Assembly (NCBI RefSeq): GCF_036711975.1
Contig: NC_091972.1
Location: forward strand, 32,679,001 to 32,743,000
From: Onthophagus taurus
Lineage: Eukaryota > Arthropoda > Insecta > Coleoptera > Scarabaeidae
DNA length: 64,000 nt
Reading direction: 5' to 3'
In this document: one piece after another, positions 1-64,000 of the stretch
Position numbering within the stretch: the stretch's first letter is position 1
Layout of the letters: each line of letters begins with the position of its first letter
Made by a program: the position numbers and the translations under genes
Notes under the pieces: generated by a model
The model's input: the letters and a program-made list of their open reading frames with translations, nothing else
Told to the model about the DNA's origin: nothing
The model's database searches: none

Positions 1-69
1 ATGAGTACTATCGTTAGAAGGATAAATTTCTCTGTTGTCGTTAACATGCAGCAATGCACTTAGCATGTA

Positions 70-647
70 CGCTCAAGTGCAAAAAAAACGCAACAGGATA
101 ATATTTGGTAAAGTATTACCCTATAACTTTTTTTTTTCGTTCAATTTTCATGATTTTTTCAGCAAACTGTAGATAAAAATATCGAATTTCATGATCAATA
201 TCCAGCCTTTTGATGAATGCTGGTCATTTAGTCGGTATACAGGGTTAATTGAAACGTCGTTTTAGGATCCTAACTTTAAAACACCCTGTGGAATAATTTA
301 GTGTATAAATGGTTTCAAAATTATAATTTTTGTTATGAACCATTCGTTCCCTACATTTTGTATTTTGGTTCATGTCTCTAAAAGTGCATTCGTTCATTTT
401 TAAGAGCGAAATGAATTTGTCACTAACAATTTACTTCAGATACGTTACTTTTTAATAAGGTGGCCTTGTTCATTGTTATTCTAATGACAATTTGATAGCA
501 TCAGTTTGCGAGACAATTACATGAAATTAGACATTTTTATCTACAGTTTGCTGAAAAAACCATGAAAATTGAACGAAAAACAAAAAAGTTATCACATTTC
601 AAACTTTACCAAATATTAGCTTGTTGCGTTTTTTTTGCACCTGAGTG
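70..647. mobile_element. Tc1/mariner-type MITE with long terminal inverted repeats
   Basis: Two arms of about 125 bp are inverted copies of one another: about 70-197 and about 520-647. The ends read CGCTCAAGTGC on the left and GCACCTGAGTG on the right, and each is flanked by TA (68-69 and 648-649), the target duplication of the Tc1/mariner superfamily. The 320 bp between the arms has no coding capacity, so this is a non-autonomous element of about 578 bp. The family name is not known to me. Confidence 0.75.
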
Positions 648-699
648 TATATACTTGGTAAAGTAAGTAGATTCTCCCGTTTAATGCAGGTCCTATAAC

Positions 700-1630
700 T
701 TTCATCTGTTTGCAGTCCGCACAGCACTCATCCATTTTCTGCAGTCGGAAAATCGATGCTCTGCCCCAAAACAGGAACCAAGGATATCTTCAATGCTTAA
801 CGTCCAATTTCGCATGCTGTTTGTTAGTTGGTAGCTTTCTTGAGATCTGGAAACTCTCATACGTAGACTCCCATATCTAAACGATTACATTTGTATCTCG
901 CTTTACCTATAAACAAAAGCTGGGGTTTATGTATACTATTAGCATTGGCACAAGGCATAATAATAACCCTGTCTTTAGACACTTTTCTGCCTGGTTAAAT
1001 TTTTAGAACCACCCGTCACTTGCTTTAAATTCTTTATTCTTGCAGATTTTCTTATAAAAACCTAGAGCTTCCGTGAGAGTTTTGTTGCCGTCGCAACAAA
1101 ACTGAAATGAATATTTCATAAGTGCAAGCAGGATATCCCTTAAGCAGCCTGAGATTCAGGATCCGTTTATTCTGTGTTCCTAGAGTTCACTATATAGATT
1201 TCAAACAGTTCTAAACTGATTCACTTGTTCGTTGATATTCTGGTTGTTCTTCAGTTTGCATCTTCGAGGTTCTTTGGATGTTACTAGATATTTGGTTTTG
1301 TCAGTGTTAATGATCATATTCACTGTGTTTTACTGTTTGATTAAAAGACAAGACTTTGTAAGTTGTCTTCAGAGTATCCAATGTGCATCGGTCTTAGTAC
1401 TCATTTTATAACCTGCTCTTTTAGGTTGTTATTCGACTATTTTGTCCATGCTGATGTTGAATGGACTAAGTGAGTCGCCTTGTTTTATTTCGACGCATAA
1501 CTCTATTTTCTCTGTTAAACCATTCCTCACCATTATCTATATGATATCCGGTAGACGAGCTCGATCGAAGGCTTCTTTCCTGTCGACAAAAACATAAATG
1601 CCGTTTTATTTTTCATTGTGCATATGGCGT
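700..1630 (-). pseudogene. Degenerate LINE reverse transcriptase
   Basis: Read on the minus strand from about 1620 downwards, broken frames give pieces in the correct RT order. They are a 'VDRKEAFDRARL' block (palm motif A, usually FxxAFD), a 'KQGDSLSPFNISMDKI' block (motif B, QGxxxSP), and further along 'INTDKTKYLVTSKE', the block that normally follows the catalytic YADD. Stops and frame changes separate the blocks, so nothing is translatable. It ends around 1190; 700-1190 may hold the degraded C-terminus but I cannot align it securely. Confidence 0.6.
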
Positions 1631-1639
1631 TTGGGTCAA

Positions 1640-3800
1640 AGAGGGGGGAAAAAAGAACGAAAATTTAGAAAAGTTGACGTGATATACAAAAATTGAGGTA
1701 ATTTTTGTAGTCAGACGGAAAACTTTCTCTTTATCTTCTATTTTCTATTGGAATATATTATTTAATTCTCTCTATATTATGCATTATTAGTATTTCTCAA
1801 AAGAATGTCTTCTTTGGGTTGGATGGAATGTAAACTATCAAAAAGATTATGAAATTTATCCATGAGCATAGAGTAATTTGTGCATTGACCCGCTTCTATT
1901 TGAGAGAACAAAAGCGAACCCATAAAATACACGCACATTTCTCAGCGTAACGTTATAATTGCTAATTGTGAGGCGTCGTGAAATTCCATTACTAAGTTGC
2001 TCTCTAGGAGGAGCAGCATCAGCACAATCGCTCTCCATTTCGAATTCATTGTTCTTCGCTTCTAGAAGAGATTATTCCGCAAAGCCGTTGGCCAATATCC
2101 TCCGTTAAATAATACACGCCATCAAGCCCCATTATGTTCGTTTCGTGTTTCAACGCATTAGATACAGTTGTTATTCGTGACTTAATGTAATAATCGAATA
2201 AGTGTTTTTATGAAATGTTACAAAATGAAATTCGTTGAATTTATTGTTCGGGTGGTTTTTAGAAGGTAATTATCGAAAAAATCGTGATCGAACCTGACCG
2301 AATGAACTTTCGATTTTGATCTTGCTCTATGAAAATTAGCTATTTATCTTAGAAAAGTTTTTCGTATTACAAGATTTGTATTAACGTTCCAACATCAGTA
2401 AATGCATAAATTCATAATCATTACCATACAAAACAAGTTAGTTTAATATTCATAAAAATAATTCGTGAAATATCTCGAACCCTTTTAGCATATCTCTTGA
2501 TCAACAATCGCAATAGGTACACGAACGGGTTAAAAATGACGCTATCGGTTTACTTTGAAATTGAGTGAGTATTGCTGTTGCAACTGGCGACGAGTCGTTT
2601 TGGTCGATAACCGCAATTGCATTCCGTAAACCGCGTAAATAATAAAATATCTACATTTACTCCGAGGGGAATGCCAAACCCATTGTTTATTAGATGTTGC
2701 GACGACGAATCTCCTATACATATACGTATTGGGATTAGACGGCTTCATAAATTATTTTTAAATGTCAATCGCGTCAAATTTTCTTGTACATCATTACAAA
2801 TTAATGTTTAAACCTTTCGGTTAATTTATTCTAAATTCAGGTTTTTCAAAACGAACTAATTTTATTATACAACTTTTTCTAATTATTTTACCTAAAATTA
2901 TTAAAATAAAGTTAATGCTAGCAATTTGTGAATTTTCCTTTTGTGATTTAAACATTTAAAGAGGGTTCGAGGTAATTCTTTAATTTCTTTAGGAACCGAA
3001 TTGTTACATTCTAAATGAAGTAGAGTCTGGGTGTTATTAAAATCCTAAACAGTGAAATTTGGCTGACTTATGTAGTTTATCCAGATATGATAATTGAAGT
3101 ATTACCACATTTAAGAAGAGATGTATTAAAGAGAAACAGTTTAGTAAAAACTTTTTCAAAAACGTAAATTTGACTTGATGAATGAAGAAATAATAAATGA
3201 TTGAGTGTATTATTGAAGTATTTAAAAACCGATTTCGTAATCTATAACGCTTATTTAAATTTATTATCAACAATAAAAGTTACTGCATGTTCCTTGTTCC
3301 CCATTTCTTCCCTACTGTGTAGTAATATCACTTTGTTTCTTGAACTGCTGTTACCATTAGTTGTGTTTTATCCATTCGTTAAGCAATACTGCTGGCTTGT
3401 TCAAAGTGGAGACGTTTCATGTTTCTATTGCGTATTCCATATTTCGTAGCCTTAATCTCACCCGGTTCGACCTTCCTTTCCGAGGGATTCTTTCAGGTTT
3501 CATAACCATGATTTTGACATGAATGGGTAGTTAATCCATAGCTCAACCTCCTTTTTCATTTTTCCCGCTCTCATTTGCCCTGACTCTGCTGTCCATACGA
3601 GTTAGCTCCCGCATCTCTAGCAGAGTTGCTCAGATTTCCAGGGTTCACCCTCTCTTGAGATTTCTTGGAGGTGAGAGTCCGAATTAGGTAGGAGAAGCTA
3701 CGTGACAAATTTACTACCGCGATTGAACCCTTATAAAGTTATACGGAATCATTGATCACAAATATTAGAGTAAATATGATGACGATTCGTGTAAAAATTT
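1640..3800. other. AT-rich non-coding stretch
   Basis: No gene recognised. Short open frames on both strands (for example near 1856-2038, 2542-2811 and 3037-3449) have no family signature and look like chance. The stretch 3450-3720 is less AT-rich than its surroundings and could be an old transposon piece, but no reading frame there is convincing. Confidence 0.5.
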
Positions 3801-3808
3801 TTGGTCTA

Positions 3809-4134
3809 AACCCATAAATGGCTAAGATAAGAAATTTTTAATGACGCCTTCAAATTTATGCAGAAAAGACTTCAAAGTTAAGAAATTTTTAAGGATTTTC
3901 TTAAACATTTTCAATATGCTTTCTCTTAGAAAGATTAAATTTGGTAAGCAGTGTAATGTTATCATAAGAAATCGTTTTTAAACTTTTGTGATCACCCTCT
4001 TAAACGATTTCTTATGATAACATTGCACTATTTGCCAAATTTAATTTTTTTAAGACAAACGATATTGAAAGTATTAAAGAAAATGTTTAAAAAATTCTTA
4101 ACTTTAACGGTCCAAATCTTAGCCACTTATGGGT
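3809..4134. repeat. Foldback element (about 325 bp palindrome)
   Basis: Left arm about 3809-3981 and right arm about 3997-4134 are inverted copies with a short centre around 3982-3996. The outer ends pair an 'ACCCATAAATGGCTAAGAT' block with its complement at 4112-4133. The innermost block, around ATCATAAGAAATCG, pairs with CGATTTCTTATGAT. There is no coding capacity. This is typical of a non-autonomous foldback transposon; the arms differ at several sites and in length, so it is not recent. Confidence 0.7.
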
Positions 4135-4739
4135 CTTATGATATGCAGCTCATATCGCAGAACATTTTATGAAATATGTCAACATCACTTTTAGTCTCAT
4201 TGTAGTTCTGAGCAATTGCTGGATTCCCAGTTACTTCTAAAATTTCAGCAGTTTTGTGCATTGTAGACAATAGCCGTACTACTGTTTATTTCTTTGGCAC
4301 ATACGAAACTAATAGAAAAGAGGTGTTTGCATTTCGTTGCTTTATGGTCAACAGTTCTGGAAGAACTCCTTTTTTATTCTTTCGTAATATTTCAATTATT
4401 GTAAGTTTATAAGATTCATGGATTATTCGCATTTGTACTTCTCCTTAGACATGGAATACAATTTTTATACTTACTACACTTTAAAAGAGCCTTAGGTAAA
4501 AGAGGAAAAAGAACCCAAGCAAGATAGAGTCCGTGGAAATGAAGTTTCTTAGAGCGACAAAGGGGTGCAACTAGGGCTTGCAATACCGGACCAAAATCTC
4601 AATACCGGTATTCGGTATTCCAAATGTTTAAAACCGGGATACCGGTATTACTATAAAAATAAAAATTACTCACTAAATTATAATCACTAAATATATCTAA
4701 TTGTAAGAATTTTTCCCCTCTGCGGCGTCATCTCTACTA

Positions 4740-5840
4740 ACAACAGGTTAATTCCTACTATATTTTTAGATTGGCAACAAAGCATAAGATACAGAATCTG
4801 AGAAGATAATCAAAAAATGGAAAGATATTAGAAACCTGTACAAAGTACCAATAAACTTAAAGGTCTGGATACCATTATTGTTTTGTTGTCTTTCACTTGG
4901 TCCAAATGTTCAACTTAACTGCCGCGTCAAAAAATGAAATTACACTTCATCATCTGATTGGAATTTTCTGGAAAGGTGCAGATTCAAGAAAGAAACTTTA
5001 ACATACTGGCTCTTGGTAGTTTGTTAGACTTATCATACTACTGTTATACTTGGTGAGACATTACACGAATCAAACTGACCTGAAACACCATTATGGAGTA
5101 AAAACTCCAAAAATAGTTGTATGCAGAGACTATTTTATTGTGGGTTAGGTATGACAAATTTATTGTACACGAACATTCAGTTGTCGTCATCAAAGGTTGA
5201 GTCTTCGTTACCTTCAACATTTTGTCAGAGTACAAAATGATATTCCTTGTAGATGGTATTCCTACTGATCAAAAAATGTCACTTGAAAAAATGAGGTTAG
5301 TACGGACATAAGATAGATAACAAATTTCTGTTTGGTCAACATCATTTTCCAGCACAGCTTTAAACAAACACGGTCGTTTTCAATTCTATTAGAGAATTCT
5401 ATTAGACAGTTCAGTGAAAAATAAACCTGTTACAACTCATATCGGCTTTACAGTAGGTTCAAACATATTTCTGGCAGCTAGATGGTTTTTTTGGTCTCTG
5501 TTTTTGGCAATTGAAAAGAACAAAATAGCAAACAGGACCTGTAGTTCTTCTTTTGTGGTGGCTTTTGTGCACAATGTCCGCGTTTGTGTGCACTAAGATT
5601 AATCGAGAATAGCTCAGAGAAGACAATATCTTATACAGTTCTTACCTTCACCTTTTGGGTCCGATACAAAATGGATTTCATTAGAAATATGTTTTTAAAT
5701 TTCATGTTGTCCTACTTCCAAATTATTTTGTTCCCAATCACTGACATAATCCTCAAATGGATCTGGATCATTATCTTTCCTTGTTATTATTTTTCTCACC
5801 ACTTTATCCAGGTTTGCCTGAGATAAGTTTTGGTATGAAG
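4740..5840 (-). pseudogene. Probable piggyBac-type transposase relic
   Basis: Minus-strand frames between stops and frameshifts resemble pieces of a piggyBac DDE domain. Around 5490-5590 they give 'TKEELQVLFAILFFSIAKN', like the family's helical 'E-x-x-A-F-I-G-L-L-x-L' block. Around 5060-5130 they give a 'YFWSFYSIMVF' block, like the N-F-F-T-S block. Around 4890-4930 they give 'VKDNKTIMVS', like the W-K-D-N-K-x-V block. The order is correct for one element read leftwards, and all catalytic positions are damaged. An 'ATACCGGTATT'-rich patch at 4577-4640 beside it looks like a transposon end, perhaps from a different (hAT-like) element. Confidence 0.42.
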
Positions 5841-6289
5841 TCATTCCACTAAAAAAGGCATTTTCACAATAAATAAAATAATAAGGAACATTTGACTATA
5901 AAATAAATGTCAGTAAGACTAGTACAACAGAAAATAACATCATCACATAACAAAAATTCGAAATTCCGTACAGACTGTTATTTGGCTGGGCGCCAAACAG
6001 TAGGGTAGTGAAAGCTTCATCGTACCATGTTATTTGGAAATTAACGAAAAGTCACAATGCGATTATGCGCATTGTGACTTTTGTTAACAAATTCATTAAG
6101 TGCGCAAATTAATTAATAATCAATACAATATGATCAATATGTGAATCAATAGTATTATAAACCTGTATTACTTCACGAGATATAGACTTGATTTGGACGT
6201 AGGGGAGAGTCAGGTTGTGTATTTGATAGATGATAAGATAGTACCATAAAATATCAACAATGGTTTTAGTAACCATTTTGATCTTCCTG
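5841..6289. other. Non-coding stretch between transposon relics
   Basis: Nothing recognisable apart from the strong hairpin at 6047-6082, listed separately. It is AT-rich and probably old transposon sequence between the two piggyBac-like pieces. Confidence 0.4.
6047..6082. repeat. Perfect 15-bp hairpin
   Basis: AAAAGTCACAATGCG (6047-6061), loop ATTATG, then CGCATTGTGACTTTT (6068-6082), a perfect inverted repeat. With one bulge the pairing can be extended outward into TTAAC/GTTAA. It could be the core of a MITE, a small foldback or a precursor-like RNA hairpin; the sequence does not decide. Confidence 0.6.
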
Positions 6290-6296
6290 CTTGTTT

Positions 6297-6525
6297 GACT
6301 ACCATATCGTTCTGCGTTCTAATACACAGGGCTGCATGAAGGAAATAACCGTATGGAAAAACTTGGGTGTTGATGAGTCTCTGCGATTTGTTGGATTGTT
6401 AATATTGGTAGCAGTTTGCAAAATCCATAAGGAAGGAAATAAAAATTTATGGAATGTAGAAGTAGTACGCTTTGTTTTACACAAGTCTGTGGGTAGAAAC
6501 AAGTTCACAATAATTTCTAACTAAA
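6297..6525 (+). pseudogene. piggyBac-type transposase fragment
   Basis: About 70 open codons contain 'SLRFVGLLILVAVCKIHKE' followed by 'NLWN' and 'GRNKFTII'. This is the order of the N-terminal part of the piggyBac DDE domain: F-I-G-L-L-x-L-x-G-V, then N-x-E-x-x-x-L-W, then M-S-x-x-R-F. It lacks a start codon, the catalytic aspartates and the C-terminal cysteine region, so it is a dead piece. It is on the opposite strand to the larger relic at 4.7-5.8 kb, so it comes from another insertion or a rearrangement. Confidence 0.5.
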
Positions 6526-6754
6526 TGAAGATTATAAAAGAAATGTTACAAAAGTAAAGAATTTCCAGCAACTAGGAATGGAACTGACTAGTGGTAAAAA
6601 TGCGAGAATGAAGCGAGACGTATACTGAGAATGCCTCAGGAATTCTGACAGAAGATTATTGATATGTAAAAATTGATGTCATTAATAGCACTTGATAACA
6701 AAAAGCTTTGCGGGTCAATTTCTGCATAAAAAATAAATAAATAACCGTAAATCT

Positions 6755-6830
6755 TCAGATTAGCAGAAATTGAGGTGGGAAGTTTTTAGATGAACAGCTT
6801 CTTTTTCTTCCTCTTTGCACCACTACGGTT
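6755..6830. repeat. Solo end of a mariner-like element
   Basis: This stretch resembles the right terminal inverted repeat of the element at 18.5-20.9 kb: 'AGAAATTGAGGTGGGAAG' here matches 'AGAAATTGAGGTGGAAAG' at about 20865-20882, and the flanks continue to match with gaps. No transposase lies next to it. It is most likely the remnant of a deletion derivative. Confidence 0.5.
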
Positions 6831-6839
6831 AACTGGTCA

Positions 6840-8980
6840 ACTAGGTTTTATAAGCCTGTATGTCTTATGTAATAAATATTATTTGAAATAATACTTTAGA
6901 AATAATTTCATTTTCAGCAAAATTACCTTTTGTTAATCTATTTAAAAAATGTACAGAAAAAAACAAATAGAATTACACATTTAATATATTTTAAACTGAA
7001 ATTTTCTTATTTACAAGTAAAAAGTTCAACGTTAAACATTGATAATAGGATAACAGGATTATTTCCCGATAAAGCTTTATAACTGAAACTTTTATGATTT
7101 AATCGAAACATTCCTTTTAAATAAGCCTATCTAAATAGAATTAAATAATTAAACCATAACGTAGTGAAGAGATAAAAAAGTTGTGTAGATTTCTTTCATA
7201 ATTGGTATCTGACAATAAAAAATAGAAACATCAATGGGTATTTATTACCCATTAATCTTTAATAATTATAATGATCGTTTCATAGTTTCAATTCTTGAGA
7301 ATGTTTTTTTTATTGGTAAAGTTATTAATAACATATTATTAAAATGTTTATGCGAGGTGTGGTTGAAAATAATTCTTGCAACACGTGGAAGTTTATATAT
7401 TACTTTCCTATATTGCAACATTTTAATAGATTTTTAAGAATTATCTTTTTGGCTTATCGAATAAAAATGTTAAAACGTTCCCGTTTCTAAAAGCGTTACG
7501 GTCTAAAAACTAAATATAATAATGTCTTATTACACTTTTTGACTTTTAAATCGTTGCTTAATATCTCTAAATATCTTATAAATAAACCTTTGCATCGATA
7601 AATAACACCTAATTGATTTTTATATGTAGATAAATTAATAAAATGGATAATGAGTAAAACCTTTATTGGATTGTGTAAGTTGAGTTAATGACCACGATTG
7701 GAGACACCGTGACCGAACGTGGCCACAACAAGAACAAAAAGCTTGGGCACCACATCTCGAAATCTTGACCATTCTCTTATTAAGGAGAAAATCGGTGACG
7801 ACCATAGCAGGCCAGGTCTTCAATGATTGGTTTGCTCATCTGCGATCTGCGCGCATTCTTGTATTGTTGCCCAACGCAATACGGTCGCCGGATTATTGAA
7901 TTTCAAGATTGAACCGACGTTTTGCAATGAAATTTTCCACATGCCGTGTCAAGGCAGACGTTTCGTACTTTCTTTCAATCTACGTATCGATACCTTTTTA
8001 TTACTAATTTTTACAATCTTCTCAGCACTAAGCTTTTTTTATTGTTTTAAAGAGATTTTCTTGTAGTTCTAAAAATAGAAAGACATTGTTCTGAGAACGC
8101 AAGAACATTCCTCGTTTTGACCTGTTGACCCGTGGTCACCGTGAGATTCCAACCTTGTGCTGTCAACTCATTCAGGCCGTTTGCGAAAGAGTGGTCGTCG
8201 TCTCGGGCTTTTCTGTGAATCGCGTGCCATCACATTCAACACCATCGATGGTATTTTAACAGAAAAAAAAGCGACCAGAAGAAATAAACAAATAGTATCA
8301 CATCTCCTTAGACATTTTAAAATGTTTAGATCGTACGATATAAATTGGGCAATGTCGTTGTTGCTGGTGTTATTTTAAAATAGACGGAAAATTTGCATAT
8401 TTTTCGCATTCAACCGGACTTAAACCCGGGTCTCACTGTGATATAATGTAATGAAATAGAATCGACATTTGCGTCCGTGACATCAATAAAGACGTCTTGT
8501 TGGGTAATTTTTAAAATATATACATTGCTGCTGCCGTTGTCGGTTACGCGTATGTTGCCTTTTGTTTCCCGCACAGAACACGTCGTGTCCAGTTGACCAT
8601 GACAGCTTTCCCACAAACTCTAACATCAGAGGTTCTAATAGTAATTACTGAAGGAATGCTAAAGAGTCGCTTATCCACAAGTAATTTACCTATAATCAGG
8701 ATGGTAGTTTATACATTATCATCAAAATATCAAACTACAAATTTCTTTAAACAACTTAATTCGTTCTTTGTTCCTTAGAAGGAATTTCATGAATAAAACG
8801 GAAATAATAAGTATATATTAATAAAGAAAATAGTAAGCTGTGTACAAGAATAAATGTTGAAGTGTATGAACCTCAAAATTGTAAATAGAAATAGAAAAGA
8901 ATAGCTTCAAACCATTACAACTAAGAAGCTAGTACAAGATTCAAAGTGTTAAATTAGATAAAACTTTAATAAAAAAGAAA
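6840..8980. other. AT-rich non-coding stretch
   Basis: No gene recognised. Around 7640-8400 the base composition is richer in G+C and several short frames appear on both strands, which suggests an old mobile element. None of the translations gives a motif I can name. Confidence 0.45.
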
Positions 8981-8984
8981 AACA

Positions 8985-10150
8985 CAAATTGATGTAATTA
9001 AAGGAAAATATCTCCAAAACGAAAGTCGATAGGATAAGATTTTACTCTTCACTTTCGATTTTAAGTATATTTTTCTACCAAAGTACACCTTAATGATTAT
9101 GAGAATCCATGTCAACATCTTAAGAGATGAAGAAATAGAAGTTAACCTCATAAAACTCACATTTCTATTCGCTTTCTCGGATGGTATTTATAAACAATCA
9201 TGTTTGACGCATATCGAGTAAATAAGTCGTATTGAAAAAGAACAATTACAATTTCTAATATACACCATAGTTCTTTAGATATGTTCATTGATAGCCTTAA
9301 TTTTTCCAAATATTGCCGAAATTGATGTAGTTAAAGAAAGCTACCTCAAGAACAAAACCAGATAAGGCTAAATGGTGCTCTTTATTTTCGATTTAGAATT
9401 TACTTTTCTACCAAAATAAATCTTACACATTGTGAAAAATCATGTCAACACCTTAGAAGATTAAGAAATAGAAGTTAACCTCATAAAACTCACATTTTTA
9501 TTTGCTTTCTCGGATGGTATTAATAAATAATCATCTTTAGAGAAAAGCGTATTTAATCGAGGAAAAAATAATTATTAAAACGATAAAATTAATAGCATTT
9601 TCTCATATCGACCTCTGTTCTTAAGATATTTGTCTTGAAAGTGTTAATTATTGCATTAATAGTCTAAATTAATGGAGTTAAAGGATAATATTTCAAGAAC
9701 GAAAGCTGATAGGAAAAATATTATTCTTTATTTTTGAATTTACTTTTCTACCAGAATATTTGTTATAAATTATAAAAAATCTTGTCAATATCTTAGGAGA
9801 TGAAGAAATTGAAGTCATCCTCATAAAACTCATTTTTAATCGTTTTTTCGAATGGTATTTATGTTTGAAGCAAATCGCATGAAAAAGTGGTGTAGAAAAA
9901 TTATTTTTAAATCGTAAAAGAACAATTCCAATTTCTCATACCTGCGGTCCTTAAATATTTTCGTTAAAAGCCTTAATTTTTGCAAATATAGAATAGAATA
10001 CCTCAAGATTTAAAGCAAACAACCTAAAATGCTGATCTTTAATTTCGATTTTGAATTTATTTTTCTACTAGAGAATACCTGAAAAGTTTAAAATTTAGGG
10101 GTTTTCAAGTTTCAAGTCAATCGGAGTAAAACTCTAGGAGATAGAGCTTT
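8985..10150. repeat. Diverged tandem array, unit about 335 bp
   Basis: About three and a half copies in direct orientation. The block 'AAATAGAAGTTAACCTCATA' occurs near 9131 and 9466, and a diverged version near 9806. A second block, containing TTTTCTACCA, precedes each at about 9070, 9403 and 9745, with a weaker copy near 10065. Spacing is 333-342 bp. The copies differ by substitutions and small indels, so it is an old satellite-like or minisatellite array. No reading frame persists through the units. Confidence 0.7.
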
Positions 10151-11700
10151 TGGAAGCTCACCTTGCTAGAAAGCATCCAAATGATAAAGACAAGCCCGTT
10201 GAATATTTTCAGGAAAAATATAAAAAATTTCAAAATCGTTCATCAATTAAGAAACAACACGCAACAAACGAAGATGAATTAATTGCCACTTATCGCATTT
10301 CAAAATTAATTACAAAAAGTGGTAAAAACTATAATGTTGGAAAAACTCTAATAATACCCTTTATAAAAGAATTTATTTCAACACTAATGCAACTACCAAC
10401 GTTGGACCTAAGCAATAGCAAAGTAAAGCGGCGAATTGATGAAATGGCAGTTAATGTTTTGAAAACAAATTTATAACTATTCTCCAAAACTCTTCATTTT
10501 CCATGCAGTTGGCCGAATCTACCATTGCGAATTACGAGAAAAAATGCTATTCGCAATAAGTAAAACAAAAGGATTATCTATATTTAATATTGCAAGAAGC
10601 TTTGAAGCAGTAAGTGCCAAATGTTATATGTACTAATTGTGTGGTGCACAGACAACATCTTGTAGGAAAACATTTAAGTACAATATAAAAATAAAACAAA
10701 ATATGTGAACTTTGCACTTGCATAAATATTTTAATCGGGACCGGTTTCGAAGTTTACAACTCCATCCTCAGCCGAAAATGTCAATAAGCGAAGCTAACAG
10801 ATGTAATCATTCGAAAAAACGTTTTGAAATGTTGAAAAATTTTTGAAAAAGTGAACAGTTTAAAATTTTATACAATAAACAGAAAAATCGTTAAATTCGT
10901 AAAAAATCAAAATGGAGGAGACTTGAGACGTGACGTGATGCATAAAAAAGTTACAATGTAATAATACAAAAGCTTTAGTTGAGTATAAATAAAATTCTTC
11001 GTGAAAACTAAACAAATGAGGTATTACGACATAGATATGACCATCTTGGCGGAGCGAGAAGAAGAGACTTCTCAAGAAGAAGACTCTTCAAAGTTCACAT
11101 ATTTTGTTTTATTTTTATATTCAAATTTTACTTGCAACATGGATATTTATCTTAATTTAAGTACAAGTCCATTCATCATTAACTTTAATAGAGCCGTGAA
11201 CAAGATAAAATTTGATGCAAAGAACGATGGAATGTTTTGGTAGCTCTGCGAGGATAATAATGAAGATTTCATAAAGTTACTTTTGCACACAGAAGTTCGG
11301 TGGCTGTCAAGGCCGTACGATAGATAGTGTTATACAATTTTTTGAAAGTATTGATGAGACCAATCTGTTTCAACAATTAAAAGCAGTAAAGAATGATGCC
11401 TTTTACTTGGCAGATATTTTCAAGAGATATCTTATGGTTACCAACATATTTTCCACATTCTTCTAATTCTTCTTTATCTTATCTTATCATTCCACGTCCC
11501 TACAAAGAAACGGAAGAACAACATTTAAAACAAGAGAAAAATTATATTCACGTACTCAAAAAGGACACTGCCCAAAAGTGAAACACTAATTAAAACAGAA
11601 AGCTTTAAGTGGCGAATGTCATTTTGCAGAATTCGATTTGGAAGCTGTGCGCTGCTGTCCAAAAGTAAATGCAAAAGCAATTTCTATAAACGACGGTTAG
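10150..11700 (+). pseudogene. hAT-type (ZBED5/SCAND3-like) transposase relic, split by an insertion
   Basis: The first open piece (10150-10476) begins without a methionine in the end of a BED-type finger ('HLARKHPNDKDKP'). It continues through the 'ATYRISKLITKSGKNYNVG' and 'LSNSKVKRRIDEMA' blocks typical of ZBED5-like domesticated and active hAT transposases. Frames then give 'CVVHRQHLVGKHLST', interrupted at 10684 by a 483-bp insertion, and resume at 11167 with 'FNRAVNKIK' and 'LLLHTEVRWLS', the conserved H-T-E-V-R-W-L block. Weaker pieces run to about 11690. Several frameshifts and stops make it non-functional. No terminal repeats were found. Confidence 0.68.
10684..11166. mobile_element. 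483-bp non-autonomous insertion with 12-bp target duplication
   Basis: It interrupts the hAT relic exactly: ATTTAAGTACAA stands at 10672-10683 and again at 11155-11166, and deleting one copy plus the interior restores the transposase frame. The interior has no coding capacity. On its minus strand, around 10735-10780, it carries CTGAGGATGGAGTT, a short loop, then AACTTCGAAACCGG. That box has the order of hammerhead ribozyme core elements (CUGANGA, stem II, GAAA). A long variable duplication points to a retroposed or Penelope-like derivative rather than a cut-and-paste transposon; this is inference. Confidence 0.6.
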
Positions 11701-11949
11701 CTGTTTATAATGTTACTGTTTAATGTATCAAATAAAAATGCTTACAACTATAGTTTGAAGGAATGCCAAAGCGAGGTTCTATTGAAATAGAATCTTACCT
11801 GTAGAAGTTCATTTAATGAGAAAGAGCTTAAATTATTCTGATACCTGTAGCGAACAAAATAGAAATATGAACATGAATATGAATGTTTTTATGCCGTCAC
11901 TATATTAAATACGCCAGTCTTATTAATCATTTGGTTTTTGAAATTCTCT

Positions 11950-13180
11950 GGTGGGATAATAATAATAATAATAATACTTTATTGAGCCAAATAAAATACA
12001 GAATACCTAGACAACAAAATAACAATCGATTAACAAATATACAATTGAAGCTCAATGCGTGCAAGAGCAGAAAAGGCAAAAGTGCCACTAATTTTACTTG
12101 AACCTTATAAGGTCGGCAAACATCGAAAGACCATAATGATAACCGTTATAAAAATAACTAAAGTAAATAATAGGTAGTATATAAACTGAAAATAAACAAA
12201 AATATCAGGAGTCATCCAAGAGGTGGGAAATTAAATTTTGTCAAAGTCTTCCACATCAAACTAGAACCTTCCATCATACAGCTCCATTCAATAAAATCTC
12301 TTTTCTCACGACGAATAGCACCGGTAACAGAATTACGTAACTGCTTAATATTCTGAAAATGTGCAGGATATCTCGTTCTCCTATAACGCCTAGAGCAGAC
12401 TCTCGAAGAGCCATCATCTTCTTTATATTGGCAGTAATCCATGGCAAAGAGTTCCTCTATCGCATTCTAATAACGAGAGCTGCATGGACATCATAATTTC
12501 GTTAAAATAATTAAGCTCAATAGATGAAAGGACTCCCAGTTCTTAATATCTAAATCCCTGTCAAACTCGTCCATGACAATACCTCGTAACTTGCGAAATC
12601 TTACAATCTTGCATACAACCAACAGATGATCAGAGAAACCAAGATCAATTGTACTACAATTAACAACAAGCAGACTACCAGATGAAAAGATCAAATTAAG
12701 AAGGGATATAAAAGTGTGTGAGATCCTCGTGGGTATCTTAACTACCTCACGCAAGTTTGACATCTTAAAGAGATACAGATACAAGAGATATATATAGTAC
12801 TTCTAAGAAATACAAAAGGTGGGCTCTCAATCATGAAGTTAACGTTAAGGTCACCTACCACTATCATCTTATCAACTAATGGATCCACGAACGAATAAGT
12901 CTTTTCGAGTATTTCAGTAAATAACTTTAAATCATAATAGGAGGTCTGTAAAAAACTCTAAGAGCTATGCGGATTCTTTGTACAACTAATTTAATCCAGA
13001 GCTGTTCAATTTCCAGCGCCAACTGAACATCAATTATAAAGAACGTAACTCCACCACCCCTAAATTGTCTATCCACTCTAAAAATATTGTAGTCTTTGAC
13101 ATACATCACAAATATTAACATTCAACCAAGTCTCAGAAATACCCAGCAACCCACAACCTAACCGCAATAAATAATCGCTA
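11950..13180 (-). pseudogene. Internally deleted LINE (endonuclease domain to 3' tail)
   Basis: Minus-strand frames give apurinic-type endonuclease pieces in order. 13121-12927 has 'VDRQFRGGGVTFFI' and ends in 'FYRPP', the R-G-G-G-V and V-Y-R-P-P motifs. 12784-12491 has 'VVKIPTRISHTFISLLNLIF' and 'DLGFSDHLLVV', the T-R-x-T-x-L-L-D-L-I-F and S-D-H motifs. 12442-12212 covers the linker before the RT. The RT domain itself is missing. The sequence then runs to a (TAA)n tract at 11959-11980, which on the minus strand is an ATT-rich 3' tail like that of the LINE at 57.6-59.4 kb. Confidence 0.65.
11957..11980. repeat. (ATA)n microsatellite
   Basis: Seven or so uninterrupted TAA units, probably the 3' tail of the minus-strand LINE described at 11950-13180. 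Confidence 0.8.
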
Positions 13181-13189
13181 GTTCACTAA

Positions 13190-14316
13190 AGTGGGCCTTC
13201 AAGTGTTTATTTACAATTGGACTAAGATAAATTGGGTTAAATCGTATAATTATTACAATTTAATCTCATTTATCATAGTCCAATTGTTAATAATAACGAA
13301 GATACAGATTGTTAAAGTTAATACTTTATTTTCGTTTTTCTTTAATAATTTCCACTGTCAAATATCATTAATTCTCTAATATTAATGCCAATTGACAACG
13401 TTGGTTTAGTGTTTGACTAAATAATATCATTTTCAACGCCAACTAATATTTACTGAGCATAGTTAAATTTTGCAATGTGCGCTTAAACAGTGATTATCTT
13501 GGAAACGGAGAACTTTAGAGAAGATTGGTAGATATAACAAATTTATGTAAAATGTCTGAGAAACTGAAATGTCTGAAGTTGTGTGAGTTGTAAAAAACTC
13601 TGAAAGATAAGTCAAAACTAATACCAAATTATTATTTATTGTTTGAAAAAATGATAATGTACCAATTTTCATGTTCATAATGTAAGAGAAAACAAAATTA
13701 TTAAAGAAAAACGAAAATAAAGCATCCGCTTTAACCATCTGTATCTTCATTATTATTAACAATTGGACTAACATAAATTGAGTTAAATCATAATAATTTA
13801 ATGAGGAATTCACTGTTGCTCTGTGTCCCATTAGTAACGGACCATTGAGAATACAAACGAACAAATGAAAGTGAATTAAAAAGCAAAATAAACGGATTGA
13901 ACAATAGAAGTCAAAATCTAATAGAAAAATATCAACTAGATTAATGACTGAAAGTATGTAAACAAATCGAAACGGACCCCGAAAAAACATATTGGAAAAA
14001 TTAAAAAAGTGACAAAATACAAGAAGATCGGCGACATTCCAACAATATATCATAACAACATAGAATATAGAACAGATCAACAAAAATGCGACTTACTTGC
14101 CATTCCCAAAATGAGTTAACTCCTTAATCAAATTGCGACTACGATGCACAATTTATAGTCGTTTATAAATTACGACTACAAGATTTCTGAACATGTTCAG
14201 TCACGACCATGATTAAATACCGGAAGTAACTCAAAAAGAATATGACGAACATCTAGTTAAAGGAAAAAATGTATACCCCGAATCTGATCTTATAACCAAG
14301 AAGTTGCTTATAAGGG
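13190..14316. repeat. Inverted repeats in AT-rich sequence
   Basis: A block at about 13205-13350 and a block at about 13685-13800 are inverted copies; shared motifs are CAATTGGACTAA, CGAAAATAAAG and GATACAGATGGTTAAAG-like strings. The left block is itself partly palindromic (CAATTGGACTAAGATAAAT near 13215 pairs with TTTATCATAGTCCAATTG near 13270). The stretch between and to the right, to 14316, has long chance open frames on the minus strand with a low-complexity, hydrophobic composition and no recognisable gene. Confidence 0.5.
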
Positions 14317-14419
14317 AAGTGTCACGACTGTGTCTCACCGATTTCGATGAAATTTGGTACAGTTTCAGTTGGTACAGTTGGGGTTGAAAGTTTGGGGAAA
14401 AAGTACATTTTTACATACA

Positions 14420-15790
14420 CAGTAAAGACCGGTTATAACGAGTATGCTTTATAACGAGCAAGCTTCCAAGTCCCGTGAAAAATCCTATCCTTACAATGTA
14501 AAAAATTTCGGTTATAACGCGTGCTCTGTTATAACGAGAGCTCGGTTGTAGTTTTGCGTGTTTTATACCGTCTATAACGAGCGAATGACGTAAAAATCTG
14601 GCGACGTCGTGACGCGCCATTTAGGCACCATGTACAGGCAGCATTGGCAGTTCAATTTATCGCCAGATTTACGTGAACTTGTATCTATACGTTGTTACAA
14701 AAATCCTCATATTAACAAGTTAGAATATATTGAACTTGCGTACTTTCCGCCAAATTTAACTTCCGTCTTACAACCGATGGACCAAGGCATAATTAAATCA
14801 ATGAAAACGTTTTACCGACAAAAGTTGTTGTTCAAGTTAGTAGAAGCTATGGATCTGAACGAAAAATTAAAAATCGATATTTTAGATGCCATAATAATGC
14901 TAAACAGCGCATGGATAAATGTTAAAAAAGAAACAATAATGAATTGCTTTCGTCATGCATTCGGCAATTTTGCAGAGAGTTTTAGCGAGGAATATGAAAT
15001 TCCCTTAGCTCAATTAATTACGCGTATCTCTGTGGAAGATAATCTTTCTAGTTGGGCAGAGAAAAACGGTTTGGAAATAGACGGTATCGATTTAAATTTA
15101 TTTGCCACTATCGATGACGATGTTACTACTGGTTCCATTCTATCTGACACTGAAATAATGTCTAACGTGTTGAATAAAGATAATGAATCTGACGGTGAAT
15201 CAGATGAAGAGGTAGAACGAAACATATCAAAAAATGAATTTTTGAAGCATTTTCTAGGGTGACACGTTACATTGCAACCAACTATGCGGACAATACTGAA
15301 TGTATGTTCGCATGCGATACAATAAACAAAAATATTTGCCAGGAATTATTACATAAAAGCATAAAACAGAAAAGCATCCGAGAATATTTCAATAAAAATT
15401 AATTTTAGATGTATAATAGTATAGATGTTTAGTTAATTAGTTTTAGTCTATTAGGTAGTTGTATCTGTCTTAAACAATAATGTTATGAAAAATTGCAAAA
15501 ACATGATAATGTATTTGTTTGTTTTTACCTTTTCAATCGTATACTTTTAAAGCAAACAAAATTTCTCATAGTGATTAATTTCTGATAGTGAATAAACAAA
15601 AATTTCATTGTAAAAGTACAAAAACAAAAAGATTTTTTTAAGTCGTTCTTAAAATTGCTGGATACTACTTTTTGCACAAGTATTAAAATTTATGTTACAT
15701 ATTACGACAACCTTGGTTATAACGAGGTACCGTCTATAGCGAGCAATTTTTTCGGTCCCTTGACTGCTCGTTATAACCGGTCTTCACTCT
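14420..15790 (+). mobile_element. Tigger/pogo element, deletion derivative
   Basis: Terminal inverted repeats read CAGTAAAGACCGGTTATAAC on the left (from 14420) and GTTATAACCGGTCTTCACT on the right (to about 15788), with TA nearby on both sides. Sub-terminal copies of 'TATAACGAG' recur inside both ends. Only the 3' part of the transposase remains (14609-15262), so it is an internally deleted copy. It sits inside the left arm of a larger transposon and is therefore younger than it. Confidence 0.75.
14609..15262 (+). pseudogene. Tigger/pogo transposase, C-terminal half
   Basis: The open frame of 217 codons carries the pogo-family block 'FPPNLTSVLQPMDQGIIKSM', where the family's third catalytic acid lies shortly downstream of the conserved tract. 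A helical C-terminus and an acidic tail (SDGESDEEVE) follow. The usual protein is about 450-550 residues with an N-terminal CENP-B-type DNA-binding region and the first two catalytic aspartates; these are absent. The methionine at the start falls in filler sequence joined by the internal deletion. In an active family member the protein would cut at the TIRs; this copy cannot. Confidence 0.7.
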
Positions 15791-16324
15791 ATTTCGAAAA
15801 CGAAAAGTGCTATCAAAATGTGGTAAATTGAAACTGATATTCATTTTTAATAAGCTTTCGTTTGATGTATCGTACATATACCACAGGGTGAAAAGGGGTG
15901 AACTACCCTTATTTTTCGGGTTTATTTAAAAACCGCCCTATTGATTTTGATGGCGTTAAATATACTTGTAATGCATTCAAAAATATTAGTTAAGAGTTTT
16001 TTGTCATGCGTCGTAGATCAATCCTAGCGATATTACGAGGGTTAACATGTAACTACTTTTCGTAAGAATGATGTGATAAAACTGTCAGGTATTTTGAAAA
16101 TACTTTAAACAAAACCGTAAATTAGTCGCACAACAAAATGTTTAGTGTAAAATAAGGCATAATATACCATTTAGGGGTGGTTGGGCTTACAAATTAATTC
16201 TATCCCGGGCGGAAATGTTGATCGAGTAAAAACTTTAGCAAAAGATTTCCTTAAAGAAGCAAAGCTACAAATCCAAATATATGGACCTGAAAACACCTAA
16301 AATTCGGATCAGAGCGGTTTTAAC

Positions 16325-16900
16325 TTGGAATTCCATTCGGAAAGAACATTAAGCGATTTAGGAGTTAAAACCGTAGAATGTATGGTCCAGTCGGTGTCGT
16401 CTACAACGCACAGTTACACAATTCAACCCAAAATCTGGAAAGTTAACTTCAGAACACATGAAAAATTGGCTACAAAATGTATATTTTCTAAATCATTATT
16501 ATTATTATTAGATTCTTGGAGTAGCCATTGTCCTTAAGTTATTAGTGAAATAACTCCATCAGATACTAATTTTAAACATTTATCTATACCTGCAGGGACA
16601 ACAGGCCAAATACAGCCCCTAGATGTATTTGGTTTCAGAATATAGAAAAATTTTATTAGAAGATTCTCTGATCAGATTATTATTTACCAGTATGATGTCA
16701 ATTTACATCAGAGGGATAATATAATAAAATTGCAATCCCTAACGCATAACCAGTTGTCTTCCCCTCGGTTTATAAATGTTTTTAAATACGCATGGTTTGC
16801 AAGAGGCTATATAGAGGAAAGACCAGACAGATATAGTGGTCATAACATGTGCATGGTGTAAAAAATCCTTATGTTTAAAACATTTTTTGCACGACTTTCA
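16325..16900 (+). pseudogene. DDE transposase relic of the long-TIR element
   Basis: Broken frames give 'LLLLLDSWSSHCP' (a catalytic D inside L-L-D-S-W-x-G-H), then 'IPAGTTGQIQPLDVFGFRI', then 'LQSLTHNQLSSPRF' and 'YAWFARGYIEERP'. This order is known in a widespread arthropod IS630-like transposase family. An in-frame stop follows the 'HCP' block and another interrupts 'FRI-KNF', and the N-terminal HTH region is not identifiable. It lies centrally between the TIR arms at 14.3 and 17.7 kb, so it belongs to that element. Confidence 0.65.
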
Positions 16901-18494
16901 TATTTGCCAATACTATGTAGAATAAAAATAAATTTAACATTGAACATAAAAAACGTCAATTAGTAATATAAAATAAACTTTTTTGGTATTATCGACCATT
17001 TTTTTCTGTTAGTTGCTTTTTAACTCATAAATAAATAAAATACCTTATTTATCTAGTAATTTTATATTTATTATTTAAAGAAAATGAGGGTAGTTCACCT
17101 CGTGGAACATCGATATAGATAGATTTTAAAAGAAGCAATACTACATTTAACAAATTGCGATGGCAGTTTTCATTTTCGAGATATAAACAAAAAACTACCC
17201 ATTTTCATAAATAACCATTTTCAAAAATTTTTACTTCAAATATAAAACAAACACAGTGCCAAATTTCGCCGTAATCGACAAGTAACACCCGGGATAGAAT
17301 TAATTTTTAAGGGGGTTGTCAACCCCAACCACCCCTAAATGGTGTATTATGCCTTATTTTACACTAAATATTTTATTATTTACGGTTTTGTTTACAGTAT
17401 TTTTAAAATACCTGACAGTTTTATCACATCATTCTTACGAAAAGTAGTTACATGTTAACCCTCGTCGCTAGGGTTGATCTACGATTAATGAGAAAAAACA
17501 CTTAACTAATAGTTTTGAATGCACTACAAGTATATTTAACGTCATCAAAATCGATAGGGTGGTTTTTAATATCAGCTACAATTTACGAAATTTTGATAGC
17601 ACTTTTCGTTTTCAAAATATAAGTGAAAACGTACTTTTTCTCCAAACTTTCAACCCCCATAACTCGCCCCAGGGGCTTATTTTGGCCCATTCTATGACTG
17701 TACCAAATTTCATCGAAATCGGTGATACACAGTCGTGACACTTACCTTGTTAGACAACTTAGCTCACAAGTGCATAAAACAATCCGTAACATGTTTAATT
17801 TCTGTATACAAAATTTCATATTTCCACCATTATGGAAGAAAGGAACAATAATAACAATCTTTAAACATAGTGCTAAACACCCTCTCCCACAAAGCTACCG
17901 TCCTATTACCTTATTACCTGTGATCGGTAAAATATTCGAAAGCATTATCAACTCTAGAACAAATAACCCTACAAATAACAAAATCCTCATATCCCCAAAT
18001 TCCCGGATTCAGACCCAAACAAACCACAACCCATTCTTTCATTGTCCTTACGAACAACATTCAAACTGCTAAAATTCAAAATGGGGTAACTTGAAATTCC
18101 TGCACCATACTTGAAAGTTATAAATGAGTAGATCTTCAGAACAGGACGTTAATCATCAGAATAAAAAAATGTCTATTCTTTAAGGAGTACCACAAGGATC
18201 TCCTTGTATAGCATCTATTGCTACGATATTTAGCAACCAGACACTAATATAATACATGACAAAAATATTCAAATTGTCTTCAAACATCTACAGGCGTCAA
18301 CGTGTTCAAAAAATGATGAATCTCCCCCATTCCGAACAAATTCCAGCTGCTGGTCTTGCACTCTAGAATTGTAAATCTCTCAAAAACAATCAAATATCTG
18401 GGCATTACCGTGACGACAAACTAAAATTTAAAACACAAATTAACATTTTACATAAAACAATTTAGACACAAATTGCCGCTCGATTACGAACATA

Positions 18495-20901
18495 TAGGGT
18501 GTTCATTTCAAAACTTTCCACCTCAATTTCTGTAAATCCGGAAGTTTAAAAAGAAAATCGCTGAAATAGGTAAAGAATAAAACCAAGGGGGACAACTTTT
18601 TATGCAAAAATTGACTCACTCACTTCAACCCCCCGCCGCCAGAAACCAACCCCTTAAAAATCTTAAATGGAAAGGGGTGTCAAGTGATACCTCATTTTAA
18701 AGGTCTTTTAAGGTACTATATGTTAGTATTTTTTTTTTTAAATTGATCGATTCGTTTTCGAAATTTTTACGAAAATCTTTGTGTTGTATTTCCCGCTTTA
18801 ATTAATATTAAAAACTTTAATCACCTTCTTAAAAGCAAGAATAAGTAATCTTTTATTATTAATTTATAAAATTAAATTACCATGTTCGTTTTTACAACGA
18901 CCATTAAACCTTCATTATTTCGGAGCAATCGGAAATATTTAAGAAAACTAAACACGTATAATTATGAATTAAACTAAATTTTATTGAAAGTATTTTACAT
19001 TAAACCTGTATGAAAATTACTCTTGACTCGAATGGCCAAAAAAAGGAAAAAAAGAGACGAAATTTTTCTCTTTCTATAAACGACTTATAGGCAGGCTCAC
19101 AGTGCGAGAAAAGGATAAAATAAAAGTGCAATAATAAAATCATAAGTTTATTTGGTTATTACTTAAACAACTTTGTGTTATCCACTTAACAAAGTTATTT
19201 AAATAAAACAGCAATAATGGTTTACAGTTTGCAGGAAAGGATTGAAATTGTATTAATGTATGGATCAAAAAATGAATGTGCTCGACGAACTGCCGCAGTT
19301 TTTAATGAAAGGCATCCAGATAAGAACGTATCTCATACATACGTCCTGAATCTCATGAAGAAATTCACTCAGAGTGGGTCCGTTGCCAACATAAAACATA
19401 ATGAGTCGAGAGTTTTGAATGAAACCGCTCAACTGGAAGTGTTGGGTCATTTCGGTATCAACCCCAATATTTCATTGCGTCAGGTATCTCGTGCAACTGG
19501 TATATCCTTGGGTTCTGTTCATAAAGTTGTAAAACTTCACAAATTCCATCCTTATAAATTGAAAATACATCAAGAGCTAACTGAAGACGATTTTGACAAG
19601 AGAATACAGTTTTGTGAAGAAGTGACCACTATTATTAATAATAACAACGTTTTTGTGAAAAATATCTGCTTTAGTGATGAATGCACTTTTTCTTTAAATG
19701 GATTTGTAAATAAACATAACTGCAGATATTGGAGTAATGAAAACCCTCATCTGACTGTAGAAGGGCATACACAATATCCTGAAAAAGTTAATGTATGGGC
19801 CGGCATTTTGGGAGACCAAGTGATTGGTCCAGTGTTTATCGATGGAAATTTAAACGGCGAAGTGTACTTGGATATGTTAGAAAATACTATCAATCCACTA
19901 ATTACGGAAGCTCTCGAGAATCAGTTGGATAGAGAAGAAAATGCCTTACTTGATGAGAATGAATTACATTTTCAACAAGACGGAGCTCCTCCTCACTATG
20001 TTCTCCCAGTACGACAGTGGTTAGATAATACGTTTCCAAACAGATGGATAGGACGAAGAGGTCCTATAGAGTAGCCAGCCAGATCACCAGATTTGGCGCC
20101 ATTAGACTTTTGTTTATGGGGTCATTTAAAGTCTGTTGTATTTACCCCTCAACCTCAAAATTTAGAAGAACTTCGTCAGAGAATTACTGCAGCTTGCCGT
20201 GGAATTCAAAGGGAAGTTTTTGAAAATGTGCGCCGAAGTTTTGAACAACGGTTGTACCATTGTTTAGCTAATAACGGACAACACTTTGAACAATTATTAA
20301 GTTGATTTTCTCTGCAAAAAGTTTTTGTACATAATTAAATAACTGAAAATAAAATAGAACGTTTCAAGCAGTTAAAAGTTGTTTAAGTAATAACCAAATA
20401 AACCTAAAAGAAAAGAAAAATGAAACAGAAATCGTTTTTTCTAAATATCTCTGACAGACGCCAGGCAAGCTAGCCAACGTAGGTATATCATTGTCAAAAT
20501 AACCTAAATATCAAAGATTTCGGATTGCTCCGAAATAATAAAGGTTTAATGGTCGTTGTAAAACAAACATGATAATTTAATTTTATAAATTAATAATAAA
20601 AGATTACTTATTCTTGCTTTTAAGAAGGTGATTAAAGTTTTTAATATTAATTAAAGCGGGAAAATTTCGAAAACGAATCGATCAATTTAAAAAAAATAAA
20701 TACTAACATGTAGTACCTTAAAAGACCTGAAATGAGGTATCACTTGACACCCCTTTCCATTTAAGATTTTTAAGGGGTTGGTTTCTGGCGGCGGAGTGTT
20801 GAAGTGAGTGAGTCAATTTTTGCATAAAAAGTAGCGATTTTTTTTTTAAACTTCCGGATTTACAGAAATTGAGGTGGAAAGTTTTGAAATGAACACCCTG
20901 T
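18495..20901 (+). mobile_element. Mariner-like element with about 400-bp terminal inverted repeats
   Basis: Left arm about 18495-18936 (from TAGGGTGTTCATTTC) and right arm about 20517-20901 (to GAAATGAACACCCTGTA) are inverted copies over their whole length. The left arm carries about 20-40 extra bases near 18770. TA dinucleotides flank both ends. The transposase lies between. The arms remain very similar, so the insertion is fairly young, and it split an older LINE copy. Confidence 0.82.
19217..20305 (+). pseudogene. Mariner-like transposase with one in-frame amber codon
   Basis: A single reading frame of 361 residues interrupted only by TAG at 20072-20074 (codon 286). The N-terminal HTH region starts at ATG 19217 ('YSLQERIEIVLMYGS'), with a second HTH about residues 70-115. 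The catalytic core has 'CFSDECTFS' (first D), 'FQQDGAPPHY' (second D) and, after the stop, 'RSPDLAPLDFCLWG' (third D). There are about 36 residues between the second and third acids. The TAG replaces the tryptophan normally found in G-P-I-E-W-P-x-R-S-P-D. No other damage is visible. In an active copy this enzyme would cut at the TIRs and insert at TA. Confidence 0.8.
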
Positions 20902-21065
20902 ATAACAACACAATGCTTACCAAACTCAACCAAGACAATAATGAGAAAAGCAGAAAGATGTCTTCGTAATATTCGTAACGAGGTCTTATATACAAAAACC
21001 AAAATTGAACCAATTTGCGAAAGATACAATCGTTTAAAAGTAAGATTTAAGATAAAAGGAACATG

Positions 21066-22866
21066 AAGGTGGACCTAAGTCACTATATCAATTATTAAAA
21101 TATTAATCATAAATATTTTATTTAATTTAAATGTAAATATATTATCTAATTACACAAATTTGCGAGATATATAGTGCAAGATACATATTTGAGACTTACA
21201 ATAAGAGATAAAATCGTAAATTGAACTTTAAAGAAGTTTTCAGCAAGAAACTAAACAAGACGAAGTGATGCTTATAAACAAACATAGCATTGCAAAGATG
21301 CTGGCCAGTTCCCCATATTCGTAGTTAGTTATCACGAAATAAAAGGATTTATAAAAATACATACAAAGTAACTAGTGTTTGTCAAACTGATGAAAACAAA
21401 TATTTTGCTGGATTAATATTAAACGTGCGCGTTAATTACTGTTAATAAAAATTGCTATAAGATTGAGAATATATAAAACATCAGACCACGACCATAATTC
21501 GATTACTGAGACGATATACTCACTAGGCGTTTAAAGTAATAGAAGGTTATTAGGTATCCCAAATGCACCTCATCATAACACTTCTAGAAAGCGTGATACA
21601 GCATTGAAAGATGTCTTCAATTGACAGCGAAATCATAAATATCCATCGGTGCGGTTTGATTAGTTTTTAAACAATAATAAATTTATTTCAGACCTTAATT
21701 ATAAAATCATTAATAAATTCTATCCCCCATAAATGAAATCGTTTATAATATAAAATTTGTTCATTTTGCGGTTTCACGTTTTTAACTGAACACATGTTTT
21801 TCTATGATAGATTTTACAATCTTGATAAACAATCTTTACGCTTTACTTAATTAAATCTTTCACAAACGTAACAGTTAATTACAACAAAACTAGTAAACGA
21901 AACCAAATACAAACTCTCTCTCTCTCTTTCGTATTAACAGAATGTTAAATAATACAAAATAGATTTTGCATTTTACAATGTTGTTAAACGTTCCCTCCTA
22001 CTATAGCATTTTGCATAATTATACATACATTACTTCGTTTTCTCGTGAGATTACCAATTGGATAATTAACAGGACATAAAACGGCATCCGCTGAAACAAT
22101 TACTAGCAGGTTTATTAAAATATCGGTTCCCATAAAGGTTAACTACCGTTTCTAAAATACGTTAACGATAGGATACGAAACATCATTTCATTGTGTGTGT
22201 GCGTATTAATGTGATACGGTTGTTAAATAATAATTTAAGTGGGTTTAAAAATGATCTCCTTGGTTTGTTTTTCTTGTGCTTAAAACTACGACTGTAGGTT
22301 GTAGAACTTGTACCGTGAAAATGCATCCGTTATAGCTGAGGCAATAAGCATCGTAAAGTTTGCATTAATATTTGTTTGGTTTTAACCTATTGCTTTTGCT
22401 GGCATTTTAAGGAAGATTAATCGGCCAATCTTGGAGGTGTAATAAATCACGGAAAATCAACATATTACCGAGACTATTAATTATGATGTTATTTTCGATT
22501 TACCTTTTCGATTGACAGTTTTCGATTTCGTCAGTTGTGTATAAATTTGAAATTATAAAGAGAAAAATTAATTTTACAAGAATTTTTTTCCATTTACAAA
22601 TAGGATAATGTTGCGGTCATAAACGAGAAAATCGCTTGCGTGCATTAAATCGATCTGAATTTCTTAAAACCGATCCCAGAACGTCACGTGCCGACTTTTT
22701 AAACTACTTTTACCTCATTCACTTACATAACACCAAAACAAATACCACAACACTGCCTCGAAATAAGACGCACGTGACATACATTTTCGCCAAATAGATT
22801 GAATCCTAAATCTCAATTTTTTATTTAATTAAGGATTTTATTATAATCATTATTCTTACAATTTGT
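21066..22866. other. Non-coding stretch
   Basis: No gene recognised. A short (CT)n run lies at 21917-21928 and a (TG)n run at 22193-22202. From about 22600 to 23300 the base composition is less AT-rich than the neighbourhood. Confidence 0.5.
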
Positions 22867-23328
22867 TTGATTTCGATCAAAATCCAAAGCATATTTCTGA
22901 TACTTTATTTGAAACTACAACATTTGATAGCATACGAATTATGTACTTTGGAAGTTTATTTGAAACATAAAGAAGATGTCAATATATCGTTTTTGCAGAA
23001 CACAAAACAAAAAACAGAAAGACAAAAAAGAAAAAAAAACAGAGAATGCAATCGCAGTGATGCCTACACCACATCGGTTGTGGAGATATTGCACAAATTA
23101 AAGTGGTCATTATCGCCATACAGACGGGGTCAGGCATCTCTACGTTTGCTGGTGGCGTTCCATCGAGAGTACGTGCTTGCCATTTCACTCTCCTCGGCTC
23201 GACGCGTCCTTGCCTGGTATTTGGGTGTCATAAGCCAGTTTAATGTGTTATGTAACGGTAGCGAGTCAATAATTAGGCTTTGTTTATTAAAAAATCTCTT
23301 GAAAGGGTACTCGAAAAATTATGATTAA
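22867..23328 (+). CDS. Unrecognised open frame in a G+C-richer island
   Basis: An open frame of 153 codons read from a TTG, with a methionine-free start, a lysine/arginine-rich tract (residues about 50-65) and a leucine-rich end. I recognise no family. The opposite strand is also open over 22979-23188, beginning with a methionine. That strand carries cysteine- and proline-bearing sequence and then a phenylalanine run derived from an A-rich tract. The island (about 23040-23250) has clearly higher G+C than its surroundings, so it may be an exon, an untranslated exon or a conserved regulatory block. Translation is unproven. Confidence 0.15.
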   Translation: MISIKIQSIFLILYLKLQHLIAYELCTLEVYLKHKEDVNISFLQNTKQKTERQKRKKNRECNRSDAYTTSVVEILHKLKWSLSPYRRGQASLRLLVAFHREYVLAISLSSARRVLAWYLGVISQFNVLCNGSESIIRLCLLKNLLKGYSKNYD

Positions 23329-23964
23329 CTGAATTATAATTTAAAAATTCCTGAGATTTTTTTTTAAAGTGGATCAAGTTCATCTTTTCTATTTAATTAT
23401 GAATTTTTAATTCCGACTTTAATTCCATTAATTTCCTTCTTTGCTAATTTAATTTTGTATAAAATTGATAACAATATTTAATCATAGTGGTGTCCTAGAA
23501 GTGCTATTAAATTGTCGCTTTGTCTTGTACTTGGGTTGTCAAACAAACAATAGAGTAAACTTAGTGCCATTGTTGAAGTGTAAATTTATAAACGTTTTTA
23601 ATGCTGTTATACAATTTCTGTTAATATCATTAAAATACTTCACGTTGATGTGATATCAAATATGTTTTTGTACCTTACCTTACTTTGTTACTATCATATG
23701 GGTCGCTTTGAACCAAATTTATTTTGATTATTATCAACTTCTTCGATATCGTTAGATTTGTCTTCATGTTCTATGTCTGTGATGAAACACCATAGTTCCA
23801 TCACATATTCCAGCGAGTTGCCAAGAAGTTGTCAGTATCACTTCTGGTTATTCTGTGCCTTTGGTAACTCGCGATAAGGTGGCGGATTTTAAATCGAGGT
23901 CACAAAACTTTATACCAATCTCATACGTCTTCATCATTATTTCACGCAAATACAGTTATTGATT
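23329..23964. other. Non-coding AT-rich stretch
   Basis: Nothing recognisable on either strand; short chance frames only. Confidence 0.5.
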
Positions 23965-25325
23965 CATTAATAGCTATTTATATTACAAGTGGGCTAGAAA
24001 CATAATTACAGTACGAATGTGTAGAATAGCAAGACGAGGTCGTAGACCGAGTCGTGTAACCATACGAGTTGAAATGCTCTACAAGAACATTTCCTATTGG
24101 CGTTGGGAGAAGAAGAATATTGTTAAGTAAAGATGATGTAATATAAAAAACGATAGAACTACATGAAATTAGGAATTGACAGTACAAACGAACAGATTTG
24201 ATAAAGTGGCATCAGGAACAACTAAAATACCAGGAAGGAGACTTGGTGTTGGTAAAATGTGAATCTCCAGCTTCTAGGGAATCTAGGCAAAGAACCATAC
24301 ATAGTTCATGCAGTTCTAGTTCATGATGGATATGAATTAAGAGATCTACAAGGAGCACCAAGAACTCAAAAACTCACACTCGTACTGTAATTATGTTCTA
24401 GCACACGTGTGATATATACAGCACTTTATCTACGACAGCTAAAAGTTACTTAAAAATCCACTTTTTCAAAAAGGTCTATTTTGACATTTATAAAAATATT
24501 TTATCTACGACTGCTTGGATAAGTCATCATTACCGCACTCATTTGAGGTGATTTGAGTTACGTAATGAAGATCATTACCGCACTGGTTTCATTACGTAAC
24601 GCATTTTTAGCCTAATCAGAACAGACTTAATTCATTGAAACAAGCAACAATACAAAAGAAAAAGTGCTATCTACTTACAGAGAAACAACACTATTTATTA
24701 TAAACATTAATTGTTGTTTTTTTACATTTCGAAACACTTATTCCAGATGAGTAAACATGTTGTTGAAACTGACAATTCAAAATTGTCAACAATCATTTCA
24801 AAATATTTTTATAAATGTCAAATAGACTTTTTTAAAGAAATTGATTTATTAGTAATTTTTAGCAGTCGTAGATAAAATGCTGTATATCACACGTGGGCTA
24901 GAGCATAATTACAGTACTCGTGTGATTACACGACTTGGTCTACGACCTCGTCGTGCAATTCTCCACACTCGTACAGTAATTATGTTTCTAGCCCACTTGT
25001 AATATAAATAACTATTGAAATGATTGTTGACAATTTTGAATGAATGTCAGTTTCAATAACATGTTTACTCATCTGGAAGAAGTGTTTCGAAATGTAAAAC
25101 CATAACAATTAATGTTTATAATAAATAGTATTGTTTCTCTTTAAATAGGTAGCACTTTTCCTTTTGTATTGTTGCTCGTTTCAATAAATTAAGTCTGTTT
25201 TGATTGGGCTAGAAATGCGTTACGTAATGAAACCAGTGCGGTAATGAACTTCATTACGTAACTCAAATCACCTCAAATGAGTGTGGTAATGATGACTTAT
25301 CCAAGCAGTAGTAGATAAAATACTA
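23965..25325. repeat. Complex of interlocking inverted repeats
   Basis: Three pairs of inverted blocks interlock. A at about 23972-24070 pairs with A' at about 24905-25010 (shared GGGCTAGAAACATAATTACAG). B at about 24388-24500 pairs with B' at about 24800-24905 (shared TCTACGAC and TCACACGTG). C at about 24500-24800 pairs with C' at about 25010-25325 (shared CATTACCGCAC and CATTACGTAAC). The segment 24893-24999 is itself a nearly perfect 107-bp palindrome. There is no coding capacity. The order A-B-C-B'-A'-C' suggests one foldback element inserted into the arm of another copy. Confidence 0.65.
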
Positions 25326-25599
25326 TTATGATGATCTATGGCACTGGCACGTCTTATTACTAATGCACTTTGGTTCATCTTATAGCATTATTTCTTTGAG
25401 GTAAACGCTTTTCCTCGGTTAGATATAATTTTAGTTGGTGATCCAAAAACATATCTTTCATTATTCTTCCAACTGGTTCATTCTTTGTATTCTTCATTGT
25501 TTGCGCTATTATACACTCTGTAACGATTTCTATGTATTTTAACATGTTTGTGAACTTCCATATTTTTTTTAAATAGCCCAAAATGCTCTACATGTACTA

Positions 25600-26340
25600 A
25601 TGATATGAAATGGTTTTGTTAGATCAGATTGTTAAAATTTGTAAACTGGCTATTTGCGGTTCAGTCGCTTCTTCTTTCTTATATTTTCTCGCTAGCCAGT
25701 CATTGTAACATCTTCACACACCTCAATATGCTAAAATTTCTTTCAAAGTAACAACAATTATGCATGAGCAATATAATAATGTTGAATAGCCACCACCTAT
25801 TCAACTTCACGAGTTACTGAACATTCTCTTCAATAGATTAATTGTTTAACAAGCTGTGTGGCATGAAGTACCATCTTGTTGGAACCAGGTACCACTGTTG
25901 CCATTTCCATTTAATTCTGGCCAAAAATGGTCATGCAACATGGCACGATAATGAACTTATTGCCTGATCGTGACATTGCGATCATTTTTATTGCCGAAAA
26001 AATATGTTCAAACCAAATCTTCGTCATGAAATCCACATCACATGTTCACTCTTTGTGATTAACCATTAAGCCATTAAGTCAAAAATGAGCTTTATCGCTG
26101 AAGATGATATTTCTATGAAATTCAGGTCTTTCATCAAATTTTGGCAGAATCTAAACTGAAAAGTTTTGGTGCTTCAAATGATGGAGAGGTTTCAACGTAA
26201 GATAATTTGATCTTGTAAGAGTGTTGCAAGTCAAGATCTTTACGCAAAATTTAGCACAATCTGCCAATTTATCCATCATAGCACCTACAACCTGCCTGGC
26301 GGTTAATAATTTTGAATTTCCTATAGTATAAAATATATTG
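25600..26340 (-). pseudogene. Mariner-like transposase relic
   Basis: Minus-strand frames contain 'HFWPELNGNGNSGTWFQQDG' immediately followed by a T-S-C-H-T-A block, about 25860-25930. This matches the family's F-x-W-P-x-L ... W-F-Q-Q-D-G-A-x-x-H-T-A, with the second catalytic aspartate. Weaker pieces upstream on that strand come from the region of the first aspartate. Frameshifts and stops are frequent, and terminal repeats were not found. Downstream on that strand, to about 25375, an open frame of 68 codons has no recognisable motif. Confidence 0.6.
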
Positions 26341-27490
26341 CAATATGAATAACTAAATATATATTATCAGCTGTCAAATTTCACATTCAGAGGAGATATT
26401 CATCATTCCACTCCAATACATTATACAAATTTACATTCCTACATAATATAAAGGTTGCTTCGTTGGTAAAACATCTTGCTAACAAAATTCTCGTCAGTAG
26501 TATTTATTTCCATCAATACCTCACTAAATTCCAATTTGCGAACGAAGACATATTCAGTTAATATTTGCATTATCTTTTAAATAGTTTAAATTTATGCTTA
26601 ATACATGGAAAATTTAAGAAAGGCTACATCATGTCCTTGTGCAGTTCTGCGTGAAGGTGCATGTGGATCTTCAATAAAGCTGTGCATTACATCTAAACCT
26701 TTGTAGTCAATTCATATTAGTTTCCCAAAACGATTTACAGTTTATTACACCGTTGCCTTATGGATAGGAAAACAATTTAGGTATGTATTCTTGAAAATGC
26801 TTGCTATTTCACTATAAGATGTTATTCTTTCATCATTATCCAGATCTGCGTACTCTAATCTTACAAAAACGAAGAAAAAAAAGTTTGCAGAACTCTTCAA
26901 AACATCTAGTATGCAACAGAAAATATAGTTCTAAATATATCTAAATGAGATATCATGTCTTATAACATACATAATAAGCTATCTACAGGAAGTAGGATAT
27001 AGAGTTCTTTAGGGAATCTGTAGACCCAAAAGATTTAATATTTAGCACTTCGATATATGACGAATATATAATTTATATTAATTATATTAGTATATTAATT
27101 AATTAAAAGTTGACATTTTACGAAAAGCTCATTATATCAATTTAACTTGGTTGGCACTGTTCCATCTGTTTGGCTAAAGCTAAGTTATTTACTTTGCGCA
27201 ATTGCAACAGGTGTTTGAAGTTGAAGTTATATATACAAAATATAACCATCAAGCTTATTTTGTTATGTTTGAAGTATATTTACAACGAAAAAGCCAGTTG
27301 TAGCATTGCTTGAAACGTGTTATAGAGTTTATTTTAATGCTGAAGTTAAAGACAAAACAAAGCACGGGTTAGTACCATAGAACTATAAAAGAAATGCCTT
27401 TTGGTGTAGATTGCTACACCAAAAGGCATTTTAGTGGCATAAACTCAAAAGTCATGCAGACCATTGTTATTCTTGTTTGACAAACGTGAA
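26341..27490. other. Non-coding stretch with one perfect hairpin
   Basis: No gene recognised. It contains the hairpin at 27392-27431. Confidence 0.5.
27392..27431. repeat. Perfect 18-bp hairpin with 4-nt loop
   Basis: AAATGCCTTTTGGTGTAG (27392-27409), loop ATTG, then CTACACCAAAAGGCATTT (27414-27431). Pairing is perfect over 18 bp. No terminal repeat or coding sequence is associated with it. Confidence 0.75.
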
Positions 27491-27499
27491 GAGGTTAAA

Positions 27500-28140
27500 A
27501 AAAATGAATAGTTTCGTAAAATGTGCCGATGTGCTACTAGAAACGATTGTCATTAGCTGAGAGGAATTTCAATCAAAGCTAAATAATGTTGTTAGCGATT
27601 TAGATTTGATCAAAGAAAATTGATGAAGAAAGAAATTGAAGAAATGATCGAGATTGAAATAATCATTTACAGACTGGGTGCAGAACTCACTAAATTTTAA
27701 GACTTATTCTAGAAAACATGCGCAAAATTGTGTTTAAATGGCAAATATGTATAAATTTGAAAGTAGTACCTTTAATTTTAGGATTCTATTGCGGCTATAC
27801 GAGTATTGTTGCTTCCTTTGCTACAGTACTTCGATAATATTTCGAAGAGCTTTTAAGAACATTATATTAAACAAAACTGGCCTTTAAGGTGACGTTCTGT
27901 GACAAATATCAAAAAATCATTTTATCGCTATTACAAATCAAACTTGGTATAATCAAGTATTTCGTGAAAGCACTTCCTAAAGATGAAACAAGTTTTAAGT
28001 TTCTGAAAAATAAATTTTCTAAGTTAGGTGAGGCCAAAATTAAAGAGGAAATATTTGTAGTGCCTGGCATAAGAAAATTAGTCGATAATCTCTCTTTTTT
28101 AACAAGTCCTATAGTCCATAGGAAACAGGCATGAGCTGTT
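27500..28140 (+). pseudogene. Fragment of a repeated arthropod gene family of unknown function
   Basis: The readable part (27889-28134) contains 'IILSLLQIKLGIIKYFVKAL' followed by 'KFLKNKFSKLGEAKIKEEIF' and 'VPGIRKLV'. This order (I-I-L-P-P-L-H-I-K-L-G-L-M-K-x-F-V-K-A-L, then P-x-L-x-E-A-K-I-K-E-G-x-F) is shared by many uncharacterised multicopy arthropod proteins often found among transposons. I know no function for them. Only the C-terminal third is here, with no start. Frames upstream (27500-27880) are broken and may be the remainder. Confidence 0.5.
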
Positions 28141-28809
28141 GTCGATGTCCCAAAAAATTTCGTCGGCAATCATAAATCTCCAGATTTCAATGAAAAAATT
28201 AAAATATTATGTTTATCATAAACTATAATCTTAAACAATAGAAAAAAAACCTAAGGGAAGATTTAAGCAGTAGAATACTGAGTTCACTAAAATGGTGAGC
28301 TTTTAATTTTGGTAACAATAGCTCATGGTCAATGCAGTCAAAAGCCTTGGTGAAATCAAAAAGATATATCAAAGTGGGCAAGTTATTTTCAAAGCCAATT
28401 TACCAATCCTAATCTATGACATAAACTTTGCATATTAGAGAAACTGTTAGATATCATTCAACTTTAAGCGCAAGAAGCTCAGCCTTGAACTTAACATTAG
28501 GAAAGGAGTTCGTCATATAAGTGATGTTATTCTCGGCGTCTTTAAATTCGTCAGCATTCTTTAACTAGTTTTTTAATGATAATAAACAAGCATTTCATAT
28601 AAAACCAATCTAGTACTTATTATTTATAAAAAAATGATATAAATAATCTGATCGTATCAGCCACACATACAATGTTTATAAATAGTAGAGAAGTTTCAAT
28701 ATTGTGGATGACTTATACATATTTCATTACGTCAAAATGTGTCATAATCACATCTAAATAATGTAATCAAATGCATCAAAAAACATGAATTAAATTTTAA
28801 GAAGTCCAG
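28141..28809 (-). pseudogene. Short LINE RT fragment in non-coding sequence
   Basis: On the minus strand at about 28330-28385 one frame reads 'FDFTKAFDCIDHELL', the palm motif A of a LINE reverse transcriptase with its catalytic aspartate. Flanking blocks are too degraded to follow. The remainder up to the start of the OTC-like gene is AT-rich. It should contain that gene's promoter and any 5' exon, neither of which I can locate. Confidence 0.5.
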
Positions 28810-29736
28810 ATGATATGGAAATTTCAAAAATGTTTTATTAGTAGTTGGATATCGACCAGGAAATTAGAACACGATGATTTAAACTATATTTTATCTATAT
28901 CCCAAGAGTTGAAGAAATCTCCTAAAAAACAACGTAAACATTTTTCGGACTTTAAAGGTGCAAAAAATGCTAAAATTGCTTTAATACTTCAACAACCAAA
29001 CGTTTACGTTCAAACTCCAGCAATTTTAGGATCGAAACTTCTCGATGTTAAATTGAACACGATCATTGATCAGCATTGGGATGAACAAGAAAATGTTCAG
29101 GATGTTTTTAATTATCTAGAAAAATCGTTCAACGTTATTTTTTATCAATCAGGAAAACGTGAATTGAAGCTACCATCAAATTTCTCAGTGCCATTAATTT
29201 GTATACAAAGCTCTTATTATAAACTTTTAAAATGTTTAGCTGATTTTATGGCTATTTCAAACCATTTTAACGGCTTAAAAGGAGTTAAATTATGTTGGAT
29301 TGGGCCTCCAACAGCTTTATTTAACACTTACATGCTTCTCGGCCCAAAACTTGGCATGGATATTAGTTTTTTCTGCGGTTTTTGTAAAGATTCGCCGTTA
29401 ACCCCCGCTGTATTTAAAGATGCTAAAGAAATTTGCGCCACTACGAACACCGCTATGAAACAATGTAATAGTTTAGAAGAAGCTATAAAAGATGCGAACG
29501 TTGTAGTAACTACATGTAACATTGAACCTGATTTAAAACTTTCATTGAAAGCTATAACGAATGGTTGTAATAAAAATTGGCACGTTTTAACTGATTTACC
29601 GAGATGTACGAACGAAATGGACGAAGAAGTTTTTGTTCATCGAAATTGTTTAGTTTGGGAAGCTATGGATAATATGAAGTGGGTATTTTCAGCGTTTTCA
29701 ATAAATGGAATTCTTGAAAAAAATAAAAATAAATAA
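28810..29736 (+). CDS. Ornithine transcarbamylase-like protein without the catalytic motifs
   Basis: 308 codons, one exon. The fold is recognisable along its length. There is an N-terminal carbamoyl-phosphate-domain-like part (residues 10-150, 'ISTRKLEHDDLNYILSISQE', 'CLADFMAISNHFNGLKGVK'). An ornithine-domain-like part follows (residues 160-300, 'LCWIG', 'LGPKLGMDISF', 'SLEEAIKDANVVVT', 'DEEVF', 'LVWEAMDNMKW'). True OTC has S-T-R-T-R, H-P-x-Q, D-x-x-S-M-G and H-C-L-P. Here the matching places read Q-P-N-V-Y (62-66), Y-Y-K-L (136-139), no D-x-x-S-M-G near 235-241, and T-D-L-P (261-264). Citrulline synthesis is therefore not expected. A stop lies 9 bases upstream of the ATG. No clear mitochondrial presequence is visible, though a 5' exon is possible. 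The frame is fully open, which argues for function as a pseudoenzyme. The AT-rich end overlaps AATAAA signals. Confidence 0.8.
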   Translation: MIWKFQKCFISSWISTRKLEHDDLNYILSISQELKKSPKKQRKHFSDFKGAKNAKIALILQQPNVYVQTPAILGSKLLDVKLNTIIDQHWDEQENVQDVFNYLEKSFNVIFYQSGKRELKLPSNFSVPLICIQSSYYKLLKCLADFMAISNHFNGLKGVKLCWIGPPTALFNTYMLLGPKLGMDISFFCGFCKDSPLTPAVFKDAKEICATTNTAMKQCNSLEEAIKDANVVVTTCNIEPDLKLSLKAITNGCNKNWHVLTDLPRCTNEMDEEVFVHRNCLVWEAMDNMKWVFSAFSINGILEKNKNK

Positions 29737-29912
29737 TATAAAAATGTGTAACATTTAATCTTACATTTAAAGTATCTCATTTTAAAACGAATACGCACAT
29801 AACAACTTTTTTTATATATCAAGATTTCGCTTAAAACCAGAAATGTTTCTTGTCTTTAATCGTACTCAACGAACGTAGCACGTGAATCGCACTAAATTAA
29901 TATTAAAATAAA

Positions 29913-32900
29913 ATGAATAATCGTGTACAGCGCGTGTTTGTTTGCGACAATGTGTTAACATCTTCAATAAGACAAAGAGTTTCATCGTCTCCGGGTTATT
30001 CAAATCATCTTAACCAAAAACAATACGACCGAAGAGGCGCACTAAATGATATTGAACCAAATCGATGCAACGCAGATACAAAATACACAAGCAACATTAA
30101 TTGCCTTTGTGTTGATGTTCCAAAACATAAGTCGAAAAGCGCAAGCCATTTTAAAGATAATCCAAATTGTTATGAGAGTAATATAGAAAATGGTTATTAT
30201 ATGGAGGCTGGTCCTTCTTGTGCGAAATCAAATCATACCGATAAAATAAAGTACGCTACTGTAAGAAATGCACCACCTTCTGAAAATGATTTAAGATCTT
30301 TTGATTACGACTCCGGAACTGATGACACGGATACCGATGATGACGTTTTTTTCGTCGCTGAAACACAAAGTAATCTTAAAAAATTATCTCCTATTTTAAA
30401 GAATAAACGTACCGCAGAACACGCTGTCATTACATCTCCAGCTGTTAAAAGGTTAAACCGTAAAAAAACAGAGACAGCAAAGAATCAAACAAGCAGTAAA
30501 TGTAGGTTACTTATTAATTAATAACAAATTTTCTTTATTTGCGTTATTTTAGTGGAAATACATCACGTTTTTGGAAGGTTGCATAACAGAGAGTACATTT
30601 TGGTGAGTATTTTAAATTTTATTTCAACTTACTTTTTTAATCAAAAATAGTGTTAAATCAGTTTTATCCACTCTATTGCATGCAATTTTATCAATAAACA
30701 TGTCCTTTATGGATACTTTATATATAAATTAGAAGTAACTCATATGGTTAATAATTTAATTAACTAATATGGTTAATTACTCGTAAAAATCATATTTATT
30801 GAATTTGAAATATCATATCAGAAGATGTTGAGATATTAACTTGAAATAAAAACCATTTTATAGTAAATTAAGTATAGTTTTAGAACAACAAAAATAATTG
30901 TTGCGTTCTATATCTGATGATTATACCATTTTTTTTTTATTTTACTGTGTGTAGTTACTGAATAGGGTTCATCAACAAAAAATTTAAAAAATAGTATCTC
31001 AATAACGATTTGTGATATCATCATGAAATACAAACCGTTTTATAGAAAATTTAATTAACATTTAATGCTTTGAAAACGATTTCTTTATATCTAAAAATTT
31101 TGACGTTCTGATTGTTTTATTTCATCTTTGTGTATTCACTCATGACAGGTTAAGTTTATAAACATCAACTTTGAAAAAAATCGTATCTCTAGAAGTAATT
31201 GAGATATTAAATTGAAATGAAAACCATTTTATAGTATATTTAATCTAGTTTTAATACATCAAAAATAATTGTTGTTTTTCTATAAGTGCTAGTAATACAT
31301 CTTTTTGAATTAAACCACATGGTAATGATTTAGGGTTGCCAAACAAAAATTTAAAAAATAGTATCTCAATAACGAATGGTGATATCACCTTGAAATAAAA
31401 ACCGTTTTAAAGAATATTTAATCAAGATTTAATGCTTTAAAAACCATTTCTTTGTATCTAAAAGTTTTGACGTTCTGATTGTTTTATTTCATCTTTGTGT
31501 ATCTACTCATGACAGGTTAAGTTTATAAACATTAACTTTGGAAAAATCGTATCTCAAGAAGTAATTGAGATATTAAGTTGAAATGAAATCCATTTAATAG
31601 TAAATTTAATTTAGTTTTAATACAACAACAATAATTGTTGTGTTTCTATATATTTTAATTAAACTATATGCAATTAATGATTTAGGGTTGCCAAACAGAA
31701 ATTTAAAAAATAGTATCTCAACAACGAATGGTGACATCACCATGAAATAAAAACCGTTTTATAGAAAATTTAATCAACAATTTACTATTTTAACATATTG
31801 GAGAACAAAACAACGATCGGTTTGGGACACCAAAAGTATTCTATTGTTGCAACTTAAATAATAACCTTAGAACGATTTTGTTCTGAAAATGGAACACGAT
31901 CTGCGAACTGCATAGGAAGTAAGTGATTTTTGGAAGAGAAGTAATGGTGTAATAATGACAGCTAATTTTCATTTACTAGCATTATGATTACCAAATATTG
32001 AACAGAGTTAACAATTGATGTTAATAAATAATTATCACATTACACCAAAAGGTATGTGTATACATATGGAAATAATTATGGAATATGCTTTTATGCAATA
32101 ACGAAAAGAAATTATGTTATTAATGTTAATGTTATAGAAAAATGGAAATGTTTGCGTTCTACTTAAAAAATAGTCATAGCTACGATAGAGACTATGTCTT
32201 TTTAGTTCATTAGTAACATATTCATATTCATGTGCTAAATATGACCCCCTTCACTTTTAATTTTAAAATTTTTGATATTTTGTGGAGTTACTGTGGATTC
32301 AATTAAAAAATAGTTAAAACTATATTAGATCTTGCAGTTACTGACAGAAGATAGACCAAACTTACTGCAGGAACAAGAGAAGGAAGAAAGTATAGGTATA
32401 ACAGCATTCCCAATCAGAATAACAATAAAGAACTTATCAAAGACTTGTAAATCCCTGAATAATGTGCAAGCACCGATGTCCGGTAACATCCCAACAGAGC
32501 TTATAAAATGTGGAACAGTAAAACAATACTAATTTGAGGCACTATACTTGAACTGCCTTAACAGCTAATTAATCCAGAAGAATAGAACACAGCTTTTATA
32601 TCCACTATACTTAAAAAGGTAGATAAACAAATCAGCGACTATTATAGAGGTACTGTAGTGATGGGCACTCAATATCCAGCAAACATCAATGTGACCATAT
32701 AAAGGCAGTGAGAAATTTATACCAACAAGCTACAGCTACTTGTAAAATTAAGATGGGATAAAGAATGTTGAATGGCTACATCATTAAAGGACTCAAGGAG
32801 GGGTACCTACACGACCTTGTTTACAATATATCTATACCTTTTCAAGTTCACATTAGCACTAATCAAAAACCAGATGGCATTAAACGAAATTAATTTGGCA

Positions 32901-35900
32901 ACTGTTATAATCAAATTAGCATTAATCAAAACCAAATGACATTAATCAACATCAACTTGGCATTCAGTAATTTAACAAAGAAATCTTTAATACGTCATTA
33001 ACATATTAAATATATAATTTTATATTTGGTATTAATCATTCATGTTTAAAATAGAGGTGATGTACTTTTGAATTCCGGCTATAAACCTGTTACAGTTAGT
33101 TCCATTAATTTTTGAAATATTGTTACTAATTATATTTTCTAATTTTCGAACTCTGTAATCTGTTTGAGACTAATTTTTTCGGTCATTTTCCTCCAAAATA
33201 TTTGCCATTGTATTTTCCAAGCCCGCCTTTACACCTGTTTTCAAAATTGACCAAGTCTGTTCAATTGGGTTTAGCATTCGACTATAAGTACTTAGCCTTA
33301 TCATGAAGAAATTCTTGTTCTGACAACACTTCTTCAACATCACAATGGCAAGGAGCATTATCAATGACTAAAGTCACCGAACATTGATAGCTATCTTGAC
33401 CTCTCCTTAAGCATTGCATAACAAACTCATTAACCCCTTCCTTTTTAAATGAGTCACTGATACATCCGAAAAGTACAACGACTTCCATTTTTTGAACAAC
33501 CATGACTTCGCGAAATAAATAAATTAAAGTTTGCTTCGTCTTAATAAATTATGGGGGTGTTTTCACTTTGAAGTTCAGGCAAATTTCCATTGTATTGAGA
33601 TCCTGTTGTTTTCACTTCGACGGTGTTGATTCTTTCCAGTTCAAAACGTATTTGTATTAATGTAAACATGAGGCTATCAAGGTGTTGTCGAATACACTTC
33701 TTGCTTAAATTAAGCTGAAACTTATTTAGTAATGTTTCTTGCAACTGCTGAAGTGTGATTTAAAGATTTTCTTCAACTTTATGTTCAAAGAAACAGTGAT
33801 GTTCATCTGTAATCTTTATTTTACGATTACCTCCTCTTGGTTTTTCATCTTTTTGATTTTTTACTCATCTGAACATCAGGATCAATTGGTGTTCTTTTTG
33901 CAACACCAAGAATTTCAGTTAAATTGTGCCAGTCGCCATTCGTATTGTAAACGACCCAAATTTGGCGTTTTATGTTAGCTGCTGCTGCTTGTTCTTAATA
34001 GATATAAGGCATGTTGTAGACAGTTTGTTAAGAGTGACAATTTGTAATTGAGTAATGTAATTTCGATTTTTATTAATGCCAATTTGATTATGATTGTTGC
34101 CAATTTAGTTTTGTTTAATGCTATTTTGAGTTTGATCATTGCCAATTAAGTAATCGTACTAGACCAGCAAGATAGGTAATACATGACTAGAAAGCTCATA
34201 GAAGAAAACAATAAATGGAGGCTGGAATTTAATATACAAAAAACGACAATATATATGTGAGTGGACAGCAGGACCATGATCTAAACTGTGGAAAGTGCAT
34301 ACAATCTACCAGCAAGTATAAATATTTAGAAGCACAAATAACCAACGACGCAATACTAGACTACACCATAAAGGGTAGTAACATATAAGGCAGTATAGCT
34401 ATGATGAATACTACACACATAACATATTATGGGATAAAAGCGTATCGAACAATAATAAGCATCAAATTTATAACACGAGGCTATCCAAATAAATATGGCA
34501 ATCGACGCCCAAAGGAAGAAGAAGGAGATGAAGACCGGGGATAAGTTATCACACCGAAAAAAGTGTCAATCCCCCTTGACTAATTTCAGTGTCACCGAAC
34601 AACTTCTTTCGAACTTTTTTCGCAGCGAAAGTGTATAAATCGCCGTTTTTGCTGTTATAACGACTTATCTAATTTTTGGCCACGAAAAACAGTAATTGTG
34701 TTGGAGTAAACGAACATACGTAGCTATAACGGAACTGGTAGGAACACGATGTTGTTTGTAGGTGAGACAAAAAAAGAATTCTTGTGTACCTCTCTTGTAT
34801 CCTGAAAATCACCTGTGTGCGAAGATCACCGAACGATATACAGAATACAAAGGTTAGAAAAGTAACCTTTCTATTTCAAAACGTGTGTTTTGTTCAATTT
34901 TTATTAGCAATATATTTGAAGGTTGAACTTTGGCAACTATCATGTCTGATTTGCTTCTGAATTTTTGTGAGATCAATAGTTTCTCTGAGTTAATAAATTC
35001 TGTCGTAAATCCGAATAAATTCCACATCGATTCAATTTTATTTTAGTTTGAAACGCTTTTTTAAATTAATTGGTGTGATTGGTAAGATATGATACATTAG
35101 TATTTACATTAACATTTTTTTATTGGATTTTAGGATAATATAACTTATTTAGTAAGTAATGAAAACCATCATTTAGTAGAACCAGATAAATTTCAAGAAA
35201 AGCAAGTTAACCTAAATGCTAGGGCAGTTGTGATAGATTGGTTAATAAAAATCCAGGTAACTCATCAATTTATAAATAAAATTATAAATATGAAATAATA
35301 TTTACTTTTAGGATCAATTAAGTATGACACGAATAACATTTCTTCAAACCGTACGTTTATTTGATAATATTTTAACAAGTACTAACGTGGCGATAAACAT
35401 GTATCAACTTGTCGCAATAACATGTTATTGGATCTTAAGTAAATATAACGATCCCGTGTTTGCTAATGTAAGCATTGAAATTAACTTAATTATTTAAATA
35501 TGAATTAATTAATAATAAATTTTTGTTAAAAAATATTGTAGTCAAGAACAATACTGACGTTAACTGGTGGAGCTTACGACATTCGTCAATTACGCAACAT
35601 GGAATTAAAAATTTTCGATTACATGAATTGTAAATGCAACATCGTCGATCCCTCTGCTTTCCTGGAATACTACGTCATTTGTTCTGGAGTTCAAAATAAG
35701 AACATTCTGTTGGCGTCGTATTACATGTTAGAATTGATGACCCTTTCACCATATTTTTCAACATTTCCACCGTCATTATTGGCGCTAAGTTCATTTTATT
35801 TGGCATCGAGAACTTTAAAAGAAAATTTTAAATTTATGAGAAATTTGCAGAAATGTCAAGTGTATTACGATTACGACGAAACATCTTTAACTCAACAGCG

Positions 35901-36027
35901 TATTTGGAAAATTTTAGAACGCGTTATTACGAAAAAGATTCCATTTCAATCATGTTATAATAAATACAGAACTATTGAATATAACTTTATAAGTTTTGTA
36001 ATAACAAAAGCTTTAACAAATAAGTAA
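29913..36027 (+). CDS. Divergent mitotic (A/B-type) cyclin, five exons
   Basis: The exons I infer are 29913-30495, 30553-30602, 35134-35256, 35312-35467 and 35542-36027. All have GT/AG borders and compatible phases, giving 465 residues. The destruction box R-G-A-L-N-D-I-E-P-N is at residues 41-50. An acidic DSGTDDTDTDDD tract lies at 133-144, S-P sites at 27, 159 and 175, and a basic KRLNRKK at 179-185. The cyclin core begins 'REYILDNITYL' (about 207-217). It continues with 'NARAVVIDWLIKIQ' (239-252, usually M-R-A-I-L-x-D-W-L), an SKYND segment (295-299, usually S-K-F-E-E), and 'RQLRNMELKIFDYM' with 'PPSLLALSSFYLA' in the C-terminal fold. By my alignment the lysine and glutamate that bind the CDK in cyclin A are M and N. 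It would activate a mitotic CDK and be destroyed by the APC/C, if binding survives. Intron 2 (4.5 kb) is full of repeats. Confidence 0.78.
30815..31800. repeat. Dimeric satellite array in cyclin intron 2
   Basis: A tandem array with period about 350-370 bp: 'TTTAAAAAATAGTATCTCAA' recurs near 30983, 31348 and 31698. Each unit is made of two related half-units of about 180 bp. One contains TTGAGATATTAA...AAACCATTTTATAG; the other contains TGGTGATATCAC...AAACCGTTTTATAG. Matching halves in different units are more alike than the two halves within a unit, the pattern of a higher-order repeat. About two and a half dimers are present. No coding capacity. Confidence 0.75.
32840..34158 (-). mobile_element. 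IS630-type transposon with repeat-rich ends
   Basis: Both ends carry inverted, repeated short motifs. The left end (32840-32995) has several copies of GCATTAATCAAAA/CATTAATCAA-like strings. The right end (34050-34158) has their complements (TTAATGCCAATTTGATTATG, TTTGATCATTGCCAATT). The minus-strand transposase remnant fills the middle. The element splits an older LINE and lies in intron 2 of the cyclin-like gene. Exact ends and target duplication are uncertain. Confidence 0.62.
33170..33990 (-). pseudogene. IS630-type DDE transposase relic
   Basis: Read on the minus strand from about 33980, a first piece has 'GDWHNLTEILGVAKRTPIDP' (N-terminal). A second has 'LLNKFQLNLSKKCIRQHLDS' (HTH). The catalytic part has 'VTLVIDNAPCHCDVEEVL' (second aspartate of the triad) and 'YSRMLNPIEQTWSILK' (third acid, the E of N-P-I-E). 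The pieces are in different frames with stops between, so the protein cannot be made. Family order matches common insect DDE_3 transposases. Confidence 0.68.
34531..35133. other. 3' part of cyclin intron 2
   Basis: Non-coding. The segment 34560-34860 is less AT-rich and could be a promoter-like or transposon-derived block. No reading frame or motif can be named. Confidence 0.4.
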
Positions 36028-36940
36028 CTTAGATTAGAATTATATATTTTGTTATTTATTATTACGTAATCTATAATGTCCCATTTGTTTCATGTGGCTA
36101 AACTTAACTAAATACTTTGCTCATAGACTATGCATTTTTGGGATGTAGCCATGTATCCATCATTTTTTTTTAATAACATTAGAATTTGGATAATACAGTG
36201 TAAGTGTAAGAAATTTATCTTTTAAGTCTTTTTTCAAAGAATTTGTAGTCGATTAGATATTGGAGTAAAAAAAGCTTTTAAATTGGTATTACAATCGATC
36301 GAATTGTTATTTAAAAAATGATGAGCTTACATACAAAAAGGTAATAGTCGAAAAATTATATCAAAATTCAACACCATATACGGTTAAAATTAATGAAAAT
36401 TACTCATATTACAATTATAATTATAATTCCACATCAGAAAGAGCACTAATACTAGGACTGTGTATAGATTATTCTTAGATGGCTGTATATTTTTATTATG
36501 TACGTTTAACTATTATTGTGTATGCTGTTGTAACTATTTTTATAATTTACTTAAATTTGTTTGTGACAGTAATAATTAAATTCCTGTAATTAATTCACTA
36601 ATTTAAGCACTTCAATATTGCGAAATAAATCAATTTTTACTTTATTTTTCTTCCTAATTAACTGTTAATTCATAATCGTAGGTTTATAACTAAGTATTTG
36701 ACTGTCTTATAGAATAAAAGTACAAAGGAATTTAAGCATAGAGAAAAAAAGAAAGGATTGTCTTCAGAGATACCGACTCACATGATTATGTATCGCAGCA
36801 AATGTCCTCGAGTTATAAACGAAAATGCTAATATTTATTGAAGCTTTAAGTCTGCAATATAAAAAAAATTCTATCCGGATAGAAAACATATAATCTTCTT
36901 CTTATTTTTTATGTGCCGTCTTCTGTAAGAAGGAAGTAAA
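36028..36940. other. Region downstream of the cyclin-like gene
   Basis: Very AT-rich; it must contain the cyclin 3' untranslated region. No coding sequence recognised. Confidence 0.5.
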
Positions 36941-38160
36941 GTCAAGAAAGGAACTAGAGATTGAAGAAAGCTAGGAAAAAGAAGGACGTTGAGCAGGTAG
37001 GAGGGAGATACAAGGAGACTGTATAGGCAAGAAGTCTGGAAAGTGGTTGGTACTAAATGAAAGAGACAGAACCGAGACTGATAAAAGGAAGCAGATGCTA
37101 GACAGAGAATAGGCAGGCAAAAGAAAGGAGCAGCAAAAGCAAGAAAAAGGCTTGATAGACAAGAAGAAAACTAGATAGAAACTCTTAATAGTAATGAATG
37201 GCAAACAGCAATAAAAGATCAGAAAGTGACTGGGATGAGAAGAGGGTGACTGAAAGCATAACTGGTAATAGAAGAGAGAGACTGGGCAGAAACGGAAATG
37301 AAAATGGAGAAAGAGACTGAAATTAGAATAGAGAGACAGGAAAGAGACTGTAAATACAATAAAAGAATTAGACAGAAAACGAAAGGCTGGTAATTGAAGG
37401 AAGAAACTCAGCGGAGATTGTAAAGAGGAAAAAGATATTGGACAGAAAGGAATTTAATAGAGTAGAGGAAGACTGGATTGAAATGTCTTATCGATGGAAA
37501 AGGCCAGGCATAAACTGGAAAGTGAAGAATGAAATTGATATGATAGGAGACAGATTGAAAAGATACTGTAAAGGTAAGTAAAGTGCCAAACAAACCTGAG
37601 GAAATTTGAATAGAACAAGGAGGACGGGCAGAGAGAAAGAAGACTGCAAAATGCCTTAGAAGATAAAAAGTGAGACCAAGAAGCGATGAACTAGTAAAGG
37701 ACTAGTGCTAGAAAAATAAGACTAAACGAAGACTGGTAGAATATAGAAACACTGGAAAGTGACAGGTAAAGGAAAAATAGTCTAAACAGGAACTGGAAAC
37801 AGAGACAATGAACCTGTAACAAAAAGAAGAAGAATTCCAGAGACAGAGAGATTGTGGAGACAAGAAAAATGTAGAATAAAAAGAAAGATGGGAAAGATAC
37901 TCACGATAAAAGAGAGATTGAATAGACTCTGGCAATGGAAGAAATGGATTAAACAAAAACTAGAAACAGAAGAAAGAGACTGGGAGGAGAAAAGGACGAT
38001 TGGAAAGCAACTAAAATAACAAGATAGGTACTACATAGAGAACAGGGAGACTAACAAGAGATTAATACTGAATTATTAATGATTAATACTAAATATGTAG
38101 AAGTTCCACAGTAAGACTGGATCGACAAAGAGGAAACTGAAGAAAAGTCTGAATATAGAC
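36940..38160. repeat. Purine-rich degenerate minisatellite
   Basis: About 1.2 kb in which the + strand is strongly biased to A and G. The motif AGACTG, often extended as AGACTGGAAAG or GAGACTG, recurs more than fifteen times (for example near 37014, 37070, 37275, 37312, 37343, 37467, 37638, 37728 and 37975). The spacing is irregular, often about 30-40 bp. Long open frames on the minus strand here are serine/phenylalanine/leucine-rich and are simply the complement of the purine bias; they are not genes. Confidence 0.68.
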
Positions 38161-39066
38161 ACGGAAATGAAAAAGGAAAGTGGGCAAAGAAGGTTACTTT
38201 ATCTATTAATAAATTGGAACCAACATTGGCAACCAAAGATAGAGATATCAACTGAAGGCAACCAAAGCTTTCTTGAATGTTGGCATTTTCAGTATTTATC
38301 TGAGGGTAGTTTTATTCATCTAGCTCACTTTAGCAACGACAAAAGAAATCGAATCTAGGACAAATACAATGCATATGCTAAAATTGGGTTACGGCCACAA
38401 GCTTGTGAAGTATATAGAATCTGTTGAATTATTCGTACGGCATGAATTGCATACTCTTGTGCTATGGTATTCCCTAGAGTCCTTCTAGTTTGACCTTCAT
38501 TTTCTAGTCTTTGATAAATCTGAAAATCACCAAGCATTATCTGTTCTAGAAATTGTGGAAGATTGGAAATGACTCTTGGTTCTTGCATCACCCCAACTTA
38601 CCTATTGTAATTTGTTAGATTTATCTATCAGATCGTTTAATATGTTGAGAAAGCACTCTCTGTAAGAAATAATGGTAAGCAGATTCAGCAGGTAAGTCAT
38701 TATGGCTACATATTTCAGCTTACCTATCAGTTAATATTGATACAAGAACTGTTAAAACAATTAAATATTAGGCTTAAATGCTTATTTGATTACCTTATTA
38801 CTATCAGAGAAGAGAATCTAGGTTCACCTGTCATAAAATAATAAAATATTAAATTACAGTAATAAAACAGATAATAAATTAATGATAAAATTTAATATAC
38901 ATTTTTACAATAATCTTTATAGATAAAAAAATGCTATCATATAATCGTATTACTACGATTTGTCCAATTCGAATGTTAAACTAATCAAATAGTGATCATT
39001 AGATACGATAAAGTTCTTATAACGTATATTAGCGATTTACGGCTTCATTCGACGATTTGGTGTGAA
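38161..39066. other. Region upstream of the sulfotransferase cluster
   Basis: No gene recognised. A minus-strand open frame of 78 codons at 38355-38591 has no family signature. The last few hundred bases should hold the promoter of the first sulfotransferase. Confidence 0.45.
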
Positions 39067-40210
39067 ATGGGTGATAATCAACAATTCAATTACGTAAAAT
39101 TAAAAAATTTCGAAGGATGTTATATGCCTTCGAATTTTTTTATAACCAAAGAAAGAATTGAAGATTTTGAAGTAAGAAATGAAGATATTTGGGTTACATC
39201 TTATCCAAAAGCAGGTAGTTTAAAACAATTTTGAAATAAAAAATTTAAATAATTTAAAAATACTTTTTAAGGCACCACCTGGACACAAGAAATGGTTTGG
39301 TTAATAGCAAACGATTTAGATTATGAAGGCGCTAAAGTTGATTTAGATTATAGATTTCCATTTATTGAGTAAGTTTACTTTTTAATTTGTTTTCATTTTA
39401 AATTAATTTAAATTGTGAGTAGAATGAATTGTCTTCTAACCTCGTTAAAAGATAAGTCACATGATCTTTATACCGAAACATTGAAGTCATGCGTATCTCA
39501 TGATATGATAAAATTATTAAACGAAACTCCTGGAAGAAGAATGATTAAAACCCATCTTCCTTGGTATTTTTTACCAAGACAAATAACCAATGGATTTAAA
39601 ACACCCAAGGTACTTTTTAATTATATTGTGAGGATTAACTCAATTAACATGTTCTATTTTTTAAGATAATTCATGTTATGAGAGATCCAAAACAGGTTGC
39701 AATATCTTATTTTCATCATAACGCAACAATCACTCCTTTATTTGAAGGAAACCTCGACGATTTTATCGATTTGTTTATTGAAGGAAAAGGTAAATTAACA
39801 ATTTATAATTAAAATAAAAATTAATAACCGTTTATAACATAGTTTTAAGTGGAGATTATTTCAAAGTGGTTCAAAGTTATTGGAAAAATCGCGATTTGCC
39901 CAACCTGCTAATTATAACATACGAAGAAATGCATAAGGATCTTAAAGCTGTAATTAAAAAAGTTTGCAAATTTCTTGAAAAAAATTACGATGAAGAGGAA
40001 ATCGACAAACTCGCCGATCATTTAAGCTTTCAAAAAATGAGAGCGAACGAAGCTGTTAATAAACACAATTTACCTAAACCTGGTGGAGTTGAATTTATAA
40101 GGAAAGGAATGACGGATAGTTATAAAAGTGAGTTAAGTGAAGAAATGATAAATAAATTAAATAAATGGATTGATGATAATGTAAAAGATCTTCCATATGA
40201 TATTAAATAA
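39067..40210 (+). CDS. Cytosolic sulfotransferase SULT-a, five exons
   Basis: Exons inferred: 39067-39214, 39272-39368, 39423-39609, 39666-39789 and 39843-40210. Introns of 53-57 bp have GT/AG borders and consistent phases; 307 residues, the usual size for the family. The enzyme moves sulfate from PAPS to a hydroxyl or amine of a small acceptor in the cytosol. The PAPS 5' loop is 'TSYPKAGTTW' (K48). The catalytic histidine is H126 in 'IKTHLPW'. The 3'-phosphate site is 'HVMRDPKQVAISYFHH' (R150, S158), and the C-terminal R-K-G is at 272-274. There is no signal peptide or membrane segment. It is first of four tandem copies, and AATAAA follows the stop directly. Substrate cannot be read from sequence. 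Confidence 0.88.
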
Positions 40211-40489
40211 ATAAATATTAATTAAAAAAAATTTTTTTCCTAAATAATCCCGTCCTATTTCTTAGTGGTGATTATGTAAAATTGATATCTATGTGTTTTG
40301 AAGTATTTATTTATCGATAACTTTCTTGGCTTTTAAATAAAAAAGTATTTACACCGAGAAGTCTTATCTTGAATGGAGAGGACTATAAACAATGTTTTCG
40401 CGTCAATGTTCAGTTGAGTTTTATACTTTAGATATTAAATAATCGAATTTGCACGATTTTTGATTTATAACGCAGCAAATTTCAGTGAA

Positions 40490-43400
40490 ATGGCTACGTT
40501 TACATTAAAAGACTTTAATGGGTTTAAAATGCCACCAGAATTTAACGAGTATATAGAAAGAATTGAAAATTTGGAAGTGCGAAATGATGATGTTTGGGTT
40601 ACCTCTTTCCCAAAATGCGGTAAGTTAATTAAAATTTGTCAAAATAGTTAAATAGTTAAATTTTTATTAAGGAACTACATGGACTCAAGAAATGGTTTGG
40701 TTAATAGGTAATGATTTAAATTATGAAGGAGCTAAAACTGAGTTGGATTTTCGATTTCCTTTTTTGGAGTAAGAAGAGTAAATTAACTTTTTGTTTCGAA
40801 ATTAATTAATGATTTTAGGTGTAACTCTTTTTATGAGGAATGGAATAATTTTAGAAATAAGTTCAACATTAATTTCAAGGAGGCCGAGGATGAAGTGGAT
40901 TTTTTTGAAATGGTTGAAAAGAACGAAAATGTTAGATATATTAAGAGTCATGTTCCTTGGGATTTTTTACCTAAACAGATTAAAGATGGAACCAAAAATC
41001 CAAAGGTTTGAATTTTTATGTACATAATTTATATAGATTGAATAATGGGTTATGCATTTATAATTCGTTATGAATAATGTGTATACAAAATGTTTTCCAA
41101 TATCGCTTTTAGTTTTTGAGTATTTTAGTTGGGAAATTTTAGATATTAGTAATCCAGTTAAAAACGACCTTATCTTGAATTTTTTATCACGAGCCAAAAA
41201 TGTCAATGGCATTTACAATGAATCATAAAAGTTATGTAACAATTCATGTTCAATTAAAATAAGTATGAGTTCTTATTGATTATGGTAGTATGGTCAATTC
41301 TCTTTTGGAGTTCAATGTTGGTTATGTTTCGTATTTGAATTCTATTTGAATATTTGATTTGAATTCTATAGTTGTTATCAATCAATCATGGAAATAAAAA
41401 CTTTTTTGTCTGCTAGAGACAAACAAGTAGAATATATGGATTACATAGAGCATAGAGATAGTAGAAAAAGAGAAATAGAAGAAAGAGATAGGAGAAATAT
41501 TGCTAATTACAAAAATAGTTTTTCTGTTCTTGTAGTAACATGTTTAATCACTGACAACCTATTATAGTGGCGTTTAGTTATAATTTCTTAGATCTATTAT
41601 ATAAAATGACAGCTTTAGATTCTTTTAAAGTCTAAAAATTCTTAGACTAAAAATAAATTTGCACATTTTCATTTTGTTTATCACTTTCTTCAAATTCAAC
41701 ATCTTTCACAATCTTATTCGTCTTACAACATTTTGACATACTTTTGTACATGTCACAATAAAATACAATACCAACCCAAGGTGTGCACTCACCATCTTGT
41801 TTTCACTTTTTTCTTCTGCCTTAATCGCTAAGCTGGTTGGTATCATGGTTTTCTTAAAGACATCATTGGCGAAAGACTCAAGATTTCTTTGAATTGTCTC
41901 GACCGATAACACAAATTTATCTCGAGGAGGTGTGATCGACAACTTGTAAAACTCGCAGTGAGTCACTCGATAGTTTTCTTAGAAAAAAGATTTAATCACC
42001 TTGGCTAAGAACATTTTGCAATAATAATCATCTTTATGGTGAAAATCTCACAACTCTTCATATGTCGTCATAGTTAGGTTATCTGGAGCCGTTAGGTTCT
42101 TCAAAATCACTCTTTTCTCAAAATCACACTCTCTCTGATGTGATTTTTTAGATACGTAAAGATCAAGCTTTGGCGTTTTCGTCTTATTTCGGCATTTTTC
42201 CAATTAAATTTGTTATTTTCTCCCTGTTTTTTAATATTTTTTTCCATTGTTTCCTTTTTTGCAACTACAGTTTCTCTTTTGATCGTATTCTTGACCTTTG
42301 TAGTAGGTACTGTTTAAAAATTATTATACTCTTTATGCTGCCTATAGTCATATTATATACAACTCCTGCATAGATTATTGTTGGATTGGTTTTATTGAAT
42401 AATGGTTATTATTTTGGATGTTTTTTGCTTGGTTGTTTCCGTAGTGCTAGTTTTTTCAGCGAGTATTATTCCTAAATGTTTACTTTTTACTACACATTCT
42501 TTCAATTAATTTGCTATTGGTTTAGTCTTATTCTGTATGGATTGTTGACTCTTTTTTTGTGTTGGCATAGAATCATTTTTGGATTTAGGCTTACTAGAAT
42601 TTTCCAAGTTTCCATGGAGAATTTCCATTCATTTCAGTATTTTGTCAGTTCCTTATCGTAGGTGTTTGTTAAAATTATCGTCTATCTTTCTTAACTGTTT
42701 CTTGACTGTTCTTAACTGTCACATTGTAGTGTGTGCTGTTGAGATCTCTTAAAAAAGGGGACCAAGTACAAGTCCGCGGCACCTAACTCTCTACTTTTCT
42801 TTTGGTTGATTTTGCAATACCTGTTCTGACGTTATACTGTTTGTTGTGTCAGTCATGTTTTATTATGTTTATAAGTTTGCTGTAAATTTTGACGTTCTTC
42901 ATTTCAATCCTGGCGGGATACCTACTCCATTGTCTTTTCTATGACGATGAATCCAATGCTTTTTTCCTACGTTGATTTTCTTTTCCACTGTATCTTCGGT
43001 TATCCTTACGATTTGTTGTATAATCGAGTGCTCGTTTCTAAATTCATAGTGGTGGTTTGGAATAAATTTTTTTCTTTCAGCATTTTTTTCTTATGTTTCT
43101 GATTGTTTTTTTTGTTTGCAATTATTTTTGCTATTATTTGTTTCAGTTCTTCGATCGCAATACTGTAGGCTTCTCGTGTTATGGTTTTGTAATGCTTCGC
43201 TACGTGTTTTACTCGTACATGTAGTTTTGTATTCTAAGCGCAGTGTTTCGAATTATATTCGTCCGTTATGGTTGTTCTTTGGGATGCTACTAGGTGTGCA
43301 ATGGTTGCTATGCTTATCTATTCCCGTATAATACCGTAGTTATTTTCCATTTCGATTCAGGTCTTCTGCTGTTAGATCTTCAAGTCGTCTATCCTGCTCT

Positions 43401-45692
43401 GTTTGATTAATTTTATCAATTTCGTCATCTAGTTCCTTATTCATATTATTTTTTAATTAGTTTCTTTTCATTCATTAGTTGTCTTAGGTTAGTCTTGTTT
43501 TAAACGCGTCGTATTGGGTTTTGTAGTGCTGCTGCTGTGGTTGCACTTGTTGTGTCAGGTTGCATGTTTTGTATGGCTTCTTCTATGCTCAAATTCTTGA
43601 TTATAGCAATGTCTATTATAATTATTAAACCGTTGACTACGTGAATGAGTGTCAGTTGTACGGGTCACCCGTTCTCATTCGTTCTCTTCGGCGATTTTCT
43701 AGAACTTCTTGTGCCGTTTAATTTGTAGCTGTTCCAGTCTGGGTGGCATTTAGGTCTAGAACCCACATTGCACAATGTTATCATTTAAATGTAGTAATTC
43801 CTCACATAGCCTATTGGATAAGTTGTTAGGCTACGTTCTATAATGGGATCAACTTCCACAATATATTCTGACAGGTTGATCAGCTGTTAATTCTATTTTA
43901 GGAACTTCAACACAGTTGTCACTATCTATGTGATCCTCTTATTTTTCATAAGCTCGGCAAAATGAGTTTAAAAATCAATGAAATTATTTGTACAATGTGG
44001 TGTGTATGTTTCCACATTGATTTCATATAGCTTCTGGTCTTGTGTCCATATATTTTGGCGTGTGGCAGTGCTGTTTTTATAAAGACAGCTTTCTGTTGCT
44101 TCTTCTAGTAGTTGTTTCCTGAGGTTGGGACTGTTTGGATTTTTAGCACGTTTAATTGATGTTGAAAGATGGTCTCCGCATCCTTCACAAGGAGTGCTTA
44201 TCTTTAGTTTTTGGATTATTTTGAACTTAGTTCCTTCCTAGTTTCGCTTAGAACCATTATGGCCATTTCTCCTTCCTTGTCGTTCTTTCTCGTTACTTTA
44301 CTTGTTGGGTGGCCTACTTCCATTACGTCTTTCTCAACTTTTTGCATTGTTCCCCTCAACACTACATTTAGTTGTTTTTCTGCTTTTAAGTCGTGTATGT
44401 AGAACCGGAACTTCTCTCTCTAATGTTTTCTTCAATTTTCGGTAGTCGTCTTCGGTTTCTGGTCAATGTTAATCTCTTCAGCTACGAGCTTGGTTAAACT
44501 ACACCAAATTATTTATTGAATAAATAAAATTATTTTGTTGTTAATCACTTGGTTAACCATTCGGGATTCTATTTACAGTTCATATTAAGGTTGTGATCTT
44601 ACTTTTTGTCATTTCTGCCGGTTGCGTCCTAACATCTCTCTTATCTTGGTTAGGTTTTTGATTGCTAGTTTGATACTTTGTATATATCTTCGTGCGCTCT
44701 TCCGTTTCTATTTTTGTATCATTGTCGGTTTCATCTATATTAACTCTTTCGTCTTTTAAGTTTGAAAGTCGATTGTTATTCTTTACTGCATAGTCATATT
44801 CGCCTTCAATTTTCTTTTTCATAGTGCACCTCGGGATTTTAAATTTCTGCTCCTCCTTTCACCATTAGCATACTAGCAGTAGTTCTCAAGTTTATTATCA
44901 GAGTGCTTTGTGCAGTTTTTCAAAAATATCTTGCATTTCCTTCTCATTTTTGCTACTTAATTGATATTAGAAAATTTAAAAATGTTTCTTTTTGTATTTA
45001 GCGAGTAAATATAACTTCATCACCTTTTTATATCTCTCAATTTTAGATAATACATGTTATAAGAAATCCAAAACAAGTCGTCTCTTCTTATTACAATCAC
45101 GCAGCGAATGTACATATACAGTTTGTCGGAACATTAGAAGAATACATAGAATTTTTTATGCAAGGACGTCGTAAGTAAACCTTACCAAAGGTGTCTGACT
45201 GAACGTATTCTCAAAATTTCAGTCTCATATTATTAGGTGTTTAGTTTCGATCCGATCAGACACTAAATATTAAGCAATTGCAATCTTAAGCCAATTTAAT
45301 ATAAAATTTATTTTACAGAATTATATGGTGATTATTTTCGAACAGTTTTGAGTTATTGGAATCAAAGACATCTACCAAATTTATTAATATTAACTTACGA
45401 AGAGATGCACGCCGATTTAATATCAGTAATCAAAAAAGTTTCTGATTTTCTGGGAAAATCTTATTCGGAAGATGAAATAAAGAAATTAGCTCATCATTTA
45501 AGTTTCGATCAAATGAAGAAAAACGTTGCTGTAAATGGGCAGTTGTATATCAAAGATGAGAGTCGTCAATTTATAAGAACGGGAACTGTTGATAGTTACA
45601 AAGAAGAGTTTACACCCGAAATGATTTCAAAGCTTGACGAATGGATATCAAAAAATGTAATTGGAACGGGATTACCATACGAAAAGCAATGA
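40490..45692 (+). CDS. Cytosolic sulfotransferase SULT-b, five exons with a 4-kb intron
   Basis: Exons inferred: 40490-40619, 40672-40768, 40819-41005, 45047-45170 and 45319-45692; 303 residues. Phases are identical to the neighbouring copies, which supports joining exons 1-3 to exons 4-5 across the long third intron (41006-45046). PAPS loop 'TSFPKCGTTW' (K42); catalytic H120 in 'IKSHVPW'; 3'-phosphate site 'HVIRNPKQVVSSYYNH'; C-terminal 'FIRTGTVDSYK', so R-K-G reads R-T-G. It starts 279 bp after SULT-a. Intron 4 (148 bp) is also longer than in the sister genes. All catalytic residues are present, so it should be active if the long intron is spliced. Alternatively the two ends are parts of two genes. 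Confidence 0.8.
41006..45046 (-). other. Intron 3 of SULT-b, filled with transposon debris
   Basis: About 4 kb with no host exon visible. Minus-strand open pieces at 44822-44580 (lysine- and glutamate-rich, like a LINE ORF1 start) and near 44400-44150 ('TMQKVEKDVMEVGHPTSKVT', 'EGEMAIMVLSETRKEL') suggest an old minus-strand element, perhaps a LINE. I cannot identify an RT core. Another minus-strand frame at 41966-41706 (86 codons) has no recognised motif. The + strand is pyrimidine-rich over 42100-43500. Confidence 0.4.
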
Positions 45693-45858
45693 TTTGTTTT
45701 ACATTTATGATTGATTTGTATTGCTTATAGATATTTTTAATCAATAAAAAATATTGTGGCCTTTATCTTAAATTTAAGATTATGGATTATAAATATAGAT
45801 TAATAAAAATCTCACTTACGTAAGATTAAATTTCATTGTTGAATAACCCTCTAAAAAA

Positions 45859-47015
45859 ATGAGTTCTGATAAACTTTATTCTAGTATTAATTTAAAAAAT
45901 GTCGAAAATTGTTATATGCCACCTGATTTTTTCTTGATAAAAGAAAAAATCGAACATTTTCAAGTAAGAAATGATGATATTTGGGTTACCTCTTATCCGA
46001 AAGCAGGTAAATATAAAAACAATTAAATTATTCTCTAACTCTAACAAAACATTTAAAGGTACCACATGGACTCAAGAAATGGTGTGGTTAATCGCTAACG
46101 ATTTAAATTATGAAGGAGCTAAAATTGATTTAGATCTTCGTTTCCCAATGATTGAGTATTTACCTTTGAAAATCTTTGTCATAACATCTTTTTTAAAATT
46201 ATTTTTTTAAAGAATTAATTGTTTGCCAAAAGTTTTGATCGAATTTGGGAAAAAGCACGATTTATTTAGTATCGAACGATTAAATATGCTTCGTTTACCT
46301 GACATCATAAAAATCTTAGACGAAAGTAATGGGCAAAGATTTATTAAAACGCATCTTCCTTGGTATTTATTACCGAGACAAATCATAGAAGGTTTAAAAA
46401 CTCCGAAGGTTTGTAATATTCTTTTAATAAGCTTATAAAAGTTAAAATTAATTTCACCAAGATTATCCACGTAATGAGAGACCCAAAACAAGTAGCAACA
46501 TCTTATTATCATCATTGCTCAAACATTTTTCCAGTATATAAAGGTGATCTCAACACTTTTATAGATTTATATATTCAAGGAAAAGGTAAAACCATTCAAT
46601 TGTAAACCCACCATTTACTTAAATAACTTTTTTATGTTTAGTATTAATCGGCGATTACTTTAACGTTGTTTTAAGCTACTGGAAACGACGTAATTTACCA
46701 AACATACTGTTTTTAACATATGAAGAAATGTATTCAGATTTAAAAGGAGTTGTTAATAAAGTTTCAAATTTTCTTGGGAAAAGTTACAGCGAAAACGAAA
46801 TTGATGAACTTGTCCAACATCTCAGCTTTGATCAGATGAAAATAAACAAAGCTGTTAATAAGGAAAGTGTTGTTCAAACTGAGGACGCTCGATTTATGAG
46901 AATCGGGAAAACGGATAGTTATAAAACCGAATTAAACGAAGAAATGATTGATAAATTAAATAAATGGGTTTTGGAGAATGTGAAAGGAACCAATTTACCG
47001 TATGAAACATCTTAA
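45859..47015 (+). CDS. Cytosolic sulfotransferase SULT-c, five exons
   Basis: Exons inferred: 45859-46006, 46059-46155, 46213-46408, 46462-46585 and 46642-47015; 312 residues, introns of 52-57 bp. It starts only 166 bp after the stop of SULT-b. PAPS loop 'TSYPKAGTTW' (K48), catalytic H129 in 'IKTHLPW', 3'-phosphate site 'HVMRDPKQVATSYYHH', C-terminal 'FMRIGKTDSYK' (R-K-G reads R-I-G). The donor of intron 2 is the weak GTATTT. It is closest in sequence to SULT-d; exons 3-5 of the two are near copies, so SULT-c is the likely active sister of that pseudoenzyme. An AATAAA lies near 47063. Confidence 0.88.
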
Positions 47016-47311
47016 ATTTTTAAAGATAGAATATTTTTTATCAAAACAAAAGTTGTTATGAAATAAAGAAAGTAATAATTTTTAAGATCATTAATATTTT
47101 TTATTATTCATAAGATGAAAAAAAAATTATTATATTAAATTAATTTTGTTGTCGGGGAATTTTGGTATTAAATGGAAAAAAATGTGTAACTGTGTGTAAT
47201 TGCAGAAGGTGAGGGTGATGTTATCTTCAAAAATACAAGATAAAAAAGATTTCGATTTAATTTAGACATAGAGGGTTAATTGAGACAGTACACATACTAT
47301 TTCTCGCATTA
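47016..47311. other. Downstream flank of SULT-c
   Basis: AT-rich non-coding sequence with the polyadenylation signal of SULT-c near 47063. It ends at the mariner-like insertion. Confidence 0.5.
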
Positions 47312-47313
47312 TA

Positions 47314-48978
47314 CAGGGTGATTCATTAGCTCTATGACAAACTTTGGCAGATGAAAGGTGATGCGATTCTAAGGAAAAAATGTTATATGAATATGGGTCC
47401 GATTCATTTTGGTTAAAGAGTTACAAGCCTTTGAAAATTTTACACAGTTTAATAGGCAAATGAAAATGTAACATAACAAATAAGTTTAAAAATTACAAAA
47501 ATTGTTCGAAATGTCCGCCTTCAGCTTGAATGCACGCTTCACATCGACGAAGTAAAGATTTGCAACAATAATTATGAAACACAAATACAGAGTTGGCTGT
47601 GATAACAAAACTGAGTTCTTTATGTCAAACATTTCAATTTACTCTATTCTGTGTGTTTCAAAGTTTATAATTGTCAGAGTTTTGATCGAAAACGAAAATG
47701 CATGTATTTACGACTGAAGAATATGCAGATATTATTTTTGTATACGGGCTTTGTAACGGAAACGCTCGGCAAGCAGCAAGAGAATACCTTCGTAGGTTTC
47801 CAAATAGACATCAATGTGCCCATATAAACACTATATGGAAATATATGGAAATGATGCACTATATTTAGTGCATCATTTCGCAGACTGAGAGAAACAGGTA
47901 ACCCCGCTCCACTACATTTCGTTCGTCCCCATGATGTGAATGTACAAAATGAAGAACGTGTTATTGATTTAGTACTTGACGACCCTTCAATTAGTACTCG
48001 GCGTATAGCGAGCATGTTACAAATATCCCAAAGTTTTGTATGGCGTGTATTGAATCGAGAAATATTACATCCGTTTCATCGCCAAAATGTTCAAGCATTA
48101 CATCCTGGAGATACTGAGCAACGCTTAGCATTTTGCCACTGGATTATTCAGCAACATGCTCAAAATAATAACTTCATTTCCCAAGTTCTGTGGTCTGATG
48201 AAGCGTGTTTCACTAGGGACGGCATAAATAATTATCATAACGAACATGTGTGGTCCTTGCAAAATCCACATGCAATTAGACCAGGAAGATTTCAGCAACG
48301 GTTTAGTGTAAACGTTTGGGGTGGCATTTTTAACAATTCTTTGCTACCTGTATGGGTGATAAATGAACGCTTAAATGCAAATATGTACAGAAATTTCTTG
48401 GGACATAACCTTTTCGATGTTATCAACGACGTACCACTTAACATCGTCCAAAATATGTGGTATCAGCACGATGGTGCACCACCACATCGAGGAAGAGAAG
48501 TCATCGCTTGGTTACATGAACATTTTCCAAACAAATGGATTGGCAATGGAGGTCCAGTAGTCTAGCCACCACGATCCCCAGATCTAAATCCGCTGGATTA
48601 TTATTTCTGGGGACACATGAAGCAGCTTGTGTACCATGTAGAAATTACTACCCGTCAGCAACTACTGGACAGAATTCAAGATGCAGCTAATAGCATACGG
48701 AATGATCCAAATATCATACGTCGTGTGATAGAATCTTTACTTCGTCGATGTGAGGCGTGCATTCAAGCTGAAGGCGGACATTTCGAACAATTTTTGTAAT
48801 TTTTAAACTTATTTTTTATGTTACATTTTCATTTGCCTATTAAACTGTGTAAAATTTTCAAAGGCTTGTAACTCTTTAACCAAAATGAATCGGACCCATA
48901 TTCATATAACATTTTTTCCTTAGAATCGCATCACCTTTCATCTGCCAAAGTTTGTCATAGAGCTAATGAATCACCCTG
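47314..48978 (+). mobile_element. Mariner-like element with about 248-bp terminal inverted repeats
   Basis: Ends CAGGGTGATTCATTAGC (from 47314) and GCTAATGAATCACCCTG (to 48978) are flanked by TA at 47312-47313 and 48979-48980. The inverted arms extend to about 47562 and from about 48731. Because the arm is long, the last 20-odd codons of the transposase lie inside the right arm, and an inverted copy of them lies in the left arm. The element is in the space between SULT-c and SULT-d. Confidence 0.85.
47696..48799 (+). pseudogene. Mariner-like transposase with one frameshift and one amber codon
   Basis: The N-terminus starts at about ATG 47696 ('[16 protein letters not shown]', first HTH) and shifts frame near 47830-47870. 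A small palindrome around GATGCACTATATTTAGTGCATC disturbs the sequence there. The main frame runs to 48799. The core has 'VLWSDEACFTRDG' (first D), 'WYQHDGAPPHRG' (second D) and, after the stop, 'RSPDLNPLDYYFWG' (third D), with about 36 residues between second and third. TAG at 48563-48565 replaces the tryptophan of G-P-V-V-W-P-P-R-S-P-D, the same position as in the other mariner-like element at 20072. Confidence 0.78.
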
Positions 48979-48980
48979 TA

Positions 48981-49960
48981 TTACTAATATTACCTGCTTT
49001 TCTAGTTTTAAAAACGTAGGTATTTTATTTATTGACAGTTATTAAAATTGTCCTAACAAAAAGAGAATAGGAAATACAGTTTAATACATAAATATATTTA
49101 TTTATGCGGTTTTACAAAATGATTCGTAACACTTATTTTATATGTAACGGAAACATCACTACATCGTTACATTCTGTAACCAATTCTATGTTTCCTTATC
49201 TCTTTTGACTGAATTATTTTAGAACATTTTGTGAAAGCAATGTAAATAAAGTTAATTAATTAAGGTAATATGTATGAGTGAATACTGGATGCCTTCATTA
49301 TTTCAATACTTTATTTTATTGTTGTTTTATGGTTTTCATAACTATGTATATTAAATAAAACTGGAAAAACAGAGGTCCTAAAAAAGTAATGTTGTGTATA
49401 ATCCCCGTCTCCTTTTCCGCACTATCGCAGTAATTAAAATATTTTTTTTGAATTTTGTTATTAAACGACTTTGTTTGAAGAAACGTGGATTTATCATAAA
49501 CTTATCAAAATTCTGCACTCTATAGTAAGTATCCAGAAAATAAAACAAATCTGAACCAGCTTTTTTACATCATTTTCAAATCCCATAATTTGTAGATATT
49601 GCTGTTACTGTTTCGTTGTCACTTGTATCCCATGATGAGTATAGTTTACCTAAGAATGCACTATCACAAACTTTTGGAGCAATATCTCGGTAAAACGAAG
49701 ACTATTCAAGGACTATACCGGCAGTTACTTGTTTCGACAATAACATCAAGGAAAAGGGCAATCCAAATGTTGATGGACAATTATTGAACGACGCGAAGAA
49801 AATGAACATCAACATACAGACATAGAGTTGAATTTTATTTCCTTTGTCAACACTTCCATCATGTACCTGGGCGTAGCCTGCAACCTTCCCCTCTCAATGA
49901 TGCTAATTCAAAGATATTTTACTCTTGTTCCAGCAATATACGACGTCCAAAGACGTTTTG
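48981..49960 (+). other. Non-coding stretch with a possible LINE scrap
   Basis: Mostly AT-rich. Near 49830-49900 one + frame reads 'FVNTSIMYLGVACN', similar to the F-x-Y-L-G block after the RT active site of LINEs. An open frame of 62 codons lies upstream (49599-49787) without motifs. This is a weak hint of an old LINE piece. Confidence 0.3.
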
Positions 49961-49970
49961 GCGATATATA

Positions 49971-50560
49971 GGGTGTCTCAATAAGAATGCCTGATTTAAT
50001 TTAGCAAAACGCATAGTTTTTGAGCGAGTGGTGATATTCTTACTGCATTATAAAGCACACATGTTCCGATTAAGCATGAAATAAAATATCCGGTAAATGA
50101 CTCCCGCGGCTTTGCACACAAATCCTTGCTCTTTTCATGAAATTTTCGATGATGTTTCTGCAGAGTTGCGCTTCTAACTCACCGATGACGCGTTTTATCT
50201 CGTCCTTGAGCTCGGGAATAGTCCGTGGCGTATTGGCATAGACGTGAGATTTCACAGAACCCCAGAGGAAGAAGTCGTACGGTGTCAAAACGCACGATTT
50301 CGGTGGCCAGTTGAAGATGATTTTTTTTTCGAAAAATCGGCATTCACTTCAATTTGCTCCATCAACCATTGAACAAATTGTCTGTCGCATGATTGATTTG
50401 AAATCGACGATGACTAATTTTCTCCTTTCATGTTGTTTGAATCAATGGCGACGGAGATAAATGACACTGTGAAAACGAAAACGCTAGTGATGAAGTATTC
50501 TCTTATTGGCAAGGCGGAAACCCTGATGGAATGATATGATACTGGATCTGTCTTAAAACC
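49971..50560 (-). pseudogene. Internally deleted mariner element
   Basis: A transposon end (TAGGGTGTCTCAATAAGAATG) lies at 49972. The minus-strand frame to its right gives 'DRQFVQWLMEQIEVNADFSK', the region just before the first catalytic aspartate. It joins directly to 'NWPPKSCVLTPYDFFLWG' (third aspartate region replaced by V) and then a complete C-terminus to 50070. The DDE core between is deleted. In this copy the tryptophan of W-P-P-x-S is intact, unlike the two other mariner-like elements of the window. Confidence 0.65.
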
Positions 50561-52131
50561 TGTAATCGCTTTTGTCTTATTACACTTTCAATTTGTATCT
50601 GGCAGATGATTGCATCGTAAAAGCATTTGTTTTAGCTGGATTCATCAGCTTTATTTTTACTTCTTTCCAGTACTGCATCAAGTTTATTAATTGCTCCGCA
50701 TATAGCCAGAACAAAAAGCACAAAAAGCAATTGTTTTTTCTGGTTGTTTTGAAGTACCATTTCAAAAGTAACAGATACAGATGTTGATGAAGGAAGTACA
50801 TTTGGATTTCTGCCGCATTTTCGATTGTTTCGTCTTCAGGTTCATCACGTAAATTCTAAAAGAGAATTGGAAATTTATTAATGAAGTTCATAATATTAAA
50901 AGTTCTATTAAATATACAACAAAATGAGAAACATATTGTTTTGATTAAAGGAGTCTTAAAATAAAGACGAGTGGAGGGCAATTCACAGGGTAAAATACTT
51001 TCAATGGAATTTTCCTAACTTTTGTCATACGTAACATGGAAAACATTGTAATACGAAATACCTTCATAATGGATAACAGTGTTTTAGTTACAAATCTATA
51101 AGCATATACAGCTTAATTATGTTTGCGTGTTTTGACGCAAACTATTGCTTTTACTATTTTGACATATTCTTTTACTATATTTTTAGGTTCTTGATGAACA
51201 CAAAGTACTGAAGCCAACGGTAGTTAGTTTGCAAGTTAATTTATGATTTAGCAATTACACAACATTAGCGTCTAATATGCGTAATGAGTATGCCGAATAT
51301 TTTTCTGGACATCATGCTGCGCCTTGGCAACTGAATCCGAGATGACGACACTATTTTGGCATGTACAATTCAGTTCCCATTCCACTGTATATTGTTTTGC
51401 AAACCAATGAATATTGTTTTTTATACGTCGCTCTAACAGTCTTGATCTTATACTTCAAATTAATAGTAAGTAAAACCAGAAATTTTTTTTTCTTGGCAAT
51501 GCAATCCACAGCATTTTCTTGTTCGGTGGTTCCAAACACAACCATGTGTAGTGAACCGCGACTTTGGTTAATTTTATTGATTGATTTTTTATCTGTTTTC
51601 ATTACTTTGAGAATGCATGATGCCCTCTGCATAATTTCTGCCCTACTGTAAATTATTTAGGTAAAGAGTGTTCGAAGCGTAGGGTTTAATATCTCAGACC
51701 TTAGAAAAGACTGAGGAGTTCGGCAGAATGAGTTCAAAATTTTCTCCATTGCAGTTCAGAGAGGCGGTTTTGTGGAAGAAGTTCAAAGTTTCAGAGTTTT
51801 TCCAAGGTAGTTCAGTTCGGCGGTAGTTCGTAGTCTAGTCCGGTTCAGTCAAGAAGAGAGATTAGATGTAGAGCAGGCCAGAAACCAGAGACTAGACGTA
51901 GACAACAAGAGTAAAAAACCAGAGGAGAAGAAGAAGAATAGAGATCAGAAGTGAGATTTTCGGTGAAGAGAAGTTACTACCGAGGGAAAGCCGTTGCAAT
52001 AAGGAAATTTGTCTTGTTCATATTTTTGTGCTAGTATTAACAATTAGATTAATTTTTTTTTATTATTGTCTTTCTATTTTGCCAAATTTGACAACTGCGT
52101 AACAAATTTCTATTTGTTGTGACACTCCTTA
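50561..52131. other. Non-coding stretch
   Basis: Open frames on both strands near 51351-51651 are mirror images over the same bases and have no recognised family. A purine-rich, G+C-richer patch at 51660-51990 with repeated AGTTCAG/AGTTCGGCGG strings looks like an untranslated leader or an LTR-like piece. No partner copy was found in the window. Confidence 0.4.
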
Positions 52132-52139
52132 CACAAGCT

Positions 52140-54771
52140 TAGTGATGTAAAGGGTAATATTACCGAGGAAATGTTATCGGTAATTTTGGTAATATTACGT
52201 AATATTACCGCAAGATCGGTAACATTGGAAATATTGTTTTTTTTCCGCTCTATACTCTCATTTATTTGCCCAGCTGTACATGGCGTCACTGGCGCCGCGC
52301 GGCCGCACATATCGATCGGGGAATACCCGAAATCTAACTTGTGATAATTCCATGGTCCCCGTGGCCCGTGGCAAGCGATATTTTGTAAACAATCTTCATC
52401 ATAATTAGTGACATTACTGTTATAAAAGGTGTTGTTTATAACTATCAGTGCAATTCCTATTAAATAACTGTAATTGTTTTGCCTTGTTATGTGATATTTG
52501 AACTGGTAAGTCTAGATATTTTTAAGTTGAGCTCTTCCCGAAATGCATGATGTTTATTTTGTAGTTGCGATAATATGGTTAAGCCGAAGAGTGATGTTTG
52601 GAGGTACTACGATCTTAAAGATAAAGACAACTATTTCTGTAAATATTGTAAAAAGAAATGCTACCAGACAATTCCAACATTTGCTAAAATGTGTCAAAAT
52701 ACCTGAAAATGTAGTACAAATTCTTAAAAAAGGGAAATTGCCTATAATAAATGTTTCCAGTAGTAACAATAACACTACGCCAAGTTCAACCGAGGTATTA
52801 GAAGATAGTGATGCTGATGATACTGATACTACCTCTCAGCAGGGGCAGGGAGAATCTTTAGACTCAGAAATTGCTTCACTAGTGAGGCCTGTGCCTTCAT
52901 CAGCTAGTTTTTCATTTTCAAGTACTACCAAATCATCAAAGGGTACAATTTCTTCGTATTTTGATAACATGTCTTCTCAAGAAAACAATAAGATTGATGA
53001 AATACTCGCAAGGGCTATTTATGTCTCAGGAACCCCCTTAGATATGACAACGAAAAAAGTATGGTTAGATGTATTCAAAGCAATGAGATGCGCATATAAA
53101 CCACCCTCTCATTACCAGTTGTCAAATCCACTCCTCGAATCCGAGTACACTAGAGTAAAAGCTGCAGTTTCTTCAAAAATTAGTGAAGCACCTATCTTAA
53201 GCCTACAAATGGATGGATGGTCAAATTGCAGAAATGACTCCATATCTAATTTTGTTATTAATACACATCTTCCGGTATTTTACAAATCAATACACACCGA
53301 AAATAACAGACATTTAGCAACATTTTTGGCCTCACAAATTGAAAAAGTGTTGAAAGAATTAGGAGCTTCAAATTTTTTAGCTATTGTCACTGACATAAAA
53401 AAGGCTCGTGAAATAGTTAGCAGCAAGTACGATTACATTACTAATTATGGTTGTATTTGCCACGGTCTAAACCTTCTGGTTGAAGACTTCTTGAAATTAG
53501 ACCATTTTTCCAATTTTAAAAAGAACATAATTTCAATTGTATCTGAGCTGAAAAATCCGCAGATTTTACATGCAACGTTTGAAAAAATCCAGTTGGACAA
53601 AACGGGGCGATACATTTCTTTAAAATTGCCGGTGAAAACAAGACACTAAACATTCATTAAAAAGTTTAGCAGTTGTTGATAGCCCAGATATTCTTCTGTT
53701 GTATATTCTGATGTTCTTTCATCAAATACAGTAAGACTTCTTCTCCAAAACGAATTTTGGTTACAAATAGAAGCAACTTATGAGTTGTTCCAGCCAATCA
53801 CTAAGTGGATAACGATTTTTGAAGCTAACGGGCCAACAATCTCAAAAGTGTTTATCTGCTTTTTTGAAATAAGATCTATATTATGTGACAAAGTATCAAA
53901 TTTATCTATTACTATGTTGGAATACCAGAAAATGTGTTCAATTCTTGAAAAACGACAAAATAATAAATGTTTAAAACCCGTTCATCTTGCTGCTTATCTA
54001 TTAGAACTAAATCAACGCGGCGACAATTTAACTGAAGATGAAAATTTAATTGCAACGGAGTTCATCTATGAAACTGCAAGGCGTCATCCAAAGTATTCTT
54101 CACAAGTAGATCTTATTATGGAAGCACTCGCACTGTACAAAATTAGAGGTAATAATTTTGCTAAGGAATTCGTTATTTCCAGCGAAAAATGTATGTCTGA
54201 ACCTGTTTGGTGGACAGGAATTTGCTCCAGTTCTAAAATAAGTAGGTTGGCTGTAGACATTTTAAATTTACCATCGTCAACAGCCGCAACCGAAAGAACC
54301 TTTAGTACTTACGGATTTATTCATTGACACAGAAGAAACAGACTTACCGTGGAGAGGGCCGGAAAACGAACTTATATTGCCCATAATTATAATTTACTAA
54401 CTGAAGACGATCATTCAAAAATAGTAGAAGCTACTGAAGAAGAAATAGAAAAAGAAGATATCGGTTTCGAAGTTATAGACTTTACTCAATTAACGAAAGA
54501 GAAAGAAGATTCAGATGACGAGGTTGAGGATGATCCGGATGATGATGAGGATGATTTACCATTATTCACTCTATTACATAGTCCATTGTGACTTTGACTA
54601 GTTTAAAAAACGTACTTGTTGTTTTTCGTAATGTTTTTACAGTTTTGAAATAAAAAAAACTTGTATTACTTAAAAAGCAGTTTTTTACAAATTACCAAGG
54701 TTACCGTAATATTACGTAATATTACCGGTAATATTACCGATTTTTAAATTACCGGTAATTTTGCATCACTA
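52140..54771 (+). mobile_element. hAT transposon, 2.63 kb, with both ends and target duplication
   Basis: The ends TAGTGATGTAAAGGGTAATA (left) and the inverted complement ending AATTTTGCATCACTA (right, to 54771) pair. They are flanked by 8-bp duplications CACAAGCT (52132-52139) and CACATGCT (54772-54779), which differ at one base. Sub-terminal ATATTACCG motifs recur at both ends, as expected for hAT transposase binding. The internal gene is broken. It lies between SULT-c and SULT-d. Confidence 0.88.
52575..54591 (+). pseudogene. hAT transposase with BED finger, several frameshifts and stops
   Basis: The true start is probably ATG 52575 in a frame different from the long open piece. That frame reads 'SDVWRYYDLKDKDNYFCKYC', a BED-type finger, and then shifts near 52690 into the frame 'HLLKCVKIPENV'. 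The long piece (to 53649) has 'LQMDGWSN' with the first catalytic aspartate, and 'YGCICHGLNLLVEDF' (C-x-x-H). After stops at 53647 and shifts, 53785-54327 has 'ELFQPITKWITIFE' and the dimerisation block 'SSTAATERTFSTYGFIH'. TGA at 54325 interrupts what is usually H-S-K-x-R-N-R-L. 54349-54591 completes it with an acidic tail. Dead copy of about 650 residues. Confidence 0.82.
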
Positions 54772-54779
54772 CACATGCT

Positions 54780-55495
54780 TATGAATTTGACAGGATATAC
54801 CTTCTATTGAATAACAACAAAATTGATGAACTCTTATGAACTGTTAAGTCATCTCTCCGCCATTAAGGAAGCAACTATGATATATTCAATCAACTTAATT
54901 TGGATCATATACACGTGGTAGCTAGTCCATGGAAATTTAGGACAGCCCTATATAGTTGCTTTGGAGCAAATTTTGATACTTTTAGAACATGTCTTGATTA
55001 CTCAAGGAGTTGAACATTCTGGTTAGAGGGAGATTATTGACCTAACTTGTTTTAATTTTAGTATTTATTAAATCATCCTTTAGGATTGGTTAAGACAATT
55101 GTCCAACTCAACCCAACCCACATGTAAAATTTGCCTGATAAATTTACTTACTTTATAAACAGCAGTGATTTTTGTGGTTTAGTTCACAACTTGTATATTA
55201 AGGAGATCTATTAGAGGATTCAGTTATTTCATTAACGAAAATATTAATTATGTTTTATTCGAATAATCCAAATCCTAAATAAAATAGAAAATTTATCTTT
55301 AAATTAATTAATTCCATACATTTTCTGTTTACCTCGCAGTGCATATTTCTTTAATCTTATAATATAAATTAATGACTTATCGTGTAATTAAGATTAGGGA
55401 GTATAGATGTAGATTAAGAGCCAGATATCGAAACCTTACTTATATAGTATAACAAATTCATTTCAACAAGATATCTTAGAAAAAATTCAAAAAGA
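54780..55495. other. Upstream region of SULT-d
   Basis: Non-coding, AT-rich. It includes the presumed promoter of SULT-d. A small ATG-rich start region resembles that before SULT-c. Confidence 0.4.
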
Positions 55496-56772
55496 ATGGA
55501 TTGTGATAAACAATATTCTAGTATTGATTTGGAAAATTTTGATGGGTGTCGTATGCCCCCTGATTTTCGTTTAATTAAAGAAAAAATCGAACATTTCGAA
55601 GTTAGAGATAAAGATATTTGGCTTACTTCTTATCCTGCATCAGGTAAGTTATTTCAATAACGAAATTATTTGGGAAAACAGAACATTAAATGTTCATGAA
55701 TCCATCTTTTTATGCAAAAAAAATCGCATACAAATTTTTCTTAATTTCATAACTAAGCTTCAGCATGTTCGTTATAAAATAATTTAGTCATTAATAAGAA
55801 TTTTTGAAGTAATCCTAATCAATATTATTTTAGTTACTTTATCGATTCAAGAAATGATATGGTTAATTGCTGAAGATTTATGCTACGACTTAGTTTGTGA
55901 TGTTGATATAGATCTTCTTTTTCCAATGATTGAGTATACTTTCACGTAATATAAATAATTGATTATTTACAAATGTTTCTAGAATTAACTGTTTGTCTAA
56001 ACATTTAATAGAATTTTGCCAAAAGAATAAGATATTTAATGATGAACAGTTAAAATCGTTTAATGTATCTGACGAAATAAAAAGATTAAATCAAACCAGT
56101 GGGCAAAGATGTATTAAAACCAATCTTCCTTGGTATTTATTGCCGAGGCAAATTACAGAAGGTTTTAAAACGCCGAAGGTTTGTGGAATCTTTTTAGTAA
56201 ACTTATAAAATTTATAATTAATTTTACGCAGATTATCCACGTAATGAGGGACCCAAAAAAAGTGGTAAGATCTTATTATCTTCATTGTACTAAATCTTTC
56301 CCAATATATAAAGGCGAGTTGAACACTTTTGTGGATTTGTATATTAATGGAAAAGGTATTTTAACAACATATTTTTCAAACCAATTTTTAATTAAGTTTA
56401 AAATTCATTTTTTTAAAATTACTTTTAGTATTGGGTGGCGATTACTTTAACGTTGTTTTAAGCTACTGGAATCAACGAAACTTACCAAACATACTGTTTT
56501 TGACGTGCGAAGAAATCAAATTAGATACAAAAGGAGTTGTTAATAAAGTATCAAAATTTCTTGGAAAAAGTTACAACGAATCGGAAACTAAAGAACTTCT
56601 CGAATATCTTGGTTTTTATGAGAGGAAACTCAATAAAGCTGTTAAAAAGGAAGGTATTGGCCAAACACCGCATACTAATAAAAACGAATTAAACCAAGAT
56701 ATGGTTGATAAATTAGATAAATGGATCTTGGAGAATATAAAAGGTACTAATCTACCCTATGAATCATCTTAA
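55496..56772 (+). CDS. Sulfotransferase-like SULT-d, predicted inactive pseudoenzyme
   Basis: Exons inferred: 55496-55643, 55834-55933, 55983-56178, 56232-56355 and 56429-56772. All have GT/AG borders and the same phases as the sister genes, giving an uninterrupted 303 residues. The PAPS loop, 'TSYPKAGTTW' in SULT-c, reads 'TSYPASVTLS', so the lysine is A48 and the glycine is V50. The catalytic histidine is N130 ('IKTNLPW'). The C-terminal R-x-G-x-x-D-S-Y-K segment that binds the 3'-phosphate is deleted (about 10 residues). The middle 3'-phosphate site 'HVMRDPKKVVRSYYLH' is kept. Sulfate transfer should be impossible, yet neither a stop nor a frameshift is present. It is a pseudoenzyme, or a pseudogene dead by missense and deletion only. 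Intron 1 is 190 bp. Confidence 0.78.
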
Positions 56773-57645
56773 ATTGTAAAAAATCAAACTTATTATAAAA
56801 TAATAAAAAGATTAAACAAAATAACGTTTATAATTTGCGTAGGGTGATGTAAAATTGCTTAACCAGGATTCGGGTTCTTGCTTTGTAAATAATAATTCAT
56901 TTACTATAATTTTCGTTTTATAAAAACGTCGTTTCAAAAAGCTACAACATTTAGATACTAACACATTGTTTATTTGAATGCAGTCTTGATTTATTTCCAT
57001 TATGCATGATATTTTTTTAACATGCCCGATATTACAGGACATATAACTTTATTATTATCTTCTAAAAACGTTGAGTTATCAAATAGGATGCGACTGCATA
57101 CTAAAAATCTATTAAAATCATATGTTTTATATTTTAATTTTATACAATAATAATCATAATAATTCTATATGTGAGCTACAAATTAAAAATAACTAATCTA
57201 AAATGCATATGGTTTTGATTAGCATACGGAAATAAGAAATAAACGAAGTGTACGTTATTATTTTTTAATATGAACATTCAATGTAGCTAGCAAATAAGGC
57301 ACCGTGTTAAATCGTCGAGAAATTAGAGTTACATAAGTCAGGAAGATAGTACGGTTGGAGCAGAAGCAGATTCAACTTTGGTGTTTCTACAGTTATTTAA
57401 CCACACTCGAGAGAATTTGTGAATATAGATAGTTCAATTTTACCAGAACATCTTCAAGAATATTTACAAGAAGAAATTTGGCCATGCACATCAGAAGAGT
57501 AGAATAGAAAGATGAAATCTTTACAGCTCTATCTATAATATTGTTAGGAACAATATTTGGAAACTGAAGTAACAAAGAGAGAAAGCTAATTAGTAGCTAT
57601 TTCTGAGTATGTATTAGATAGAACGATTTTTGGAATCTACTAATT
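56773..57645. other. Non-coding stretch after the sulfotransferase cluster
   Basis: AT-rich, with the presumed polyadenylation signal of SULT-d near 56800. No other feature recognised up to the 5' truncation point of the LINE. Confidence 0.5.
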
Positions 57646-59385
57646 CCAATATGATTACTCTCTCGTGACTCCAATCCCAAAAAATGGCAATCCAGCTGAG
57701 TTTTCTCACCTGCGGCCGATCAGCATCCTTCCTACTTTATCCAAGATTTTTGAAAAGATACTGGCCAGGCAAATTAAAGAGTATTTGACTCAAAATTCTA
57801 TTCTACCAAAACAGCAATCAGGGTTTAGAGAGGGGTATAGTTGTACTACGTTACTGTTGAATGTGTTGGATGATATAATCTCGGCAATTGATAGGGGTAG
57901 GATGTGTGCATTGGTTTTGCTTGACTACAGTAAAGCTTTTGACACTATTAATCACGAGTTACTGCTGTCCATTTTGGGTCATATTGGTTTCGAAAATTGT
58001 TCTGTGGAGCTTTTGAGGAGTTACCTGTTTGGTCGCCGTCAGTTGGTTCGGTTGGGCAACGAATACTCGGATCCCCTTCCGGTTCCTTCTGGAGTTCCTC
58101 AGGGATCCATATTGGGGCCACTATTGTTTATTATTTACACGTTTAACTTGCAGTCCTCGGTGAGGAACTGTAAAATGCATTGTTTCGCTGATGATACACA
58201 AATCTACATTGATTTTCCTGTGTCGGAGGCTGCAGCGGCTAATGATGTATTGATAGGGGATCTGGAGAATTTGGTGAGGGAGAGTGGGGGCCATGGCTTA
58301 AAACTCAATTCCGCAAAGTCGACTTATATGATATTCGGTGGAATTAGGGGTAAGGAAACTTTAAATGATTTTAGAGTTGAGGTTAGTGGTGTCACCTTAA
58401 ATCGTGTTGAGTCAGCCAGAAATCTGGGATTACAAATCGATACGGACCTAAGATTTAGACAACACATTAGTAATTGTATGAAAAAAGCTTATATGAACTT
58501 AAAAAATATATATGCAAGCAGGAAAATGTTGCCTACCAACAGTAAAAAGCTGTTATTAAATACTCTAGTGTTGTCTCATTTCGATTATGCCGATGTAGTC
58601 TACGGTCCGTGTGTTGATGGGCGGGATGCCAAGCGAATTCAAATGGCCCAGAATAATTGTATGCGCTTGATATTTGGGATTCGTAGACACCAACATATTT
58701 CTCACAAACTTGCTGACCTCGGATGGCTTAATATGGCCAATAGACGCCAGTATCATGCAACCTCCTTGTTCCACAAAGTGGTTCTGAATAAGACGCCACC
58801 CTATCTTTACGAAAAATTAACTTTTCGAACGGATGTTCATAATATTAATATCCGCAATCGGGGTTTGCTTACCATGCCGCAGCATCGGACTGCGCTTTTT
58901 GAACGGTCATATAGTTACAATATATCGAAAGTCTATAACCGCATTCCGCCTTGGACGAGATCACTGTCCATCCCGGCATTCAGAAAGCATTTTTTCTCTA
59001 CTACGTTTCTGTCGCAGGACTAATATTACTTCTTTTGTTTTATTTTTTGTTGTTTACTTACTAATCTGTTTTTTATTCAATGGATCCATGCACATGTGAA
59101 CCCGCAGTCAATGCAAGAGTAGGACGAGGACATTTTTTGTTCTGTTTTTCTTTTTGCTTTGTTGATTTAATTTCGGATTAATTTAAAGAAAATTTTTGGT
59201 ATTAATTTAATTTTGGATTTCAAGGTTTCAGTGGAAGAGCAACCGCTGCATGTCAGTGGCATTCAGCGGTTGAACTGCACCTTGGGATTTCCCACTTGTT
59301 TAGTATTAGTTCGTCTAGTGGAAGTGTGATATATTATGTTGTCGTATATTATTACAGGTGGGAAATAAAGGCATTATTATTATAA
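57646..59385 (+). mobile_element. 5'-truncated LINE with intact RT-to-C-terminus frame
   Basis: The copy starts inside ORF2, as usual for incomplete target-primed reverse transcription, and ends in a short ATT-repeat tail (59371-59382). After the ORF stop at 59023 there is a 3' untranslated region of about 350 bp. The good coding state suggests a recent insertion. The ATT-repeat tail resembles that of the minus-strand LINE at 11950-13180. Confidence 0.75.
57665..59023 (+). CDS. LINE ORF2 reverse transcriptase, 5'-truncated
   Basis: 452 open codons from a non-ATG codon; the real start is lost upstream. Fingers: 'FSHLRPISILPTLSKIFEK'. Palm A: 'LLDYSKAFDTINHELL' (catalytic D). Palm B: 'PSGVPQGSILGPLLF'. 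Palm C: 'CFADDTQIYIDF' (catalytic DD). Then 'RNLGLQIDTDL' and the thumb-like helical C-terminus typical of jockey/CR1-like LINEs, ending in 'NRIPPWTRSLSIPAFRKHF'. All three catalytic aspartates are present. The endonuclease domain is missing, so the copy cannot move by itself. Nuclear reverse transcription at a nicked target is the family role. Confidence 0.8.
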   Translation: MTPIPKNGNPAEFSHLRPISILPTLSKIFEKILARQIKEYLTQNSILPKQQSGFREGYSCTTLLLNVLDDIISAIDRGRMCALVLLDYSKAFDTINHELLLSILGHIGFENCSVELLRSYLFGRRQLVRLGNEYSDPLPVPSGVPQGSILGPLLFIIYTFNLQSSVRNCKMHCFADDTQIYIDFPVSEAAAANDVLIGDLENLVRESGGHGLKLNSAKSTYMIFGGIRGKETLNDFRVEVSGVTLNRVESARNLGLQIDTDLRFRQHISNCMKKAYMNLKNIYASRKMLPTNSKKLLLNTLVLSHFDYADVVYGPCVDGRDAKRIQMAQNNCMRLIFGIRRHQHISHKLADLGWLNMANRRQYHATSLFHKVVLNKTPPYLYEKLTFRTDVHNINIRNRGLLTMPQHRTALFERSYSYNISKVYNRIPPWTRSLSIPAFRKHFFSTTFLSQD

Positions 59386-59667
59386 ACTCCGTAGTTTTGC
59401 AAATGGATATATCAATCTGCAGAATTTCATAGCTTCCCGAAAGTATTCAAAACTTGTTCATATAGAACAAATACATGAATGTCCCCCATTCACTGAGTTT
59501 CAGACTGACACAGAAAATTGAATCAGTTGTTCAAGCTATAAATGCACCAACTCACTGGTACACAATTCTTCCAATAATATCAGCACTGGGTAAGTTTAAG
59601 AATCTAATGGAAGTTTGGTCAAGAAGTGTACAAACACTATTTTAACCATTAACATTATTACTTCCGA
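59386..59667. other. Short non-coding stretch between LINE and foldback element
   Basis: No feature recognised. Confidence 0.5.
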
Positions 59668-60209
59668 TCTTGTTAGAATATTTATGTGAATAAAAAACTT
59701 TGCTTTTCAGAAGGGTGGAATTTTCTTTATTTTCGGCTCAACCGGTTTCGACTATTCTTTTTTAGTTATCGTCAGGAAAAATAGCCACGTCGGTTTCACT
59801 CTTAATTTTCATAATCTGAATTCATCTTTTCTTTCATTTACGTTTTCTTGAATTCTTTGTTATTAAATGATGTTAAATTTGTTTCTAATTTTATGTTTTT
59901 TCCTATTTTCTATATCACGTCAATCTTAGAATCCTTAATCTTAATCTTAATCTTAGATTAATAGATATAGAAAATAGGAAAAAACATAAAATTAGAAACA
60001 AATTTAACATCATTTAATAACAAAGAATTCAAAAAAACGTAAATGAAAGAAAAGATGAATTCAGATTATGAAAATTAAGAGTGAAACCGACGAGGCTATT
60101 GTTCCTGAAGATGACTAAAAAAGAATAGTCGAAACCGGTTGAGCCGAAAATAAAGAAAATTCCACCCTTCTGAAAAGCAAAGGTTTTTATTCACATAAAT
60201 ATTTTAATC
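59668..60209. repeat. Near-perfect 540-bp foldback element
   Basis: Arms about 59668-59930 and 59955-60209 are inverted copies with few mismatches. The loop at 59930-59955 is made of TTAATC/TTAATCTTAATC repeats. Each arm holds an ACCGGTTTCG box: CAACCGGTTTCGACTATTC at 59740-59758, and CTGAAGATGACT...AGTCGAAACCGG at 60103-60140. The outer ends share ATAAATATTTTAATCG-type sequence with the insertion at 10684-11166, so the two elements are related. No coding capacity. Confidence 0.8.
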
Positions 60210-60242
60210 GCCTGATATCTGATATATTTAATATTGGTTTGT

Positions 60243-60740
60243 TACTGTATTTTACGGACTATAAGACTATAAGACGCACCTTAATTTCTAAGCAATTTAA
60301 AAACAAAATAATATTACTACCATTTTTATTAGATTGTATAGACAGTCTAGAAAAATTCTTAGTTTATAAAACACAACTGACCTTTAAAATCCCTGAAAAT
60401 CGTCATATAAACTTTCTTCTTCATCTTCGTCGTCATCGTTGTCCTCTTCATATGTAAGATGGTCTTCACTGCCATCGAGACTGTTACTTATGTCACACTT
60501 GTTACTTATGTCACTAGACAACGACTGTCTCCCCCTTCGGCGTGAATTCATGTTGGATTTCATCCATCATCCATTTGTTCCATTCCTCTCTCATATACAG
60601 TTTAAATGGTTTATTTATAGAGACATCAAGAGGTTGCAATTGTGAGTCCTACCTGAATAACAGTAAACTCTGTATTTCCCTGTTTCAAAATCTCAACTAT
60701 ATCTCAACTATCTTTCAACTATAGCTACTGCAAAACATAA
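60243..60740 (-). pseudogene. Tigger/jerky-type transposase fragment with one element end
   Basis: At 60251-60285 the sequence TTTTACGGACTATAAGACTATAAGACGCACC resembles the end of a common pogo/Tigger family (G-G-A-C-T-A-T-A-A-G-x-C-G-C-A). On the minus strand, 60640-60520 reads 'QLQPLDVSINKPFKLYM' and then 'REEWNKWMMDEIQHEFTPKG', the D-V-x-x-N-K-P-F-K block at the C-terminal side of the third catalytic acid. The acidic C-terminus follows towards 60410. The rest of the transposase and the other end are not visible. Confidence 0.6.
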
Positions 60741-62105
60741 CATTTGATTAGTAAAGCTTTGATGACATTTTTTTAATGGCTATTCGATTGTCGAATGAAA
60801 ACTAAAAATTACCTAAAGGATTTTAGGTATTTAAATAGCCTCAAAAGTCTTGTGTAGATTCGTAAAGTTTAAGTATTTAAAAGAAAAAAGAAACTACTTT
60901 ATGCCAATTCACGAATTCAGTGTGTTTATTTAAAGACCCCATAAAACTTTCCGGTGTGTATGTACCATTTATTATTTAACGACCTTCCTTTTACAGAGAA
61001 CACGAATGTAAAAGCGTCTATTGAGTTGCTTGGTCACACATGGGATTCAATGCAGGTTGTGGCAACTCCAACACGATCTTCTCCTTTTTTAAAACGACGA
61101 CTTCTTTTCAAACATATCTTTCACGCTTATTACATATTTTATAATACTAGACGAAACATAAAGCATTTTTATTTTTGGGTGACGTACTTTTTTCTCTACC
61201 TCATTGTTGTAACATCCAACGAAAGGAGTGGAAGTCGTTTTGAAATGATTACCTACTTTTTTGTGATCTATTGCCACAAATAAAAACTTGCTGCATTGTC
61301 TTAGGCTATTAATTTGTTGTAAAATCCAACGGGGTTAATTACTTTTGTGGTAATTAATAAACTAATAATTAAAGTATCGGGTCTACGGGTGTATGGTTTA
61401 TATTACGGGTGTGGTTCAAATATTTAACACAGCCATAGCAATAATAAATGATCAATTTCATGCTGAAACACTTCTTGAATAGCACATAAAAATTTTTCTT
61501 TTAATCACATTTTGTTCTTTAAAGGTTACACATTGAAAAAAAGAAACAAACCTAAATGCCACGATATAATTTTTTTTATAATATAATTGAATAGATTTAT
61601 TTATGTGTTATTTGTAATTAGTAACAAATTATAAATTTATTACATTGTCATCAGTTGTCGGATTGTGTTAGGACGAAAACGGTCCATTAGACAGATGTAA
61701 ATGCGATAAGATAATTATCGCAATTACAGTTGCATTCAATTAGGAGAGTCATGTTGAGTAAGATGTTAAATGGCAATTCAATTACGTTAGGTCTGTACGA
61801 TTAAATTTAATCCTATCGCGAAAATACCATCCACAACACTCTGGAGACGAATAAAAGAGTTAATACAAATTAATGTCTTCGTTAAATCTCAGGTAAAAAT
61901 TGAATGGCATTGAATTGATATTTGCGAAAAGTTGTATATCAATTGCGTTAATCGTTTTAGTTTTGCAACGAAAAATTCTTTCCTTTGGCTGTAACTATTA
62001 TTTCCAAAATTCAAATACTATTAAGGTTTTTAAATATAAGCTATGGTTTTGTTTGAATTTCGTCAAGTCAGTTGTTGTCAGTTCCAAGCCCGAGTAAAGG
62101 AGAAA
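60741..62105. other. Non-coding AT-rich stretch
   Basis: No gene or repeat recognised; chance open frames only. Confidence 0.5.
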
Positions 62106-62109
62106 GATT

Positions 62110-64000
62110 AGGGCGATGTTAGCAACCTAAAAAGTGTATGTTACCTCACAGGTAAAGACACGGAAGATGAGATGGAAACGACAAGAAAACAAGTTGAGAG
62201 CATCCCAGGTGGAACGTAAGGCACCAAATGGCCTAATCAAGCAATTATTCTTGGATTACAGCTATATAGACTTTTGTGATCTATTCGAAAGAAAAACCCA
62301 AAGATGAAAGAGCAGCGGCTGGAGTAAGAATCCTGCTTGAAAAGTTACATTAAAAATGGGAAAACACGCGTTACACACAATGTCAGTCTGCGTACCAGAT
62401 ACTGGAAAGCCATTTCAGAAAGCTTTATTACGTTTAGATACAATTACAGCTGTTAATAGAAAAGCTACCGGATCAAGAAAACCTTATAATAATGGGATAC
62501 CTGAACGGAAGAATGGCCTATTTAATGAAGCTGTAATAACGATCAGGGTGAGATGTTGGTTGATTTTTGCTCCCATAACAAACTGAGGATCAATAGGACC
62601 TATTTTGTACACAAACCACATCAAAACATCACGTTTAAAGGAAGACGCAGGAAATATACTTGGGATGTCTAACAACAACGTAAGTTAAGCTGCAGCGGAA
62701 GCACTGACCATCAATGCTAATACTCCTTATAGGAACAAAAAAGCTTGGTTCAAACCGAAGGTAAAACAACTAGAGAGAGCAAACGGTGATTAATATTATA
62801 TCCCCAATGAAGAGATATACGAATGTTGAAGAATATGAAGGTTTTAAGAATGAAGTTTGCTGTTGTACCTCATACTTCGACGGTGCCAAGCCAAAACGGC
62901 ATTTGCTTGATTTCGCAGGAAACAAAAACGTTCATCACGTCGTATTCAAATAGGCATTCGGGCAATCTTTAGACCAACATTGTAGTGGTTGAAGTTTGTT
63001 TGTGGTTATTTCACTGTAAGTGTTGTATGCAGATTTAAAAATCCTGCTCAACGGTGTAGCTAAGTAAAACGTGATCATTTTGGCGATTTTGCGTAATATA
63101 TACGGTTCCATAAAAAATATGGTGCAATAAAATTTAAACACGCACTAATCAATCATTTCTTCAAACATTATGCAAACTTTAATACTAAGCTTAGACGATC
63201 AATAATATTGGGCAAAATTCTATAGTCAAATGGAGAATGCGGAGTCGGATGAGATTTTAAACTTGTCAAAATAGACATAGTGCAGCCCAGGATATAAAGA
63301 GGAATAAACACATTAAAAGTAAGACCCAAAGACTCATAATAATGAACCATGAGATAAACAGTAAGTGGTATGAATACTATAGGGAGCTAATGAACTAAGA
63401 GTACCGAAGAGTAACCAAGTTGAAGGGTCAGTCGAAGAGATCGAACTCGACAAAGTGGAAGCCGCTGTGGCTAAGAGGAAAAACCATAAAGCTGTGGGCC
63501 CGATTAGATCCTAGCAGAAGTGTGGAAAAAGCTTGCCCCAATGGATTCGAATGGCTTACAAGATTATGTAAAAGATAAAAAATGTGAAATACTCGTGATC
63601 GGATCACTTCCAAAATCGTGGCGATTTAGCTACTTAGTCCCCTTTTTTTTAAAATAATTTACATCCTATACTTTCAAAATATGCAACGCATAATTAACAG
63701 ACATATCCAACTTCTGTCATCGATTACCCGAAATCAATTAAGCAGTCTAAGCAAAGAAGATCTGCATTTAATATTCATAGATCTCGAGAATGTGTTTGAT
63801 GGTCTGTCTGAATGTTACATACATTTAATGCAAGATATGTGTCACAATTATCGTACCACGGTTAGGTTCCCTGTCGGTCTCAGCCAAGAATTCGAATTGG
63901 AAGTGGGGAGTTCATCAAGGCTCCGCTCTTGGTCTCCTACTGTTTAATCTTGTGATAGACATGATTAATATCTACTTTATGCGAATAAAATCGTCCTCAT
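62110..64000 (+). pseudogene. LINE relic running off the right edge
   Basis: Broken + frames follow the order of a LINE ORF2. Endonuclease: around 62545-62665, 'MLVDFCSHNKLRINRTYFVH' and 'KYTWDV' (I-x-G-T-x-F-x-H-K, K-x-T-W). Linker: 'KKAWFKPKVKQLERAN' near 62737. RT start: around 63440-63560, 'KNHKAVGP' and 'LPQWIRMAYKIM'. RT palm A: 63750-63810, 'DLHLIFIDLENVFDGL' (first catalytic aspartate). RT palm B: around 63890-63940, with 'FNLVIDMI' at 63944-63967. The window ends before the D-D motif. Many stops separate the pieces; dead copy. Confidence 0.65.

Follow-up and report, generated by a model that had tools for sequence, protein, structure and literature searches.

The window analysed in this work (the whole stretch of 64,000 nucleotides, C7:32679001-32743000) contained a cluster of four sulfotransferase (SULT) genes on the + strand, SULT-a to SULT-d, all with GT-AG introns and each with a terminal stop only in its product. 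SULT-c and SULT-d were separated by 8.5 kb. The four genes, the exons of SULT-d and the putative signals downstream were located as follows (window positions):

39067..40210, + strand: SULT-a, five exons
40490..45692, + strand: SULT-b, five exons; intron 3 of about 4 kb
45859..47015, + strand: SULT-c, sister of SULT-d, five exons, every motif intact
55496..55643, + strand: SULT-d exon 1, ATG and first half of the altered PSB loop (PAS)
55834..55933, + strand: SULT-d exon 2, second half of the altered PSB loop (VTLS); one-residue insertion
55983..56178, + strand: SULT-d exon 3, KTNLP instead of KTHLP
56232..56355, + strand: SULT-d exon 4, MRDP and SYY, with the 3'-phosphate Arg and Ser retained
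56429..56772, + strand: SULT-d exon 5, TCEE (Y to C), YLGF (S to G), 10-residue gap at R-x-G, stop codon
56802..56816, + strand: putative polyadenylation signals AATAAA (56802) and ATTAAA (56811), a pattern match likely to occur by chance in AT-rich DNA

SULT-d gene model and the SULT family of the genome

SULT-d ran from an ATG at 55496 to a TAA ending at 56772 (both positions exact), and its five exons encoded a product of 303 aa in which the terminal stop was the sole stop codon. The four introns were all GT-AG, with phases 1, 2, 0 and 1, identical to those of SULT-a, -b and -c. Spliced alignment with the SULT-c protein as query reproduced all five exons with zero frameshift events, and together with the gene model it confirmed the sequence-only reading that the five exons, eight splice sites and frame were intact; none of the disruptions that define a pseudogene (frame, start, stop, splice sites) was present. 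In the protein alignment, the two indels between SULT-d and SULT-c, of one and of ten residues, both preserved the frame, and small compensating gaps placed within exons 3 and 4 at the nucleotide level were taken as alignment choices, not frameshifts. An alternative splice restoring the PSB loop or R-x-G was considered and rejected, the spliced aligner giving identical exons.

Several other features were observed in the window. Intron 3 of SULT-b (41006-45046) measured about 4 kb, versus about 50-190 bases for the other window SULT introns. Just 3' of SULT-c, an element (47311-48981) whose terminal inverted repeats of 250 bases were 99% complementary contained a transposase-like ORF (47855-48565) whose HTH_Tnp_Tc3_2 match fell below its cut-off. 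Stop-interrupted pieces of a hAT-like transposon ORF were found between SULT-c and SULT-d (52531-54591; DUF659 exceeded its cut-off, the hAT dimerisation match fell slightly short), and an open reverse-transcriptase ORF of 459 aa (RVT_1, 109.7 bits) was located about 0.9 kb downstream of SULT-d (57644-59023).

A PF00685 search of the same genome (290.8 Mb, 33 contigs) gave at least 27 exon-level matches, and the spliced aligner, run on 12 further loci, produced eight full-length cytosolic SULT models (SULT-e to SULT-l); L007, L008 and L017 were dropped for low, meaningless scores, and L018 yielded a broken fragment. The comparison set thus comprised 11 other full-length cytosolic SULT models, aligned with SULT-d as 12 genes, some of the non-d models having uncertain 5' ends and SULT-e a doubtful first exon. 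SULT-d scored 132.6 bits on the PF00685 profile (cut-off 22; profile positions 1-254 of 255) and SULT-c 214.1 bits. A DNA search of its own genome with SULT-d gave six matches, itself (100%) followed by SULT-c (73%), SULT-d being found once. FastTree joined SULT-c and SULT-d as sisters (support 0.995), on protein branches of 0.094 and 0.446 respectively; the earlier wording that SULT-d was derived from SULT-c is better replaced by a sister relation. The closest pair among the 12 was SULT-g and SULT-h (L021 and L002, both on C2; 91% protein identity).

Cofactor and catalytic sites

The loop of active SULTs, P-K/R-x-G-T-T-W, was absent from SULT-d, which carried PASVTLS instead of PKAGTTW (K48A, A49S, G50V, T52L, W53S and, beyond the loop motif, T54I; SULT-c numbering). 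The catalytic His expected within K-T/S-H-L/V-P was replaced by Asn (H129N, KTNLP for KTHLP) and was kept in 11/11 of the other models. The 10-residue gap removed R275 and G277, and with them the C-terminal R-x-G of the 3'-phosphate site. This triple loss (PSB loop including K to A, H to N, R-x-G deleted), claimed by the sequence-only reading, was confirmed in the 12-gene alignment, which also revealed what that reading had not listed: two further cofactor-site changes, Y215C (TCEE for TYEE) and S250G (YLGF for HLSF), and the one-residue insertion in exon 2. T51, K127, R153, S161 and F251 were kept, so that the 3'-phosphate Arg and Ser of active SULTs were present (in MRDP and SYY); we take these two to be R130 and S138 of SULT1E1, after which the cofactor contacts were named (presumably R130, S138, Y193, T227-F229 and 257-259).

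Single departures occurred in other models: SULT-i and SULT-j (L003 and L004) had R for the PSB-loop K, with His kept in both, SULT-f had SKCGTTW, SULT-k had PKSGCTW, and SULT-i had GKG for RxG. The PSB-loop K was therefore not universal among the 11 others. The combined loss of PSB loop, His and R-x-G was found in SULT-d alone among the 12 models, and in the seven close genes the number of changed cofactor/catalytic sites (those invariant in the other close genes) was nine for SULT-d, one for SULT-k and zero for SULT-a, -b, -c, -e and -f. The opposite pattern was seen in a dead SULT copy nearest to SULT-e (L018 2474-2751, minus strand, C8), whose three SULT-e-like pieces lay in different frames and retained RKG; residues 170-193 and 210-267 were not found between its pieces.

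Among sites invariant in six close paralogues, 9/14 cofactor/catalytic sites were changed or deleted in SULT-d versus 17/74 of the others (Fisher p 0.0037), and among those invariant in all 11 other models, 6/9 versus 5/27 (p 0.012), in a post hoc test whose sites, within one loop or deletion, are not independent. In neutral simulations with as many changes as observed, enrichment was seen for the catalytic class (62/2000 simulations as high), other invariant sites were weakly depleted (0.219 vs. 0.286 ± 0.053; 256/2000 as low), replacements were mildly conservative (93/2000 as high), and variable and hydrophobic positions were at expectation. When the simulations were run to the full fitted divergence, every non-catalytic class had fewer changes than under neutrality (0/2000 as low), and the catalytic class was not outstanding (436/2000 as high). 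The changes of SULT-d outside the active site looked nearly neutral; strong constraint on the fold is thus not demonstrated, and the case for a retained product lies mainly in the frame.

Absent stops and evolutionary rate

The serious rival to a retained protein is that SULT-d is a pseudogene or a dying, dispensable duplicate, which lost its active site first, has a product neither made nor needed, and is free of stops and frameshifts by luck or recency. Had the whole branch been neutral, starting from the SULT-c sequence, 15.2 stop hits would be expected; none was found (P of none 7.6e-7, and 4e-4 with the shortest yardstick, 0.42). The argument of the earlier note that a decaying pseudogene should collect stops was therefore quantitatively right (about 15 expected, none present, P 8e-7 if neutral throughout). 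A model with stops forbidden and omega free reached lnL -3176.11, against -3188.92 for neutrality throughout (2dlnL 25.6), -3183.53 for a gene constrained like SULT-c until its death, which left a fitted 43% of the branch neutral (2dlnL 14.8, equal parameter number) and -3184.38 for background constraint followed by death; 2dlnL values were taken as likelihood ratios, not tests, because some of the models were not nested. With times fixed at 0.42, 0.5 and 0.6, the forbidden-stop model was ahead of the constrained-then-dead model by 2dlnL 19.7, 17.7 and 16.3 respectively. Across the constrained-then-dead grid (neutral fraction, two prior omegas, two times), the probability of combining zero stops with 87 or more replaced codons was at most 0.0016. 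These models deal with stop codons only.

Evolutionary rates were estimated with a purpose-written codon model over the 302 codons common to SULT-c and SULT-d. With free branch times, omega of SULT-d was 0.57 (four genes) or 0.56 (seven genes), and 1 was not rejected (p 0.38 and 0.37). Since the split of silent changes between SULT-c and SULT-d was poorly identified with free times and the outgroups were near saturation, the times of both genes were tied, on the premise that they arose together. Omega was then 0.675 for SULT-d (profile 95% about 0.47-0.98), 0.197 for SULT-c and 0.112 elsewhere. The SULT-d value was distinct from that of SULT-c (p 1.3e-7) and from 1 (p 0.041). With four other outgroup sets it was 0.667-0.719 (p vs. 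1 of 0.034-0.088, the highest with SULT-a as the only outgroup); leaving out the 36 lesion columns gave 0.608 (p 0.018), exons 1-3 alone 0.583 (p 0.041) and exons 4-5 alone 0.779 (p 0.37).

These values depended on the divergence assumed: imposed times of 0.42, 0.5 and 0.6 per codon gave an omega for SULT-d of 1.24, 1.04 and 0.86 respectively. Introns 3 and 4 were 84% and 75% identical between SULT-c and SULT-d (gapped alignment), the intron 3 alignment scoring clearly above shuffled sequences (65 vs. 38) and that of intron 4 barely so (31.5 vs. a shuffled maximum of 31.0); alignments of introns 1 and 2 were no better than shuffled controls. The intron yardstick of 0.14 per site was a rough hand average of introns 2-4. 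Of the 186 degenerate codons at which both genes encode an identical residue, only 40 differed. Intron identity and the few silent differences hint at a divergence below the 0.25 per site per branch of the codon model. With omega near 1 and an uncertain yardstick, dN/dS alone therefore excludes neither neutrality nor adaptive change. The sequence-only reading had named a dN/dS near 1 as grounds for its own refutation, and this outcome was not clearly avoided: the tied-time estimate lay below 1, yet the range was 0.86-1.24 at shorter divergences.

The pseudogene explanation agrees with this omega near 1, with changes that are distributed almost as under neutrality beyond the active site, and with the transposon-like ORFs between SULT-c and SULT-d and downstream. 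Against it stand the missing stops, with the low probabilities given above, the poorer fit of the constrained-then-dead models (by 2dlnL 14.8-19.7), and a start, stop and eight splice sites that are all intact. We consider it quite possible, if on the whole doubtful. The absent stops are stronger evidence than dN/dS for a retained SULT-d product, and selection probably still guards it at full length; SULT-d is a case in which dN/dS can be ambiguous where absent stops inform.

Predicted role of SULT-d and known systems

An SULT-d that remains enzymatic, by way of another donor or another chemistry needing neither PSB loop, His nor R-x-G, would agree with the residues kept (presumably Arg and Ser of the 3'-phosphate site and Phe of the adenine site) and with the existence of SULT-fold enzymes of unusual chemistry, retinol dehydratase being among its closest solved relatives. 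In the Arabidopsis enzyme AtSOT18, however, the available text of PMC5482895 describes activity below detection for each of the single mutants Lys93Ala, Thr97Ala, Tyr130Ala and His155Ala, and residual activity for Thr96Ala. By spacing, Lys93, Thr97 and His155 would correspond to K48, T52 and H129, none of which is retained in SULT-d, and Thr96 to T51, which is retained; SULT-d has lost R-x-G too. In their accessible parts, PMC7694633 and PMC11275347 describe the PKSG and KSHLP motifs of SULTs as well as the catalytic His. A protein lacking the PSB loop, His and R-x-G would be expected to have no catalytic activity; the prediction that SULT-d is catalytically dead is well supported by homology, including the AtSOT18 mutants, and an enzymatic SULT-d appears very improbable. 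The definition of a pseudoenzyme (a member of an enzyme fold family that has lost essential catalytic residues) applies to it at the level of sequence.

Hardly credible is the idea that gene conversion from SULT-c keeps the frame clean without selection on the product: intron 3 is 84% identical and NG86 dS is lower in exons 4-5 (0.44 and 0.40) than in exons 1 and 3 (0.61 and 0.62), but no silent-site conversion tract was visible between the two genes (the longest run was reached in 3613/10000 permutations), silent differences were similarly frequent in exons 1-3 (20/84) and exons 4-5 (20/102; Fisher p 0.59), and several losses specific to SULT-d persist in exon 5.

The reading we favour, as a probable one held with reserve, is that SULT-d codes for a protein, is a catalytically dead SULT paralogue and experiences selection that is weak or altered. 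As a tandem paralogue of SULT-c, it would encode a SULT-fold product unable to use PAPS, and it is presumably transcribed and translated. A clean frame despite a lost active site suggests, without proving it, that the protein serves a purpose other than catalysis. Through loss of the 5'-phosphosulfate loop and shortening of the R-x-G loop, the acceptor pocket may be open and cofactor-independent, and could bind a small hydrophobic or phenolic ligand (for buffering or delivery); as a second option, SULT-d may associate with SULT-c and thereby titrate or regulate it. The role of cofactor-free ligand binder is put forward solely on account of the missing loop and the shortening around R-x-G. The stronger proposal, a selected cofactor-free SULT with its PAPS site dismantled and its protein reshaped partly adaptively for ligand binding or SULT-c regulation, is tentative and seems rather unlikely.

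If that stronger proposal is true, SULT-d would be a SULT pseudoenzyme lacking PSB loop, histidine and R-x-G together. Pseudoenzymes are described for major enzyme families (PMC5106787, as far as its accessible text goes); SULT-d would be a new example of an already known kind. An insect SULT pseudoenzyme was not found in the titles and abstract openings among the matches listed, although one may still be in print, and no paper was found joining sulfotransferase, pseudoenzyme and PAPS. SULT-d shares its family (PF00685) with the insect cytosolic SULTs, from which it differs by the loss of PSB loop, His, Tyr and R-x-G; the insect SULTs in the portions available of PMC9352109 and PMC9072122 are described as enzymes with cofactor motifs kept.

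The best solved relative of SULT-d was 7r0o (Anopheles AGAP001425), followed by SULT4A1 (1zd1) and retinol dehydratase (1fmj), and the best of SULT-c were AGAP001425 and retinol dehydratase. We take AGAP001425 to be a mosquito protein and retinol dehydratase a moth protein, 1fmj being presumably of Spodoptera type; the genome is accordingly insect-like. SULT4A1, a vertebrate orphan SULT, was the nearest precedent found: loop 3 is shortened and the crystallised protein did not bind PAPS or PAP (PMC11275347, in the text available). It is nevertheless of another kind, because it keeps motifs lost by SULT-d: TYPKSGT, KSHLP and the dimer motif are retained in a highly conserved protein (same source), whereas SULT-d, although shortened near R-x-G, has lost loop and His and evolves fast. 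The status of SULT4A1 as a pseudoenzyme is disputed since its motifs are kept (PMC11275347) and there is a report of activity in fission yeast (PMC7694633), both according to partial texts. A motif-less SULT with an intact frame and a full-motif sister 8.5 kb away would be a cleaner system in which to ask how a SULT fold can serve in the absence of PAPS. Dead paralogues that regulate an active partner, such as the trypanosomatid deoxyhypusine synthase, offer a further likeness: in the part of PMC3663545 available, a dead copy exists beside a live one, as SULT-d would beside SULT-c. The trypanosomatid case differs in that its two copies form a complex and both are needed; for SULT-d and SULT-c the likeness is drawn from the genes alone.
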